Positions 1 to 64,000 of a stretch of 64,000 nucleotides of DNA are shown piece after piece (within the stretch, counting starts at the first letter, position 1; every line of letters begins with the position of its first letter). The position numbers and the translations under genes were made by a program. Below the pieces are notes generated by a model. It did not search any database, had not been told where the DNA came from, and saw only the letters and a list, made by a program, of their open reading frames with translations. Location: NCBI GenBank assembly GCA_030657355.1, contig CP131056.1, positions 248,001 through 312,000 of the forward strand, given 5' to 3'. The DNA is from Radicibacter daui (GTDB lineage: Bacteria; Pseudomonadota; Alphaproteobacteria; Radicibacterales; Radicibacteraceae).

Positions 1-1
1 C

Positions 2-736
2 GACGCCGCGCTCGCCAAGCTCGACCGCGCGCTTGCCCGCATGGGCGGCGCGGTGGAGAGCCAGCTCGCCGATGCGCTGGAAGCGCTGGATCGCCGCGAT
101 CCGCAGCTGGCGGGCGGCATTGCCGAGCGCGACAGCGAGATCGACCGTGACGAGCAGTCGATCAACCTCGACTGCGTGCGCCTCCTGGCCCTGCGCCAGC
201 CGATGGCAACTGACCTGCGCACCATCATGTCCGTCTACAAGACGACCGGCCATCTGGAGCGCATGGGTGACCACGCCGCCGGCTTTGCCCGGCGCGCGCA
301 GGAGATCATCACCCGCCCGCCGCTGGCGGAGACCGCCGGCGTCCTGCATCTGGGCAAGATGGCGCAGGAGGCCGTGCGCCAGGCGCTTGACGCCTTCATC
401 GACCGCGACTGCGACAAGGCCGAGGCCGTGCACCGCCGGGATGACGAGGTGGATGCCCTCTATAACCAGCTTTTCCGCGACATCACCGCTGCCATGTCGC
501 GGGAGCCTTCGGCAATTGCCGTGGCAACACCGCTTCTGTTCATGGCCAAGAGCCTGGAACGCATCGCCGACCAGGCCGCCGATATCGCCCAGACCGTCCT
601 TTTCATGGTCCGGGGGGAAATGCCGGGTGTGAACCCGGTAAAGCTCGCAAATAACAACTTTTCCGTCATTTCAACGAAGAATCAGCCGTCTTCACCTGCG
701 ACAGACGGCGTGATCGGCCAGGAGTCCGATGAATGA
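2..736 (+). CDS. phoU: PhoU phosphate-signalling protein, 5' end outside window
   Basis: PhoU links the Pst phosphate transporter to the PhoR/PhoB two-component system and keeps the regulon off when phosphate is plentiful. It is a cytoplasmic protein of two PhoU helical repeats. The frame is open from base 2, before the first ATG at 41, and the residues before that ATG (ALAKLDRALAR) fit the usual PhoU N-terminus, so the true start lies upstream of the window. About 244 residues are visible. Repeated helices with the family pattern TTGHLERMGDHA and KSLERIADQAADIA show both PhoU repeats. The last 40 residues after FMVRGEMP form an unusually long, low-complexity tail. The stop overlaps the phoB start (ATGA at 733-736), so the two are translationally coupled. 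Confidence 0.93.
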   Translation, partial: DAALAKLDRALARMGGAVESQLADALEALDRRDPQLAGGIAERDSEIDRDEQSINLDCVRLLALRQPMATDLRTIMSVYKTTGHLERMGDHAAGFARRAQEIITRPPLAETAGVLHLGKMAQEAVRQALDAFIDRDCDKAEAVHRRDDEVDALYNQLFRDITAAMSREPSAIAVATPLLFMAKSLERIADQAADIAQTVLFMVRGEMPGVNPVKLANNNFSVISTKNQPSSPATDGVIGQESDE

Positions 737-1437
737 ACACCGCGATTCAGCCCCTGATTCTCATCGTCGAGGACGAACCCGACCTGGTGCCGCTCCTGAC
801 TTATAATCTGGAGCGCGAGGGTTTCCGTACCATTGTCGCCCGCGACGGCGAAGAAGCACTGCTGACAGCCAAGGAACAGCTGCCCAACCTCATCCTGCTC
901 GACTGGATGTTGCCACTGGTCTCCGGCCTTGAGGTCTGCCGCCAGCTGCGCCGCAATCCCGGCACGCGGGAAACCCCGATTATCATGCTGACCGCCAAGG
1001 GCGAAGAGGATGACCGGGTGCGCGGGCTCAATTCCGGCGCCGACGATTACATCACCAAACCCTTCTCCCCGGCCGAACTGCTGGCCCGAGTCCGCGCTGT
1101 CATGCGCCGCGCCACGCCGGGGGTCAGCGAAGAGACGCTGCGCTGCGGCGAACTGGTGATGGACCTTGCCGCCCATCGCGTAAAGCGCAGCGGTCGCGAA
1201 ATCCATCTCGGCCCGACCGAATTCCGCCTGCTGCGCCATTTCATGCAGCACCCGGGACGCGTCTTCAGCCGCGAGCAGCTGCTCGACATGGTGTGGGGCC
1301 GCGATGTCTATATCGAGCCGCGCACGGTGGACGTGCATATCCGCCGCCTGCGCAAGGCCATCAACGAGAATGACGACCAGGATCTGATCCGCACCGTGCG
1401 TTCTGCCGGTTATGCGCTGGAGACCGTGCCCGCCTGA
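733..1437 (+). CDS. phoB: Phosphate regulon response regulator PhoB
   Basis: This is an OmpR/PhoB-class response regulator of 234 residues that activates phosphate-starvation genes when phosphorylated. The receiver domain covers residues 8-125: acidic pocket E13-D14, phospho-acceptor D57 in LLDWMLP, T87, and K109 in YITKPF. A winged-helix DNA-binding domain follows from about residue 135, with the typical GPTEFRLLRHFM and TVDVHIRRLRKAI segments. The four-base overlap with phoU identifies it as PhoB rather than a generic OmpR paralogue. A short GC hairpin without a T-tract (1488-1501) lies downstream. Confidence 0.95.
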   Translation: MNTAIQPLILIVEDEPDLVPLLTYNLEREGFRTIVARDGEEALLTAKEQLPNLILLDWMLPLVSGLEVCRQLRRNPGTRETPIIMLTAKGEEDDRVRGLNSGADDYITKPFSPAELLARVRAVMRRATPGVSEETLRCGELVMDLAAHRVKRSGREIHLGPTEFRLLRHFMQHPGRVFSREQLLDMVWGRDVYIEPRTVDVHIRRLRKAINENDDQDLIRTVRSAGYALETVPA

Positions 1438-1551
1438 GGCGGCACGGGCACTCCCGCCGCCCGGCGGCAGAAAGAGGGAATGGCGCCGGGCGGAAACGCC
1501 CGCCCTCACAGCATGATTTCATCCGGCCGGGGAATGCTCTAAAAGCCAGCC

Positions 1552-2937
1552 ATGGCTTCCCCGAAAAACACCAGACCTGCCGCCTCCCGTCCGGCCGCTT
1601 CCAGAAGCGGCCGCGCGCCGGCGCTCCCTGTCGATGCACGCGCCGTCGCCGTCGAGGCGCTGCTTGCCGTCCTCACCAGCCGCCACGGTCTGGAAGAGAC
1701 GCTCGACAATTCCACCGGCTATGCCGCGCTGGAGCTGCGTGACCGCGCCTTCGCCCGCCTTATCGCCAGCACCACGCTGCGCCATCTGGGCGAAATCGAC
1801 GCGCTGCTGGCGCACTGCCTTGAAAAGCCGCTGCCGGATCATCTCCAGCGCGAGAAGATGGCCCTGCGCTCAGGCATAGCCCAGCTCATCTTCCTTGAAA
1901 CACCGCCCCATGCCGCTGTCTCGGCCACGGTGGAGAGCATGCCGCCCAAACTGCGTGGCCTTGCCAACGCGGTGCTGCGCCGGATCGACCGCGAACGCAC
2001 AAGCCTGCTTGCGCAGCTGGACCCACCGGCTCTCGCCTTGCCCGCCTGGCTTTATGAGCGCTGGCAGGCAGCTTATGGCGAAACGGCGACCAGGGCTCTT
2101 GCCGAGGCAAGCCTCGTGGAGGCGCCGCTGGACCTTACCCTGCGCGATCCGGGCGAAGCCGCCCGCTGGTCGGCGGCGCTTGAAGAAGCAACCGGCACTC
2201 CGGTGCGGCAGCTGGCGGGCGGCACCCTGCGCCTTGCCCGCCCCTCCGGCGGCGTTACCGCCCTGCCGGGTTACGAGGAAGGTGCCTGGTGGGTGCAGGA
2301 TATGGCAGCCGCCCTGCCGGCACGGCTTCTCGGCGCCATCGGCCCCGGCAGCCTCACCGGCAAAACCGTTGCCGACATCTGCGCGGCCCCCGGCGGCAAG
2401 ACCCAGCAGCTGGCCGCTGCGGGCGCCGACGTTACCGCCATCGATCGTTCGAAGCGCCGGCTGGAGCGCCTGCAGGCCAACCTGAAACGTACCGGTCTTG
2501 CTGCCGGCATCGCGGTAGGGGACGCTGCCAGCTGGCAGCCGGAGCAGCTCTTCGACGCCATCCTTGTCGACGCCCCCTGCTCTGCCACCGGCACATTGCG
2601 CCGCCACCCGGAAGTGCGCTGGACCAAGACTACAGAAGACATCACAAGCCTTGCCGGCTTGCAGACGCGTATCCTCGACCAGGCTGTTTCGCTGCTGAAG
2701 ACGGGCGGAACCCTGCTTTACTGCACCTGCTCGCTGGAGCCGGAAGAAGGCGAGAGACAGGTGGAAGCGGCGCTTGCCCGCCATCCGTCCCTGCAGCTCA
2801 ACCGGATCGCGCCGGATGAAGTGCCGAACATCGGCGAAATGATAACAAAAGCCGGCACTATGCGGTGCCTGCCCGGACAAATGGCGGATACTGGCAGCGT
2901 CGACGGATTTTTCATCGCGCGTTTCAGCAAGAATTGA
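1552..2937 (+). CDS. rsmB: 16S rRNA cytosine-C5 methyltransferase, RsmB/Sun family
   Basis: The 461-residue protein has an N-terminal NusB-like RNA-binding domain (about residues 25-150) and a C-terminal Rossmann methyltransferase domain. RsmB methylates 16S rRNA C967 (E. coli numbering) using S-adenosylmethionine. The SAM-binding motif is DICAAPGGKTQQL. The two family cysteines are in DAPCSATGT and YCTCSLEPEEG; in this family the second is the nucleophile and the first helps product release. The start is the first ATG after phoB. The rsmB / heparinase-like / purH neighbourhood is common in alphaproteobacteria, though here lipoproteins and rpe are inserted. Confidence 0.93.
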   Translation: MASPKNTRPAASRPAASRSGRAPALPVDARAVAVEALLAVLTSRHGLEETLDNSTGYAALELRDRAFARLIASTTLRHLGEIDALLAHCLEKPLPDHLQREKMALRSGIAQLIFLETPPHAAVSATVESMPPKLRGLANAVLRRIDRERTSLLAQLDPPALALPAWLYERWQAAYGETATRALAEASLVEAPLDLTLRDPGEAARWSAALEEATGTPVRQLAGGTLRLARPSGGVTALPGYEEGAWWVQDMAAALPARLLGAIGPGSLTGKTVADICAAPGGKTQQLAAAGADVTAIDRSKRRLERLQANLKRTGLAAGIAVGDAASWQPEQLFDAILVDAPCSATGTLRRHPEVRWTKTTEDITSLAGLQTRILDQAVSLLKTGGTLLYCTCSLEPEEGERQVEAALARHPSLQLNRIAPDEVPNIGEMITKAGTMRCLPGQMADTGSVDGFFIARFSKN

Positions 2938-2957
2938 AGGTCGCAGCCGGCTTTCGA

Positions 2958-3395
2958 TCAGCCGGAGGCCGGTTTCGGTAACTGGCAGTCCCCACCAGGG
3001 AAAGCGGAGATCTGGCGGCAGACATTATCGAAGCGCAGCGCCAGGGTGCCCTTGCAGCTCTTCATGTCGACCCAGGCCATGTAACCGGCCAGCGGATCGT
3101 CATCGTCGCGATGCCGCAGGGACCAGCCTTGCGGCGTCCATTGCCAGTTCGAAAACGGCATGCGCTGATCGCGATAGACGCGGATCTGGCTGAAATCCGC
3201 CAGCGGCACACCCAGTGCCACCACGGCATTGGCAATGGCCGGATCACAGCCATAATCGGCCCCGGAATTGACCCGGCCCAGATAGTCCCAGTTTACCTCG
3301 TTCATCGTCACCGGATGATAAGGCTGGCAGGCGGCAAGCCCGGCGGAGGCCATCAGGAACAGGCCCAACCCGGCAAGACGCCAGCCAGCCGCCAT
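2958..3395 (-). CDS. Cysteine-rich lipoprotein of unknown function (copy B of a tandem pair)
   Basis: The 145-residue protein begins with a lipoprotein signal peptide and a lipobox (LAAC, Cys at about residue 23), so it should be lipid-anchored on the periplasmic side. The mature part contains CDPAIANAVVALGVPLADF, IRVYRD and AWVDMKSCKG. It has four cysteines besides the lipidated one (CDP, SCK, VCR, DCQ), enough for two disulfides. It closely resembles the adjacent upstream gene at 3398-3814 over its whole length but carries a roughly 15-residue insert (QGWSLRHRDDDDP) before the AWVD motif. Its ATG lies two bases after the upstream stop, so the pair should be co-transcribed. I do not recognise a named family or function. 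Confidence 0.8.
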   Translation of the reverse strand: MAAGWRLAGLGLFLMASAGLAACQPYHPVTMNEVNWDYLGRVNSGADYGCDPAIANAVVALGVPLADFSQIRVYRDQRMPFSNWQWTPQGWSLRHRDDDDPLAGYMAWVDMKSCKGTLALRFDNVCRQISAFPGGDCQLPKPASG

Positions 3396-3397
3396 GA

Positions 3398-3814
3398 TCA
3401 GGAGCCGTTAGCCGGTTTGCTCTCCGGCACCTGACAATCGCCGGAGGCGTATGAGGAGGTGAAACGGCAATAACGGTCGAAGCGCAAAGCCAGATCGCCC
3501 TTGCAGCTCTTTAGATCGACCCAGGCGATATAGGCCTGCGGCGGCCCGTCAAAGCCATTGGCAAACAGCAGTTCCGGTCCGTCCCGATAGACGCGGATGG
3601 AATTGAAGTCGGCAAGCGGCACGCCCAGTGCCGCTACTTGCTTGGCAATGGCCGGATCGCAATCATCGTCCGGCCCGGAATTGACGCGGGATAGATAATC
3701 CTGCGGCGCTTCGGCCGCCGTTACCACATGGGTCGGCTGGCAGCCGGCAAGCAAGGCGCAAAGAGCGGCGCCGGCGATCCCCGCCGCGCTACGGACTGCA
3801 TTCTGATGCTTCAT
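3398..3814 (-). CDS. Cysteine-rich lipoprotein of unknown function (copy A of a tandem pair)
   Basis: The 138-residue lipoprotein has a signal peptide ending in lipobox LLAGC (Cys at about residue 25). It shares with the downstream copy the segments DYLSRVNSG, CDPAIA, ALGVPLADF, IRVYRDG and AWVDLKSCKGDLALRFD. The four extra cysteines are at the same relative places, so a shared disulfide-bonded fold is likely. The gene is first in a two-gene minus-strand unit. Tandem duplication is the simplest origin. The function is unknown. Confidence 0.8.
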   Translation of the reverse strand: MKHQNAVRSAAGIAGAALCALLAGCQPTHVVTAAEAPQDYLSRVNSGPDDDCDPAIAKQVAALGVPLADFNSIRVYRDGPELLFANGFDGPPQAYIAWVDLKSCKGDLALRFDRYCRFTSSYASGDCQVPESKPANGS

Positions 3815-3886
3815 GATATCTGTCCCTGGGAACCTCCTGCCGGCCCACGGCCAGCAGTCCCTGACTAGATTATACCTGCCCTGCCC

Positions 3887-4837
3887 TTATGCCCCTGAGG
3901 GCTGACGCCGCAGCCGGCGGCCATTGCTGCGGAACTCCAGCTTGTCGACGATGAGTTTGACGATGGTGTCGTTCTCATCGTCCTTCAGCAGGAACCAGCC
4001 ATGATGGGAGGGCGGGATATAGTCCATGAGCTGCATCAGCTCATGGCGGGGCACATAACCGCCGAGGACCGAGAGCTGGGAATACATCAGCGCCTGAAGC
4101 ACGTTGATCTCGGCCTGGCTGTACTCGACCTCGGAATTTGTGCGCTCGACATCCTTCTGCAGCGTCTCGCGCAGCCGGGCGCGCATGCTGCGCGCCTCGT
4201 TGGACTGGCGCTGCAGCGCCCGCAGATCGTGCGGCTTGGGCAGTTCGCGGAAGATGGCCTGCAACTTTTCGCCGAAATGGTCCTTCTTCAGCGCCTGCCC
4301 GTATTGCGCCTGATACCGCGCCCGGTAGACCCGGATGATCTCCAGAAGGCACGCTTCCAGATATTCCATGTTGCGGGTGACATTGCGCTTCAGGGTCGAG
4401 CGCATGCGCGCAAAGGCATCGTCCGTGCGCAGCGTCTCCAGCTCCACCGGCGCCGCCGATTTGGCACTGGCATGCAGGTACCAGGTATAGGGTTGAATCT
4501 GGCTGAAATTATCGAGCGTGCGGGGCGCGCCTTCACCAAAGAAGCGCAGCAGGCCCGTCACCAGCCCATATTCATAGATCTCGCGCAATTCCTCGGCATT
4601 CAGCTTCAGGAACCGGCGCTTGAGGAATTTGGGCACAACGGCGCTGTGCTGGAAACGCTGGCGCAACCGCACGCGGCCTGAGAGTTGCGGAACCGGCATT
4701 GACGGCAGCGGCGGGCGGTACAGCAGCGAGCTATAGCCATCTTCACGCGTGCCAAGGTGAAGGCCGCGGGTAGAGACGTGCGCCCCTTTGACCTCTAGGT
4801 TCTGCGAGGAAAATTGACGCCGTGTCGTACCCGTCAT
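3887..4837 (-). CDS. Conserved hypothetical protein with helical, charged core
   Basis: The 316-residue soluble protein has no signal peptide or membrane segment. The first 45 residues are basic and disordered-looking. The middle (about 60-230) is strongly helical and charged, with a likely coiled-coil stretch around LQRQSNEARSMRARLRETL. The C-terminus ends in a basic tail RRLRRQPSGA. The ATG at 4837 is preferred because GAG stands upstream at suitable distance; a GTG at 4846 is also possible. It stands alone on the minus strand between the lipoprotein pair and rpe. I do not recognise a family or catalytic motif. Confidence 0.7.
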   Translation of the reverse strand: MTGTTRRQFSSQNLEVKGAHVSTRGLHLGTREDGYSSLLYRPPLPSMPVPQLSGRVRLRQRFQHSAVVPKFLKRRFLKLNAEELREIYEYGLVTGLLRFFGEGAPRTLDNFSQIQPYTWYLHASAKSAAPVELETLRTDDAFARMRSTLKRNVTRNMEYLEACLLEIIRVYRARYQAQYGQALKKDHFGEKLQAIFRELPKPHDLRALQRQSNEARSMRARLRETLQKDVERTNSEVEYSQAEINVLQALMYSQLSVLGGYVPRHELMQLMDYIPPSHHGWFLLKDDENDTIVKLIVDKLEFRSNGRRLRRQPSGA

Positions 4838-4902
4838 GCGTGGCACTCGATTTGCGCGGTTGGGGCATGGTAGCCAAGGTCTGGCTACAGCCGCAACGCG
4901 AA

Positions 4903-4917
4903 GTTAATAAAATTAAC
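4903..4917. promoter_or_regulatory. AT-rich inverted repeat between the 3887-4837 gene and rpe
   Basis: The perfect inverted repeat GTTAAT-AAA-ATTAAC sits in the most AT-rich stretch of a GC-rich divergent intergenic region. It could be an operator or part of a promoter for either gene. It resembles a CtrA site (TTAA-N7-TTAA), but the spacing here is five bases, so I do not call it one. Confidence 0.35.
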
Positions 4918-5024
4918 TAAAAATATCCCCTTTCCAGCACTCATGCGGCCAAACGGTGGCGCATCTGCCCCATTCATCCCGCAGCATTGCGGGCATGGGG
5001 GAAAGCTGCTATCCCGCGCCCATC

Positions 5025-5705
5025 ATGCAGAAGCCAGTCCGCATAGCCCCCTCCATCCTGAGCGCTGACTTCGCCCGTCTGGGCGAGGAAGTGCGTGCTG
5101 TCGACGCTGCCGGCGCCGACCTCATCCACGTAGACGTGATGGACGGGCATTTCGTTCCCAACATCACGCTCGGCCCGGGCATCACCAAGGCGCTCAGGCC
5201 GCATTCGGCCAAGCCTTTCGACGTACATCTGATGATCGCACCGGTCGATGCTTATGTCGAAGCCTTTGCCGATGCCGGTGCCAACATCATTTCCTTCCAT
5301 CCGGAAGCCGGCCCGCACCCGCACCGCACTTGCCAGATGATCCGCAAGCTCGGGGTCAAGTCCGGCATCGTGCTCAACCCGGCAACCCCGGTCGATATCG
5401 TCGACTGGCTGCTGCCGGAAATCGATCTCGTGCTGGTCATGTCGGTCAATCCCGGTTTCGGCGGGCAGAGCTTCATCCCCTCGGCGCTCGACAAGATCAG
5501 CCAGCTGCGCCGCATGATCGACGCGCATGAAGAAAAAGGCGGTCACCCGATTGACCTTGAGGTCGATGGCGGCATTACCCGCGAGACGGCCCCGCTGGCG
5601 ATTGCCGCCGGTGCCGACATGCTGGTCGCCGGTACCGCGACCTTCAAGGGCGGGCCGGATGCCTACGCCGCCAATATCCGCGCCCTGCGCGCGCCAGGCG
5701 ACTGA
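5025..5705 (+). CDS. rpe: Ribulose-phosphate 3-epimerase
   Basis: The 226-residue TIM-barrel enzyme interconverts ribulose 5-phosphate and xylulose 5-phosphate in the pentose phosphate pathway and Calvin cycle. Diagnostic segments are [15 protein letters not shown], the metal-site [30 protein letters not shown] and the phosphate-binding EVDGGI / VAGTATFKG. The ATG at 5025 gives the standard length; the in-frame ATG at 4956 would add 23 residues with no family counterpart. Confidence 0.95.
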
Positions 5706-5732
5706 CCGCCAAGGGAGCGTCCCGCGTAGCCA

Positions 5733-7421
5733 ATGAGTTCGAGCCGCTCCAGCCTGCCCACCAAATCCTCGCCGATGTCGCTGCTGTTCGGCACGCGCCT
5801 CTATGCGCTGATGCTGGGCCGTGCCCGCAACGTCACGGCGCTGAAGACGGTGCCGAACGACCAGTGGCCCGGTGACGCGGCTCACGGGGCCGATATCGTC
5901 GGTGGTGAATTCCGCTTCGGCGATCTGGCGATTGCGCGCGGGGCCAGCCCCTGGGGAGCGGCCCCGGGTATCGAACCCGGCTGGCTTTTTGATCTGCACC
6001 GTTTTGCCTGGCTGCGTGACCTGCGCGCCCTCAATGGTGCCAGCGGCGGCGCTGATGCCCGCCGTATTGCCCGTGCGCTGGTGGGCGACTGGATCGAGCG
6101 CCACCAGAACTGGAGTGCGCTGGCCTGGGCGCCGACCATCCTCGGGCCCCGGCTTGCCAACTGGATCGGCTGCCACGACTTTTTCCTGGCGTCCGCCGAT
6201 GGCGGCTATCGCCGCCGCGTTTTTGCCAGCATCACCCGGCAAGCCCGCCATCTGGCCCGCGCGCTGCCGCTGGCTTCGGGCGCACCGTCGGAGATCATCG
6301 GTGCCATCAAGGGCCTCGTCTTTGCCGGCGCGACCTTGCCCGACGGCCACAAGCTGCTGGCCCGCGGCCTTTCCCAGCTCGAGATCGCCCTCGCCCGCCA
6401 GGTTCTGGCCGATGGCGGCCATGTCGAGCGCAACCCCACCGTCCATGTCAGCGTACTGCGCGACCTTGTCGACATGCGCGCGCTGGTGCGCAATGCCGGC
6501 GAAGCAGTGCCCGACAGCCTGCAGAACGCCATAGACCGCATGGCCCCGGCGCTACGCTACTTCCTGCATGGCGATGGCCGCCTGGCGCTCTTCAACGGCT
6601 CCAGCGAAGGCGATGCCAGCGAGATCGCGCAGTTGCTGCAACTGGCCGATGTCCGCGGCAAACCGGTGCGCAGCGCCATCCATTCCGGTTTCCAGCGGGT
6701 GCTGGCCGACCGCACTCTGGTCGTTGCCGATGTCGGCGGCCCACCGCCCCGGCCGGCCTCGGCCCACGCCCATGCCGGCACACTTGCCTTCGAGATGTCG
6801 GTGGGCAAACACCGGCTGATCGTCAATTGCGGCTCGCATATCGGTTATGGCGACGCGGCAGAAAGCTGGCGCCAGAGCCTGCGCGGTACCGCCGCCCACT
6901 CCACCCTGTCGCTTGACGGGCAGGATACGCTGCCGCTGGCACCCGTCGGTTTCCGGGCCTATCCGCCGACCGGCCGCGCCAAGCGCATGGAATCCGACAG
7001 CGATGTGCTGATCGAGGCGCATCACGAATTCTACGGCCCCCGTTTCGACCACACCCATGTGCGCCGGCTCTATATGGCTGAAGGCGGCGAAGATGTGCGC
7101 GGCGAGGATTGCCTGCTCGGCCCCGACGGCGTGCCCTTTGCCCTGCGGTTTCACCTTCACCCCACCGTGCAGGCCTCGATGCTGCCGGATGGCTATTCCG
7201 TGCTCCTGCGCCTTCCCGGCGGCCAGGGCTGGCGCGTGCGCGCCAACCTGCCGCTGCAGATCGAGGAAAGCGTCTATTTCGCCGATGGCTATACCCGCCG
7301 CGGCAGCGAGCAGGTGGTTGTCCATGGCGTCACCGAGCCCCGGCAGACCGTGATAAAATGGGCCATCTTCCGCGAAGGGCGCGGACCGGCCCGCAAGCCC
7401 GACACCGATCCCCAAACCTGA
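5733..7421 (+). CDS. Heparinase II/III family protein
   Basis: The 562-residue protein has an N-terminal helical toroid-like region (about 60-320, with the family-like stretches [10 protein letters not shown] and NWIGCHDF) followed by a heparinase II/III C-terminal beta-sandwich domain (about 330-540, with [14 protein letters not shown] and [12 protein letters not shown]). Members next to purH are conserved across alphaproteobacteria, but their substrate is not established. I see no signal peptide, so periplasmic polysaccharide lysis is not assured. It lies 27 bp after rpe and 34 bp before purH on the same strand and is likely co-transcribed with them. Confidence 0.88.
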
Positions 7422-7455
7422 CCATTTCACTATCGAAATAATGGAACCCGCAGCG

Positions 7456-9027
7456 ATGACCGACATCCGCCCGCGTCGAGCTCTCATATCCGTTTCCGAC
7501 AAGACCGGCCTTGAGGGCCTTGCCCGCGCGCTTCATGCCCGCGGCGTGGAGATCCTCTCTACCGGCGGTACCGCCAAAGCCCTGGCCGCCCTTGGCATTC
7601 CGGTCGTGGAAGTTTCCGCCCATACCGGCCAGCCGGAAATCATGGAAGGCCGGGTCAAGACCCTGCACCCGCGCATCCATGGCGGCCTGCTGGCCCGCCG
7701 TGATGCCCATGCCGGCGACATGGAAGAACACAACATCGACCCGATCGACCTGCTGGTGGTCAATCTCTACCCGTTCGAGGCCACCGTCGCTTCCGGTGCA
7801 GGCCCCGAGGATTGCGTGGAGAACATCGATATCGGCGGACCGGCCATGATCCGCGCCGCCGCCAAGAACCATGACTGGGTCGCCGTTGTCACCGACCCGA
7901 AGCAGTATGACGATCTGCTGGCCGATCTCGACAAACATGACGGTGCGCTGACCCTTACGCTGCGCCGCCGCCTCGCCGCTGCCGCCTATGCCCGCACCGC
8001 GGCCTATGACGCCGCCATCTCCGGCTGGATGGCCGAACAGTTGGGCGATGCCTGGCCGGACCGTCTGGTGATCGCCGGCGAAAGGCAGGAGCTGCTGCGG
8101 TATGGCGAGAACCCGCACCAGAGCGCTGCCTTCTACCGTTCCGGCCCGGCGCGCCCCGGCATCGCCACCGCCCGCCAGCTGCAGGGCAAGGCGCTCAGCT
8201 ATAATAACCTCAACGATACCGACGCCGCCTTCGAGCTGGTGAGCGAGTTCGACCGTCCGGCAATCGCCATCATCAAGCACGCCAACCCCTGCGGCGTGGC
8301 CGAGGCGGAAGACCAGCTGGCGGCCTGGGATCTGGCCCTGCGCTGTGACCCGGTTTCCGCCTTCGGCGGCATCATCGCCCTCAACCGTCCGCTGGAAGCT
8401 GCCACTGCCGAGCGTATCGCCGAGCTCTTCACCGAAGTGATCGTTGCGCCCAGCGTGACGGAGGAAGCCAGGGCCCTGCTCGCCCGCAAGAAGAACCTGC
8501 GGGTGCTGGAGACCGGCGGCATGGCCGATCCGGCTGCTCCCGGCCGCTGGATCAAGAGCGTCGCTGGCGGCCTGCTGGTGCAGGAGCGTGATGCCGGCCG
8601 CATCAGCCTTGGCGATCTCAAGGTGGTGACCAAGCGTGCCCCGACCGAAGCCGAGCTCAAGGACATGCTGTTCGCCTTCCGTGTGGCCAAGCACGTCAAG
8701 TCCAACGCCATCGTCTATGCCCGCGGTGGTTCCACCTCCGCCATCGGCGCCGGCCAGATGAGCCGTGTGGACAGCTGCCGCATCGCCGCGCGCAAGGCCG
8801 AGGATGCAGCTGAGGCTGCCGGCCTTGCTGAAAGCCTCGCCAAGGGATCGGTGGTTGCTTCCGATGCCTTCTTCCCCTTCGCCGACGGTCTGCTGACCGC
8901 TATCGAGGCCGGCGCCACCGCGGTGATCCAGCCGGGTGGTTCGGTGCGGGACGAAGAAGTCATTGCTGCCGCCGACGAGCATGGCGTTGCCATGGTGATG
9001 ACCGGCATGCGCTACTTCCGTCACTGA
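7456..9027 (+). CDS. purH: Bifunctional AICAR formyltransferase / IMP cyclohydrolase
   Basis: PurH carries out the last two steps of IMP synthesis. The N-terminal MGS-like cyclohydrolase domain (about 1-190) shows [21 protein letters not shown] and [13 protein letters not shown]. The C-terminal formyltransferase domain has [13 protein letters not shown], the catalytic KHANPCG and [10 protein letters not shown]. The ATG at 7456 is favoured (523 residues) because GGAA stands nine bases before it. An in-frame ATG at 7441 would add five residues but has no ribosome-binding site. Confidence 0.95.
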
Positions 9028-9036
9028 CGACGACAG

Positions 9037-9147
9037 CATAGGGCCTCCCGCGTTACCGCAATTGCGTCGGCGGCGCTTCGGCCCTATGTATCGGCGCAAC
9101 AGATTATCCTGCGTGCGGGCCGTGCGATGAGAGCGTGCGGCCCGCAC
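9037..9147. repeat. Two 9-bp inverted repeats in the purH-lepA spacer
   Basis: CATAGGGCC (9037-9045) pairs perfectly with GGCCCTATG (9080-9088). GTGCGGGCC (9113-9121) pairs perfectly with GGCCCGCAC (9139-9147). Both lie in the 140-bp gap before lepA. Neither is followed by a T-tract, so they are more likely mRNA structures (a 3' stabiliser for purH or a lepA leader) than classic terminators. Confidence 0.5.
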
Positions 9148-9167
9148 CTGTGTTATTACGGGCCGCA

Positions 9168-10973
9168 ATGACCAAGCTTTCCAACATCCGCAACTTCGCC
9201 ATCATCGCCCATATCGATCATGGCAAATCCACGCTCGCAGACCGCCTGATCCAGTATTGCGGCGGCCTCAGCGACCGCGAGATGAAGGAGCAGGTGCTCG
9301 ATAACATGGAGATCGAGCGCGAGCGCGGCATCACCATCAAGGCGCAGACCGTCCGGCTCGACTACACGGCCGATGACGGCAACTCCTATATTCTGAACCT
9401 CATGGACACGCCCGGCCATGTCGACTTCGCCTACGAAGTCAGCCGGTCGCTGGCGGCCTGCGAAGGCTCCCTGCTGGTGGTCGATGCCAGCCAGGGTGTC
9501 GAGGCGCAGACGCTCGCCAACGTCTATCAGGCGATCGACAACAGCCACGAGATCATCCCGGTCCTCAACAAGATTGACCTGCCGGCCGCCGAGCCGGAGC
9601 GGGTGCGTGAGCAGATCGAGGAAGTAATCGGCCTCGATGCTTCCGACGCCGTGCTCTGCTCGGCCAAGAGCGGCCTCGGCATCAAGGATGTGCTGGAAGC
9701 GCTGGTAAAGCGCCTGCCGGCCCCGGAAGGCGACCGCGAAGCCCCGCTCAGCGCCATGCTGGTCGACAGCTGGTATGACGCCTATCTCGGCGTGGTCATC
9801 CTCGTGCGCGTGATCAATGGCACGCTGCGCAAGGGCCAGAAGATCTATTTCATGGGCACCAAGAAGGTGCGCGAGATCGACCGCGTCGGTGTGTTCCGTC
9901 CCAAGACGGAGATGATCGACGAGCTCGGCCCCGGCGAGATGGGTTTCATCACCGCCGCCATCAAGGACATCTCCGATACCGCCGTCGGCGATACCATCAC
10001 CGAAGAAAAGAACCGCACCCCGGTTCCGTTGCCGGGCTTCAAGCCTTCCATCCCGGTGGTGTTCTGCTCCCTCTTCCCGGTCGATGCGTCGGATTTCGAG
10101 CGCTTGCGCGAAAGCCTTGGCAAGCTGCGCCTCAATGACAGCAGCTTTCATTTCGAAGCTGAATCGTCTGCGGCCCTCGGCTTCGGTTTCCGCTGCGGCT
10201 TCCTTGGCCTCTTGCACCTGGAAATCATCCAGGAGCGCCTGATCCGCGAGTTCGATCTCGACCTCATCACCACCGCCCCGTCGGTCGGCTACAAGCTGAC
10301 CATAACGGATGGTACCGAGATTGACCTGCAGAACCCGGCCGACATGCCGGATCCGGTGCGCATCGACAGCATTGCCGAGCCCTGGATCAAGGCCACCATC
10401 ATGCTGCCGGACGAATATCTCGGCGGCATCCTGCAGCTCTGCACCGAGCGGCGCGGCCGCCAGATCGAACTGACCTATGCCGGCGCCCGCGCCATGCTGG
10501 TCTACAAGCTGCCGCTCAATGAAGTGGTGTTCGACTTCTATGACCGGCTGAAGTCGATCAGCCGGGGCTACGCCAGCTTCGACTATGTGCTGGATGGCTA
10601 TGAGGAATCCGACCTCGTCAAGATGTCCATCCTCGTCAATGACGAGCCGGTGGACGCGCTTGCCATGGTCGTGCACCGCAGCCAGGCCGAGCGCCGGGGC
10701 CGCCAGCTGTGCGAGCGGCTGAAGGACCTCATTCCGCGGCACATGTTCAAGATTCCGATCCAGGCGGCCATCGGCGGCCGCGTGATCGCCCGCGAGACCA
10801 TTGCCGCCATGCGCAAGGACGTGACGGCCAAATGTTACGGTGGCGATATCAGCCGTAAGAAGAAACTTCTGGAGAAGCAGAAGGAAGGCAAGAAGAAGAT
10901 GCGGCAGTTCGGCAAGGTCGAAATTCCGCAGACCGCCTTCGTCGAGGCGCTGCGCATGGGCGACGACAAGTAA
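9168..10973 (+). CDS. lepA: Elongation factor 4 (back-translocase LepA)
   Basis: LepA is a ribosome-dependent GTPase of 601 residues related to EF-G. It acts at elongation/initiation under stress. Motifs: G1 AHIDHGKST, the G3 motif DTPGHVDF, G4 NKIDLP, and the LepA-specific C-terminus with [20 protein letters not shown]. The start at 9168 gives the standard N-terminus [15 protein letters not shown]; the earlier in-frame ATG at 9135 lies inside the upstream inverted repeat. Confidence 0.96.
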
Positions 10974-10978
10974 GCAGC

Positions 10979-11782
10979 ATGCCGGCGGCCCCCGCACCGT
11001 CCACTTCGCCACCGATACCTTCGGCCCCGCGCCGCTTGTGGCAGATCGATGCCCTGCGCGGCGCGGCGGTCGTGGCGATGATCGCCTATCATTTCGCTTT
11101 CGATCTGTATTTCTTCTCCGTCGCCGATGTCGGCATTTTCACGAGCCCCTTCTGGCTCGGGATGCGCATGGTTATCCCGGCGGTCTTCCTCACCGTCTGC
11201 GGGATCAGCCTGGTCCTCGGCTTTCGATCCGGATCCGCCGGGCGCAATACCTATCTGGAGCGCCTCGCCCGCATTGCCCTTGGCGCGGCAGCGGTCACGC
11301 TCGCCACCTGGCTTGCCATACACGACTACTACGTCTTCTTCGGCATCCTGCATTGCATCGCGCTCGCCAGCCTGCTGCTGTGGCCGCTCTTGCTGCTGCA
11401 AGGACGGGGAGCAATCCTGCTGCCGGCCTTTCTGGGCGCCGCTGCACTGGCGCTGCCGCATCTGGTTGCGCTGTCGCTTTTTGACCGGCCCCTGCTGCTC
11501 TGGGTCGGGCTTGGCACCTATTTTCCCGAGACCAACGATTATGTGCCGCTGCTGCCCTGGGCAGGGTACGTCGCGCTCGGCATCGCGCTTGCCCGGCTGG
11601 CAGTCCGGCTTGACCGGCAACATTCGTGGTTTCGGCAGCTGGCGGATCTGCCCGCGCCCGTTCTTGCCATGCCCTTTCGCTGGCTCGGCCGGCACGCGCT
11701 CGCCATTTATCTGCTGCACCAGCCTTTGCTGCTGGCTGCTCTCTTCAGCGCTCTCTGGCTCGCCGGCCGGATCCGCCTTTAA
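10979..11782 (+). CDS. DUF1624 (HGSNAT-like) integral membrane protein
   Basis: The 267-residue protein has about seven to eight hydrophobic segments after a short proline-rich N-terminus. The start of the domain, RRLWQIDALRGAAVVAMIAYHF, matches the DUF1624/HGSNAT acyltransferase family (conserved D-LRG and a following His in the first helix). The end has RWLGRHALAIYLLHQPLL, also typical. Related proteins transfer acyl groups across membranes, but no substrate can be inferred here. It begins five bases after the lepA stop and may be translationally coupled to it. Confidence 0.82.
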   Translation: MPAAPAPSTSPPIPSAPRRLWQIDALRGAAVVAMIAYHFAFDLYFFSVADVGIFTSPFWLGMRMVIPAVFLTVCGISLVLGFRSGSAGRNTYLERLARIALGAAAVTLATWLAIHDYYVFFGILHCIALASLLLWPLLLLQGRGAILLPAFLGAAALALPHLVALSLFDRPLLLWVGLGTYFPETNDYVPLLPWAGYVALGIALARLAVRLDRQHSWFRQLADLPAPVLAMPFRWLGRHALAIYLLHQPLLLAALFSALWLAGRIRL

Positions 11783-11800
11783 GGATCGTGGACTGCAGCC

Positions 11801-12427
11801 TCAGCCTTCTTGCTGGCGCTGGCGTTTCAGCAGCACGTAGAGCGCACCGCTGCCGCCATCGGCCGGCTGGGCATCGCTGAAGCTCAGGACCTTGTCCTTG
11901 AGCGGCGCGTCAGCCAGCCAGCGCGGCACGGCGGAACGCAGGATGCCCTCCCCGCGCGGCCCCTTGCCGGTGATAACCAGCACGCAGCGCGACCCTACCC
12001 GCCAGTGATGGACAACAAAGCCCATCAGGGCGAGATGCGCCTTTTCCTGGCTCATGCCATGCAGGTCGATACGGCCGGAAATTTCCATGCGCCCGCGGCG
12101 CAGTCTTTCGCCGGTACGGCGGTCGAGCCCGGGTACACCGCCGCGCCCGAGCTTGCGCGGCAGATGCGCGGCAGGCTCGACCGGACGCGCCGGGGCGGAT
12201 CCGGCAGATGGGGCAGCCGGTGTTTCAGGCGGCGCAGGCGCTGCGGGCTGAGGTTCCGGCGCATCGGCCGACGGGGCATCCTCATCCGGCTCCAGCCGGG
12301 TGACATCCGCCATGGTCCGGCGCCAGAGTTCTTTTTCTTCCGGGGTAACGCGGGCGCTACGACGACCGGCGGCGGGGGTAATGAGCTCGGCAAATTTCTG
12401 CCCCCGCCCCTTTTCCTTGCCCGCCAT
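11801..12427 (-). CDS. Smr/MutS2-type domain protein
   Basis: The 208-residue protein has a Pro/Ala-rich disordered N-terminal half (about 1-110) and a C-terminal Smr domain. Domain landmarks are the DLHGMSQEKA motif, the TGKGPRGEG loop and the terminal GGSGALYVLLKR. Smr domains are nicking nucleases found in MutS2 and stand-alone proteins. It converges on the DUF1624 gene (18-bp gap) and lies eight bases after lutC on the same strand. Confidence 0.88.
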   Translation of the reverse strand: MAGKEKGRGQKFAELITPAAGRRSARVTPEEKELWRRTMADVTRLEPDEDAPSADAPEPQPAAPAPPETPAAPSAGSAPARPVEPAAHLPRKLGRGGVPGLDRRTGERLRRGRMEISGRIDLHGMSQEKAHLALMGFVVHHWRVGSRCVLVITGKGPRGEGILRSAVPRWLADAPLKDKVLSFSDAQPADGGSGALYVLLKRQRQQEG

Positions 12428-12435
12428 CCGTCACC

Positions 12436-13095
12436 CTATAAGTCGCCAACCACCATGATATGCAGGTTGCGCGGCCCGTGCGCCCCCAGCTGGATGCGCT
12501 GCTCGATATCACCGGTGCGCGAAGGACCGGTAATGAAATTGAGCGTACGGGGCAAGCCATGCCGTGCGCGGGCCTGCTTCCACGCCAGCTCATAGGAGCC
12601 TACGACGCGGCTTGCCGGCACCACAACAAGATGCGTCTCCGGCAGGAAATTGGCGGCGGTGGAATGCTCGGCGCCGGAAATAAGCAGCAGCGTTCCCGTC
12701 TCGGCAATAGCGGCCTCGGCGCTCACTACCGAAACCGTATCGGCCGGATCCGCCTTGCCGCCCACGATGTCGAGCCCGGTCCGCTCCCAGCCAAGGCCGG
12801 CCAGATCGGCGCTGATGCGAGCCCGCGCCGCCAGATTGCGGCCGGCCAGATAATCGGCAACCGCCGCCGGCACATCGCCGGGCCCTGCCAGCCGCTCGAC
12901 GGTTGCCGCCGCGGCCCGCGCCCGGGTGATGAACTGCTCGATGGCTGCCTCGCCCTCCACCGTGCCGATCGCCGGGATAGGCCCGACATGCTGGCGCTCA
13001 AGCCGCGCGTCCACATCGCTGCGCGCTGCCGCCTCATCCCGGCCGGCAAGGCCGCGGCGCACCCGTGCCAGCATCTCTTCCCGCGCGCTTGTCAT
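12436..13095 (-). CDS. lutC: LutC/YkgG-type lactate utilization protein
   Basis: The 219-residue LUD-domain protein is the third subunit of the LutABC L-lactate oxidation complex. Typical segments are TVSVVSAEAAIAETGTLLL and the C-terminal GPSRTGDIEQRIQLGAHGP. Its ATG overlaps the lutB stop by four bases (13092-13095), so the two are translationally coupled. Confidence 0.9.
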   Translation of the reverse strand: MTSAREEMLARVRRGLAGRDEAAARSDVDARLERQHVGPIPAIGTVEGEAAIEQFITRARAAAATVERLAGPGDVPAAVADYLAGRNLAARARISADLAGLGWERTGLDIVGGKADPADTVSVVSAEAAIAETGTLLLISGAEHSTAANFLPETHLVVVPASRVVGSYELAWKQARARHGLPRTLNFITGPSRTGDIEQRIQLGAHGPRNLHIMVVGDL

Positions 13096-14543
13096 ACCTT
13101 GCCCCCATCTGCCTTCGGGGCGGCCCTCTTTTCACGGGCCTGCCATTGCTGCATGAAACTGCCGCCGGCAGGGGGCGCCGGAAAATCGCGCTCGCTCGTC
13201 CAGCCGCCAGCCATCGGCAGCCAGCGTAGCCTGCCCTTGCGGCCTCCAAGACCGCTCAGAAGCCGCGCCCCGAGGCCGGAGGCCAGCCGGTAAAGCGCCG
13301 GGCGGCGGGCAAACCAGGCCCAGAGCCCCAAGCCCCAGCGCTGGGTCGGGGGGGCCAGTTGTTGCTGCCATGCTTTTTCGCGCCAATGGCGCATGATGCC
13401 CGGCAGCGGGATTTTCATCGGGCACACTTCCTCGCACCGACCGCAGAAGGTGGAGGCACCGGCAAGGGCATGGCCTTCGGCAAGGCCGATCAGGCCAGGA
13501 TTGAGCGCGGCGCCGATGGGGCCTGGATAGACCCAGCCATAGGCATGACCACCGACAGCGCCATAGACCGGGCAATGGTTCATGCAGGCACCGCAGCGGA
13601 TGCAGCGCAGCACCTCCTGCATCTCGCTGCCCACCAGCGCGCTGCGGCCGTTATCCAGCAGCACGACGTGGAATTCCTCCGGCCCGTCAATATCGCCGGG
13701 GCGGCGCGGGCCGGTAGAAACCGTGGTGTAACAGGAAAATTCCTGCCCCGTGGCCGAGCGCGCCAGCAGGCGCAGCAGGGTGAAGGCATCCTCCATCGTC
13801 GGCACCAGCTTTTCCATGCCGGTCACCGCGATATGGATGCGCGGCAGAACCTGTGTCAGGTCGCCATTACCCTCATTGGTCACGATGAGGGTGGAGCCTG
13901 TCTCCGCCACGCAGAAATTGGCGCCAGTAATGCCGACATCCGCCTTGATGAACTTGTCCCGCAGTACCCCGCGGGCTTCATCCAGCAGCTGCCTGTCTTC
14001 CGTCAGCGGGCGTTCTGGATCAAGATGCTTGTGTTTTTCACGGAACGCGTCGGCGATCTGAGGTTTTTTCAGATGAAACGCCGGTGCAACAATATGGCTT
14101 GGCGTCTCGCCGCGCAGCTGGATGATATATTCACCCAGATCGGTCTCCACCGCCTCGATGCCATTGGCTTCCAGGAATGGCGTCAGGCCGATTTCCTCCG
14201 TCACCATGGACTTGCCCTTGGTAACGTGGCGAGCGCCGGCCTTGCGGCAGATATCAAGCACGATGCGCCGCGCCTCGGCGGCGTCGCGTGCCCAGTGCAT
14301 ATGCCCGCCCTGACGGGTAACCGCCTCCTCGAACTTCAGGAGATAAAGGTCGAGATGGGCGATGACATGGTTCTTGATCTCGCGGCCATGTTCGCGCAGC
14401 GCCTCGAATTCGGGCAATTGCGCCACCGCGCTTGCCCGCCGGCTCTGCATGCCCTGCGGCGTGCCGTTCAGCGCTTCCTGCAGCCTTTCATCGGCAAGGG
14501 CCGCATGGGCATTGCGGTTGAAGGCATGGGATGTCGGCCTCAT
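13092..14543 (-). CDS. lutB: LutB-type iron-sulfur protein of lactate oxidation
   Basis: The 483-residue protein has an N-terminal LUD domain (about 60-300, with VTKGKSMVTEEIGL and GITGANFCVAETGS) and two ferredoxin-type [4Fe-4S] motifs: CIRCGACMNHCPVY and CGRCEEVCPMKIP. It should pass electrons from lactate to the quinone pool as part of the membrane-associated LutABC complex. Four-base overlaps with both lutA and lutC show a tight three-gene operon. Confidence 0.92.
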   Translation of the reverse strand: MRPTSHAFNRNAHAALADERLQEALNGTPQGMQSRRASAVAQLPEFEALREHGREIKNHVIAHLDLYLLKFEEAVTRQGGHMHWARDAAEARRIVLDICRKAGARHVTKGKSMVTEEIGLTPFLEANGIEAVETDLGEYIIQLRGETPSHIVAPAFHLKKPQIADAFREKHKHLDPERPLTEDRQLLDEARGVLRDKFIKADVGITGANFCVAETGSTLIVTNEGNGDLTQVLPRIHIAVTGMEKLVPTMEDAFTLLRLLARSATGQEFSCYTTVSTGPRRPGDIDGPEEFHVVLLDNGRSALVGSEMQEVLRCIRCGACMNHCPVYGAVGGHAYGWVYPGPIGAALNPGLIGLAEGHALAGASTFCGRCEEVCPMKIPLPGIMRHWREKAWQQQLAPPTQRWGLGLWAWFARRPALYRLASGLGARLLSGLGGRKGRLRWLPMAGGWTSERDFPAPPAGGSFMQQWQAREKRAAPKADGGKV

Positions 14544-15364
14544 CGACGGCTTCCTTCCAGCGGTCCCCGGCCAATGGGCGGCGCGGCATCCGTCATGTCG
14601 GCCAGCACTTCGGCGACGTGACGCACGGCGACATCCTTGCCTTCGCGGGCAAGGCGGCCGGCGATGTTGAGCAGGCAGCCCATGTCGCCGGCAAGCAGGG
14701 TTTCAGCCCCGGTTGCTGCAATATCCCTGGTTTTTTCCGAGACGATCTTGCCGGAGACTTCGGGATATTTGACGCAGAAGGTCCCGCCAAAACCACAGCA
14801 AACCTCGGCGCCCGGCAGCTCCGTAAGGCTCAACCCCTCGACCGAGGCCAGCAGCCGGCGGGGCTGCTGCTTGACCTTCAGTTCCCTGAGGCCCGAGCAG
14901 CTGTCATGGTAGGTGACCCGCCCCTCATAGCGCGCCGCCACCGCTTCCATCCCCCGGACATCGACCAGAAAGGACGTGAGTTCGTGGCAACGGGCGGCGA
15001 GCGCCGTGGCGCGGCCATGCCAGGCATCTTCCGGGGAAAACAGCGTGGGCAGGTGGTGTGCCAGCATCCCGGCGCAGGAACCGGAGGGCGCGACGATATG
15101 GTCCAGCCCCTCGAAGGCGCTGATCACCTGCCGGGCGAGCGCCTGGGCTGCCTTGCGGTCGCCGCTGTTATAGGCCGGCTGGCCGCAGCAGGTCTGGGCC
15201 GGCGGCACCACGACCTCGCAGCCTGCCGCCTCCAATAGCCGGACGGCGGCAAAACCCACCGATGGCCGCATCAGATCGACGAGGCAGGTTACAAAAAGCC
15301 CGACCCGCGGCCGCTGCCCGTCGGGAAGCGTGCCGCCGGTCGCAGCAGGGACGGTTTCGGGCAT
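14540..15364 (-). CDS. lutA: LutA-type (Fe-S)-binding oxidoreductase subunit
   Basis: The 274-residue protein carries the duplicated cysteine-rich CCG domain of LutA/GlpC/heterodisulfide-reductase subunits: CEVVVPPAQTCCGQPAYN and, later, ELPGAEVCCGFGGTFC. It is first in the lutABC operon. GGAGAGG stands about ten bases before its ATG. No lactate permease or regulator is adjacent. The 115-bp gap upstream to mltA should contain the operon promoter. Confidence 0.92.
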   Translation of the reverse strand: MPETVPAATGGTLPDGQRPRVGLFVTCLVDLMRPSVGFAAVRLLEAAGCEVVVPPAQTCCGQPAYNSGDRKAAQALARQVISAFEGLDHIVAPSGSCAGMLAHHLPTLFSPEDAWHGRATALAARCHELTSFLVDVRGMEAVAARYEGRVTYHDSCSGLRELKVKQQPRRLLASVEGLSLTELPGAEVCCGFGGTFCVKYPEVSGKIVSEKTRDIAATGAETLLAGDMGCLLNIAGRLAREGKDVAVRHVAEVLADMTDAAPPIGRGPLEGSRR

Positions 15365-15479
15365 CGGGCGAAACCTCTCCAGTCGAGAAGCCGGTTCTTG
15401 TTCTATGTGCGAGCGGAGTTTCGCACGGCAAAAACCGTTATGCCACGACGCTTTATGCCCAAAGGCGCGTCAAATGCGC

Positions 15480-16766
15480 TTAAGAAACCGGGGCTGGCGC
15501 AACACCGCGCGGCAGCAGCACCCAGAAACGCCCGGGGCTTTTCATGACGCCGGCCTGCGCCTCGGCATCCTCGCCGGCGCCCCAGAACACATCGCCGCGC
15601 ACGGCGCCGCGAATGGCCCCGCCGGTATCCTGCGCCACCATGAGACGCTGCAGACGGTTTTCCGGCTTCAGCGGATCGGCCGCATCGAGCCAGAGCGGCA
15701 CGCCATAGGGCATTACCCGCCGGTCGACCGCCAGCGAGCGGCCGGGCGTCAGTTCCACACCTTCCCCGCCAAGCGGCTGCGCCGTCGTCAGCTTCTTGAA
15801 GAAGACATAGCTGGGATTGGCATTCATGACCGAGGCTGCATCGCCGGGATGCGCTTTCAGCCAGTCGCGGATCGACTGCATGGAAACGCCATCCCGCGCC
15901 AGTTCTCCGCGCTCGAGCAGCACCTTGCCGATGGCGACATAGGTCCGCCCGTTCTGCCCTTCATACCCCACACGCAGGGTCTCGCCCGTCGGCCTGCCAT
16001 CGGCGCCATAAAGCTCGACCCGGCCCGATCCCTGGATTTGCAGGAAGAAGGCCGCCACCGGATCCGCCGCCCAGACCAGCACATCCGCCCGGCCGGAAAG
16101 GCCTTTGGCCACGATAGCGGCCCGGTCGTCATAAGGAATGAAGCGACCGTTCTCCACCTTGCCGGTCAGCTTGCGGCCGGCAAGATCAGTGGAAAACTGG
16201 CCGAGATCGGCCTCGACGATATCGCCCGGCCGGCGATAGAGCGGCACATTGAACTTTGCCGAGCGGGTAAGCGAGCCGTTCAGCTCCGGCTCGTAATAGC
16301 CGGTAAAAAGCCCGTCGCTGCCGCTGTCACCGCTGACGCTCCAGGGCTGGAACAGCCGCTCGATCGCGGCGCGGGCGGCGCCATCGTTGCCCGCCGGCAG
16401 ACTGGCAAGGCCGGCGCAGGCCTGCTGCCAGGCGGCAAGCGTCCCGAAAGCAGAGGCGCCCGCCGCTGCGGAAACCGCACGCACGGATTTGTCGGCCGGC
16501 TGCCTGGCCATCCGGGCGCAGGATTTTTGCAGGGCCGGCAAGGCGGCGGAAACACTGTCAGCCTGCCAGCCGGGCAGATCCTGAAAGCTGGCCTGACGGT
16601 AACGCGGCAGCTCCGGACCGGCCGGCGCTTCTGCACTCGGCGGCGGCTTGGGGCCACAGGCATAGAGGACAAGCGCGGCAAGACCGAGCGCCAGCATACT
16701 GAGGGCCGGACGCAGGCGGAGCATGGGCATACGAAGGGACGACGGTGTCAAGGCAGCCTCGGACAT
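15480..16766 (-). CDS. mltA: Membrane-bound lytic murein transglycosylase A
   Basis: MltA cleaves the glycan strands of peptidoglycan to 1,6-anhydro products. The protein has an N-terminal hydrophobic stretch ending in LYAC, a lipobox, so it is probably an outer-membrane lipoprotein. The MltA domain shows FTGYYEPELNGS and, near the C-terminus, the 3D domain with VAQDTGGAIRGAVRGDVFWG, which contains the catalytic Asp region. The ATG at 16766 gives 428 residues; an in-frame ATG at 16730 would put the signal peptide at a more usual place. It is followed 21 bp upstream by timA on the same strand. Confidence 0.93.
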   Translation of the reverse strand: MSEAALTPSSLRMPMLRLRPALSMLALGLAALVLYACGPKPPPSAEAPAGPELPRYRQASFQDLPGWQADSVSAALPALQKSCARMARQPADKSVRAVSAAAGASAFGTLAAWQQACAGLASLPAGNDGAARAAIERLFQPWSVSGDSGSDGLFTGYYEPELNGSLTRSAKFNVPLYRRPGDIVEADLGQFSTDLAGRKLTGKVENGRFIPYDDRAAIVAKGLSGRADVLVWAADPVAAFFLQIQGSGRVELYGADGRPTGETLRVGYEGQNGRTYVAIGKVLLERGELARDGVSMQSIRDWLKAHPGDAASVMNANPSYVFFKKLTTAQPLGGEGVELTPGRSLAVDRRVMPYGVPLWLDAADPLKPENRLQRLMVAQDTGGAIRGAVRGDVFWGAGEDAEAQAGVMKSPGRFWVLLPRGVAPAPVS

Positions 16767-16787
16767 CGCGTGACAAGAACCGGCAGA

Positions 16788-17501
16788 TCAGGAAGGGACG
16801 CGGGTTGCCACCAGCATCCAGTTCGGATCGGGCGAACGCACCTTGCGCGCAAAGGTCCAGAGGTCGACGACCTCATGCACCTCATGGGCGTCGCCTTCCA
16901 TCACGGCGCCGTCGGCATCCGTCGTCACATCGATCTGATGCGAGACAAGCCGGACTTCGATCCGGATCTGGCCACCCTCGATGCTGGCGAAGACGATATC
17001 GGCCTCGTCGACGGAGCTGATTTCGGTCTTGCGGACCTGGCCGGCGGCCTCACGCTCGCCGATGGCCTGATCGAAGGCGCTGTAGACCGGCGGCGCCAGC
17101 AGCGGCTTCAGCAGCGCGCGGTCACCCCGGGCAAAACCTTCGACGATCATGCTGAAGGCTGCCCTGGCCCCGTGCAGGAAGTCGTTTTCATTGAAAGACG
17201 GATCGGCCTTTTCCACACGGGTGATCTGGGCGGCAATGGACACCGGGCCTTCAAAAGCCTCCTCCTCACCTTGCCCGGCAGCCGCCTCATCGCCGCGTGC
17301 GCTTCCCGGGAAGGGAATGACGGTATCGCGCTCGGCGGCAGGCTTGCCGCGCGCGTCATCGCTCTTGCGTTCAAAGGGAGTTGTCGGGCGCTGGCGTTCG
17401 TCGCCGTGGCGCTTGCCCAGCACGTTATAGAGACGAAGGCCTAGAAACAGGGCAATCGCTGCGAACACAATTATATCAATGAGAAAAGAATCGCCGCCCA
17501 T
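16788..17501 (-). CDS. timA: TimA family inner-membrane adaptor (Tim44 domain)
   Basis: The 237-residue protein has a single N-terminal membrane helix (IDIIVFAAIALFLGLRLYNVL), a charged linker, and a C-terminal Tim44-like domain (about 90-237, FLHGARAAFSMIVEGFARGD). In Caulobacter-type alphaproteobacteria such proteins are inner-membrane adaptors related to mitochondrial Tim44. The ATG at 17501 places the helix immediately after the start; the longer in-frame start at 17537 adds 12 residues. It is divergent from fxsA and close to secB, consistent with a protein-export neighbourhood. Confidence 0.87.
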   Translation of the reverse strand: MGGDSFLIDIIVFAAIALFLGLRLYNVLGKRHGDERQRPTTPFERKSDDARGKPAAERDTVIPFPGSARGDEAAAGQGEEEAFEGPVSIAAQITRVEKADPSFNENDFLHGARAAFSMIVEGFARGDRALLKPLLAPPVYSAFDQAIGEREAAGQVRKTEISSVDEADIVFASIEGGQIRIEVRLVSHQIDVTTDADGAVMEGDAHEVHEVVDLWTFARKVRSPDPNWMLVATRVPS

Positions 17502-17740
17502 AGACCTGCTTCCGTCGCGTGCGGCACATGCCGCCATTCAATCCATCCACCGGGAAATAACCATCAAATCGGCCGGTCGGTTTGCTCTGGCGACAAAAAG
17601 TCTGGCAATGCCGTCCGATTTACTCTGGTATCACCCCGCGCACGCTACCAGATAAGGTGGAGCGGTCCAAACAACAAGGTCACCGCCTTGCGCCGGCCGG
17701 GCTGCCGGCGCATTTGTCCACGAACCCCCCGGAAAGACCA

Positions 17741-18244
17741 ATGCCCCTTTTAATGTTCCTGGCGCTGTTGCCTGTCATCGAGATCGCTCTCTTTGTCGAA
17801 ATCGGCAGCGCCATCGGCCTTGCGGCAACCCTTCTGTGGATCGTCGCCTCGGCGCTGATCGGCATGCAGCTCATCCGCTATCAGGGGCTGGCAACCATGG
17901 CCCGGGTACAGGCGGCCATGGAAAGCGGCGGCGTGCCTGTCGATGAGCTGTCGAACGGACTTTGTGTCATTGCCGCCGGTTTTCTGCTGATCGTGCCGGG
18001 TTTCCTTACCGATGCGATTGCCCTGCTGTTGCTGGTCGGCCCGCTGCGCCGGGCCCTTGGCGGCCTTGTCTGGCGGACGGTCGACGCTGGCCGGCGCCGG
18101 GGCGGCGGAAATTTCAGCCAGTGGCAGTTCAGCTCCCGCCGCAGCCAGTCCGGCAAGCCGGATTCCTCGCTGCGCAGCCGCACCGTGGTCGATGTCGAGT
18201 ACGAAGAAATGCCGCCGCGCGACAGCGGATCGGGTAATAGCTGA
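17741..18244 (+). CDS. fxsA: FxsA family membrane protein
   Basis: The 167-residue protein matches FxsA: three to four hydrophobic segments over the first 110 residues, with VIEIALFVEIGSAIGL and FLLIVPGFLTDAIALLLLVGP, then a polar tail ending in the family-like TVVDVEYEE. FxsA overproduction suppresses F-exclusion of phage T7 in E. coli; its normal role is unknown. The ATG at 17741 is chosen because the upstream extension is not FxsA-like and GGAAAG stands just before it. Confidence 0.88.
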   Translation: MPLLMFLALLPVIEIALFVEIGSAIGLAATLLWIVASALIGMQLIRYQGLATMARVQAAMESGGVPVDELSNGLCVIAAGFLLIVPGFLTDAIALLLLVGPLRRALGGLVWRTVDAGRRRGGGNFSQWQFSSRRSQSGKPDSSLRSRTVVDVEYEEMPPRDSGSGNS

Positions 18245-18395
18245 AACCGCCCCTCGCCCCCAGGTGAGCCTGCGGCCAAGACCGCACATTGAGTCGCCCC
18301 CGGCGCTGTGCTAGGCCAGAGGCCTTGGCCGGCGCGCTGCCGGCGCAACGACCTTTCACAAGCCGATAAAAGACCAAACCGGGAGCTATTCAGAG

Positions 18396-18869
18396 ATGAC
18401 CGACGAAACCGCCTCGGCCGGCGCCAATCCCCCGTCCGCGCCGCTGAGCGTACTGGCCCAGTATATCAAGGACATGTCGGTCGAAAGCCCGGGCGCCCCC
18501 GAGACCCTGCTTCCCGGCCAGCCCGCGCCCAACATTTCCGTCGCTGTCGACGTCAATGCCCGTGTGCTCGATCAGGAGCGCCGCGTGTTTGAAGTCATCC
18601 TGCGCATCAAGGCCGATGCCAAGGGCGGCGAGAATGAAGAGAAAACGGTCTTCATCGTCGAGCTTTCCTATGGCGGCGTGGTCGTCGTGGCTGACGGCGT
18701 GCCGGAAGAGCATATGCCGAGCGTAGTGATGATCGAAGGCCCGCGCCTTCTCTTCCCCTTCGCCCGCGCCATCGTCTCCGACGCCACGCGCGATGCCGGC
18801 TTCGCCCCGCTGCTCATTCCGCCGGTCGACTTTGTCGAACTCCTGCGCCGCAAGGCCGCCGCTGCCTGA
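18396..18869 (+). CDS. secB: Protein-export chaperone SecB
   Basis: SecB (157 residues) is a cytosolic tetrameric chaperone that keeps preproteins unfolded and hands them to SecA. Typical segments are AQYIKDMSVESPGAP near the N-terminus and the C-terminal GPRLLFPFARAIVSDATRDAGFAPLLIPPVDF. GGGAG lies about ten bases before the ATG. A strong hairpin terminator follows. The fxsA/timA on one side and dnaQ-coaE-aroE on the other match the usual alphaproteobacterial order. Confidence 0.96.
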   Translation: MTDETASAGANPPSAPLSVLAQYIKDMSVESPGAPETLLPGQPAPNISVAVDVNARVLDQERRVFEVILRIKADAKGGENEEKTVFIVELSYGGVVVVADGVPEEHMPSVVMIEGPRLLFPFARAIVSDATRDAGFAPLLIPPVDFVELLRRKAAAA

Positions 18870-18893
18870 GCGGAAGGCAAGCTGACAGCAAAA

Positions 18894-18926
18894 AGCCCGG
18901 TCCCCGAGAAGGGGCCGGGCTTTTTT
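18894..18926. terminator. Rho-independent terminator after secB
   Basis: An AGCCCGG/CCGGGCT stem extended by CCCC/GGGG (one bulged T), loop GAGAA, is followed by six T on the plus strand and preceded by five A. It can therefore stop secB transcripts and, on the opposite strand, dnaQ transcripts arriving from the right (dnaQ ends at 18944). Confidence 0.9.
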
Positions 18927-18943
18927 GTTTCGCCAGGAAAATG

Positions 18944-19660
18944 TTATTCGGCAGCCGATGAGGAGCGCAACTTTTCCCAGATCGGGTTCTTGAGCTTGCC
19001 GACCATGGCGCTGTGCGCCTCCAGCTCCTCCGGGGTGGGTGTAAACACCCTCGGCTCGCGCCGCTCGCCCTTGCGGATCGGGGCCATGGCCAGGCCGCCG
19101 CCCGCGCTCGTCCCGCCCAGGACGTTATCGGCAAGGATAAGACCGGGCTGCCGCCCGCCCTGCAGTTCCAGATAAACCTCGGCCAGCAGCTGGGCGTCGA
19201 GAAGCGCGCCGTGCAGCGTACGGCCGGAATTGTCGATGCCGAAGCGACGGCAAAGCGCATCGAGGCTGGCCGGCGCGCCCGGGAAACGCTGACGCACCAT
19301 TGCCAGCGTATCGATCGCACGGTCTGACGGCATGGTCGGGAAACCATGCATGGTCAGCTCGTGATTGAGGAAGCGCATATCGAAGGTGGCGTTGTGGATC
19401 ACCAGCTTGTCGTCGCCGATAAAAGCCCGGAAATCATTGACGACTTCGGCAAAGACCGGCTTGTCCGACAGAAACTCGGTAGTCAGGCCATGGACGGCGG
19501 CGGCCTCTGCCTCCACCTCGCGCTGCGGATTGATATAGACGTGGAAATTGCGACCGGTGGAGACATGGTTGATGAGCTCAACGCAGCCGATTTCAACCAG
19601 CCGGTGCCCTTCGGAGGGTTCAAGACCAGTCGTTTCGGTATCGAGTACAATTTCCCGCAT
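18944..19660 (-). CDS. dnaQ: DNA polymerase III epsilon subunit (3'-5' proofreading exonuclease)
   Basis: The 238-residue DnaQ-family exonuclease provides proofreading for the replicative polymerase. Exo I is DTETTGLEPSEGHR, Exo II is HNATFDMRFLNHEL, and Exo III lies in LHGALLDAQLLAEVYLEL. The ATG at 19660 starts directly at the catalytic core (MREIVLDTETTG). It is last in the minus-strand run maf-aroE-coaE-dnaQ leading away from the origin. Confidence 0.95.
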   Translation of the reverse strand: MREIVLDTETTGLEPSEGHRLVEIGCVELINHVSTGRNFHVYINPQREVEAEAAAVHGLTTEFLSDKPVFAEVVNDFRAFIGDDKLVIHNATFDMRFLNHELTMHGFPTMPSDRAIDTLAMVRQRFPGAPASLDALCRRFGIDNSGRTLHGALLDAQLLAEVYLELQGGRQPGLILADNVLGGTSAGGGLAMAPIRKGERREPRVFTPTPEELEAHSAMVGKLKNPIWEKLRSSSAAE

Positions 19661-19677
19661 GACTCTTCTCCCGGCCG

Positions 19678-20277
19678 TCAAAGACCGTTTTCTGTCCGGA
19701 GCCGCCGGATAATGCCCGCAAGGGCCTGCCAGGTGGCGGCCTTGCCGAGGCCGGTTGCCACAGCATAGTCGGCCCGGCGCTTTTTCTCCACGCTCGGCAT
19801 CTGCCGGGCCAGCAGTGCCCCGAAGCGCTCCGCCGTCATGCCCGGCCGGGCCAGAACCCGCTGCCGCTGCAGGAAAGCCGGCGCCCAGACAACGATAATC
19901 GCATCGCAGCGGGCCGGCCGCCAGTTCTCCAGCAGCAGCGGCACGTCGAGCACGATCACCGGCGCGCGCAGAAACCGGCACCGCCGGCGAAAATTCCGCT
20001 CGTCCTGCCACACCAGCGGATGGATGACTTTTTCGATACGGCCAAGCAGTGCCGGATCCGCGCCAATCATTCCCGCCAGTTTTCGCCGGTCGACCCCGTC
20101 AGGCCCGACAGCGGAAGGAGCAAGGCCGGCAATCGCCTTTGCTCCGGCCCCTCCAGGCCGGTAAAGCCGGTGCACGGCCTCATCCGCATCCCACACCGGC
20201 ACGCCCATGCGCCGCAGCATCGCTGCCGCGGTCGATTTGCCCATGCCGATCGAGCCGGTGAGGCCGAGAACGATCAT
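19678..20277 (-). CDS. coaE: Dephospho-CoA kinase
   Basis: CoaE phosphorylates dephospho-CoA at the 3'-hydroxyl, the last step of coenzyme A synthesis. The 199-residue protein opens with the P-loop GLTGSIGMGKST, followed by DADEAVHRLY and DVPLLLENW, both family signatures. Its ATG overlaps the aroE stop by four bases (20274-20277), indicating translational coupling. Confidence 0.95.
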   Translation of the reverse strand: MIVLGLTGSIGMGKSTAAAMLRRMGVPVWDADEAVHRLYRPGGAGAKAIAGLAPSAVGPDGVDRRKLAGMIGADPALLGRIEKVIHPLVWQDERNFRRRCRFLRAPVIVLDVPLLLENWRPARCDAIIVVWAPAFLQRQRVLARPGMTAERFGALLARQMPSVEKKRRADYAVATGLGKAATWQALAGIIRRLRTENGL

Positions 20278-21149
20278 GCCGGACGGGCTGCGGGCAGATC
20301 CGCCCCCAGCAGGTGGGCACGAAGCGCCGGCGTTACATCCGGCCGCACGCCGAACCAGGCCTCGAATGCGCTGACGGCCTGATAAAGCAGCATGCCAAGC
20401 CCATCGACACAGACATTGCCGCGATGCCGCGCAGCCTTGAGCAAGGGCGTCTCCAGCGGGGTATAGACCGCGTCGGTCACGGTTGCCGTCTCCGGCAGCG
20501 CTCCAAGGTCGATATCGAGCGCCGGCTGGCCGCCCATGCCGAGGCTGGTGGTATTGGCAAGAAGTCCGGCATCCTGAAGTGCGGCCGAGCGCTCTTCCCA
20601 ATCCAGCACGCGGATCCGCCCGGATCCGCCCGTGCCAAGTTGTTTTGAAAGTGTATCGGCTTTGGCGCGGCTGCGATTGATCAGGCGAATTTCCGGCACG
20701 CCGGCATCCAAGAGACCGACCAGGACGGCACGCGATGCTCCCCCTGCCCCCAGCACCACGGCGGGCGCCCGTTGTGGCTGCCAGCCCGGCGCACCATGGC
20801 GCAGATTTTCGGTGAAGCCGAAGCAGTCGGTATTCCGGGCCTCGATCCGCCCGTCTTCCAGCACAACCAGCGTATTGGCCGCGCCAATACGCGCCGCTTC
20901 GTCGGAAACCAGATCCGCCGCTTCCAGCGCTGCTTCCTTGTAAGGCACGGTGACGTTGGCGCCCTTCAGCCCAAGAGCAACGAGACCAGAAATTGCGCTT
21001 TCGAAACGTCCTGGTGCGACCGGAAAAGCCACATAGGCGCCGTTGATGCCGTATTCACGAAACCAGAAATTATGCAGCAGCGGTGATTTTGAGTGCGAAA
21101 CCGGCCATCCGATGACGCCGGCCACCGCGGTTTTCCCGTTTATCAGCAT
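20274..21149 (-). CDS. aroE: Shikimate dehydrogenase (NADP)
   Basis: AroE reduces 3-dehydroshikimate to shikimate in aromatic amino acid synthesis. The 291-residue protein has the substrate-binding SHSKSPLLHNFWF, the catalytic NVTVPYKEAAL with its conserved lysine, the NADP-binding loop GAGGASRAVLVGLL, and the C-terminal YQAVSAFEAWFG. The six-base gap to maf upstream suggests co-transcription. Confidence 0.94.
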   Translation of the reverse strand: MLINGKTAVAGVIGWPVSHSKSPLLHNFWFREYGINGAYVAFPVAPGRFESAISGLVALGLKGANVTVPYKEAALEAADLVSDEAARIGAANTLVVLEDGRIEARNTDCFGFTENLRHGAPGWQPQRAPAVVLGAGGASRAVLVGLLDAGVPEIRLINRSRAKADTLSKQLGTGGSGRIRVLDWEERSAALQDAGLLANTTSLGMGGQPALDIDLGALPETATVTDAVYTPLETPLLKAARHRGNVCVDGLGMLLYQAVSAFEAWFGVRPDVTPALRAHLLGADLPAARPA

Positions 21150-21155
21150 CTTTTT

Positions 21156-21791
21156 TCAGGTCCGAAGTACTTTGTTGAGGCGCAGGAACTGCAGGAACGG
21201 CAGCAGCGGCATACCGAGAATGGTAAAATGGTCGCCCTGGACGGAGACGAAGAGCTGCGCCCCCAGCCCTTCCAGCTGATAGGCGCCTACCGAGCTGTAG
21301 GCGGCCTCGCCGATCTGGTCCAGATAGGCTTCGATAAAATCATCGCTAAGGCTACGCACCATCAATTTTGCCCGGTCGATGTGGTGCCACAGCCGCTCGC
21401 CATTGCGCATCACAACGGCACAGGAAATCAGCTGGTGCGGTTTGCCGGAGAGTTTGCGCAGGGTTTCGCGCGCTTCTTCCCGGTTGGTCGGTTTGTCGAA
21501 CCACTCGCCATCGCATTCCAGCATCTGGTCGGCGGCCACCGTATAGAGCAACCCGTGCCGGCGGCTTACCCGGGACGCCTTGAGTTCGGCCAGCGCCTCG
21601 GCCACGGCTTCCACCGGCAAACCTTCTGCCCGGAAAGCTTCCTTGATCTCGCTCTCATCGACATTCGGCACGTCGATAACCAGGTCGAGTCCCGCATTTT
21701 CCAGCATCGTGCGCCGGGTGGCACTGCCTGACGCCAGCACCACCGGCTGAGAGGTCAGGAGGGGCGCCGGATCGGGGGAAGCAATGGACAT
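21156..21791 (-). CDS. maf: Maf-family nucleotide pyrophosphatase
   Basis: The 211-residue Maf protein hydrolyses non-canonical or methylated nucleoside triphosphates. Signatures are VLASGSATRRTMLENAGL at the N-terminus, AADQMLECDG, KLSGKPHQLISC and YSSVGAYQLEGLG. The E. coli subtype (YhdE or YceF) cannot be told by eye. It is the first gene left of the putative origin; its start codon lies only about 125 bp from the first DnaA box. Confidence 0.92.
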   Translation of the reverse strand: MSIASPDPAPLLTSQPVVLASGSATRRTMLENAGLDLVIDVPNVDESEIKEAFRAEGLPVEAVAEALAELKASRVSRRHGLLYTVAADQMLECDGEWFDKPTNREEARETLRKLSGKPHQLISCAVVMRNGERLWHHIDRAKLMVRSLSDDFIEAYLDQIGEAAYSSVGAYQLEGLGAQLFVSVQGDHFTILGMPLLPFLQFLRLNKVLRT

Positions 21792-22367
21792 GACTCGTCA
21801 GACTCCAAGGGCCGTTTCGGACTCAGCCGGTGGTGCGGCGGCAGCGGCCAGCTGTCAAGCCGTGACGCCAACAATCGGCATTTTGCAAGGACTCCCACAG
21901 GACCCTGTTCGCAGGATGTGGATAAGTCGTGTGGATGGGGGAATGAAAAAACTTGTCCCCGGGATCTCGAAGATCCTCCCCAGACCTTGCCGCCGGACAA
22001 GGCAAAAACCGTCAGGTCCTGTGAATCATGAGAACGACTCGGAAAGTGAGGGTTTCTGTGGGGGTTATCCACAGCTTTGGCGACTCGCAGGATCCTGACG
22101 AGTCTCGACGAGTCGCCTACAAGATATTCCCAGGTCCTGGTGGACGACTCGCACAGGTAGGAAAAAGCTGTGGATAAGGCTGTGCATGAAACAGGATCCC
22201 CGTTTTCCACAGCTATCTACAAAAGCCACTTCCAAGATCCTTTTAAAAAGAATGTAGGAAATCAGGGATGGACGTGCCGGTCCGGATCGCTACCTTTCGG
22301 CCAGCAGATTTTCCGGCATCCTGACCGGACGGATTTCCATTTCTCTTCAAGGGATCTTCAAGCGACC
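21792..22367. other. oriC: Putative chromosomal replication origin (oriC)
   Basis: This 576-bp non-coding stretch lies between divergent maf and hemE, the position of the origin in Caulobacter crescentus and Rickettsia. It holds three perfect DnaA boxes: TGTGGATAA at 21917-21925 and 22169-22177, and TTATCCACA at 22065-22073. Weaker copies are TTTTCCACA at 22203-22211 and TGTGGATGG at 21930-21938. There are ten GANTC (CcrM-type) sites between 21792 and 22150. An AT-rich stretch that could be the unwinding element lies at 22233-22256. The heptamer CGACTCG/CGAGTCG occurs four times. Gene strand polarity switches here. dnaA itself is not in the window. Confidence 0.88.
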
Positions 22368-23411
22368 ATGCCGGCGGCAAAGAACAAACCCTTCCTGCGC
22401 GTTCTTGCCGGAGAGGATATCGGCCGCAGCCCCTTCTGGTTCATGCGGCAGGCAGGACGTTACCTGCCGGAGTATCGTGAGGTCCGGGCTACCGCTGGCG
22501 GGTTCCTCGAACTTTGTTACCGGCCGGATTTTGCTACCGAAGTGACGCTGCAACCGATCCGCCGTTATGGCATGGATGCGGCGATCCTGTTTTCGGACAT
22601 TCTCGTAGTGCCCCACGCGCTTGGACAGGATGTCGGTTTTACGGTTGGTGAAGGGCCGAAGCTTGAGCCCATCCGTAGCGCGGCGGATCTGGAAAAACTT
22701 TCCATCACCGGCCTGCATGACAAGCTGGCCCCGGTCTATCAGACCGTCACGAACCTGAGCCAGGCCCTGCCGGCAGAAGTTTCGCTGATCGGGTTTGCCG
22801 GCGCTCCCTGGACCGTCGCGACCTACATGGTGGAAGGCGGCGGATCGAAGGAATTTGCCATCGTCAAAAAGATGATGATGGAAGCCCCGCAGCTTTTCGG
22901 GCGGCTGATGGATCTGCTGGTCGAAGCGACGACGGCTTATCTGGCCCGTCAGGTTCGCTGCGGCGCCGAGGTGGTGCAGCTTTTTGACAGCTGGGCCGGC
23001 GCGCTCGACGAAGCGGCCTTCGAGCAGTGGGTTATCGGGCCGACAGTGCGGATCGTCTCTGCGCTCAGGGCTGAATTTCCGGATCTGCCGATCATCGGCT
23101 TTCCGCGTGGTGCCGGCATTCTCTATAAAAAATACGCTTCCGAAACGAAGGTGACGGGCCTCTCCATCGATACCTCGGTGCCGGCTTCCTGGGCGGCGAG
23201 CGAGCTTGCGCCGCTGGCCGTGGTGCAAGGCAACCTCGATCCGGTTTCGCTGGTTGCCGGCGGGGAAGCCATGATGGGCCGTGCCCGTGCCCTGCGCCGG
23301 ACCTTTGGCACCCATCGGCATATCTTCAATCTTGGCCATGGCATTCTGCAGACCACGCCGCCGGACCATGTGGCTGAACTCAGCGACTATCTGCGCTCGG
23401 CCGGGGCCTGA
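22368..23411 (+). CDS. hemE: Uroporphyrinogen decarboxylase
   Basis: HemE removes four carboxyl groups from uroporphyrinogen III to give coproporphyrinogen III in haem synthesis. The 347-residue protein shows the signature [12 protein letters not shown] near the N-terminus, [33 protein letters not shown] and the C-terminal FNLGHGI. The ATG at 22368 gives standard length; earlier in-frame codons run into the origin. It heads the rightward haem cluster hemE-hemH-hemJ. Confidence 0.96.
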
Positions 23412-23490
23412 GCCATAACGTCCACTTGATCCACCGGGCCGGCACAGCACGTATCAGGCGGCGCAAGGCGTTATTGAAGCGGGAGCATTG

Positions 23491-24537
23491 GTGTTGAGTG
23501 GCAAAAAAACAGCCATCGTATTCTTCAATCTCGGTGGCCCGGATCGTCAGGAAGCGGTGCGGCCGTTCCTTTTCAACCTCTTCAACGATCCGGCGATTAT
23601 TCGTCTGCCCGGCATCGTGCGCACGCCGCTTGCCTGGCTGATTGCCAAGCGCCGCACGCCGACGGCCAAGCACATTTATGAGAAGATGGGGGGCGGCTCT
23701 CCCCTTCTGCCTAATACCGAAGCGCAGGCCCGGGCGCTGGAAGCGGCGCTTGCCGACCGCGAGGAAAATATCCGCGTCTTCATCGCCATGCGTTACTGGA
23801 ACCCGATGACACCGGAGACGGTAACGGCGGTGCGTGACTGGGGCGCGGACGAAGTGATCCTGCTGCCGCTCTATCCGCAATGGTCAACGACGACGACGGC
23901 CTCCTCACTCAAGGTCTGGACCGTGGCAGCTCACCAGTTCGGCCTTACGGCACCGACACGCACCCTGTGCTGCTATCCGGTTAATGAAGGTTTCATCGCC
24001 GCCAATGCGCGGCTTATTCGCGAGCGGTACGAGGTGGCAAGCCAGCACGGTAGCCCGCGCGTGTTGTTTTCCGCCCATGGCCTGCCGAAAAAGATCGTCG
24101 ATGCCGGCGATCCTTATCAGTGGCAGTGCGAACGCACCGCCGAAGCCCTGGTGAAGAAGCTGGATATCCCCGGGCTCGACTGGATCAATTGTTACCAGTC
24201 CCGTGTCGGACCCATGGAGTGGATCGGCCCTTCGACCGAGGATGAGGTGAAGCGCGGCGGGCGCGACAAGGTGCCGCTGGTTGTGGTGCCGATTGCCTTC
24301 GTCTCCGAACATTCGGAAACGCTGGTGGAACTCGATATCGAGTATCGTGATCTTGCCCGGGAGATCGGGGTGCCGTCCTACCACACGGTGCCCACCGTTG
24401 GCACCGAGCCGGAATTCATCTCCGGACTGGCCGGGCTGGTGCGCCAGGTTCTCGCCAGCCCGAAACAGACGGTTTGCCAGGCTGAAGGGGGAAGCCGGCT
24501 CTGCCCCGGACATTTCGGCGGCTGTGCCTTCAACTGA
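23491..24537 (+). CDS. hemH: Ferrochelatase
   Basis: HemH inserts Fe2+ into protoporphyrin IX. The protein of about 348 residues has the N-terminal FNLGGPD, YEKMGGGSPLLPNTEAQ, the LLPLYPQWSTTTTAS core and the iron-site histidine in LFSAHGLPKK. No ATG is available at the start. GGGAG at 23481-23485 best serves the GTG at 23491, though the TTG at 23488 or 23494 is possible. The C-terminal tail ends in CPGHFGGCAFN, two cysteines that could belong to a cluster or be incidental. Confidence 0.93.
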   Translation: MLSGKKTAIVFFNLGGPDRQEAVRPFLFNLFNDPAIIRLPGIVRTPLAWLIAKRRTPTAKHIYEKMGGGSPLLPNTEAQARALEAALADREENIRVFIAMRYWNPMTPETVTAVRDWGADEVILLPLYPQWSTTTTASSLKVWTVAAHQFGLTAPTRTLCCYPVNEGFIAANARLIRERYEVASQHGSPRVLFSAHGLPKKIVDAGDPYQWQCERTAEALVKKLDIPGLDWINCYQSRVGPMEWIGPSTEDEVKRGGRDKVPLVVVPIAFVSEHSETLVELDIEYRDLAREIGVPSYHTVPTVGTEPEFISGLAGLVRQVLASPKQTVCQAEGGSRLCPGHFGGCAFN

Positions 24538-24639
24538 GCTAGCCAGCCTGCGCGGCAGGGCGTTTTACCGGCAACAATAATCAGCCGGATCCGGCCGTGT
24601 CGCACGGCTGTTCCGGCATAAAAGGAGGCTTGGACAACG

Positions 24640-25068
24640 ATGCTCTATCTCTGGCTCAAGGCATTCCATGTCATTTCGGTCATCTCGTGGATGGCCGGTA
24701 TGCTCTATCTGCCGCGGCTCTTCGTCTATCACTGCGATGCCGCCCCCGGCAGCGATGCATCGGAGCGCTTCAAGGTCATGGAATGGCGGCTTTACCGCTT
24801 CATCATGAGCCCGGCGATGATCGCTACCTGGGTCTTCGGTGGCTCGATGGTTGCCATGGATCCATCGATCTTTTCCCAGGGCTGGTTTCATCTGAAGCTG
24901 CTGCTGGTACTGCTGATGAGCGCGGTTCACGGCATTTATGGCGGCTGGCTCAAGGCCTTTGCCCGTGATGCCAACACCCGTACGCAGAAAACATTCCGGA
25001 TTGCCAACGAGGTACCGACTCTGCTGATGATCGTCATCGTCATCATGGTCATCGTGAAACCTTTTTGA
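24640..25068 (+). CDS. hemJ: HemJ-type protoporphyrinogen IX oxidase
   Basis: The 142-residue membrane protein has four hydrophobic helices and the family signature AFHVISVISWMAGMLYLPRLF with the conserved His near the N-terminus. HemJ oxidises protoporphyrinogen IX to protoporphyrin IX and is the usual enzyme where hemG and hemY are absent. Position after hemE and hemH fits. AAAGGAGG at 24621-24628 lies 11 bases before the ATG. Confidence 0.92.
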   Translation: MLYLWLKAFHVISVISWMAGMLYLPRLFVYHCDAAPGSDASERFKVMEWRLYRFIMSPAMIATWVFGGSMVAMDPSIFSQGWFHLKLLLVLLMSAVHGIYGGWLKAFARDANTRTQKTFRIANEVPTLLMIVIVIMVIVKPF

Positions 25069-25398
25069 GCTCCCGCGCATTTCATCAGAGCAAGGCGTTG
25101 ACATCTGACCGTGGCGTGTCTTACTAGACCCATCGCCTTACGGAAGAAGTTCCGGTTGCCCCGATGTCGGGCAGTCCTCGGGCCTTGTTACAAGGTTGGA
25201 GGATCCTGCCCGTTACCGGATCTGGCGCGAACGGAAGCGATAGGCCGGTCCCTTCTCCATTGCCGGCTCCTTATTCCTTAAGCATTCCTTTCGCGACCCT
25301 TCCTGCCGCTTTCTTGCTGCCATCATTGCCGTCAATTCTGTTCCGGACGCGCCCGAACCGTATCTCCGGAATATCAGTTCCCCCAGGATCGAACCTCC
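25069..25398 (+). promoter_or_regulatory. rho promoter and long C/T-rich leader
   Basis: This gap has no credible gene. A sigma70-like promoter is visible: TTGACA at 25098-25103, then 17 bp to TTACTA (18 to TACTAG). From about 25240 to 25340 the plus strand is rich in C and T and poor in G, with many YC steps, as in rut sites bound by Rho. Autoregulation of rho by termination in its own leader is known in other bacteria; that it operates here is inferred. Confidence 0.55.
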
Positions 25399-26685
25399 AT
25401 GCATCTCGCCGAACTCAAGGTCAAATCTCCGGCCGAACTCCTCGCTTTTGCGGAGGAGCTCAGCATCGAGAATGCGCATTCGCTGCGCAAACAGGACATG
25501 ATGTTCGCCATTCTCAAGAAGCTTGCCGACGATGAAGTGCCGATCTTCGGCGACGGCGTGCTGGAAGTTCTGCCTGACGGTTTCGGTTTCCTGCGGTCCC
25601 CCGAGGCCAATTATCTTCCCGGCCCGGATGACATCTATGTAAGCCCCAGCCAGGTGCGCCGCTTTGGCCTGCGCACCGGCGATACGGTGGAAGGGCAGAT
25701 CCGCGCGCCGAAGGATGGCGAGCGCTATTTCGCCCTGCTCAAGGTCAACAGCATCAACTTCGATCCGCCGGAGCGCGTGCGCCAGCGTATCAACTTTGAC
25801 AACCTGACGCCGCTGTACCCGGATGAGCGCCTGAAGCTCGAGCTGGAAATGGCCGAGCCGAAGGAAGGCGAGCGCAAGGGCAATCAGGGCAAGGATTTCA
25901 CCGGCCGTGTCATCGATCTGGTCGCCCCGATCGGCAAGGGCCAGCGCGCCCTCATCGTGGCGCCGCCGCGCGTCGGCAAGACGGTGATGTTGCAGAACAT
26001 CGCCCACGCCATCGCCACCAACCATCCGGAAGTCTATCTGATCGTGCTGCTCATCGACGAGCGCCCGGAAGAAGTGACGGACATGGCGCGGTCGGTGAAT
26101 GGCGAGGTCATTTCCTCCACCTTCGACGAGCCGGCCGCCCGCCATGTGCAGGTTGCCGAAATGGTGATCGAGAAGGCCAAGCGCCTTGTCGAGCACAAGC
26201 GCGACGTCGTTATTTTGCTCGACAGCATCACCCGCCTCGCCCGCGCCTACAACACCGTGGTGCCGAGCAGCGGCAAGGTGTTGACCGGCGGTGTCGATGC
26301 CAATGCCCTGCAGCGCCCGAAGCGCTTCTTCGGTGCCGCCCGCAATATCGAGGAAGGTGGCAGCCTTTCCATCATCTCCACGGCGCTGATCGATACCGGC
26401 AGCCGTATGGATGAAGTGATCTTCGAAGAGTTCAAGGGCACCGGTAACTCGGAAATCGTGCTTGATCGCAAGATCTCCGACAAGCGCACATTCCCGGCCA
26501 TCGATATCGGCAAGTCCGGTACCCGCAAGGAAGAGCTGCTGGTCGAACGCGGCACGCTGTCGAAGATGTGGGTGCTGCGTCGCATCCTCATGCCGATGGG
26601 CCCGAACGAGGCGATCGACTTCCTGCTCGACAAGCTCAAATACACCAAGAGCAATGACGATTTCTTCCAGAGCATGAACCAGTAA
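25399..26685 (+). CDS. rho: Transcription termination factor Rho
   Basis: Rho is a hexameric RNA-dependent ATPase that ends transcription. The 428-residue protein has the N-terminal Rho helical and cold-shock domains (about 1-120, [11 protein letters not shown]), Walker [13 protein letters not shown], the Q-loop/ring region [15 protein letters not shown] and the C-terminal [14 protein letters not shown]. The start is the first ATG after the long leader. Confidence 0.97.
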
Positions 26686-26710
26686 TCACCGGTTTGGCCG
26701 TATAACAGAA

Positions 26711-26749
26711 GGCCGCCCCTGCAAGCGCGCGGGGGCGGCCTTTGTTATT
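26711..26749 (+). terminator. Rho-independent terminator after rho
   Basis: GGCCGCCCC (26711-26719) pairs perfectly with GGGGCGGCC (26732-26740) across a 12-base loop, then TTTGTTATT. It lies 25 bp after the rho stop and ahead of the gmd-like gene. Confidence 0.85.
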
Positions 26750-26774
26750 GACCCCCGGCGAAGCGGATGAGCGC

Positions 26775-27800
26775 ATGCCCGTAGCCCTGATTATCGGTAT
26801 TTCCGGCCAGGATGGTGCCTACCTTGCCCGGCTTCTGGTCGACAAAGGTTATTCGGTCATCGGCACGTCGCGAGACCAGGGGCAGGGCCGCTTCGCCAAT
26901 CTTGACCTGCTGCGGGTGCGCGACAAAGTGCGCCTCACCTCAATGGTGACCAACGATTTTCGCAGCATCTACAAGACCTTGAGGGAATGCGATCCGGACG
27001 AGATCTATAATCTCGCTGGCCAGACCTCCGTCGGGCTTTCCTTCGAGCAGCCGATGGAAGCGCATGAGAGCATCAATCTCTCGGTGCTCAACATCCTCGA
27101 ATGCCTGCGGCTGATGGGCAGCAAGGCCAAATTCTATAATGCCGGCTCATCCGAATGTTTCGGCGATACGCCGGATCCGGCAAATGAGGCCTCTGCCTTT
27201 CGTCCGCGCAGCCCTTATGCCACGGCCAAGGCCACCGCCTTCTGGACCGTTGCCAATTATCGCGAAGCCTATGGCATGCCGGCCTGCACCGGCATCCTCT
27301 TCAACCATGAAAGCCCGCTGCGCCCAGGCCATTTCGTTACCCGCAAGATTGTCGATGCGGCGGTGAGGATCGCTGCCGGCTCGCGGGAGCGGCTGTCGCT
27401 GGGAAATATCGACATCCAGCGCGACTGGGGTTGGGCACCGGAATATGTCGAGGCCATCTGGCGCATGATGCAGCAGCCGGTGATGGATGATTATGTGATC
27501 GCCACCGGGGCTAGCCGGCCACTCTCCGATTTTCTGGACCTCGCCTTCCGGGCTGTTGGTCTCAACTGGCAGGATCATACCGATACCCACCCTGCCCTGC
27601 TGCGCCCGCTCGATATTTCCGTCAGCCGCGCAAATCCGGCAAAAGCCGCGGAGAAGCTGGGCTGGAAGGCCGAGGTGGGTTTTGAAGAGCTGGTGGACCG
27701 GCTGGTGAACGCCAGCCGCGATCCGGCCTGGCGGCCGGAGCGGCGGCGCACTCCTAATGGCTGGGGGCCGGGGCCCATCCGGACGGGCGATACGCCATGA
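26775..27800 (+). CDS. gmd: GDP-mannose 4,6-dehydratase-like short-chain dehydrogenase
   Basis: The 341-residue extended-SDR protein converts GDP-mannose to GDP-4-keto-6-deoxymannose in its family, supplying fucose, rhamnose or perosamine for surface glycans. NAD(P)-binding is shown by [12 protein letters not shown], then YNLAGQTSV, the catalytic YATAK motif in [12 protein letters not shown], and [11 protein letters not shown]. The ATG at 26775 starts directly before the nucleotide-binding strand. No other sugar-nucleotide genes are near. The 3' end overlaps the opposite-strand DUF255 gene by 47 bp. Confidence 0.88.
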
Positions 27801-29865
27801 AACCGGCAACCGCTGCCGGATCAGTCAGCGGTGCCAGACAGGTTTGTCCCTCGCACACATAAAGCGCAGCCTTGCCCCCCACGAGCCCCTTGCCGGCCGC
27901 TGGATGGCCTGCCGGCAGTGCTTCTTCCTCCTCGCGGATGGTGAGCGTCCAGGCCGGAAACGGGCAGGCCCTGACGGCTTCTATGAGGGCAAGGAGATCA
28001 GGGGTGCCGGCCTTACCGACGATGACCAGCTGAACCGGCATCATTGCCTGCTCGGTTGCGTTGATGAGGCTGGCGTAGGGAAAGAAATTTTGGGCGATCT
28101 GGGGCAGAAAGGCGCTGACGAGCTGGCGTGCCCGCCCCTCCCACTCCGTTACCCCGGTCAGGGCGTGAAGGCTTGCAAAAACTTCCATCAGCAGGCCATT
28201 GCCGGAAGGGGTTGCTGCGTCGGCAGCACTGAGGCTGCGGCTGAAGAGCGGTTCGCCATCTGCCGGCGTCATGTAATAACCACCGGGCGCCGGCGCGGCG
28301 AAATGGTGCTCGACAATCTCAAGCCACTGTTTTGCCTGCTGCAGATAACGCTCCCGCTTCTGCCGGCCATCCATTGTGATGGTGACCTGGCTGAGGACCA
28401 CGGCAGCCCGGGCCATGGCGGCATAGTCTTCCAGAAAACCGTCGGGCCCCGGCCGCCCTTCACGCCATGAATGACGCAGCTTTCCCTCCGGCGTCATCAT
28501 ATGCGTAATTATGAAATTCCAGGCCTTTTCGGCCATCGCCAGCCAGTCCGGCCGGTTGAAGGTAAAGGCTGCCCGGGCGAGAGCGGCAATCATCAACCCG
28601 TTCCAGTCCGCCAGAATCTTGTCGTCCGTCGCTGGCCGGATCCGCCCGTCACGGGCGGCCAGCAGCAGGCCGCGGCAGCGGGCAAGTTCCGCTTCTTCAT
28701 CAGCCGTGCCGCGCTGGCCCGGATCCGCCAGACGGCCCAGAATGGTGCGGCCTTCGAAATTGCCGTGCCGGGTGACGCCATAGACCCGGGCAAAACCCGC
28801 AGCCGCCGGGCCCAGCAGCCCATCGATCTCCGCCTTGTCCCAGAGATAGAAGGCGCCCTCTTCGCCTTCGCTGTCGGCATCGATGGTGGCGGCAAAGGCC
28901 CCGCCGTCGGTTGCCATTTCGCGGGCAAGCCAGATAACGGTTTCCTCAATCCGCTCTGCCAGCAGCGGCCGCAGCGGGGTTGAGGCCGGCTCGCCGCGCC
29001 ATACATCGACCATCAGGTCCACGAGCAGCGCATTGTCGTAGAGCATCTTTTCGAAATGCGGCACCAGCCACTCACGGTCGGTGGAATAGCGCGCAAAACC
29101 GCCGCCCAGATGGTCGTAGATGCCGCCGTCGGCCATGTGGACAAGGCTGGTGATGACGGCCTGGCGCAGGGCATTGTCGTTGCTGCGCCAGGCACCGCGC
29201 CACAGCAGCGTCAGGATTCCGGTATTGGGGAACTTGGGTGCGTCGCCGATGCCGCCATGCTGCATATCGATGCGACCTGCCAGAAGCTTTGCCATGCGGT
29301 CCAGATGAGCCGGAGTGAGGGCTTCCAGCTCCTCCTCGTCGTCCACTTCGGGCGGCGCGGAAAGGCGGCTGACAGCAGCAACCAGAGCGGCCCGGTTCTG
29401 CTCCACCTTGTGCGGTTCATTCGCCCACGTACCGGCCAGTCCCGCCAGAATGTCGGCAAAACCCGGCCGACCCCAACGGGCGCGGGGCGGAAAATAGGTG
29501 CCACCCCAGAACGGGTCCCCTGCCGGGGTCAGGAACATGGTCAGCGGCCAGCCGCCCTGCTGGCCCATGACGGCGAGCGCCTGCTGGTAAAGCATGTCCA
29601 GATCCGGCCGTTCCTCGCGGTCAACCTTGATGGGGATGAAGGCCTCGTTGATGAGGGCGGCAATCTCCGTATCCTCGAAGCTTTCATGCGCCATCACGTG
29701 GCACCAGTGGCAAGCAGCATACCCGATGGAAAGCAGGATGGGTTTGCCCTGCTCCCGGGCAAGGCGCAGCGCTTCACTATCCCATGGCTGCCAGGCCACG
29801 GGATTGTCGGCATGCTGGAGCAGATAGGGGCTGGCGGTTTCGGCGAGGCGGTTTTGCAGCATCAT
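27754..29865 (-). CDS. DUF255 thioredoxin-domain protein (YyaL/SSP411 family)
   Basis: The 703-residue protein has an N-terminal thioredoxin-like DUF255 domain (about 1-165; [17 protein letters not shown] with a CxxC motif) and a long C-terminal six-hairpin-glycosidase-like region. The family is found from bacteria to mammals; its biochemical role is not settled. The ATG at 29865 is preferred because AGG lies five bases upstream and the usual start [19 protein letters not shown] follows. The stop at 27754-27756 lies inside the end of the gmd-like gene. Confidence 0.9.
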
Positions 29866-30023
29866 GGACCTGACAATGGGGCCGCGCCGGGAGCCCGGCA
29901 ACCCCCTGCCCGGCTTCAATTTTGGAAGGCGATACCGGGGCAGCCAAGGGCCGGCGGCTCGTGTAAGCTGCCCTGTCACGAGCGCGGATCCGGACCCGGC
30001 ACCAGAGGAAAAGGCGGCACGCG

Positions 30024-30272
30024 ATGAAGATCAAATTCGATATCGACTGCACACCGGAAGAGCTGCGGACCTTTTTTGGTCTGCCGGATGTCCAGCCCAT
30101 GCAGCAGGCGCTGATGGAACGGGTGCAGGAGCAGTTGCTCGCCAACATCAAATCCATGGACCCGGAAGCGATGATGAAGGCCTGGCTGCCGATGGGCGCC
30201 CAGGGGCTTGAGCAGTTGCAGAAGATGTTCTGGCAGAATATGACCGGCGGCAGCGGCAAGTCCGGGAGCTGA
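30024..30272 (+). CDS. DUF6489 family small protein
   Basis: The 82-residue protein [20 protein letters not shown] matches a small conserved alphaproteobacterial family (DUF6489). It looks helical and amphipathic, with no signal peptide. Its place directly before mnmE is conserved in my recollection of related genomes. GGAAAAGG lies just upstream of the ATG. The function is unknown. Confidence 0.85.
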
Positions 30273-30324
30273 GTTTTTCTTTCTGCCTTCCGCCTTTCAC
30301 CCTTCATGAGCCTGTTGCCCCTTC

Positions 30325-31653
30325 ATGCGTGAGACGATTTTTGCCAGCGCGACACCGCCCGGTCGCGGGGGTGTGGCCGTGGTGCGGATTTCCGGCCCGG
30401 CAGCCACCACAGCCCTGCGGCGGTTGCAGGGTGAGGACACCTTGCCGGCCCCCCGCCTTGCCAGTGTGCGCCGGCTGAAGGACCCGGTGACGGATGCCGT
30501 GCTGGACGAGGCGCTGGTGCTGCGCTTTGCAGGGCCTGCAAGCTTTACCGGCGAGGATGTGGTGGAGCTGCACCTGCATGGTGGCCGCGCCGTGAGCGCC
30601 GGCGTGATGGCCAGCCTTGCGGCGATGCCGGAGTTGCGGCCGGCCGAGGCGGGTGAATTTACCCGCCGTGCGGTTGAGAATGGCCGGCTCGACCTGACCC
30701 AGGCCGAAGGCATTGCCGACCTTGTCGATGCCGAAACCTCTGCCCAGGCCCGCCAGGCCCTGCGCCAGCTCGAAGGCGGGCTTTCCCGCCTTTATGACAG
30801 CTGGTCCGATCGCCTGGCCCGCACCCTCGCCTACCAGGAAGCCGAGATCGACTTTCCCGACGAGGATTTGCCGGAAGGTCTGAGCGCAACGATGCGGCCG
30901 GAAGTAGAGGCGCTGATTGCCGGGATGGCGGCCCATCTGGATGATGGCGGCCGGGGTGAGCGGCTGCGCGAAGGGGTGGCCGTTGCCATTATCGGCGCCC
31001 CGAATGCCGGCAAGTCCAGCCTGCTGAATGCCCTTGCCCGCCGGGATGTGGCGATCGTCTCCGACCTCGCCGGCACCACGCGGGACGTGATCGAGGTGCA
31101 TCTCGATCTTGGTGGCCTGCCGGTTATCCTGTGGGACACGGCGGGCCTGCGCGAAACGGCAGATCGGGTGGAAGCGGAGGGCATTCGCCGGGCGCTGGAA
31201 CGGGCCCGTTCCGCCGATCTGAAGCTGGCCCTGTTTGATGCCTCAGCGGCGCCGGATAGCGAAACGCTCGCGCTGCTTGATGAGAATTGCCTGGTCCTGG
31301 TGACGAAGGTCGATGAGGCTGGTGCGGTGGTTCCGGAGGTTATTGCCGGCCATCCGGTTATCGCCGTTTCGGTCGCCGCGGCTGGTGGCCTCGCTGCCCT
31401 GCTCTCTGCACTTGGTGCGGCTGTGGCGGACAGGGCAGCCCCCGGCGCGGCTCCCGGCATCACCCGGGTCCGGCACCGTACGGCTGTTTCCGAGGCCAGG
31501 GAAGCGTTGGTGCGGGCACTGACAGCACCGTTGCCGGAACTGGCGGCGGAGGATGTGCGGCTCGCCCTGCGGGAGATCGGGCGGATCACGGGACGGGTAG
31601 ACGTTGAAGATCTGCTCGATATTATTTTCCGCGATTTCTGCATCGGAAAATGA
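30325..31653 (+). CDS. mnmE: tRNA uridine-34 modification GTPase MnmE
   Basis: MnmE works with MnmG to place (carboxymethyl)aminomethyl groups on wobble U34 of tRNAs. The 442-residue protein has the N-terminal folate-binding domain (TIFASATPPGRGGVAVVRISG; FTGEDVVELHLHGG), a helical domain, a G domain with P-loop GAPNAGKSSLLNAL and DTAGLRETAD, and the invariant C-terminal FCIGK with its cysteine. It lies directly upstream of mnmG, separated by a parS site. Confidence 0.96.
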   Translation: MRETIFASATPPGRGGVAVVRISGPAATTALRRLQGEDTLPAPRLASVRRLKDPVTDAVLDEALVLRFAGPASFTGEDVVELHLHGGRAVSAGVMASLAAMPELRPAEAGEFTRRAVENGRLDLTQAEGIADLVDAETSAQARQALRQLEGGLSRLYDSWSDRLARTLAYQEAEIDFPDEDLPEGLSATMRPEVEALIAGMAAHLDDGGRGERLREGVAVAIIGAPNAGKSSLLNALARRDVAIVSDLAGTTRDVIEVHLDLGGLPVILWDTAGLRETADRVEAEGIRRALERARSADLKLALFDASAAPDSETLALLDENCLVLVTKVDEAGAVVPEVIAGHPVIAVSVAAAGGLAALLSALGAAVADRAAPGAAPGITRVRHRTAVSEAREALVRALTAPLPELAAEDVRLALREIGRITGRVDVEDLLDIIFRDFCIGK

Positions 31654-31664
31654 GCCGACGGCTC

Positions 31665-31680
31665 TGTTTCACGTGAAACA
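31665..31680. promoter_or_regulatory. parS: parS centromere site 1 (perfect)
   Basis: TGTTTCACGTGAAACA is the exact 16-bp parS consensus bound by chromosomal ParB. The palindrome extends by three bases each side to 22 bp (31662-31683). It lies in the mnmE-mnmG spacer, about 3.5 kb from parB and 9.5 kb from the putative origin. Confidence 0.95.
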
Positions 31681-31788
31681 GAGGCCAGGCCTTGTTCGGT
31701 GCGTAGAGGTAACGAATGATCGTTGCCCTATCATTCCGAATCAAAATCGGAAGTGCAGGAGAGCCGGTTACGGCTCGGGACGGATCAG

Positions 31789-33687
31789 ATGAGTTTTGAC
31801 CAGAAAGTAGATGTGGTGGTGATTGGCGGTGGCCATGCCGGCTGTGAAGCGGCGGCGGCTTCTGCGCGTATGGGTGCCAGCACCCTGCTCGCCACTCACG
31901 ACCTGGCCAAGATCGGTGAGATGTCCTGCAACCCCGCCATTGGCGGCCTCGGCAAGGGGCATCTGGTGCGGGAGATCGACGCCCTTGATGGCGTGATGAG
32001 CCGGGTGATTGACCGGGCCGGTATCCAGTTCCGCATGCTCAACGCCTCCAAGGGGCCTGCTGTGCGGGGGCCGCGCGCCCAGGCTGACCGCAAGCTCTAT
32101 CGTGAAGCCATGCAGCAGGTGCTGGCGGAACAGGAAAATCTCCGGCTGCTGGGCGAAGCCATCGATGATCTGATCCTCGACACGGCTGGTCGCGTTGCCG
32201 GAGTGGTGACAGCCACCGGCCGCCGCATCGCCGCGGCGGCGGTGATCATCACCACCGGCACCTTCCTGCGCGGGCTCATCCACATCGGCGAAAAGCGTAT
32301 TCCGGCAGGCCGTGTGGACGAGAAGCCGACAGTGGCGCTGGCGGAATCGATCCAGAAGCTGGGCTTTGCGATGGGCCGTCTCAAGACCGGCACCCCTGCC
32401 CGCCTTGATGGCCGCACCATCGACTGGGCGGCGCTGGAGGTGCAGCAGGGCGATGACCCGCCCGTGCCCTTCTCCACCCTTACGGACAAGATCACGACGC
32501 CGCAGATCCCCTGCCACATCACCTATACGACGCCGGCGATGCATGCGCTGATCCATGCCAACCTGCATCGGGCGCCGATGTATTCCGGCCAGATCGAGGG
32601 GCGCGGCCCGCGTTATTGCCCGTCTATCGAGGACAAGGTGGTGCGGTTTGCCGACAAGGACCGGCACCAGATTTTCCTTGAGCCTGAAGGGCTGGATGAC
32701 TTCACGGTCTATCCCAACGGCATTTCCACCTCCCTGCCGGAGGATGTGCAAGCGGCAATGATCGCGGCCATTCCCGGCCTTGAGCGCGCGACGATCCTGC
32801 GGCCGGGTTATGCCATTGAGTATGACTATGTCGATCCGCGCGAACTCGAGCGCACGCTGGAAACCCGCAAGGTGCCCGGCCTCTATCTCGCCGGTCAGAT
32901 CAACGGTACCACGGGTTACGAGGAAGCCGCGGCACAGGGCCTGATGGCCGGTATCAATGCTGCCCTTGGCGCCGGTGCCCGGGCATCGCAGCCATCCGCC
33001 GAAACGCCGCGCTTCGAGCTCGACCGGGCTGACGCCTATATCGGCGTGCTGGTGGATGACCTGGTCACGCGTGGCACCAACGAACCCTATCGCATCTTTA
33101 CCAGCCGCGCTGAATACCGCCTGCGGCTGCGCGCGGACAACGCCGACCAGCGGCTGACTGCACGCGGCATCGATATCGGTGTCGTGGGGAGCAAACGGGC
33201 GGCACATTTTTCTGCCTGGCAGCAGCAGCTGGATGGGGCACGGGAGTTGATGGCGTCGTGCTCGGCGACACCGCCTGAACTGGCAAAGCGCGGCTTTGCA
33301 GTTAATCAGGATGGCCAGCGCCGCTCCGCTCTTGATCTCCTGCGCTATCCGGAAATTTCACCGGCGCAGATTATCGAAATGTGGCCTGCCATCGGCGAAG
33401 TGCCGGAAAAGGTGCGGGGACAGGTTCTGATCGACGCGCTTTATGCCGGCTATCTGGTACGGCAAGAGGCCGACATTCGGGCCTTCCGCCGCGATGAAGC
33501 CCTTCAGCTTCCCCGCGATCTGGACTATGACGCCATCGGAAGCCTCAGTACCGAAGTGCGGGAGAAGCTCAAGGCTGCCAAACCGGAGACACTGGGGCAG
33601 GCCGCGCGCCTCTCCGGCATCACGCCGGCTGCCGTTACTGCCCTTCTCCGCCACGTGAAACGCCGGGATATCAAACTCAGTGCCTGA
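31789..33687 (+). CDS. mnmG: tRNA uridine-34 carboxymethylaminomethyl enzyme MnmG (GidA)
   Basis: MnmG is the FAD-binding partner of MnmE. The 632-residue protein starts with the dinucleotide fold [14 protein letters not shown], then [22 protein letters not shown] and [14 protein letters not shown], all GidA signatures, and ends with the helical RNA-binding domain ([12 protein letters not shown]). The ATG at 31789 gives the standard start. The leader contains a short hairpin GAATGAT/ATCATTC (31714-31736). The stop overlaps the rsmG start by eight bases. Confidence 0.96.
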
Positions 33688-34303
33688 CATTCTTTCCCCC
33701 GCGGACTTCCAGCAGCAGACGGGCTGTTCGGCCCGGCAGCTGGAGCAGCTTTCGGCCTATGTCGATCTGCTGCAACGTTGGCAGAAGCGGATCAATCTGG
33801 TCTCCAATGCCACATTGGCGGATCCCTGGCGGCGGCACATACTGGATTCTGCCCAGATGGCCCCGCTGTTGCCGCAAGGGGTGCTTCGAGTCGCTGATAT
33901 TGGTAGCGGGGCGGGTTTTCCGGGCCTTGTTCTGGCGGTTTTGCGTCCGGATATCGAGGTAAACTCGATTGAAAGCGATGGCCGCAAGAGCAGTTTCCAG
34001 CGGGAAGCCGCCCGTGTGATGGGCCTGCAGAATATTCTGTTTCACGTGAAACGTATCGAAGCGGTATCGATTCCGCCGGTCGATGTCGTAACGGCCCGTG
34101 CTTTGGCTTCCCTTTCCGAGCTTCTGGCGATGGCGATGCGCCTACTCAAACCCGAGGGTTTGTGCCTGTTCCCCAAGGGACAACAGGTAGCGTCGGAATT
34201 GACGGAAGCACGCAAAATATGGAGTATGAGCGAAGAGCGCATCCCATCTCTCAGTGAGGCGGGCGCCACGATCCTGAAACTGAGTGATCTGAAGCCCGTC
34301 TGA
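33680..34303 (+). CDS. rsmG: 16S rRNA guanine-N7 methyltransferase RsmG (GidB)
   Basis: RsmG methylates G527 of 16S rRNA (E. coli numbering). The 207-residue Rossmann methyltransferase has [18 protein letters not shown], and the SAM-binding [16 protein letters not shown]. It starts with GTG at 33680 overlapping mnmG, so translation is coupled. A near-perfect parS lies within the coding sequence and encodes LFHVKRIE. Confidence 0.94.
34038..34053. promoter_or_regulatory. parS: parS site 2 (15 of 16 bases), inside rsmG
   Basis: TGTTTCACGTGAAACG differs from consensus only at the last base. It lies inside rsmG, 270 bp before parA, close to the source of ParB. Confidence 0.88.
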
Positions 34304-34320
34304 CCAGGAGAACATCACCG

Positions 34321-35124
34321 ATGTCAGCCGAAACCGACAGCGTTCATCGCCCCCGTATCATCGCCGTCGCCAACCAGAAGGGTGGCGTTGGCAAGACCAC
34401 GACGGCCATCAATCTGGGCACCGCCCTCGCCGCGGTAAAGCGCCGGGTACTGATCATCGACCTCGATCCGCAGGGAAACGCTTCCACCGGCCTCGGTGTG
34501 ACGCGCAAGGAGCGTAATGTCGGCTCCTATAACCTGCTATTCGATGAAGCGACGGTGGAGCAGGCCCGCGTGCCGACTCTCATTCCCGGGCTGGAGATCA
34601 TTCCTGCCTCCATGGAGCTTACCGGCGCCGAGCTGGAGCTGGTGAATGAGGAGAACCGCGAATACCGCCTGCGAGAGGCGGTGCAGCGTAGCTCCATTGC
34701 CTATGATTACGTGCTGATCGACTGCCCCCCTTCCCTCGGCCTGCTGACGCTGAATGCTTTTGTTGCGGCCGATGCGGTGCTGGTGCCGCTGCAGTGTGAG
34801 TTCTACGCGCTGGAAGGCCTGTCGCATCTGATGCGTACCATTGAACGCGTCAAGCGTGCCTTCAATCCGGCACTGGAAATCCAGGGCGTGGTGCTCACCA
34901 TGTTCGACCGTCGCAACAATCTCTCTGAGATGGTTGCCAACGATGTGCGGGAGTTCCTGGGCGACAAGGTTTACGAGACGGTCATTCCGCGAAATGTCCG
35001 CGTGTCGGAAGCGCCGTCCTTCGGCAAACCCGCCCTGCTCTATGATCTGCGCTGCACCGGTTCGCAGGCTTATGTGCATCTCGCCAGTGAAGTTTTGAAG
35101 CGTGAACGGAGGCTCGTTGCCTGA
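34321..35124 (+). CDS. parA: Chromosome partitioning ATPase ParA
   Basis: ParA is a Walker-type ATPase that binds DNA non-specifically and moves ParB-parS complexes after replication. The 267-residue protein has the deviant Walker A KGGVGKTTTAIN (residues 20-31), LIIDLDPQGNASTGLG, and IDCPPSLGLLTLNA. ACCAGGAG lies 5-10 bases before the ATG. The stop and the parB start share one base, so the two are coupled. Confidence 0.96.
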   Translation: MSAETDSVHRPRIIAVANQKGGVGKTTTAINLGTALAAVKRRVLIIDLDPQGNASTGLGVTRKERNVGSYNLLFDEATVEQARVPTLIPGLEIIPASMELTGAELELVNEENREYRLREAVQRSSIAYDYVLIDCPPSLGLLTLNAFVAADAVLVPLQCEFYALEGLSHLMRTIERVKRAFNPALEIQGVVLTMFDRRNNLSEMVANDVREFLGDKVYETVIPRNVRVSEAPSFGKPALLYDLRCTGSQAYVHLASEVLKRERRLVA

Positions 35125-36089
35125 TGTCGGCAACCCCATCTGACAAGTCCCCCGAAAAGGCAAAAGCCACCGGCGCCGCTGGTGCTGCTTCCAAGCGCGG
35201 CCTTGGCCGCGGTCTTTCCGCATTGTTCGGGGACGAGGCAGAAGATTATGCGGCCCTCGACAAGGTCCGCTCCACCAAATCCGTTCCGGTCGAGCATATC
35301 CGCCCCGGCAAGTACCAGCCGCGCCGTGTCTTCACCGAAGAGGCGATTGACGAGCTGGCACAATCCATTCGTGCCAAGGGTGTGTTGCAACCCCTGCTGG
35401 TTCGCCGGGATCCCGACGATCCGACGCGTTATGAACTGATTGCCGGTGAGCGGCGCTGGCGCGCGGCGCAGCGTGCACAGTTGCATGAGGTGCCGGTTGT
35501 CATCCGCGATATGGATGATCGCGAAGCTGCGGAAATTTCCCTCGTTGAAAACATCCAGCGTGCCGATCTGTCGCCGCTGGAAGAAGCCGAGGGCTACAAG
35601 CGGCTGATCGAGGAATTCCAGTACACCCAGGAAGATCTGGCCAAGGCCGTCGGCAAGAGCCGCAGCCATGTTGCCAACAGCATGCGGCTCATTGGTTTGC
35701 CGGATCCGGTGCGCGCGATGCTGATGGACGGGCGGCTTTCCGCCGGCCACGCCCGCTGCCTCGTCAACCGGCCGGATGCCGAGTTGCTGGCCCGCCGCGT
35801 GGTGGATCAGGGGCTCAGCGTTCGCCAGACGGAAAAGCTGGTGCAGGCACCGGCGGATCCGGTGGCTGCCGTGGCGGCGTCGGTAAAAGCCGCACGCCCG
35901 CGCCCTGTGCCGCGTCCGGGTTCGGAAATCAAGGATCCGAACATCGTTGAGCTCGAGCAGACACTCTCTGATCGGCTGGGCCTGGTGGTCGCGATCGAAG
36001 GCGAGAATGAAACGGGCCAGCTGGTGATCAGCTATCGCTCGCTCGATCAGCTCGACGAGGTTGTGCGGCTGCTTTCAGCGTCGCGATAA
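35124..36089 (+). CDS. parB: Chromosome partitioning protein ParB
   Basis: ParB binds parS, hydrolyses CTP and spreads on DNA as a clamp. The 321-residue protein has a short disordered N-terminus ending in KRGLGRGLSALFG, the CTP-binding ParB/Srx domain (IRPGKYQPR, GERRWRAAQ, ENIQRADLSPLEEAEGYKRL), a helix-turn-helix domain around YTQEDLAKAVGKSRSHVANS, and a C-terminal dimerisation region. The start follows directly from the one-base overlap with parA. Confidence 0.96.
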   Translation: MSATPSDKSPEKAKATGAAGAASKRGLGRGLSALFGDEAEDYAALDKVRSTKSVPVEHIRPGKYQPRRVFTEEAIDELAQSIRAKGVLQPLLVRRDPDDPTRYELIAGERRWRAAQRAQLHEVPVVIRDMDDREAAEISLVENIQRADLSPLEEAEGYKRLIEEFQYTQEDLAKAVGKSRSHVANSMRLIGLPDPVRAMLMDGRLSAGHARCLVNRPDAELLARRVVDQGLSVRQTEKLVQAPADPVAAVAASVKAARPRPVPRPGSEIKDPNIVELEQTLSDRLGLVVAIEGENETGQLVISYRSLDQLDEVVRLLSASR

Positions 36090-36126
36090 AGTAAATTCAC
36101 CGGATTTTTTGTCGTTTTGGCGAGAA

Positions 36127-36156
36127 TCTCAGCGTGGTTTGAAAAACACGCTGAGA
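36127..36156. repeat. 10-bp perfect inverted repeat at the holA stop
   Basis: TCTCAGCGTG (36127-36136) and CACGCTGAGA (36147-36156) flank a 10-base loop. It lies in the convergent parB-holA gap and covers the holA stop codon (36129-36131). There is no adjacent T-run in either direction, so an mRNA 3'-end structure is likelier than a standard terminator. Confidence 0.6.
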
Positions 36157-37157
36157 CCGACCAGTGTTTGCCGGCAGAGCAAATCCGGATCCGCGCCGCG
36201 GCCGCTCTTGCACTCGGCCTCGGTCTGCATCAGGCGCTGGAGCGCGCGGGACAGGCGAGCCGGCGCATGGCGGCGGGCCTGGGCGGTAAAGCGGTCCTTG
36301 ATCTTGAAGAACAGCGGCGGACGCAGCTGGCTTGTCGCCTGATCCATTCCCGCCCCCTCGGCCAGCAGGCCGCTGACAAGGTGCAGGCGCAGAATGTGGG
36401 ACTGCACCACGCGCAGGATGCGCACGCTGTTCTCTCCCATGGCAAAAGCCCGGTCGAGCGCATTGTCGAGCGCGCCACCATCGCCATCGACACAGGAAAA
36501 CGCCACTTCATCCAGTGACAGCTCACCGCTGTCACCCACGCTGGCTTCGGCATGGTCCAGCGTGACTGTGCGTTCGTCGCCCATATAGAGAACGAGTTTT
36601 TCAATGGCGCGGCGGGCCAGCTGGCGGTCGCCGGTAAGGCAGCTTGCCAGATAGAGCTCGGCATCGCGGCTCAGTTCCTTGCCTTCCGCCCGCATGGCGT
36701 CCCGCAGCAGCCGGGCGACGTCGCCGGCATCATCGACATAACAGGCAATCGCGCCGGTACGCTCATCGCCCTTCTCAAACAGCTGCCTGAGCGCCGAGCT
36801 GGGTTTCAGGTCCCCAGCCTCCAGAATGGTCAAGGCGTCGCTCTCAGGGCCCTCCAGCAGGCCGCGAAGGGCCGTTACGCAGCGCTCGTCGGCGTCGCGC
36901 AGCCGCAGCAGGCGGCGGCCCCCGAACATGGAGAGAGAAAGGGCTTCGTCCAGCAGCCTTGCAGGCTCGCTGGCAAGCGTGTCGGCGCCAAGGTCAACGA
37001 CGCGGAAGGGGTCGCTCACATCCTCGACCACCCGCTTCCACAAAAGCCCTGCACGCTCCTGCACCAGGCCGGCATCGGGACCGTAGAGCAGGACCGCGCG
37101 CACAGCCGCCGGCGGCGAAGCCAGAAAGCCGGAAACGGAGCGCGGAGCGATCTTCAT
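36129..37157 (-). CDS. holA: DNA polymerase III delta subunit
   Basis: HolA loads the beta clamp as part of the clamp-loader complex. The 342-residue protein shows the HolA layout: VRAVLLYGPDAGLVQERA at the N-terminus, an AAA-like domain with FGGRRLLRLRDAD, and a helical C-terminal domain (LARRAIEKLVLYMGD, SGELSLDEVAFS). It is convergent with parB and is third in leuS-lptE-holA on the minus strand. Confidence 0.92.
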   Translation of the reverse strand: MKIAPRSVSGFLASPPAAVRAVLLYGPDAGLVQERAGLLWKRVVEDVSDPFRVVDLGADTLASEPARLLDEALSLSMFGGRRLLRLRDADERCVTALRGLLEGPESDALTILEAGDLKPSSALRQLFEKGDERTGAIACYVDDAGDVARLLRDAMRAEGKELSRDAELYLASCLTGDRQLARRAIEKLVLYMGDERTVTLDHAEASVGDSGELSLDEVAFSCVDGDGGALDNALDRAFAMGENSVRILRVVQSHILRLHLVSGLLAEGAGMDQATSQLRPPLFFKIKDRFTAQARRHAPARLSRALQRLMQTEAECKSGRGADPDLLCRQTLVGLSVFFKPR

Positions 37158-37199
37158 GCGGGAACAGGTCCTTGGGCTGCAGGCTGCCGGAAAGCGGCC

Positions 37200-37739
37200 T
37201 TAGCCGCCGGCTGCGGTCTCGGCATGCTCCAGATAGAGCCCGATGCGCAGGGCGATATCGTCGGCAATCTCTTCCAGCGACCGTTCGCGGGCATCCTGCT
37301 CATTGATGAGCGCGGCATACTGCTCCGGCGTCACGTTATAGGCGTTGAGCGCGTGGCTGATGCCGTTGAAGACGACCTTGTTATCGCCGAGCCGGGTGAG
37401 TTTGAACTCGACCTTCAGCACGATCTGCCCGCGGGTTACCGAGCTGTCGCGGGCGATGTTCAGCTTGTCGATGCTCTCGTTGATCTTGGCTGACAGGCTA
37501 TAGACCGGCTTTTCCGGCTGGCCCTTGGAGTTCAGCCGGTCGATCAGCTGGTTGCGCAGGAATTGGCCGCTGCGGTCGGGCATGGTGGCAATAGACACCT
37601 CATGCCCGGCGGCAAACACCGTCCCGGAGGCTTCGCCGCCGCCATAAAGCGGATGAAAACCGCAACCGGCGAGCAAGCCGGTTGCAGCAATCAACGCGGC
37701 AGCCGCCGCTTTGCGGTATTTTCCGTTAATTTGCGACAA
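37200..37739 (-). CDS. lptE: LPS-assembly lipoprotein LptE
   Basis: LptE plugs the LptD outer-membrane barrel that inserts lipopolysaccharide. The 179-residue protein has a signal peptide with lipobox [13 protein letters not shown], the standard LptE start. The start appears to be a TTG at 37739 that overlaps the end of leuS by 14 bp, which suggests translational coupling. Order leuS-lptE-holA is the usual one in proteobacteria. Confidence 0.92.
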
Positions 37740-40308
37740 TATTCACGATCTTGTTGGGGACAACGATAACCTTGCGCACGGTGCCTTCGCCGATAGCGCG
37801 CTGAACCAGCGGCTCGGCCAGGGCAGCCTTCTCGGCATCCTCGCGGGCGATATCCCGCGCCATTTCCAGCGTGGCGCGCAGCTTGCCATTCACCTGCACG
37901 GCAATGGTCACGCTGTCTTCCACGGTCAGGGCCGCATCAGCGACGGGCCAGGGCACGTCCACGACAAACCCGCTATTACCAAGCGCCTGCCACATCTCGT
38001 CGGCAAGGTGCGGCATCATCGGGGCCGAGAGTTTGATCAGGGCTTCGGCGCCTTCGCGCAGCACCCACGCCTCGCCGACGCCGGAGCCGTCCAGTTCGCT
38101 CAGCTGGTTGGTGAGCTCGCGCAGGGCGGCAACGGCCTTGTTGCATTGAATCTGGTCGAACTGCTGCGTCACGGCCGCAATGGTGCGGTGGATGGCGGCG
38201 CGGGCCTTGGCTGCGGCAGGCGACAGTTCGGCCGGCACCGGCGTTCCGGCGGCCGGCAGGACCACCACGGGCTCGGTTACCAGGCGGAACAGGCGGTTCA
38301 CATAGCGCCAGGAACCCTCGATGCCGGAATCGGACCATTCCAGATCGCGGTCGGGCGGGCTGTCGGAGAGCAGCAGCAGGCGGGCGGTATCAGCACCATA
38401 GGACGTCACCACCTCTTCAAGGCCGATGACGTTCTTCTTGGATTTGGACATCTTTTCGATGCGGCCGCGGGTCACGGCGCTGCCATCGGCGATCTTGGTG
38501 AGGGCGCCGCCGTCCCCGTGCTGGACTTCCTCCGGATAGAGCCACTGGCCGGCGCTATCCTTGTAGGTCTCATGCACGACCATGCCCTGGGTCAGCAGGC
38601 CGGCGAAGGGTTCGGTCGCATCCACGTAACCGCAGGCCCTGAGCGCACGGGTGAAGAAGCGCGAATAGAGCAGGTGGAGCACCGCATGCTCGATGCCGCC
38701 GATATACTGGTCGACGGGCATCCAGTACTCGGCCTTGGCCTTGTCGAAGGCGAGCTTGTCGTTGCTGGCGTCGGTATAGCGCAGGAAATACCAGCTCGAT
38801 TCCATGAAGGTGTCGAAGGTATCGGTCTCGCGGGTAGCAGCCTTGCCGCAGGTCGGGCAATTGGTGTGCTTCCAGCTGGCATGGTGCTCCAGCGGGTTGC
38901 CTGGCTTGTCGAAGCTCACATTGTCCGGCAGCTCGATCGGCAGCTGGTCTTCCGGCACCGGCACGATGCCGCAATCCGGGCAGTGAACGACCGGGATCGG
39001 GCAGCCCCAGTAGCGTTGGCGTGAGACACCCCAGTCCCGCAGGCGGTAGTTGATGGTGCCCTTGCCACGGTTCATCTCTTCCATGCGGGCAATGGCGGCG
39101 CGCTTGCCCTCATCGACGCCGAGGCCGTTGAGAAATTCGGAGTTGGCGAGCTTGCCGGGGCCGACATAGGCCTCGGTAGCCACAGTGAAGCTGGCGGCGT
39201 CGCTGCCTTCCGGCACTACCACCGGCACCACCGGCAGGTCGTACTTGCGGGCAAAATCAAGGTCGCGCTGGTCGTGCGCCGGGCAGCCGAAGATGGCGCC
39301 GGTGCCGTAATCCATCAGCACGAAATTGGCAGCCCACACCGGCAGCTTGCGGCTGGCGTCGAACGGGTGGTTCACATAAAGGCCGGTGAAGTAACCCTTC
39401 TTTTCCGCCTGCTCGATGGCGGCTTCGCTGGTGCCCATCGCCGCGCATTCGGCGCGGAAGGCGGCAAGGCCGGCATCGGTGGCAGAAAGGCCGCGGGCGA
39501 TCGGGTGATCGGCGGAAATCGCGCAGAAAGCGGCGCCGAAGAGTGTGTCCGGTCGGGTGGTGAAGACATCGATGGTCTTCGGCAGCCCTTCCGGCGCGTC
39601 GACCACGTCGAAGGTGAATTCGAGACCTTCCGACCGGCCGATCCAGTTTTCCTGCATCAGGCGCACGCGCTCGGGCCAGCGCTCAAGCTGGGTGAGGTCA
39701 TCGATCAGCTCGTCGGCAAAGGCGGTGATCTTGAGGAACCACTGCGCAAGCTCGCGCTTTTCCACCGGCGCGCCGGAGCGCCAGCCGCGCCCGTCGATCA
39801 CCTGTTCGTTGGCGAGCACGGTCTGCTCCACCGGATCCCAGTTGACCATGGAGGTCTTGCGGTAGACGAGGCCAGCCTTGAGGAAATCGAGAAACATTTT
39901 CTGCTCGTGCCGGTAATAGTCCGGCGAGCAGGTGGCGATTTCGCGCGACCAGTCATAGCTGAGGCCCATCAGCTTGAGCTGGGAGCCCATGGTGGCGATG
40001 TTCTCATAGGTCCATTTGGCCGGGTGGACCTTGTTCTGGATAGCGGCGTTTTCCGCCGGCAGGCCAAAGGCATCCCAGCCGATGGGATGCAGCACGTTGA
40101 AACCCTGGGAGCGGCGGAAACGCGCGACTACGTCGCCGAGCGTGTAGTTGCGCAAGTGCCCGATATGCAGACGGCCCGACGGGTACGGAAACATCTCCAT
40201 CACGTAGTATTTCGGACGGGAGGTATCTTCCGTGACTTCGAAAGTGCGCGCCTCATGCCAGGCGGCCTGCCATTTGGCTTCGGTCTCTCGCGCGTTGTAA
40301 CGGGCCAT
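37726..40308 (-). CDS. leuS: Leucyl-tRNA synthetase
   Basis: The 860-residue class I synthetase charges tRNA-Leu. It has the HIGH-type motif in [16 protein letters not shown], an editing (CP1) domain (about 220-420, [12 protein letters not shown]), a zinc-ribbon-like segment with CPDCG and CPTCG, and the KMSKS motif KMSKSKKNV. The ATG at 40308 begins with [13 protein letters not shown], the expected N-terminus. Confidence 0.97.
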
Positions 40309-40401
40309 TTTGCTCGGTTTCTTCTCTGACGGTTCTGCTGGGGCGGGCCGCAGGCGCCCGTAACGGAGCGGGCGTTGCGCGGCTTCCTCTTCCGGTGGGT
40401 C

Positions 40402-40920
40402 TTACTTGTCGCCGGCCTCGATGCGCAGCTGGCGCGCACGGGTCAGCACGGCATCCTCAAGCTTGGCGCCGGCGCCTTCGGTCGGCTGGGCATCGGCCCA
40501 GCCGTTGGGGCTGCGCACCTGGCGGAAGACGCTGACATGCACGCCATCCGCGCGCAGCGCCCGTCCGATGAGGAAGACGTTGAGCTTCAGCCGCTCATCC
40601 GGCGTGGTGGGCGGGGAATACCAGTCGGTGAGGATGACGCCGCCGAACGGATCGGCCGAAGCCAGCGGCATGAAGCCGATGGTGTCGAGCGCGGCGCGCC
40701 ACAGATAGGGGTTCACACCCACACCCGCAGGATCGCTGTCCTCGGCGCGTGAGGCGCCGCCAAGAACGATGCCGCCCTCGCCCAGGATGGACTCCCGCTT
40801 CTTCTCGTTCTCGCCGGGCTTCGCCGGCTTGATGCCGAGGGTATCGCAGGCGCCAAGCGCCAGTGTCAGGGTGGCCAGCACCCCAAGGCGCCAGAGGGAC
40901 TTCTTGTTCAGGCTGGGCAT
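40402..40920 (-). CDS. DUF3576 domain lipoprotein
   Basis: The 172-residue protein has a signal peptide with lipobox ALGAC and a DUF3576 domain: GVNPYLWRAALDTIGFMPLASADPFGG, ILTDWYS, LNVFLIGRALRADGV. The family is common beside leuS in alphaproteobacteria; the role is unknown, possibly outer-membrane related given the neighbouring lptE. It is upstream of leuS on the same strand with a 93-bp gap, and divergent from the YggS gene. Confidence 0.88.
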   Translation of the reverse strand: MPSLNKKSLWRLGVLATLTLALGACDTLGIKPAKPGENEKKRESILGEGGIVLGGASRAEDSDPAGVGVNPYLWRAALDTIGFMPLASADPFGGVILTDWYSPPTTPDERLKLNVFLIGRALRADGVHVSVFRQVRSPNGWADAQPTEGAGAKLEDAVLTRARQLRIEAGDK

Positions 40921-41044
40921 CTCGGATCGCTTGATGGTTCGCTCGAGGGGTTGGGGGCCGGTCCCTTGGGAATTGACAAGTCGGGGTCGGCTGACGCCAC
41001 TAGGAAAGCCGCTTTTCGCACAATCAACGCCTCAGGGCAATTCG

Positions 41045-41791
41045 ATGCACTCTTCCAGTCAGTCTCCTGCCGGAAACACGGCCAATGATCCGTTAGTCGC
41101 AGAGCTTGCCAGCAATATGGCAGAGGTCCGGCGCCGTATTGCCACAGCGGCGACGCATGCCGGCCGGCAGGGTGACGAGGTGTCGCTGATCGCGGTGTCG
41201 AAGACGCACCCGACGGCAATCGTGGAAGCGGCGCTCAAGGCCGGACAGCGCCTCTTCGGCGAAAATCGCGTGCAGGAGGCGGCCGCCAAGTTTCCGCAGC
41301 TGCGCGAGCGCTGGCCTGACCTGCGCCTGCACCTCATCGGCGGCCTGCAGAGCAACAAGGCCCGGGACGCGGTGGAGGTTGCCGATGCCATCGACAGCCT
41401 GGATCGACCAAAACTGGCCGAAGCGCTCGCTCACGCCATGGACAAGACTGGCCGCCGGCCCGACCTGCTCATCCAGGTCAATGTCGGCAACGAGCCGCAA
41501 AAGGCGGGGGTCGCGGCGGGTGACTTTGCCGCACTTTATGAGTTGAGCGCCGGGAAGCTTGGCCTGCCGGTCAAGGGGGTGATGTGCATTCCCCCTGCCG
41601 AACATGATCCTGTCGGTTATTTCCGCCAGCTGCACCAGATCGCCCGCGATTTTGCGCTGCCGGTCATCAGCATGGGCATGAGCGGCGATTACGAGAAGGC
41701 CGTTGCGCACGGCGCCACGCATGTGCGTGTCGGCTCGGCCATCTTCGGCTCCCGCCCCAGCCATGCGATTGTCGAGGCGGGCCGGCGCTAG
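41045..41791 (+). CDS. YggS family pyridoxal-phosphate homeostasis protein
   Basis: The 248-residue TIM-barrel protein binds PLP without known catalysis and helps control free PLP. Signatures: LIAVSKTHP with the PLP lysine, FGENRVQEAAAKF, LHLIGGLQSNKA, LIQVNVGNEPQKAG and the C-terminal ISMGMSGDYEKAVAHGATHVRVGSAIFG. The ATG at 41045 lies after a 124-bp divergent spacer shared with the DUF3576 gene. Confidence 0.93.
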   Translation: MHSSSQSPAGNTANDPLVAELASNMAEVRRRIATAATHAGRQGDEVSLIAVSKTHPTAIVEAALKAGQRLFGENRVQEAAAKFPQLRERWPDLRLHLIGGLQSNKARDAVEVADAIDSLDRPKLAEALAHAMDKTGRRPDLLIQVNVGNEPQKAGVAAGDFAALYELSAGKLGLPVKGVMCIPPAEHDPVGYFRQLHQIARDFALPVISMGMSGDYEKAVAHGATHVRVGSAIFGSRPSHAIVEAGRR

Positions 41792-41805
41792 GCGCTCCTC
41801 TGGCC

Positions 41806-42327
41806 TCAGCCCGCTGAGGGCACCATAAAGCGGGTGCCGGGGCCGGCTGCGCGCAGAAGCTCGAGCAGATCCGGCAGTGCCAAGGCAATGCAGCCTTCCG
41901 TCGGGCTGTAATCCGGCCGTGCGACATGCAGGAAAACTGCGCTGCCAAGGCCCGGTACCGGCGGGTCGTCATTATGGCCGAGCACGCCGATCACGTCATA
42001 GACAGGGTCTTCGCGCCACAGCACTTCGTGGCGGGCGGAAAAGGGCAGGGTCACCGGTTTGTTGTAGTCGGCGTGGGCCGGGTCATCGCACCAACCGTCG
42101 GTCGGGGTGAGTGCGGCGCTGGGCAGCAGGGTCTCAATGCCTTCCGGCAGTCTGTCCAGCCGGTAAAGCAGGCGCTTCAGCTCCCAGCTGCCGGCCGGGG
42201 TGGCGCCATCGCCCTCGTGCTTGTCCAGCCGGATACCGCCCTTGCCGAGCGCGCAGCGCCGGCTGACGGTCTGGCCGTCGGCAGCGATCCAGCTTACCGA
42301 TCCTGCAGGATCCACGGTTATGATCAC
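41806..42327 (-). CDS. L,D-transpeptidase (YkuD) family protein
   Basis: The 173-residue protein is a single YkuD domain with the active-site Cys in SPTEGCIAL and the preceding His in HVARPDYSP; GVLGHNDDP supplies the other family His. L,D-transpeptidases make 3-3 cross-links or attach lipoproteins to peptidoglycan. No clear signal peptide is present, so export is uncertain. It converges with YggS, with a 14-bp gap. Confidence 0.87.
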   Translation of the reverse strand: MIITVDPAGSVSWIAADGQTVSRRCALGKGGIRLDKHEGDGATPAGSWELKRLLYRLDRLPEGIETLLPSAALTPTDGWCDDPAHADYNKPVTLPFSARHEVLWREDPVYDVIGVLGHNDDPPVPGLGSAVFLHVARPDYSPTEGCIALALPDLLELLRAAGPGTRFMVPSAG

Positions 42328-42427
42328 GGTGCTGCCCCCTTTTCGGCCGCGAGCGTCATTAAGGACGCATCCGGACCCCGGGGTCTAGCAGCTGGAGGGA
42401 GCCGGTGTAAGAGGCTCCGACCTCGCC

Positions 42428-43594
42428 TCAGCTTGTCTGGTTGGCCAGTTGGCCCGGCGGGCTTGCCATTGCCTTGCGGGCGCGCAGCATGGCGTCATAT
42501 TTGTCGAGCCCCTGCATCATGGCTGTTGCCATGTCGGGCGGCGGCGTCAGGGCATGGGCGGTCCCGATATCGCTGCTGACAGCCCCGGTTGCCTGTGCGG
42601 CCTCGACGGTTTTGCCCTGCTGCGTCTTTGCCACCGCCATGGCGCTGTCGCGCGTCTTTTGCTGGCGGGCCGCATCGGCTTCCTGCAAGGCACGGGCGGC
42701 GGCGCCCGGATCCATTGACCAGATGCTGCTGCCGCTGGTCATGTCGGCCGGGTCGGTATTGGCTTCGGTTATCGTGCGGGTGGCGTCGTGCGGGTTGAGA
42801 TTGCTGGCCCCGCCGACATAAGCGCCGCTGTGGATATCCGCGGCCAGACGGCTGAAGACATCCTGCACATCCTCGCTGCTGCCGCCATTGACCGGCAGCA
42901 CCGGCGTCATGGCCGCGCCGAGCGGGGAGCTGTTGACGCCGGCAGCCATGCTGTTGCCGACCGTTGGCAGGGGCGGTGCCGGAATGGTGATGCGCGGCGC
43001 TGAATCAGGATCGACGGGGGCTGCCGATTGCTGGCTGGCCGCGGGGTCCTGCTGCTCGGTACTGGCAACCGCCGTATCGGTGCCATCCTCGGCCGGCGCT
43101 TCGCCGATGCCGAGGCTCGCCATCGCTCGTTCTTCCAGATGGCCGCCGCTGGCCTCATCCACCACCGTGTAAGCCAGATTGGCGGCAAAACCGATCACAC
43201 CGCCATAGAGCGCACCGCCCAGGATACGCATCGGATCGCTGATCTGGTCACCGGTAACGGCGCGGTAGATGCTGCTGACGATGGGGATATGCTGCAGCGG
43301 GTTGATCAGGTCGATGAAGTCGCCGAAGCTGAGGCTGCTGTCCTCGCTTGCGGTGGAAGAGGCGGTGCCCGACTGGCTGCTGGAGGCCGTGCTGCTGCTG
43401 TTGGTACCGGTGTTGCCGGAGCCGTTGCTGCCGGAGCCGTTGCTGGTAGAGGTCGTAGCGGTATTGGCATTGGCGGCGTCAATGCTCGCCGTCGTCACCG
43501 AAGCGGCGGACGCGCTGCTGGTACTGGTGCTGCGGTTCGCTGACGATTGCGAAATCGGCAGCGGCGCCAGCGACGCCAGATTGGTGACAGCCAT
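42428..43594 (-). CDS. Hypothetical protein with Ser/Thr-rich linker and Gly-rich helix region
   Basis: The 388-residue protein has a Ser/Thr/Asn/Gly low-complexity segment (about residues 18-85), then a more ordered block, FGDFIDLINPLQHIPIVSSIYRAVTGDQ, followed by a Gly/Ala-rich hydrophobic stretch (MRILGGALYGGVIGFAANLAYTV) that could insert in a membrane. The rest is Ala/Ser/Asp-rich and probably disordered, with a helical C-terminal end (MMQGLDKYDAMLRARKAM). No signal peptide is evident. The ATG at 43594 is chosen because the longer frame (43678) adds a basic, non-matching segment. I do not recognise a named family. Confidence 0.65.
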   Translation of the reverse strand: MAVTNLASLAPLPISQSSANRSTSTSSASAASVTTASIDAANANTATTSTSNGSGSNGSGNTGTNSSSTASSSQSGTASSTASEDSSLSFGDFIDLINPLQHIPIVSSIYRAVTGDQISDPMRILGGALYGGVIGFAANLAYTVVDEASGGHLEERAMASLGIGEAPAEDGTDTAVASTEQQDPAASQQSAAPVDPDSAPRITIPAPPLPTVGNSMAAGVNSSPLGAAMTPVLPVNGGSSEDVQDVFSRLAADIHSGAYVGGASNLNPHDATRTITEANTDPADMTSGSSIWSMDPGAAARALQEADAARQQKTRDSAMAVAKTQQGKTVEAAQATGAVSSDIGTAHALTPPPDMATAMMQGLDKYDAMLRARKAMASPPGQLANQTS

Positions 43595-43924
43595 GGGACC
43601 TCTCTCCCGAACCCGGTGGCATTCATGCCGGTCAAACCTGCCGCCCCGAAGCGGCTCTGGCTGGAGAGAAGCAACCACCGTGCCAGAAGCGCGGCAGCCG
43701 AGAGAACAAAGAGCAGGGGGCCGCTCTTGTCCGGTGATTCTGCCGGGGCCAGAAACTTCCGGTTTTTCTCCCTATAGTCTATAGAAAGCCTTCAGGAGGC
43801 TATATGATGTGGCCTCCAGCAAGGGACGCCGGGGGAGAGAGTTTTCCCGCCGGCGTAGCGAACAAGGCGGCAGGGCGGTCAAGGACTGTCCGAAGCCGGA
43901 AGAGACCGGGCGGAGCGCAGGGGA
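43595..43924. other. Intergenic region with nested hairpins upstream of response regulator
   Basis: No convincing gene is seen. Two overlapping hairpins are visible: AGCCT (43787-43791) with AGGCT (43797-43801), and GGAGGC (43795-43800) with GCCTCC (43812-43817). The second arm GGAGG is a perfect Shine-Dalgarno followed five bases later by ATGATG, which opens a 51-codon frame ending inside the response regulator gene. CTATAGTCTATAG just upstream (43772-43784) is a tandem 6-mer. Confidence 0.4.
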
Positions 43925-44614
43925 ATGGCGGCAGGCAAAAAGATCCTTCTCGTCGATGATGACCTGGACCTGCGCCAGTCGTTGGCCGAGCAGCTCGCCC
44001 TGCTGGAAGAATTCGAAACCGTCGAGGCCGGCACGGCGACAGAGGCGCTGGGCATCGTGCGCGCCGGGCATTTCGATGCCATCCTGCTCGATGTCGGCCT
44101 GCCGGACATGGATGGGCGCGATCTTTGCCGGCTGATGCGGCGCGAGGGTGTTCGCGCGCCCATCATCATGCTGACGGGCCAGGGCAGCGATGCCGACACC
44201 ATTCTCGGCCTTGATGCCGGCGCCAACGACTATGTCGCCAAGCCCTTCCGGCTGCCGCTGCTGTTTGCCCGCCTGCGTGCGCAGCTGCGCCAGTTCGAGC
44301 ATAGCGAGGATGCCGCCTTCGTCATCGGTCCCTACTCCTTCCGCCCGGCGATGAAGCTGCTGGTGGAAGAGGAAAAGGGTGACAAGATTCGCCTGACGGA
44401 AAAAGAAACGGCGATCCTCAAATATCTCTACCGCGCCGGTGAGCGGCCGATCAGCCGCGAAACCCTGCTGGGCGAGGTATGGGGCTACAATGCCGGCGTC
44501 ACCACGCACACGCTGGAGACGCATGTCTACCGCCTGCGCCAGAAGATCGAACGCGACCCGGCCAATGCCCAGATACTGGTGACCGAAGCCGGCGGCTACA
44601 AGCTGGTGCCCTGA
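43925..44614 (+). CDS. Orphan OmpR/PhoB-family response regulator
   Basis: The 229-residue protein has a receiver domain with acidic pocket D11-D12, phospho-acceptor D56 in LLDVGLPD, T84 and K106 (YVAKPF), and a winged-helix domain with LTEKETAILKYLYRA and TTHTLETHVYRLRQKIE. No histidine kinase is adjacent, so its partner is unknown. The kinase at 50196-51374 is the nearest candidate but lies 5.6 kb away. Its targets cannot be inferred. Confidence 0.92.
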   Translation: MAAGKKILLVDDDLDLRQSLAEQLALLEEFETVEAGTATEALGIVRAGHFDAILLDVGLPDMDGRDLCRLMRREGVRAPIIMLTGQGSDADTILGLDAGANDYVAKPFRLPLLFARLRAQLRQFEHSEDAAFVIGPYSFRPAMKLLVEEEKGDKIRLTEKETAILKYLYRAGERPISRETLLGEVWGYNAGVTTHTLETHVYRLRQKIERDPANAQILVTEAGGYKLVP

Positions 44615-44625
44615 CGGGCTTTTTT
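44608..44625 (+). terminator. Weak hairpin plus T-run after response regulator
   Basis: GCCC-TGAC-GGGC forms a 4-bp stem whose loop is the stop codon, followed by six T. It is short for a terminator but correctly placed. Confidence 0.35.
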
Positions 44626-44629
44626 GCTC

Positions 44630-45667
44630 TCAGCCCTTGCGGGATGCCGGCAGGTTTGTCGGCCGCCAGGCGGCCGCGATGCTGTTTCCCACCCCCCGGC
44701 GCAGCGCCATGATGCCGGTTTCCTTGTGGCGGCTGGGATGCACGCGATTGGTCAGCAGGCACCAGCCATAACCGCGCTCCATGTCGATCCACAGGCCGAC
44801 GCCGGTAAATCCCAGATGGCCGATGGTCTGCGGGCCGGCAAGGCTGCCGCCATGCCAGCCGGGCTCAAAAAGGTTCCAGCCCAGGCCCCGGCCCGGCACC
44901 ACCGGACGCACCATCGCCTGCATTGCCGCCGGGCTTGCCCAGTTGCCGGAAAGGATGGTGTGGATCTGCCGGGTGAGCCCGTCCACGGTACCGAAGAGCC
45001 CGGCATGTCCGGCAGCGCCGCCAAGGGCACTGGCATTCTCGTCATGCACTTCGCCCACCAGCAGCCGGTTGCGCCAATGGCAGAATTCGGTTGCCGCCGC
45101 TTCCAGCGCGGGCGGGTTGAAGCTCAGTCCTTCATCCAGCACCCAGTCGGAAAACGGCGTCTCGGTAATGCGCTCGATGACAAGGCCCAGCAGCATATAG
45201 CCAATGTCGCTATAGACCGGCTCGCCCAGCTGCCAGCTTGTCTGTAACAGGCGCGTGCGAACGGCGGCGGCATCTCCCGCGCCGGCATAAAGCGGCACCA
45301 CCGCAGGCAGGCCTGCCTGATGGCTCAAGAGCTGGCGCAGCGTTACCCGCCGCACAGGGGCTGCCGGATCATATTGATAAAGATCGGGCAGGTGGCGCTC
45401 GAGCGGATCGTCCAGATCAAGCCAGCCGGCTTCGGCAAGGCGCAGGATCTGCCGCAGCGTGACCAGCACCTTGGTCAGGCTTGCCAGATCCCACCAGATG
45501 TCGTGCGTGACCGGCCGCTGGTTGGGGGCCGTTTCCGCCAGGCCGCAGACATGGGCTTCGCGATAACCGTCGCGCGTGCACAGCGCCACGGCGGCGCCGG
45601 GGATATTGCCACTGGCAACCGCCGCCTCGATCAGTTCACCTGCCCGCCCGATAAACCGGTCCGACAT
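44630..45667 (-). CDS. Serine hydrolase, class C beta-lactamase family
   Basis: The 345-residue protein has the S-x-x-K active site in ASLTKVLVT, a Y-S-D in the place of the usual Y-x-N (VYSDIGYMLLG), and the C-terminal HLGFTG replacing the KTG motif. These proteins act on D-amino-acid peptides or esters; true beta-lactamase activity is unproven. No signal peptide is seen, so it is probably cytoplasmic. The ATG at 45667 is supported by GGGAG about 11 bases before it, rather than the GTG at 45691. Confidence 0.87.
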   Translation of the reverse strand: MSDRFIGRAGELIEAAVASGNIPGAAVALCTRDGYREAHVCGLAETAPNQRPVTHDIWWDLASLTKVLVTLRQILRLAEAGWLDLDDPLERHLPDLYQYDPAAPVRRVTLRQLLSHQAGLPAVVPLYAGAGDAAAVRTRLLQTSWQLGEPVYSDIGYMLLGLVIERITETPFSDWVLDEGLSFNPPALEAAATEFCHWRNRLLVGEVHDENASALGGAAGHAGLFGTVDGLTRQIHTILSGNWASPAAMQAMVRPVVPGRGLGWNLFEPGWHGGSLAGPQTIGHLGFTGVGLWIDMERGYGWCLLTNRVHPSRHKETGIMALRRGVGNSIAAAWRPTNLPASRKG

Positions 45668-45802
45668 GTCGCACGCCACTCCCTGCCCCACGGCCCATCC
45701 TGATAGGCCCCAAGTCTTTGTCGCGCCGGTGAAAACCGGCTTCAGGCATCAAGCTTAACCCAAGGGGCCGGGACGGTCATCAGCGGCCGGCGCCAAGGAC
45801 CC

Positions 45803-47050
45803 TCAGGACTGCGGGCCGCCGACGCGCGGGTCCATTTCATGCACCACCAGCGACGGGGTAACCGGCGGCATGGCACGGTACTCGTTGCGACTGTCCTCGT
45901 CTGTCGGTGCTCGCTGGGTCATGCGCAAGAGCACGATCACCATACCCACCGCAGCGACCGCGGCAGTGGAGACATAGAGCCAGAGCGGCCCGGTCAGCAT
46001 CATCAGGGCGGAGGCGGCAAGCGGACCCAGTGTTGCGCCGATCGAGTAGGTCAGCAGCATGGCGCCGGCTGCCTGCACGGCGTGATCGCTGGAGATACGG
46101 TCGAACACATGAGAGACCGCAACCGGGTAAAGCACGAAGGAAAAGCCGCCGAAGGCCGCCGACGCTCCCAGCAACGCCCAGGACGGCCCCAGCAGCGGGG
46201 CGCCCAGGGTGAGCAGAAGACTGGCGCAGACAAGAGCGGCAAAAAGCGCGGCAAGCACCAGGCGGCGGTCGATCTTGTCGCTGAGCCGGCCGACCGGCCA
46301 CTGCATCAAAAGCCCGCCGAAGATGCCGCACCCGACAAAATGGGCGATGCCGTTGGTATCGAAGCCGGCGGCCTGCGCATAGACAGGGCTGAGGCTGTAG
46401 AAGGAGCCCAGCACGAGACCGGCACCCATCGCGCCGACCATGCCGGCGGGAGATTCCCGCCACAGCCGCACAAGGCTGATGGCATTTGCCTGCGGGATGG
46501 TGGGTGGCGGCTGGGTGGAGAGTGCAACCGGCATCAGCGCGAGCGAAATCAGCACCGAGACGAGTGCTAGCAGCGAGAAGCTGTCCGGCGCGTACAGCGT
46601 GATCAGGAACTGGCCGCCACCGACGCAGCTATAGACGGTGATCATGTAGAGCGAGAGCACGCGTCCGCGAGTGTCATTGCCGGTGCGCTCGTTGAGCCAG
46701 CTTTCAGTGCACACGAAGATCGCGGCGATGCTGAGGCCGGCCATGAAGCGCAGCACCAGCCAGACCATCGGATCGACGATAAGCCCATGCAGCAGCGTGA
46801 TCGCCGCCAGAAGCGAAGCGAAGGCGGAAAAGACGCGGATATGGCCAACCTTGGCCATCAGCCGGTGCACCACCAGCGAACCAAGCAGCTGGCCGGCGAA
46901 ATAGGCAGTACCGAGCCCGCCGGCGACCAGCGGGCTATAGCCTTCCAGGGTGACGCGGATGCCGAGGATGGTGCTCAGCATGCCTGTGCTCAGCGTGGCG
47001 AGGCCGATACCGCACAGCAGGGGGGCGACCGAAAGCAGGATCAGACGCAT
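45803..47050 (-). CDS. Major facilitator superfamily transporter
   Basis: The 415-residue protein has about 12 hydrophobic segments in two halves. It resembles the YcaD-like subgroup (LSVAPLLCGIGLATLSTGMLSTILGI; FMAGLSIAAIFVCTESWLNERT). The C-terminal 45 residues are polar and cytoplasmic. The substrate cannot be inferred. Confidence 0.88.
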   Translation of the reverse strand: MRLILLSVAPLLCGIGLATLSTGMLSTILGIRVTLEGYSPLVAGGLGTAYFAGQLLGSLVVHRLMAKVGHIRVFSAFASLLAAITLLHGLIVDPMVWLVLRFMAGLSIAAIFVCTESWLNERTGNDTRGRVLSLYMITVYSCVGGGQFLITLYAPDSFSLLALVSVLISLALMPVALSTQPPPTIPQANAISLVRLWRESPAGMVGAMGAGLVLGSFYSLSPVYAQAAGFDTNGIAHFVGCGIFGGLLMQWPVGRLSDKIDRRLVLAALFAALVCASLLLTLGAPLLGPSWALLGASAAFGGFSFVLYPVAVSHVFDRISSDHAVQAAGAMLLTYSIGATLGPLAASALMMLTGPLWLYVSTAAVAAVGMVIVLLRMTQRAPTDEDSRNEYRAMPPVTPSLVVHEMDPRVGGPQS

Positions 47051-47273
47051 GACGGGTGTCTTGACGCAGGAGAAGGGCCGCCGGAAAGGACCGGCAGCCG
47101 GAATGCTCCCGCAAAAGCGGGAACCGTTGGTGGCGATTTTTCAGAAAATGGCTGCCGGGACGAGCAGGCGGGCCCTGTTTCAGCGCCCCTGTCCGGTATG
47201 CGTTACCGGCCGGGACGGATTTCGGGCGTTGTTATGGGCTCGTTTACCGGGGGTCGGGCGCCGGTGCTGCGCC

Positions 47274-47843
47274 TCAGCCCTCCTCTTCCGGCGCCATCGG
47301 GCCGGTACGGAAGATGGGCTTGCCGAAGTTGCCACGCTTCAGCGTTTCGGTAGGGCCGCCGGCCCGTACGGGCCGCGGATCATGCCGGCCGAGCGAGATC
47401 AGCCGGTCATACATGACGATGGCACCGGCGACGCCGACATTGACGCAGAATTTCATCGGGATCTGCACGATGAAATCGCAGCGCTCCTGCAGCTGCGGCG
47501 ACAGGGAGTCGCGTTCCGGTCCCAGCACATAGGCCGCACGCAGCGGATGCCGGAAGGAAGGTAGCGGGATCGATTCATCGACCAGTTCCACTCCCACCAG
47601 CTGGCAGCCGCGCGGCAGTGTCAGCGCATCGAGATTAGGATAGTTGAAGACGGGCAGATGGCCGGAAGCGGCCGAGGTATCCGCCTGATTCACCAGCCGC
47701 TCGTCATACTGCTTGTCGATGGTGAAGAAGTAGTTCGCCCCGAAGGAGTGGGCGGTGCGCACCAGATTGCCGACATTCAGCGGTTTGCTGATGCGTTCCA
47801 CGCCGACGGCGAAAAAACCGCGCATGCCGGTTGCATCAGCCAC
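47274..47843 (-). CDS. TrmH/SpoU-family RNA 2'-O-methyltransferase
   Basis: The 189-residue SPOUT methyltransferase has the knot motifs KPLNVGNLVRTAHSFG (motif 1, with the Asn-Arg pair), AYVLGPERDSLSPQ (motif 2) and IQIPMKFCVNVGVAGAIVMYD (motif 3). It should transfer a methyl group to the ribose of a tRNA or rRNA nucleotide; the site cannot be told. A GTG start at 47843 is used because AGAGGA lies about seven bases before it. Confidence 0.9.
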   Translation of the reverse strand: MADATGMRGFFAVGVERISKPLNVGNLVRTAHSFGANYFFTIDKQYDERLVNQADTSAASGHLPVFNYPNLDALTLPRGCQLVGVELVDESIPLPSFRHPLRAAYVLGPERDSLSPQLQERCDFIVQIPMKFCVNVGVAGAIVMYDRLISLGRHDPRPVRAGGPTETLKRGNFGKPIFRTGPMAPEEEG

Positions 47844-47968
47844 TGTTTTGTCCTCTGGTCCTTGGGCGGGAGAGCAGACCCCTGCTGTTCACAGGAGGGG
47901 ATGCCGCAGTTACCCGAAAAAATATCAATGCCGGCGAAGGAATAACGCCGCGAAGGGTGTTGTCAATC

Positions 47969-48976
47969 ATGCAAAGGATGCTGGGACAGCAGGACTGCCT
48001 TGCTGTTGAGGTAACGCGCGGGAAGACGGTTGAATCCGTGCACCGTATTCATGCCGCGGTCGCGAATGCCGGCGGCGACCTTCTGGCGAGCTGGGGCGAT
48101 CCGGAGCGGCTGGTTTTCCCGCGCTCCGGCATCAAATCCATGCAGGCATTGCCGCTGGTCGAAAGCGGGGCGGCGGATGCCTATCGTCTGTCGCTGGAGG
48201 AGCTTGCCATCTCCGGAGCCTCGCATCAGGCCGAGGCGATGCATGTCGATACCGTTGCCCGCTGGCTGGCTCGTATCGATTGCCGGGTCTCCGATCTGGG
48301 TTGCGGCGTGCACCCGCCCGGTCATCCGGATTGCGCGGCGGAACTCGTGCGCTCCGGCCATGCCCCGTCTGCCATCCACAATAATTGCTCCGGCAAACAT
48401 ACCGGTATGCTGTGCACCGCCCGCCATCTGGGTGACGATGTGGCCGGCTACACTGAATATGATCACCCCGTCCAGCGCCGGGTGCGCCTTGCCCTCTCCG
48501 AGATGACGGGCTGCGATCTGGAGGCGGCGCCGTGGGACCGTGACGGCTGTTCCATCCCGACCCTGGCAGCTCCGCTCAGTGCTTGGGCTCGCGGCATGGC
48601 ACGGATGGCCGACCCGTCGGCGCTGGGCGATGTTCGCGGCCCGGCGGCGCGCCGTATCGTGTCCGCCATCATGGCCCGGCCGTTGATGATTGGCGGTACT
48701 CGCCAGTGGGACAGTCAGATGATGGCCCGGCTGGAGGGCAAATTGCTGGCCAAGACGGGCGCGGAAGGCGTGGCCTGCGTGGCATTGCCGGAGCGCGGCA
48801 TCGGTTTTGTCTTGAAGGTCGAGGACGGGGCGGTACGCGCCCTGCCGCTGGCCGTAGCCGGCATTCTCCGGGCACTCGGTGAAATCGACGATGTCGATGC
48901 GGTGGCCGGCCACCAGCACACCACGCTCAGCAACTGGAACCGGCACGAGGTCGGGCGGGTACGACTGGCAAGCTGA
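47969..48976 (+). CDS. Asparaginase II family (Rhizobium-type class 3)
   Basis: The 335-residue protein matches the rhizobial-type L-asparaginase family, unrelated in fold to E. coli asparaginases. The S-x-x-K motif RSGIKSMQALPLVESGAAD (S53, K56), ISGASHQAE, and the Cys-containing AIHNNCSGKHTGML are diagnostic. It hydrolyses L-asparagine to aspartate and ammonia. The ATG at 47969 with AAGG twelve bases before it is used. Confidence 0.9.
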   Translation: MQRMLGQQDCLAVEVTRGKTVESVHRIHAAVANAGGDLLASWGDPERLVFPRSGIKSMQALPLVESGAADAYRLSLEELAISGASHQAEAMHVDTVARWLARIDCRVSDLGCGVHPPGHPDCAAELVRSGHAPSAIHNNCSGKHTGMLCTARHLGDDVAGYTEYDHPVQRRVRLALSEMTGCDLEAAPWDRDGCSIPTLAAPLSAWARGMARMADPSALGDVRGPAARRIVSAIMARPLMIGGTRQWDSQMMARLEGKLLAKTGAEGVACVALPERGIGFVLKVEDGAVRALPLAVAGILRALGEIDDVDAVAGHQHTTLSNWNRHEVGRVRLAS

Positions 48977-49013
48977 GCAAAAAGGCAACCGGCGCAGAGG
49001 GGCTCTGCCCGTT

Positions 49014-49457
49014 TCAGCGCCGGTCGAGCCTCACCGACATGATGATGGCGGCTGTTGCACGTGAAACACCGGGCAATTTGCCGAGCTGGTCGATGATGGC
49101 ATCGAGCCGCTGGGTCGTCGGGGCGCCCACCAGCACCAGCAGCGAATAGGGGCCGGTGGCAGCAAACACGGTGCGCACCTCCGGTACCGAGCGCAGGGCC
49201 TGTACGCAATGGTCAACCAGCCGGTGCTCGACCGTCAGGGCGACATGCGCCCTGATCTGCGCTGCCTGCGTCTCGACGGCCAGACGCACGGTATAACCCT
49301 GGATGACCCCGTCCTTTTCCAGCCGGGCGATACGGTCCTGAACCGTAGAGCGCGACAGGTCGAGTTTGCGGGCAAGTTCTGCCGTCGACTGCCGGGAGTT
49401 TTCCTGCAGCAGCGACAACAGCGTGCGATCAATGCTGTCGAGACCGTGTTTGGTCAT
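49014..49457 (-). CDS. Lrp/AsnC family transcription regulator
   Basis: The 147-residue protein has an N-terminal winged helix (LDSIDRTLLSLLQENSRQ; AELARKLDLSRSTVQDRIARL) and a C-terminal RAM ligand domain. The asparaginase gene converges on it with a 37-bp gap, so an amino-acid ligand and control of that gene are possible but unproven. The C-terminal coding region contains a near-perfect parS (49053-49068). Confidence 0.93.
   Translation of the reverse strand: MTKHGLDSIDRTLLSLLQENSRQSTAELARKLDLSRSTVQDRIARLEKDGVIQGYTVRLAVETQAAQIRAHVALTVEHRLVDHCVQALRSVPEVRTVFAATGPYSLLVLVGAPTTQRLDAIIDQLGKLPGVSRATAAIIMSVRLDRR
49053..49068. promoter_or_regulatory. parS: parS-like site 3 (15 of 16 bases), inside lrp-type gene
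   Basis: TGTTGCACGTGAAACA differs from the consensus at one base in the left arm. It lies 14 kb from parAB and about 27 kb from the putative origin, on the same side as sites 1 and 2. It also encodes GVSRATA near the regulator's C-terminus. Confidence 0.8.
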
Positions 49458-49508
49458 GGTTGAGTTGCCCGTTCCCTGCCCCGGACGCCGCTGGCGGCCC
49501 GGTGTTTC

Positions 49509-50018
49509 TTATTTCTGCGTCACGGCTTCACTGACGAAAAGCTCGATCTCGGATGCGTAGGCGCTGCCGAGATTGGAAATGCCGCGCTCGATCGGCTCGA
49601 TACGGATGGAGGAGACCCGCGTGGCGCCATTCGGCTCGCGACGGATGAAGGAGATGTAGTTGCGCTTGCCCTGCGAAATGCCGGAAGGCTGCCAGCCATC
49701 TCTCGGCATGCTGTCACGGTAGAAGTTGAGCAAGGCGTTGGGCGAGTTCTTGCTGCGCATGACCACGAAGCCGGAGGTCGGTTCGGTTACGCCGGAAACG
49801 GAGGATTCACTGGGCAGAACCACTGTGTTCGGCGGTACAGGAATGCCCGAGGGGATGCGAAATTCATCCGGCAGTGCTTCCAGTTCCTGCCCGCCGCCAC
49901 TGGCGTTGGACAGGGGGGAAGAAGAACTGGCTGCCGAGCTGCGCATGGAGGAGCAGCCCGCGAGCGTGAACACGGCCAGCGCCGCCATGGCAATGGTGGA
50001 AGCCACCTTCCCCGTCAT
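49509..50018 (-). CDS. Lipoprotein of unknown function
   Basis: The 169-residue protein has a signal peptide and lipobox (LAGCSSM). A Ser-rich linker precedes a mature domain with IPSGIPVPPNTVVLP, FYRDSMPRDGWQPSG and the C-terminal IELFVSEAVTQ. That VPPNT...RDSMPRDGW pattern is common in envelope lipoproteins that I cannot name. The ATG at 50018 has GAGGA nine bases before it and is preferred to the TTG at 50036. Confidence 0.78.
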   Translation of the reverse strand: MTGKVASTIAMAALAVFTLAGCSSMRSSAASSSSPLSNASGGGQELEALPDEFRIPSGIPVPPNTVVLPSESSVSGVTEPTSGFVVMRSKNSPNALLNFYRDSMPRDGWQPSGISQGKRNYISFIRREPNGATRVSSIRIEPIERGISNLGSAYASEIELFVSEAVTQK

Positions 50019-50195
50019 TGGGTAAATTCCTCGCAAAATTACTGAAAAACTTTCTGGAGCCTACGCGAACGGTCGGGATCAAGGCCAGCGCTTTTGACAC
50101 ACGATAGCCGCCAGTATGGCTCTTGCTTTGCGCAGACGGCGCAACATGTTACCGGTGTACAGGAATAATCATCAAGATAGCCGGATGGCAAGTCG

Positions 50196-51374
<1,179 letters not shown>

Positions 51375-51482
51375 CGGCTCAAATACAATCGGCGGCCCCT
51401 TGTGAAGGCCGCCGGCAAAATTTTTCGAATTTTGTGCGCCTGGAAACCGCCCCTTGCCCGTAACAACGGGGAGGAAGTGCTC

Positions 51483-51740
51483 TCAGACGGTCACGTCCAG
51501 CAAATCGCCGCGCTTGCGCGGGCGGATGCCGGAGCCGGAGAGCAGGCGGGTTTCACCTTCGGTCTCGTTACGGCCGGGGGAGCCGTCGCGCGAGGATGTG
51601 CCCTGCCCCGCGCCGGGCGAGCGCACGGCGACTTTTGTCTGGGTGGAGAGGCTCCCGGCCGCAATGTCCGATATGATCGGCGTGGGCGCGGCAGGAACCC
51701 CCGTGACCGGCATACCTGCCGATACGTTGGGAATCTGCAT
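51483..51740 (-). CDS. Small hypothetical protein, Pro/Ser/Gly-rich
   Basis: The 85-residue protein begins MQIPNVSAGMPVTGVP and ends RKRGDLLDVTV. It is low-complexity and probably disordered. AGG lies five bases before the ATG. The compact basic-then-acidic ending resembles small alphaproteobacterial proteins I have seen before, but I cannot assign a family. The open frame in a GC-rich genome is not by itself proof. Confidence 0.5.
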   Translation of the reverse strand: MQIPNVSAGMPVTGVPAAPTPIISDIAAGSLSTQTKVAVRSPGAGQGTSSRDGSPGRNETEGETRLLSGSGIRPRKRGDLLDVTV

Positions 51741-51930
51741 GACCTTGACTTACCCCTGGGGCCGATCTTCCTGCCATTGCCCTGCGACGCGCCCTTGTCT
51801 GGCACGACGCACGGCCGGCAGACGCCGGACCTGCTGATTATTCCCATAAAATAGGGCGTCTTCCTCTTCTCTACAAGGGATGCTTTGGGGCGCTTTCCTG
51901 CCGGGTCGGGCCCTGGGCTGCGATTGAGAC

Positions 51931-51958
51931 AAAAAAGAAGGCCCCGGAAGGGGCCTTC
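51931..51958 (-). terminator. Rho-independent terminator of pgk
   Basis: A GAAGGCCCC/GGGGCCTTC stem (51937-51958) is followed on the minus strand by six T (51936-51931). It sits about 30 bp after the pgk stop. Confidence 0.9.
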
Positions 51959-51988
51959 TTCGTCGTCCGGTTTTGAAACCGTCTGTCT

Positions 51989-53185
51989 TTAGCTGCGGCG
52001 CAGGGCGGCCACGCCCGGCAGTTCCTTGCCTTCCAGCCATTCCAAGAACGCACCACCCGCGCTGGAGACGTAGGAGAAATCCTCGCTCGCCCCGGCATTG
52101 TGCAGAGCCGCCACGGTATCGCCGCCGCCGGCAACCGACAGCACCTTGCCCGCCTTGGTCAGCTTGGCGACGGCCTGTGCCACCGCGTTGGTGGCGTTGT
52201 CGAACGGCTGGATCTCAAAGGCGCCGAGCGGGCCATTCCAGACCACGGTCTTGACCGCACCCAGCTTGGCGATGACGTTCTCGACGGACTTTGCGCCCAC
52301 ATCCAGCATCATGCGGTCAGCCGGAATGGCATCGGACGGCACGGTGCTGTTTTCCGCGCCGGCAGCAAACTTGGCGGCGACCACCGCATCCACCGGCAGG
52401 ATGATCTCGCAGTTGGATTCGGCTGCCTTGGTGGTGATGGCGCGGGCCTGATCGGCCATGTCCTTCTCGCAAAGGCTGGCCCCGACATCGACGCCCTTGG
52501 CATAGAGGAAGGTGTTGGCCATGCCGCCGCCGAGCACGAGGTAATCCACCTTCTGCACGAGGTTGAACAGAAGCTCGAGCTTGGTGGAAATCTTGGCACC
52601 GCCGACGACGGCCGCCACCGGCCGCTCCGGCTTTTCCAGCGCCTTGGACAGCGCCTCGACCTCAACCTGCATCAGGCGGCCGGCGGCAGCCGGCAGCACA
52701 TGGGCAAGGCCTTCGGTGGAAGCGTGGGCACGGTGTGCGGCGGAGAAGGCGTCGTTGACATAGAGGTCACCGAGCGAGGCCAGCGCCTTGACGAAGGCCG
52801 GGTCGTTCTTTTCTTCACCGGCATGGAAACGCAGATTTTCCAGCAGGGCGGCTTCGCCGTTCTTGAGACCCTTCACCACCTTTTCGGCTTCCGGGCCAAC
52901 GCAGTCGGTAGCGAAGGCCACCTTGGCGCCGACGGCCTTTTCGAGAGCGGGGAGAAGGAACTTGAGCGAGAATTCGGCATCCGGCCCGCCCTTGGGACGG
53001 CCGAAATGGGACATGATGACGACCTTCGCGCCCTTGGAGAGCAGCTCGGTGACGGTCGGGGCGAAGCGCTCGATGCGGGTGGCATCGGTCACCTTGCCGT
53101 CCTTGGCCGGCACGTTCAGGTCACCGCGCACCAGCACGGTTTTGCCGGCGACGTCGAGGTCGTCGAGATTGCGGAACTCGCTCAT
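51989..53185 (-). CDS. pgk: Phosphoglycerate kinase
   Basis: Pgk interconverts 1,3-bisphosphoglycerate and 3-phosphoglycerate with ATP formation. The 398-residue protein has [26 protein letters not shown], the hinge region with [15 protein letters not shown], and the C-terminal nucleotide loop [16 protein letters not shown] lies eight bases before the ATG at 53185; the longer in-frame start at 53275 is rejected. No gap or fba is visible within the window. Confidence 0.96.
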
Positions 53186-53335
53186 GGGAAAATCCTCTTC
53201 CAGCGGTGCGGAAGTCAGTGAAGATCGGCAGCGCGCGGCGGGGCGCGCCGGCCTCGGGCGGGCGCACTTTGTCATGCCGTAAGCGCTTTTGCAACGCAGG
53301 GCCGGCGGCTTGCCGGCGCAGTTTTCCCGCCGGGT

Positions 53336-54838
53336 TCAGGCCTGTGCGACGGCCTTGTTGCCGGCGGCCTTGCGCCGGGCCGTCGCCGCCTCGCAGAGCC
53401 GTGCGGCGAAATAGAGCACCAGGATACCGCCGCCGATAAGGGCGATGTCAAAACCGGCGCTGTGCGGCTCGGCAGCCATCAGGACCTGGCCGATGGCGGC
53501 AAGAATCGATAGCAGGGCGAAGATCATCAGGCTGTGGCGCCCCAGCATGGCGAGCGGGCTGAAAACCGGCGTGCGTTGCAGCCAGGCCGTGATGCCGCTG
53601 ACGTGCACCAGATAGCCCAGTGCCAGGAAATGCAGCAGGCGCATGGTGCCGGTATTGGTCTTGTCGAGGTCGAGTGACTGCCGCAGCTCGCCCCAGGGCC
53701 CGAGCAGGCCGCCAAGGCCGTTCGTCACCACCAGGAGCGCGAACAGCACCATGATCGTGCTGATCACGGTCAGCACCCGGCTGAGCGGCAGGCGACCATG
53801 CTCGCGCAGATGCAGGCCGACGACGATGCCGATGGCCATTACCAGCTGCCAGGTGAAGGGATTGAAGAACCAGCCGCCCGGCAGCGGCCAGCTCGGCAGG
53901 TTCCAGTCGAAGAGGCGCGCGGCGACGTAGAGCAGCGTGGAGAGGCCCAGCATTAGGCTGCGATCGATCCCGGCCAGCCACAGGAACAGCGGCACCCACA
54001 GGATAAGCGCCAGATAGAGCGGCAGGATGTTGAAGTAGCCGAGCTGGTGGCCAAGGCCGAGGATTGCCTCGATGCAAAGCCGGGCGTGGGCGACAAACAG
54101 GTCGCGGCCATGCTCGTCTTCAAGCCAGGGCAGGTTCCAGTGCACGGCGCCGGCGCTGAAGATGGCCAGCGCGGCAAAGGAAAGTGCGATATGCACGCCG
54201 TAGAGTTTGAGCGCGCGGCGCACCAGCGCAATGCAGACCCGAAACCGTTCGCCCGCTGCAAAACGCCGCCCATAGGCAAGCGCCAGCGAGATGCCGGAGA
54301 GGCAGACAAAGGCCTCGGCCGAATCCGAAAATCCAAGGCTGCGGAAGGTGTAATTCTCGAAGATGTTACCCGGCACATGGGTAACGAAGATCGTGCACAG
54401 CACGAAGCCGCGCCAGAAATCGAGCCCGGCAAACCGGCGCGCCTTGCCGGCTGCGCCTTCGGTTATTGCCGGGGTGGTCTCTACCTGCCCCGTTCGCCCC
54501 TGCAGGGCAGCACGGGCCCATTCGCAGCTGGCGATGATGGCGAGGCAGATCAGCAGATAGAGGGCGAAGGGTGGAATGTCCCGGGCGGTGAAATGCAGCG
54601 AATGCACCGGCTCGATCCAGAAGAAGAGCGCGATCAGCAGAGCCAGCGCACTGGCGAAGATTGCCGGCCCGCGCCCGAGAAGGCTCGCCCCCAGAAAGAT
54701 CGCCGGCACGAACAGAAAGACGGAAAGCTCCTGCAGCGGGGGCAGTGCCCTGAGCCCGACATTGGCCGCCACCAGCAGCGTGACGGTCAGATAACGTGCG
54801 CTCTGGCTCCAATGGCGCTCGGCAAGGCCGAAGGTCAT
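53336..54838 (-). CDS. OpgC-like membrane protein with N-terminal DUF4118-like helices
   Basis: The 500-residue polytopic protein begins with four helices resembling DUF4118 of KdpD-type kinases (RYLTVTLLVAANVGLRALPP; VPAIFLGASLLGRGPAIFAS). An OpgC-type domain with about 10 helices follows from residue 140 (FAGLDFWRGFVLCTIFVTHVPGN; WLEDEHGRDL). OpgC proteins succinylate osmoregulated periplasmic glucans. The start at 54838 is fixed by AAGGAG eight bases upstream; an in-frame start at 54913 is much weaker. The order of the two domains is unusual in my knowledge. Confidence 0.83.
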   Translation of the reverse strand: MTFGLAERHWSQSARYLTVTLLVAANVGLRALPPLQELSVFLFVPAIFLGASLLGRGPAIFASALALLIALFFWIEPVHSLHFTARDIPPFALYLLICLAIIASCEWARAALQGRTGQVETTPAITEGAAGKARRFAGLDFWRGFVLCTIFVTHVPGNIFENYTFRSLGFSDSAEAFVCLSGISLALAYGRRFAAGERFRVCIALVRRALKLYGVHIALSFAALAIFSAGAVHWNLPWLEDEHGRDLFVAHARLCIEAILGLGHQLGYFNILPLYLALILWVPLFLWLAGIDRSLMLGLSTLLYVAARLFDWNLPSWPLPGGWFFNPFTWQLVMAIGIVVGLHLREHGRLPLSRVLTVISTIMVLFALLVVTNGLGGLLGPWGELRQSLDLDKTNTGTMRLLHFLALGYLVHVSGITAWLQRTPVFSPLAMLGRHSLMIFALLSILAAIGQVLMAAEPHSAGFDIALIGGGILVLYFAARLCEAATARRKAAGNKAVAQA

Positions 54839-55122
54839 GATGCGCACTCCTTGCTGCCCGGCCCGGGGACTTTGTGGCCCGGCCGTCTCTTCTGGTTTTT
54901 CCGGATCCGCCACCAGGGCGAATGCTGGCTTAACGGCAGGTGCCGGCGGCAGTTCCCGCTGCCCCCGGAATGCCCAGATTGGCCTTCGGGAGGTTTTGCG
55001 CGGGTGACGGGCCGCAGCCCTGCAAGCTCAACTTTCGCCCCTGCATAAGGCTTTGTTGCGGCGCGGAAAATGAAGAATGTGACAGTTTGGTGTTTTGCGG
55101 CTGTGCCGGAAGTTTCCGTGGC

Positions 55123-55818
55123 TCAGCCGAGCATGAAATCGACACCGGCGTCAGCGTGAAGCCGTGTGGTGTCGAAGACCGGCAGGTCAAGATCCTCGGC
55201 GCCGATCAGCATGCCAATTTCAGTGCAGCCGAGAATGACGCCGTCGATGGCCTGCTCCTGCCGCAGGGTGTCGATTTCAGCGAGATACCGTGCCTTCGAT
55301 TGGGGTTTCACCACACCCCGGCAGAGTTCTTCATAGATGATGCGGTGGATTTCCTGGCGCGGTGCTTCGCCGGGAATCCGCGGATCGAGGCCGTGGTTCT
55401 CCCGCAGGCGGGCGCTGTAAAAATCCTGCTCCATGGTAAAGCGCGTTGCCAGCAACGCCGGCCGTGTCTTGCCGGCGTTGCGGATAGCCTCGCCGGTGGC
55501 ATCGGCGATGTGCAGCAGAGGCAGCCGGGTTGCCGTGTCGATGGCCGGGGCGAGCAGGTGCATGGTGTTGGTGCACAGCAGCAGGGCTTCGGCGCCGGCA
55601 CTCTCCAGCTCGCGGGCACAGGTCGCCATTGCCTCACCCGCCTGCGTCCAGTCTCCTGCCGCCTGCATCGCGGCGATGCCGGCGAAATCGACCGAGCGCA
55701 GGACAAGGTCGGCCGAATGCAACCCGCCAAGACGCTCGCGCACGCCCTCATTGAGGTAGCGGTAATAAAGCGCCGTGCTCTCCCAGCTCATGCCGCCGAT
55801 CAGGCCTAACCTGCGCAT
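55123..55818 (-). CDS. Aspartate/glutamate racemase family protein
   Basis: The 231-residue protein has both catalytic-type cysteines: LLLCTNTMHLL and ILGCTEIGML, and the N-terminal RRLGLIGGMSWESTALYY. That is the broad-specificity amino acid racemase (YgeA/RacX) pattern. GAGGAGG lies directly upstream of the ATG at 55818. It follows ornithine decarboxylase on the same strand after a terminator hairpin, so it is probably separately transcribed. Confidence 0.9.
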   Translation of the reverse strand: MRRLGLIGGMSWESTALYYRYLNEGVRERLGGLHSADLVLRSVDFAGIAAMQAAGDWTQAGEAMATCARELESAGAEALLLCTNTMHLLAPAIDTATRLPLLHIADATGEAIRNAGKTRPALLATRFTMEQDFYSARLRENHGLDPRIPGEAPRQEIHRIIYEELCRGVVKPQSKARYLAEIDTLRQEQAIDGVILGCTEIGMLIGAEDLDLPVFDTTRLHADAGVDFMLG

Positions 55819-55898
55819 CCGCTGCCTCCTCGCCCTTTGTTCCGGCTGACTTTGTGGCAGAGCTCTTGTGCCGGCGCCAAGAGCCGTTGACAGCAAAG

Positions 55899-55929
55899 GG
55901 CCCCGCCCGTTGTCGGGCGGGGCCTTTTT
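55899..55929. terminator. Bidirectional-looking terminator after ornithine decarboxylase
   Basis: An 11-bp perfect stem, GGCCCCGCCCG with CGGGCGGGGCC, and loop TTGT, is followed by TTTTT on plus and by only TTT on minus. It stands 40 bp past the ornithine decarboxylase stop. Confidence 0.85.
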
Positions 55930-55968
55930 CAGTGTTGTCTGGTACCCGTGGCGGGAGCCGACCCGGGA

Positions 55969-57102
55969 TCAGATGTAGTGGGCCGCCAGCGGTGCGAAGC
56001 CGTTGAAATTCACGGCCGAGTAGCTGGTGGTGTAGGCGCCGGTGGAGAGAATGCGCACCCGGTCGCCGGCCTTGAGAGCCGTCGGCAGGCGGTAGACATT
56101 CTTTTCATAGAGCACGTCTGCACTGTCGCAGGTCGGGCCGGCGATGATGACCGGCTGGTCCTCGCCGCCGTCATGCGGGGTGCTGATCTGGTAGCGGATG
56201 GATTCGTCCATGGTCTCGGCGAGACCACCGAACTTGCCAACATCCAGATAGACCCAGGGACGCTCGTCGGCGTCATAGCTCTTGCGGGCCACCAGCACGA
56301 CTTCGGATTCGATGATGCCGGCATCACCCACCATGCCGCGGCCCGGCTCGATGATGGTGTCGGGCATGTGGTTGCCGAAATGGCGCTTCAGCGAGGCATC
56401 GATGGCACGGCCATAGATTTCCGCCGTCGGCACGCCGTTGCGGTAACGGGTCGGGAAACCGCCGCCGAGATTGACGAGGCTGAGCTCGATGCCATTGGCC
56501 TCGCAGTGGCGGAAGATCGCCGCGGCCTGGGCCAGCGCGCCGTCCCAAGCTTCGACATTGCACTGCTGGCTGCCGACATGGAAGGACACGCCCACCGGCT
56601 GCAGGCCGAAATCGGCGGCCTTCACCAGCAGGTCCTGCGCCATTTCCGGCACGCAGCCGAACTTGCGGCTCAGCGGCCATTCAGCGCCGGCACCGTCGGT
56701 CAGGATGCGGCAGAACACCTTGGAGCCCGGAGCGGAAGCAGCGATCTTTTCCAGCTCCTCCACGCTGTCATAGGCGTAGAGGCGCACACCCAGCTGATAG
56801 GCGCGGGCAATGTCGCCCTGCTTCTTGATGGTGTTGCCGAAGGAGATGCGGTCCGGCGTGGCACCGGCGGCAAGCGCCATCTCGATTTCCGGCACCGAGG
56901 CGGTATCGAAGCACGAGCCGAGATCGGCCAGACGCTTCAGGACCGGGGCACCCGGATTGGCCTTCACCGCGTAGAAGATGCGGCTGTTGGGAAGGGCACC
57001 GGCAAGGGCGCGGTAATTCTCTTCAACGCGGTCAAGGTCAACCACAACACACGGGGTGGAGGGTCGTCGGTCACGCAGAAAACGGATGATACGGTCGGTC
57101 AT
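55969..57102 (-). CDS. Type III (alanine-racemase fold) ornithine decarboxylase
   Basis: The 377-residue PLP enzyme decarboxylates ornithine (and possibly lysine) to give putrescine. K47 in FYAVKANP is the PLP lysine, HVGSQ and NLGGGFPTRY are cofactor-binding, EPGRG binds the phosphate, and C325 in GPTCDSADV is the catalytic cysteine. GGAG is seven bases before the ATG. The upstream 400 nt is a structured leader with a short upstream frame (see that entry), typical of speF-type control in alphaproteobacteria. Specificity for ornithine over lysine is inferred. Confidence 0.94.
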   Translation of the reverse strand: MTDRIIRFLRDRRPSTPCVVVDLDRVEENYRALAGALPNSRIFYAVKANPGAPVLKRLADLGSCFDTASVPEIEMALAAGATPDRISFGNTIKKQGDIARAYQLGVRLYAYDSVEELEKIAASAPGSKVFCRILTDGAGAEWPLSRKFGCVPEMAQDLLVKAADFGLQPVGVSFHVGSQQCNVEAWDGALAQAAAIFRHCEANGIELSLVNLGGGFPTRYRNGVPTAEIYGRAIDASLKRHFGNHMPDTIIEPGRGMVGDAGIIESEVVLVARKSYDADERPWVYLDVGKFGGLAETMDESIRYQISTPHDGGEDQPVIIAGPTCDSADVLYEKNVYRLPTALKAGDRVRILSTGAYTTSYSAVNFNGFAPLAAHYI

Positions 57103-57300
57103 CGGGCGGCTCCGTCCGAATTAAGGTATTGATATGTTTGAGGCTTTTCGAAAGTCGTTTCGAGACGGCGGTCGCGTTTCAGGCGCGACCGGAAAGCCTT
57201 CGGGCAGCACATTCGCTGCCGAAGCCGGCCTTAGATCGACGTAAAAGGGCAATAAGCGCTGCCCCGGCGCTAACAACGTCTGACATCGTAATCCCCAACT
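57103..57300 (-). promoter_or_regulatory. speF-like regulatory leader of ornithine decarboxylase
   Basis: Read on the minus strand, this leader contains a 35-codon frame (57286-57179) whose 3' half encodes a strong hairpin between 57196 and 57227. Just after the frame's stop is CCGTC-T-CGAA (57168-57159), complementary with one bulged base to TTCGGACGG (57120-57112), which covers the GG of the decarboxylase Shine-Dalgarno GGAG (57113-57110). Competing with this, TCGAAA/TTTCGA (57163-57158 with 57153-57148) makes a perfect 6-bp local hairpin. The two cannot form together. Alphaproteobacterial ornithine decarboxylase leaders include the known speF RNA motif; I infer this is one. Confidence 0.6.
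57179..57286 (-). CDS. Candidate leader peptide upstream of ornithine decarboxylase
   Basis: The 35-residue frame starts with ATG at 57286, five bases after GGGGA, and reads MSDVVSAGAALIALLRRSKA before a Gly/Arg-rich second half. It ends 76 bases before the decarboxylase start. Arginine pairs (LLRRSK, AARRLSGR) recall nascent peptides that sense polyamine precursors, but this is only an analogy. Its translation would occlude the hairpin formed by its own 3' half. Confidence 0.45.
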   Translation of the reverse strand: MSDVVSAGAALIALLRRSKAGFGSECAARRLSGRA

Positions 57301-57854
57301 TCGCCCGTATTCCGATGTGGGCGTCAGAGTTTACGCGTGAGCGTCGTAACATAACCTCGGGGAGATACCCGGCCGCGGTTCTTCTCGCGGGCAGGCCTTT
57401 ATCTCTCTCCCCCGGCCAGGGGCACGTGCGCGCATGCCGGCGCGTACCAAGTCGCATGCAAGTCGGCTTATAAGGCTCAACGGCGCCGCAGCGCAAGAGG
57501 TTCAAATGGGTAATTTTCGGGCAGGCGCCACAGGACTGCCATGCTGTGACATCAACGCTTCACCCCGTAGCGCCGAACAGTCCTTAGTGCATTGAATTAT
57601 ATGGTGGTATTTCGTTCAGATCATCAGCGCGCGTAGTAGCCATTTTCGTGCCCGATTTGCCGTGCCGGCCGCCGGCTTCCAGATGCGGGCGCTGTTTTTT
57701 CTTTCTGGAGTTTTCGCTGGTCGCAAACGAGCCGGGCCTTCGCCCTTCATCATGAGGGAATAGATCGCGACCCGGTAGGGCGAGGCACCAATAGCCGGCC
57801 GGCGCGGTTGACTATTATCCTATGCGACTGGCCTGACCTTCCATGAAGGCCGGT
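57301..57854. other. Non-coding remainder of the 750-bp gap left of the RNA methyltransferase
   Basis: I see no convincing gene. The sequence includes CTTATAAG (57467-57474), a possible -10 for the decarboxylase transcript, the inverted repeat AGGACTG/CAGTCCT (57532-57538 with 57578-57584), and a T-run (57694-57699) near a GCCGGC-rich segment. Together with the leader this is the longest gene-free stretch of the window. Confidence 0.5.
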
Positions 57855-59246
57855 CTAGCGCCGGAAGGTACATACCAGCTCGACATGGCCGGTCCAATGG
57901 AACTGGTCCACCGGCAGGACCGGGCCCATGCGATACCCGCCCGCGATCAGCGCCGCGGCATCCCGGGCAAAACTAGCCGGGTTGCAGCTGACAGCGATGA
58001 CGGTCGGAACCGTTGATTTCGCCAGTTCTTCCGATTGCGCCCGGGCGCCAGCACGGGGCGGGTCGAAAACGACGACATCGAAGCGCGCCAGTTCAGCGGC
58101 GGAAAGCGGATCGGCAAAGAGGTCGCGGCGCTGTGTTTCCACCCGACCGGGGATGGCGTGATTGGCCGCGGTGCGCAGGGCCGCCAGCGCGGCCTCGTCC
58201 CCTTCCACGGCCAGCACCGGGCCGAGGCCCGTGAGCGCCAGGGAGAACGTTCCTATGCCGCTGAAGAGGTCGGCGATGCGCAGCGCCGTGGATACCCCCG
58301 CCGGGCATGCTGCCGTGGCGCCGGCCAGCACGGCGCCGGTGAGCTGCTGTTCTGCTTCGTGGCTGGCCTGGGTGAAACCGCCCGGCGGCGGCGTCACGGC
58401 GATGCCGCCGAAGACCAGTTGCGGCGGATGGCGCTGGGCGAGCGGCTCTGCCCCCTGCCGGCTGATCCAGGACAGGCGGGCGATCTCTTCTTTCTCTGCC
58501 CACAAGGCCAATGCCTCGCGCTCGGCCAATGTCGGGACGCTCTCGGCCTTTATGGCGATATCGGCCCCAGAGTCCGTCAAAAGAAAATATACATTCGCCA
58601 TATCAACGGAAAAAAGTGAATTTTCGGCAATTTCTCGAAAGGATATTACCGTCGCCAACAGGGCCGGGTGCAGCACCTGACAGCCCTCGATCGGGCTCAG
58701 GCTGTGGCTGCGCCGGGCATTGAAGCCGAATTCAATGCCCTTGGTTGTGCGTTTCAGGGCAATCCATGCCCTTTTGCGTGTGGCAGGCGCAGAGGTGACG
58801 ACAGGCAGCACCTCCGCGGCGCCAAGACCGGCCCGGGCAAGGGCGTCTACCACCAACTGGTGCTTCCAGTTTAGATACGATTCCGAAACAAGGTGCTGAA
58901 CACTACAACCTCCGCAGCCTTCAAAGTGGCGGCACGGGGCCTGCTGACGCTCTGGCGAGGTCTCATCTGCCGGTGCAATCGCCGCCGCTTGCCATCCGTC
59001 ACCACGCTTCTGCAAAAGCTCCACCTGCCAGCTTTCACCCGGCAGGGTCATCGGCACATAGACCGGCTGGCCGTCGGCGGCGGTCCCGATGCCGTCCCCC
59101 TGGGCGCCAAGGCGGGTGATTTCCACGATCTGGCCGGGCCCGGAGACAATTTTCCGCGGCGTGCGTGCGGCCGGGCGCTGCTGGCGCGCTTTGGGAGCGG
59201 TGGCCGCCTTGTCGCGGGCCTGCATGGTCTTCTGGAAGCGCCCCAT
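57855..59246 (-). CDS. TrmA/RumA-family RNA uracil-C5 methyltransferase
   Basis: The 463-residue protein has an N-terminal basic tail, a TRAM domain (about 30-95, VEITRLGAQGDGIG), an iron-sulfur-type cluster C-x5-C-x2-C in CRHFEGCGGC plus a later cysteine, and a Rossmann methyltransferase domain with DLFSGIGTFSLAL, the VFDPPRAGA motif and the nucleophile in AVSCNPASFARD. It methylates a uracil in 23S rRNA or tRNA; RlmD is likely but the site is not proven. It lies four bases downstream of the methyltransferase gene. Confidence 0.93.
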   Translation of the reverse strand: MGRFQKTMQARDKAATAPKARQQRPAARTPRKIVSGPGQIVEITRLGAQGDGIGTAADGQPVYVPMTLPGESWQVELLQKRGDGWQAAAIAPADETSPERQQAPCRHFEGCGGCSVQHLVSESYLNWKHQLVVDALARAGLGAAEVLPVVTSAPATRKRAWIALKRTTKGIEFGFNARRSHSLSPIEGCQVLHPALLATVISFREIAENSLFSVDMANVYFLLTDSGADIAIKAESVPTLAEREALALWAEKEEIARLSWISRQGAEPLAQRHPPQLVFGGIAVTPPPGGFTQASHEAEQQLTGAVLAGATAACPAGVSTALRIADLFSGIGTFSLALTGLGPVLAVEGDEAALAALRTAANHAIPGRVETQRRDLFADPLSAAELARFDVVVFDPPRAGARAQSEELAKSTVPTVIAVSCNPASFARDAAALIAGGYRMGPVLPVDQFHWTGHVELVCTFRR

Positions 59247-59250
59247 GGCT

Positions 59251-60558
59251 TCAGTCCTTCCGGCGCAGCAACAGGCAACCTGCCGGTACCAGCGCCGCCA
59301 TCAGGCGTGCCGCCTGCGGTGCAAACTGCTTGTCCCAGTCCAGCGGCGCCGCCAGCGTGCCGCTGGCATTCATCTCCGCAAAGATGTCTCCAAAGCTGCG
59401 TTTTCCGTCGATACGCTCCAGCATGGCAGCAGCCAGCGGCGGCAGGTCGAGCATCCGGCTTACACCGAGGATGTTGTAGCTGAGCCCCTTGCCGCCCCGC
59501 GCGGCCTTCGCGGCCAGCTGCGGGTCGAAATTGACGCCGGGCATGGCAATCCAGTCCGGTCCGTCGACGGTCAGTGCCTGCCGGGAGGCGGCTTGTTCGG
59601 GCCGGGCCAGATAGGCGATGTGCACATGCATGGCGCCGGAGAGCTGCTCGGCCACGGCCGCGCGCTCCACCAGACTTGCGTCCTGCAATGGCTTCAGCAA
59701 CGCCGGTTCGCGTACCCACCAGGTGGGGTCGTAGGCGGCCGGGCTCATGAAGCTGGTGACGGCAAGGCCGGCGCTCTCGATCAATGCGGCCAGCTGCGGC
59801 ACGGTATAGGCGCGGTCGCAGCTATGCAGCAGCAGGTCATAGAGCGCGGCGTCGCTTTGCCGGTGGTCATTGAGAAAGGGATTGCGGCGCAAGCCGTTGG
59901 TGGCGGGCAATGCGGCCAGCAGCTTGCGGGCGCTGGCAACCTTTGCCGCGGGGCTTTGGCCCGCTGTAAGCGCCCGCAGGGCGGCCTGCAGCGGATAGAC
60001 GCCCTCGCGGCCATATTCGCCATAGACCATCATGCCGATGCCGCCTTCGGGAGACAGCACGGTGGCAAGCGCCGCGAGCCCGGCTTCCGGGTTCGGCAGA
60101 TGATGCAGCACGCCGCAGCAATCAATATAGTCGTAGGGGCCCGGTGCCAGCTCGGCGACATCCAGCAGCGAGCCGGTGATGAAATGCACGCTGCCGGCAA
60201 GTCCGCGCCGCTCCAGCCGCGCCCGGGCGATATCGCGGCTGGCGGTGGAGAGATCGAGATAGGTGATCTCGGCCGCAAGGCCGCGGTCCGCCAGCTGCTG
60301 GCTCAGCATGGTGATGGCATCGCCGGTGCCGCCGCCGGCAAACAGCAGCTTCAGCGGCCGCTCCCCCGACCGGCCGGCCGGCACCCGTCCGCGAAAAACA
60401 AAATGCTCTACCTCCGCCAAGTGGCTGGGGGAGCCGGTGACAAGGCGCTTATCCTCCTCGCGCGGGTCGCGCGTGGGATAAGGATAGGCCTCGTACTGCT
60501 CTTCCAGCGCGGCATGCGAGCGCGGGGCGGCGGTATTGGCGGGCAGGGAATGGGGCAT
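59251..60558 (-). CDS. Class I SAM-dependent methyltransferase, long form
   Basis: The 435-residue protein opens with a Tyr/Pro-rich segment (EEQYEAYPYPTRDPREED), then a methyltransferase domain (LLFAGGGTGDAITMLSQQLA, DLSTASRDIARARLE, DYIDCCGVLHHLPNPEAG). The C-terminal third (about 260-435) is not obviously catalytic. The N-terminal YPYP pattern is shared with a family of bacterial methyltransferases of unknown target. It directly precedes the RNA methyltransferase gene on the same strand. Confidence 0.85.
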   Translation of the reverse strand: MPHSLPANTAAPRSHAALEEQYEAYPYPTRDPREEDKRLVTGSPSHLAEVEHFVFRGRVPAGRSGERPLKLLFAGGGTGDAITMLSQQLADRGLAAEITYLDLSTASRDIARARLERRGLAGSVHFITGSLLDVAELAPGPYDYIDCCGVLHHLPNPEAGLAALATVLSPEGGIGMMVYGEYGREGVYPLQAALRALTAGQSPAAKVASARKLLAALPATNGLRRNPFLNDHRQSDAALYDLLLHSCDRAYTVPQLAALIESAGLAVTSFMSPAAYDPTWWVREPALLKPLQDASLVERAAVAEQLSGAMHVHIAYLARPEQAASRQALTVDGPDWIAMPGVNFDPQLAAKAARGGKGLSYNILGVSRMLDLPPLAAAMLERIDGKRSFGDIFAEMNASGTLAAPLDWDKQFAPQAARLMAALVPAGCLLLRRKD

Positions 60559-60676
60559 GGGTTTTCTGGTCCGGTGCCGGCGTCGTTCTGGCGAGCCCCA
60601 CATCTAGCCCGATGGCTGGCGGGACGCGACTTTCTTGTGCGGTAGCGGGCCGAGGCCAGCCTTACGCAGGGGCAAA

Positions 60677-60707
60677 GAAAAACCCCCGCCGGACCTGCCG
60701 GCGGGGG
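60677..60707 (-). terminator. Rho-independent terminator after rpsA
   Basis: A perfect 10-bp stem CCCCCGCCGG/CCGGCGGGGG (60683-60692 with 60698-60707) and loop ACCTG lies 37 bp after the rpsA stop and is followed on the minus strand by TTTTTCTTT. Confidence 0.88.
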
Positions 60708-60743
60708 TCTTTGCTTTTCAGCAAGGCAAGGAGCCCTGGGCTA

Positions 60744-62462
60744 TCAGCCCTCGCCACCCTGCTTGCGACGCAGCGCCTCGCCAAGGATGTCACCCAGGCT
60801 GGCGCCGCTGTCGGACGAACCGAACTCGGCCATCGCTGCCTTCTCCTCAGCCACTTCCATGGCCTTGATAGAGAGAGCGAGCTTGCGGGTCGCACGGTCG
60901 AGCTGGGTCACGCGGCAATCAACGCGGTCACCCACGTTGAAGCGCTCCGGACGCTGCTCGCTGCGCTCGCGGCTCAGTTCGGCCTTGCGGATGAAGCCGG
61001 ACATGCCGTTGACCTGCACTTCGATGCCGCCATCGGTGATCTGGGAGACCACCGCGGTGACGACGTCGCCGCGCTTCACGCCGGTCATGCTGGACTCGAA
61101 CGGATCGTCGCCGAGCTGCTTGATGCCGAGGGAGATACGTTCCTTCTCCACGTCGACGTCGAGCACCTTGACCTTGACGGTGTCGCCCTTCTTGTAGTCC
61201 TTGACCGCCTCTTCGCCCGACCGGTTCCAGTCGAGGTCGGAGAGGTGAACCATGCCGTCGATATCGCCGGGCAGGCCAACGAACAGACCGAATTCGGTGA
61301 TGTTCTTGACTTCGCCTTCGATCTCGGTGCCGCCCGGGAACTTGTCCTCGAACGTGGCCCACGGATTGTCGAGGCACTGCTTGAGACCCAGGGAGATACG
61401 GCGCTTGACCGGATCCACGTCCAGGATCATCACCTCGACCTCCTGGGAGGTGGAGACGATCTTGCCCGGATGGACGTTCTTCTTGGTCCAGCTCATCTCG
61501 GAGACGTGCACCAGACCCTCGATGCCGGCTTCCAGCTCCACGAAGGCGCCGTAGTCGGTGATGTTGGTGACGCGGCCCTTGAGCTTGGCACCAACCGGGT
61601 ACTTGGCGTCGACGCCTTCCCACGGATCGGCTTCAAGCTGCTTCATGCCGAGCGAGATACGCTGGGTTTCCGAGTTGAAGCGGATGACCTGGACCTTGAC
61701 GGTCTGGCCGATCTGCAGCGCCTCGGTCGGGTGGTTGATGCGGCGCCAGGAGATGTCGGTGACGTGCAGCAGGCCGTCGACACCGCCCAGATCCACGAAC
61801 GCGCCGTAGTCGGTGATGTTCTTGACGACACCCTGCAGGACCTGACCTTCCTGGAGGTTGGCAACCAGTTCCTGACGGGCTTCCGCACGGCTCTCTTCGA
61901 GAACGGCGCGACGGGAGACCACGATGTTGCCGCGGCTGCGGTCCATCTTGAGGATCTGGAACGGCTGCGGCGTGCCCATGAGCGGGGTAATGTCGCGAAC
62001 CGGGCGGATGTCCACCTGGCTGCCCGGAAGGAAGGCAACAGCGCCGCCGAGGTCGACGGTGAAGCCGCCCTTGACCCGGCCGAAGATCACGCCGGTCACG
62101 CGCTGGCTGTCGTTGAAGGAGGTTTCCAGCTGCTGCCAAGCCTCTTCACGCTTGGCCTTCTCGCGGCTGAGGACCGCTTCGCCATTCTTGTCTTCGAAAC
62201 GCTCGAGGAAAACCTCGACCTCGTCACCCGCCTTCAGCTCGACCGGCTGGCCGGGAACCGTGGCGAATTCCTTGAGGGCAATGCGACCCTCGGACTTCAG
62301 GCCCACATCAATGAGAGCGAAGTCGTTCTCGATGGCGACAACACGTCCCTTGAGGACGCTGCCTTCCAGCGAGGACTGGGGGCCCATAGACTCGTCAAGA
62401 AGATCGGCGAAATTTTCCATGGAGGGTGTGTTCACTTGTTTGACCGCGAGGGCGGAGTTCAT
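60744..62462 (-). CDS. rpsA: 30S ribosomal protein S1
   Basis: S1 (572 residues) binds mRNA leaders to the small subunit. It has six S1 (OB-fold) repeats, e.g. GSVLKGRVVAIENDFALIDV, GVVKNITDYGAFVDLGGVDG, GRVTNITDYGAFVELEAGIE. AAAGGAG lies 12-13 bases before the ATG at 62462, but part of it is paired in a small hairpin (see finding). It forms the classic cmk-rpsA unit. Confidence 0.97.
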   Translation of the reverse strand: MNSALAVKQVNTPSMENFADLLDESMGPQSSLEGSVLKGRVVAIENDFALIDVGLKSEGRIALKEFATVPGQPVELKAGDEVEVFLERFEDKNGEAVLSREKAKREEAWQQLETSFNDSQRVTGVIFGRVKGGFTVDLGGAVAFLPGSQVDIRPVRDITPLMGTPQPFQILKMDRSRGNIVVSRRAVLEESRAEARQELVANLQEGQVLQGVVKNITDYGAFVDLGGVDGLLHVTDISWRRINHPTEALQIGQTVKVQVIRFNSETQRISLGMKQLEADPWEGVDAKYPVGAKLKGRVTNITDYGAFVELEAGIEGLVHVSEMSWTKKNVHPGKIVSTSQEVEVMILDVDPVKRRISLGLKQCLDNPWATFEDKFPGGTEIEGEVKNITEFGLFVGLPGDIDGMVHLSDLDWNRSGEEAVKDYKKGDTVKVKVLDVDVEKERISLGIKQLGDDPFESSMTGVKRGDVVTAVVSQITDGGIEVQVNGMSGFIRKAELSRERSEQRPERFNVGDRVDCRVTQLDRATRKLALSIKAMEVAEEKAAMAEFGSSDSGASLGDILGEALRRKQGGEG

Positions 62463-62481
62463 AAGAGCAAAATGCTCCTTT
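62463..62481 (-). promoter_or_regulatory. rpsA ribosome-binding site with overlapping hairpin
   Basis: On the minus strand AAAGGAGCA-TTT-TGCTC precedes the start codon. The 5-bp stem GAGCA/TGCTC (62477-62473 with 62469-62465) includes part of the Shine-Dalgarno. This would modulate initiation; S1 autoregulation of rpsA translation is known in E. coli, but its operation here is inferred. Confidence 0.45.
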
Positions 62482-62556
62482 CAGGGGATTCGCCGCATGG
62501 CCTGGTCTTGTCCCGCACTGGGGCCGGGCAGCGATGTCGATGCGGGTAATCCCGGA

Positions 62557-63243
62557 TCAGAGCGCGCTGCGGCACAGCTCGATATAGTCAACCGCCTTGG
62601 CCAGAACCTCGTCGGGAGTCATACCGGATGTGTCCAAAACAAAAGCGCCCGACGCCACGGATAACGGGGCTACCGTTCTCTGGCTGTCGCGCGCGTCGCG
62701 TTCTTTCAGGTCCGCAAGGACGGCCGGGACTGTAGACTCGATGCCCCGGGACCGCAACTCTTTCCAGCGTCTTTCTGCCCGCGCCTCAACCGATGCGGTC
62801 ACATAGAGCTTGGAGGTGGCATCCGGGCAGATGACGGTGCCGATATCGCGCCCGTCGAGCACGGCGCCGGCCTTGCCGCCGGGCGGATTGGCTGCAAACT
62901 GGCGCTGGAAATCGAGCAGCGCGGCCCGCACGCCGGGGATGACGGCAACCTTGCTGGCAGCCTGTGCCGCTTCATCGCCTCGGATCTCCGGCTTCTGGGT
63001 ATCTTCAAGCTTGAGTGCGCGTGCCGCCGCCTCGGCATCGGCCGCATCGGACGGGTCATGCCCGCGCGCAATCACGGCCAGACCAACGGCACGATAGAGC
63101 GTGCCGGTATCGAGATGGGCGAAATCGAAGATATGGGCCAGCTTGCGGGCGAGCGTGCCCTTGCCGCTGGCGGCGGGCCCATCGATGGCGATGACCTCGC
63201 AGATCGGCCCTGTCGGCCCTTTCGAGTCGGCTTGCCCCGCCAT
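62557..63243 (-). CDS. cmk: Cytidylate kinase
   Basis: Cmk phosphorylates CMP and dCMP. The 228-residue protein has the P-loop [31 protein letters not shown], the NMP-binding [15 protein letters not shown] and the lid region [12 protein letters not shown]. The ATG at 63243 is preferred; a GTG at 63252 is also in frame. It is followed by rpsA, as in most proteobacteria. aroA, which often precedes it, is absent here. Confidence 0.94.
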
Positions 63244-63383
63244 GCCCCTCACCCGTCACGCAACTGCCAAAACCGGGCAAGGGATAGGCCCTATTGGGGC
63301 CGTGAGGCAAGACCGCTGTGCCGCCCGCCGGGCGGCACCTCCGTCATGCCGGAAACAGGAGCCCCTGCTTCCGGCTGGAAGGG

Positions 63384-63608
63384 TCAGTGCACCAGGAGCG
63401 GGGTCATGTCGTTCTGGACGATGGCGGCGATGGCAATATCGCGGCTTCCCAGTGCGGCAAGCCGGGTACCATCGGCGGAGAAGATACCCCACCGCTCGTC
63501 CTCTTCCCCGTCAACGAGGCGGACATAAGCCACGTTACCCTGGCCGAGGCTGGCGAATTCGGCCTGCGGCAGCGGTTGGTAGGTCTGATGGATGCGCGTG
63601 GCTTGCAT
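63384..63608 (-). CDS. DUF1150 family protein
   Basis: The 74-residue protein has the DUF1150 core QAEFASLGQGNVAYVRLV and WGIFSADGTRLAALGSRDIAIA. In alphaproteobacteria it is regularly found just downstream of a small heat shock protein, as here. The start is fixed by AAGGAG eight bases upstream of the ATG at 63608; the GTG at 63617 overlaps that site and is less likely. Function unknown. Confidence 0.9.
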   Translation of the reverse strand: MQATRIHQTYQPLPQAEFASLGQGNVAYVRLVDGEEDERWGIFSADGTRLAALGSRDIAIAAIVQNDMTPLLVH

Positions 63609-63814
63609 GGTAGTCACTCCTTGGGGGCGGCCCGCCGGAGACCCTGCTTGCGACGGGTGGTGTCGCCTTCAGGTCAGGGTCCCGGCTGCCGGGTCATGTC
63701 CTCATAACGCTTGAGGCCTGCGCTTGAGTTCAGCCTTTCACGTTGTCCTTGTACTTTCCGTAAGGAAAATCACATGGATCTGTCGCTTGGGCCACACTCG
63801 GTTATGGGGCGCCG

Positions 63815-64000
63815 TTAGCGCTCCGGACCGATCTCAAGGGTTTTGCGAGGGGTGGAACGGGAAGAACGGGTGATGTCGATGCGGCGAACACGGCTCTGCG
63901 GAGCCGGGCGGCTGAGATCGACATTGAGCAGGCCATTGTCGAGCGAGGCGCCGATCACCTCTATGCCCTCGGCCAGCACAAAAGCGCGCTGGAACTGGCG
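63815..64000 (-). CDS. ibpA: Small heat shock protein (Hsp20/IbpA), C-terminal part
   Basis: The visible 61 residues match the end of an alpha-crystallin domain: AFVLAEGIEVIGASLDNGLL and NVDLSRPAPQ, then a basic C-terminal tail. Hsp20 proteins bind unfolding proteins under heat stress. The start lies beyond the right edge. The order hsp20-DUF1150 is conserved in alphaproteobacteria. Confidence 0.88.
   Translation of the reverse strand, partial: RQFQRAFVLAEGIEVIGASLDNGLLNVDLSRPAPQSRVRRIDITRSSRSTPRKTLEIGPER

Follow-up and report, generated by a model that had tools for sequence, protein, structure and literature searches.

A cluster of GANTC sites at the hemE-proximal chromosomal origin of Radicibacter daui and its possible part in origin control

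The spacer between maf and hemE on the main chromosome of Radicibacter daui (C1; the assembly comprises 5.06 Mb in two contigs) carries ten GANTC sites, the sequence methylated by CcrM, alongside the features of a replication origin, raising the question of whether methylation state has a part in origin firing. An initial annotation, made from the DNA letters, had offered this reading, and we examined it using the surrounding 64-kb stretch (C1:248001-312000, hereafter the window), the rest of the genome and related origins. Coordinates without a replicon prefix refer to the window. The spacer is flanked by two start codons, that of maf at 21791 and that of hemE at 22368, and has a G+C content of 54%, against 64% in its surroundings. 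The locus is arranged as follows.

21156..21791, minus strand: maf, encoding a Maf-like nucleotide pyrophosphatase; left border of the origin (open reading frame list; NCBIfam PRK02478/maf match)
21792..22367, unstranded: oriC spacer (GC-skew sign change, DnaA boxes, hemE synteny)
21792..21824, unstranded: GANTC sites 1-3 (21792, 21801, 21820), in the putative maf leader; none of GcrA type
21890..21894, unstranded: GANTC site 4 (GACTC)
21917..21925, minus strand: perfect DnaA box, TTATCCACA
22023..22027, unstranded: GANTC site 5 (GAATC)
22035..22151, unstranded: core, with GANTC sites 6-10 (22036, 22082, 22100, 22110, 22146) and four CGASTCG words that conform to YGAKTCG, the context preferred by GcrA
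22065..22073, plus strand: perfect DnaA box, TTATCCACA, 8 bp ahead of GANTC site 7
22169..22177, minus strand: perfect DnaA box, TTATCCACA
22203..22211, plus strand: DnaA-like, near-perfect box, TTTTCCACA, aligned with the terminal TTATCCACA of Azospirillum origins
22241..22253, plus strand: AT-rich tract, TTTTAAAAAGAAT, a candidate unwinding element with no GANTC inside; conserved with Azospirillum (TTTAAAAAGAATAGTG)
22368..23411, plus strand: hemE, encoding uroporphyrinogen decarboxylase; right border of the origin (TIGR01464, 398.7 bits)

The spacer is almost certainly the DnaA-dependent, hemE-proximal oriC of the main chromosome, as the initial annotation had it, since the GC skew and the DnaA boxes agree with the conservation of synteny and of a terminal block. 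The chromosome-wide skew analysis that had been suggested as a check places the change from negative to positive at C1:268-270 kb, at the spacer, with the reverse change at ~2.25 Mb in the sampled stretches. Skew is -0.047 over C1:248-270 kb and +0.017 over 270-290 kb, is positive on the whole from the spacer onward to ~2.25 Mb and negative thereafter, and within the window flips around the spacer. The three perfect DnaA boxes claimed for the spacer were found at the positions listed above, and they are among only 10 perfect TTATCCACA sequences in the 5.06-Mb genome; the AT-rich tract was likewise located, around 22241-22253. Two further groups of words, AGGATCC/CAGGATCCTG and CAGGTCCTG, recur above chance in the spacer (21900-22270), and a search for RNA families in 20-24 kb of the window returned none. 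The gene order differs from that of most relatives, in which ppsR (PF03618) separates maf from the origin; in R. daui the two adjoin directly (21156-22367), so ppsR has been lost or moved. Also near the origin, a gene resembling that of GDP-mannose 4,6-dehydratase, a call based on sequence motifs alone, occupies 26742-27800, with rho on one side and the mnmE-mnmG cluster on the other.

All ten GANTC sites in the list supplied by the annotation were recovered, although the first three, directly before the maf start codon, may belong to the maf leader and lie outside oriC proper. GANTC is otherwise scarce in this DNA. The window contains 63 against 244 expected from shuffles, and in 1.2 Mb sampled from the same chromosome the rate is 0.745/kb, at which ~0.27 would be expected in the 360 bp in which oriC has 10. 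The maximum for any other 360-bp stretch of that 1.2-Mb chromosome sample is 5, a maximum that holds for the sample, which was drawn as 60 stretches of chromosome 1, with 20 of replicon 2 besides. On this chromosome intergenic DNA has 1.16 GANTC per kb and genic DNA 0.70, a ~1.7-fold difference that derives from a crude gene call by longest ORF. The intergenic rate predicts 0.67 GANTC for the spacer rather than 10 (P = 2.7e-9), and the spacer's density of 17/kb is ~15-fold the intergenic density of the genome. The strictest control consists of dinucleotide shuffles of the spacer itself, which preserve its richness in GA and TC; against these the excess shrinks but persists, with a mean of 3.7 GANTC and 10 of 5000 shuffles reaching 10. 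Word counts point in the same direction: the most over-represented 5-mer of the spacer is GACTC (9 against 0.14 expected) and the most over-represented 7-mer is CGACTCG (4 against 0.01), above the words of the DnaA box, and GACGAGTC is seen 3 times against 0.004 expected. As a separate observation, among C1 stretches with more than 62% G+C, GANTC density is 0.98/kb within 400 kb of the origin and 0.64/kb elsewhere, and among samples above the same G+C threshold it shows a weak trend with distance from oriC (rho -0.29, p 0.035) that is absent for three control palindromes.

The genome was searched for ccrM, gcrA and ctrA, as the annotation had recommended, and all three were found. To judge from its sequence, the genome encodes a true CcrM: the gene (C1:1006333) lies beside rnhB, and its product has a RAMA domain (70.8 bits) and matches positions 3-350 of the 350-position NCBIfam CcrM model with 625 bits, below the model's strict cut-off of 830. 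The gcrA gene is at C1:2013211-2013537, with two stretches above cut-off, ctrA is present (413 bits, above cut-off), as is dnaA, and a genome-wide search for SeqA (PF03925) was negative, the E. coli control being detected.

Caulobacter GcrA has been proposed to act at methylated YGAKTCG/YGAKTCK sites (PMC7987155, PMC8725594), and methylated GANTC is bound by GcrA, which it recruits to promoters (PMC3667746); the GcrA of Brevundimonas, a relative of Caulobacter, shows little context preference (PMC7987155). At oriC the YGAKTCG context is found in 4 of the 10 sites, compared with 86 of 894 sampled genome sites (Fisher p = 0.012), and all four lie within the 117 bp of 22035-22151. Three or more such sites per 200 bp occur in the oriC core only, among 1.66 Mb sampled, a sample outside which the ccrM promoter falls. 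That promoter region (C1:1006226-1006308) has four GANTC, all YGAKTCG, in 83 bp ending ~25 bp before the start codon; upstream of dnaA the context is found in 3 of 4 GANTC and upstream of gcrA in 1 of 1. A genome-wide search for CGASTCG with a second GANTC at most 30 bp away returned few places, including oriC and the promoters of ccrM and ftsB (DivIC), together with a divergent promoter of IclR type on C2 and a small number of others. The presence of oriC, ccrM and ftsB among these places suggests that many GANTC clusters are aimed at replication, methylase and division loci, a pattern that is, as seen in the sequence, a correlation of motifs. Two other dense groups were observed: five GANTC within 67 bp where eno meets ftsB (C1:2235566-2235632), upstream of or overlapping the ftsB start, and five at C2:169487-169613, in the promoter region of two divergent genes, one enolase/mandelate-racemase-like and the other for an IclR-type regulator.

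We give a probability of about one half to the reading in which this locus is a DnaA-dependent oriC with an added layer of CcrM/GANTC methylation affecting the binding of DnaA or of GcrA-polymerase, and a part for methylation state in origin firing appears plausible; that the cluster has some function is likely. Under such a scheme, CcrM would methylate the ten oriC sites late in the cycle. As the fork leaves oriC the ten sites would become hemi-methylated together and, because they are replicated first, would remain hemi-methylated longest, marking the origin as just fired. Binding of DnaA and/or GcrA-RNA polymerase over 22035-22151 would then be altered until CcrM restored full methylation. 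Caulobacter produces CcrM only toward the end of the cycle, and with such timing the hemi-methylated state would persist throughout S phase with no sequestration. Since the upstream regions of dnaA, ccrM and gcrA carry the same GcrA-type sites, origin and initiator supply might answer to one methylation clock. Work in other species bears on the scheme in different ways. In Caulobacter methylation was found to be unnecessary for the control of initiation (PMC3973325), although an excess of CcrM leads to extra chromosomes, and in Agrobacterium both hyper- and hypomethylation alter the firing of ori2 (PMC11514494).

Alternatively, the GANTC sites, and chiefly the four CGASTCG in 22035-22151, might act in transcription, as GcrA-responsive elements of sigma70 promoters that serve hemE, maf or a transcript of the origin; initiation would then be touched only via transcription running over the origin, or not at all. 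We regard this as possible, though on the unlikely side. It fits the presence of gcrA, the grouping of four GcrA-type sites in 117 bp that is unique in the 1.66 Mb sampled, the same type of site upstream of ccrM, dnaA and gcrA, and the recruitment of GcrA to promoters by methylated GANTC (PMC3667746). However, a consensus scan of 21700-22500, of a kind that catches alphaproteobacterial promoters poorly, returned no sigma70-like promoter, and ten sites are far above a normal promoter load, the dnaA and ccrM promoters here having four each. Moreover, the origins of relatives are enriched in GANTC but not in its GcrA-type context. That context, considered as a general rule for origins, is ruled out by the relatives (33 of 227 origin sites against 101 of 788 flank sites) and is kept for this genome only.

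Wider comparison used 73 origin spacers, the window's own included, each lying between hemE and either maf or ppsR (whose product is PF03618), taken from HemE-anchored loci of named genomes and from class-level relatives; among the relatives searched no genome belonged to the same genus, family or order. Pooled over the 73 origins, GANTC density is 7.3/kb; elsewhere in these loci it is 1.6/kb in intergenic DNA, again by crude longest-ORF calling, and 1.5/kb in coding DNA. The origin is denser than its surroundings in 33 of 41 HemE clusters (Wilcoxon p = 1.6e-7). At origins the excess over shuffles is larger for GANTC than for any other of the 16 gapped palindromes (O/E 1.71, z 8), while inside hemE GANTC stands at one third of expectation. 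The density of individual origins ranges from 0 to 25/kb. Counts of 0 were obtained in Emcibacteraceae, Sneathiella and some Kordiimonadales, the origins of Kordiimonadales and Emcibacteraceae having none or few, and the nearest sampled relative (L036) has a single origin GANTC. The highest counts, 10-12 per spacer, belong to Azospirillum lipoferum, A. oryzae, Azospirillum sp. TSH64 and Azospirillum sp. B506, and origins with 8-12 occur also in culturable Azospirillum and Novispirillum.

Presence of ccrM was rejected as the cause of these differences, CcrM being encoded in 22 of 25 genomes with GANTC-poor origins (0-2.5/kb) and in 22 of 24 with GANTC-rich ones. A shared ancestral cluster was rejected also: the positions of the sites are unconserved beyond close species, and the trait is unclustered on a HemE tree made by a quick method, its 19 changes showing no clear difference from the 20.6 obtained with shuffled labels. 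What is conserved over long distances is the terminal DnaA box with the TTTAAAAAGAATAGTG-like block. Because GANTC-poor relatives carry CcrM and the trait is scattered on the tree, GANTC crowding is dispensable for a hemE-type origin, and enrichment in 33 of 41 clusters, combined with the range of 0-25/kb, indicates a general tendency that is optional in each lineage. As judged from these sequences, origin GANTC is thus a recurrent, optional layer.

Lability of this kind also suits an explanation without function, in which selection acts against GANTC elsewhere, extra CcrM targets being costly, and a long, lower-GC, non-coding spacer escapes, accumulating sites by drift and local duplication. 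We consider this improbable. The genome-wide depletion of GANTC, its ~1.7-fold higher frequency in intergenic than in genic DNA here, its variable density over the tree, the empty or sparse origins of Kordiimonadales and Emcibacteraceae, and the rise of origin density with spacer GC (rho 0.59) are all compatible with it. Other intergenic DNA should nevertheless be equally free to accumulate sites, yet it has 1.2/kb here and 1.6/kb in relatives, as against 17 and 7.3/kb at the origin, and the count in the spacer is above its own dinucleotide expectation (10 of 5000 shuffles). Close Azospirillum species provide another point against drift. Across four origins the free N of the sites varies at 9.5%, whereas the fixed letters are changed in 6 of 504 cells, compared with a background of 5.4%; the pairs are not independent and the signal vanishes at greater distance, but the sparing of the fixed letters hints at selection on the Azospirillum sites. 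It is highly improbable that another origin-binding protein (IHF/HU-like or other) recognizes CGASTCG and the neighboring GANTC, with the overlap with CcrM sites being incidental, for although CGACTCG and GACGAGTC rank, apart from the DnaA box, as the most over-represented long words in the spacer, where AGGATCC is also repeated, six of the ten sites lie outside the CGASTCG context and relatives stay enriched in GANTC with different flanks and N letters.

Returning to a methylation layer added to a DnaA-dependent origin, the initial annotation had gone further in proposing that methylation rather than CtrA might be the dominant cell-cycle input, given that it saw no full TTAA-N7-TTAA site. The observation held for the spacer and for the whole 64-kb window, with 15 such sites elsewhere in the genome, but the conclusion did not, since a full CtrA site is missing from 72 of 73 related origins regardless of GANTC density, GANTC-free ones included. 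In the Rhodospirillales studied, growth does not require CtrA (PMC8116508), and these two facts together make the missing CtrA boxes a lineage default. A trade-off between GANTC and CtrA sites is ruled out, CtrA sites being missing nearly everywhere, and motif density by itself is no basis for ranking the cell-cycle inputs.

Several known systems share parts of this arrangement. Like the R. daui spacer, Cori of Caulobacter crescentus has hemE beside the origin, DnaA boxes, CcrM and GcrA in the genome and, as given where PMC3973325 cites Shaheen et al. 2009, several GANTC in the origin. It differs in having CtrA sites, no full one being present here, and the R. daui origin stands apart through ten GANTC within 360 bp and through maf directly at its left border. 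In E. coli, oriC has 11 GATC and the dnaA promoter 8 (PMC10073500), compared with 10 GANTC at oriC and 4 upstream of dnaA here; by analogy, an oriC crowded with sites for an orphan methylase, and suited to marking a newly fired origin, resembles the use of Dam and GATC in E. coli, although the methylase here is CcrM and SeqA is absent from the genome. At repABC origins of Rhizobiales, of which Agrobacterium ori2 is one, GANTC is likewise above expectation, and CcrM and GcrA influence firing (PMC11514494, PMC6090056), whereas the main origin here is DnaA-dependent and the genome is without repC. The hemE-proximal origins of Azospirillum (L044, L045, L048, L053) also have 10-12 GANTC per ~480-bp spacer and the conserved terminal DnaA box and TTTAAAAAGAATAGTG-like block; their single GANTC sites, however, differ from those of the window in position and in flanks, and ppsR rather than maf borders the Azospirillum origins.

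The GANTC sites of the Caulobacter origin have been known for years, and, methylation being unnecessary for initiation there, the question was then left. New here are the measurement of an origin-specific enrichment over many lineages, together with its lability, and the GcrA-type sites common to oriC, ccrM, dnaA and gcrA. A bolder extension, which we hold to be unlikely, is that several alphaproteobacterial lineages independently built a CcrM origin clock comparable to Dam/SeqA, in which dense GANTC at oriC and GcrA-type sites upstream of dnaA, ccrM and gcrA would be combined with hemi-methylation read by GcrA or another reader, blocking or licensing re-initiation without CtrA. The GANTC-rich origins of Azospirillum and Novispirillum, being without full CtrA sites, may suit experiments better than that of Caulobacter, and the GANTC-free or GANTC-poor origins of Sneathiella and Kordiimonas offer natural controls.

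On the second replicon, C2 (0.80 Mb), GC skew changes sign at the contig ends, and the origin region, C2:798973-801189, contains seven GANTC and a single perfect DnaA box along with at least 10 iterons (GGCAANTTCACTCGCRCC-like). A search for repC (PF03428) found no match in either replicon, and C2 is probably a RepA-like iteron replicon rather than a repABC one. Beside the iterons the origin region encodes a 372-aa protein without a Pfam match that has 34% identity to uncharacterized plasmid proteins of Roseomonas mucosa and is related to sequences on many conjugative enterobacterial plasmids.
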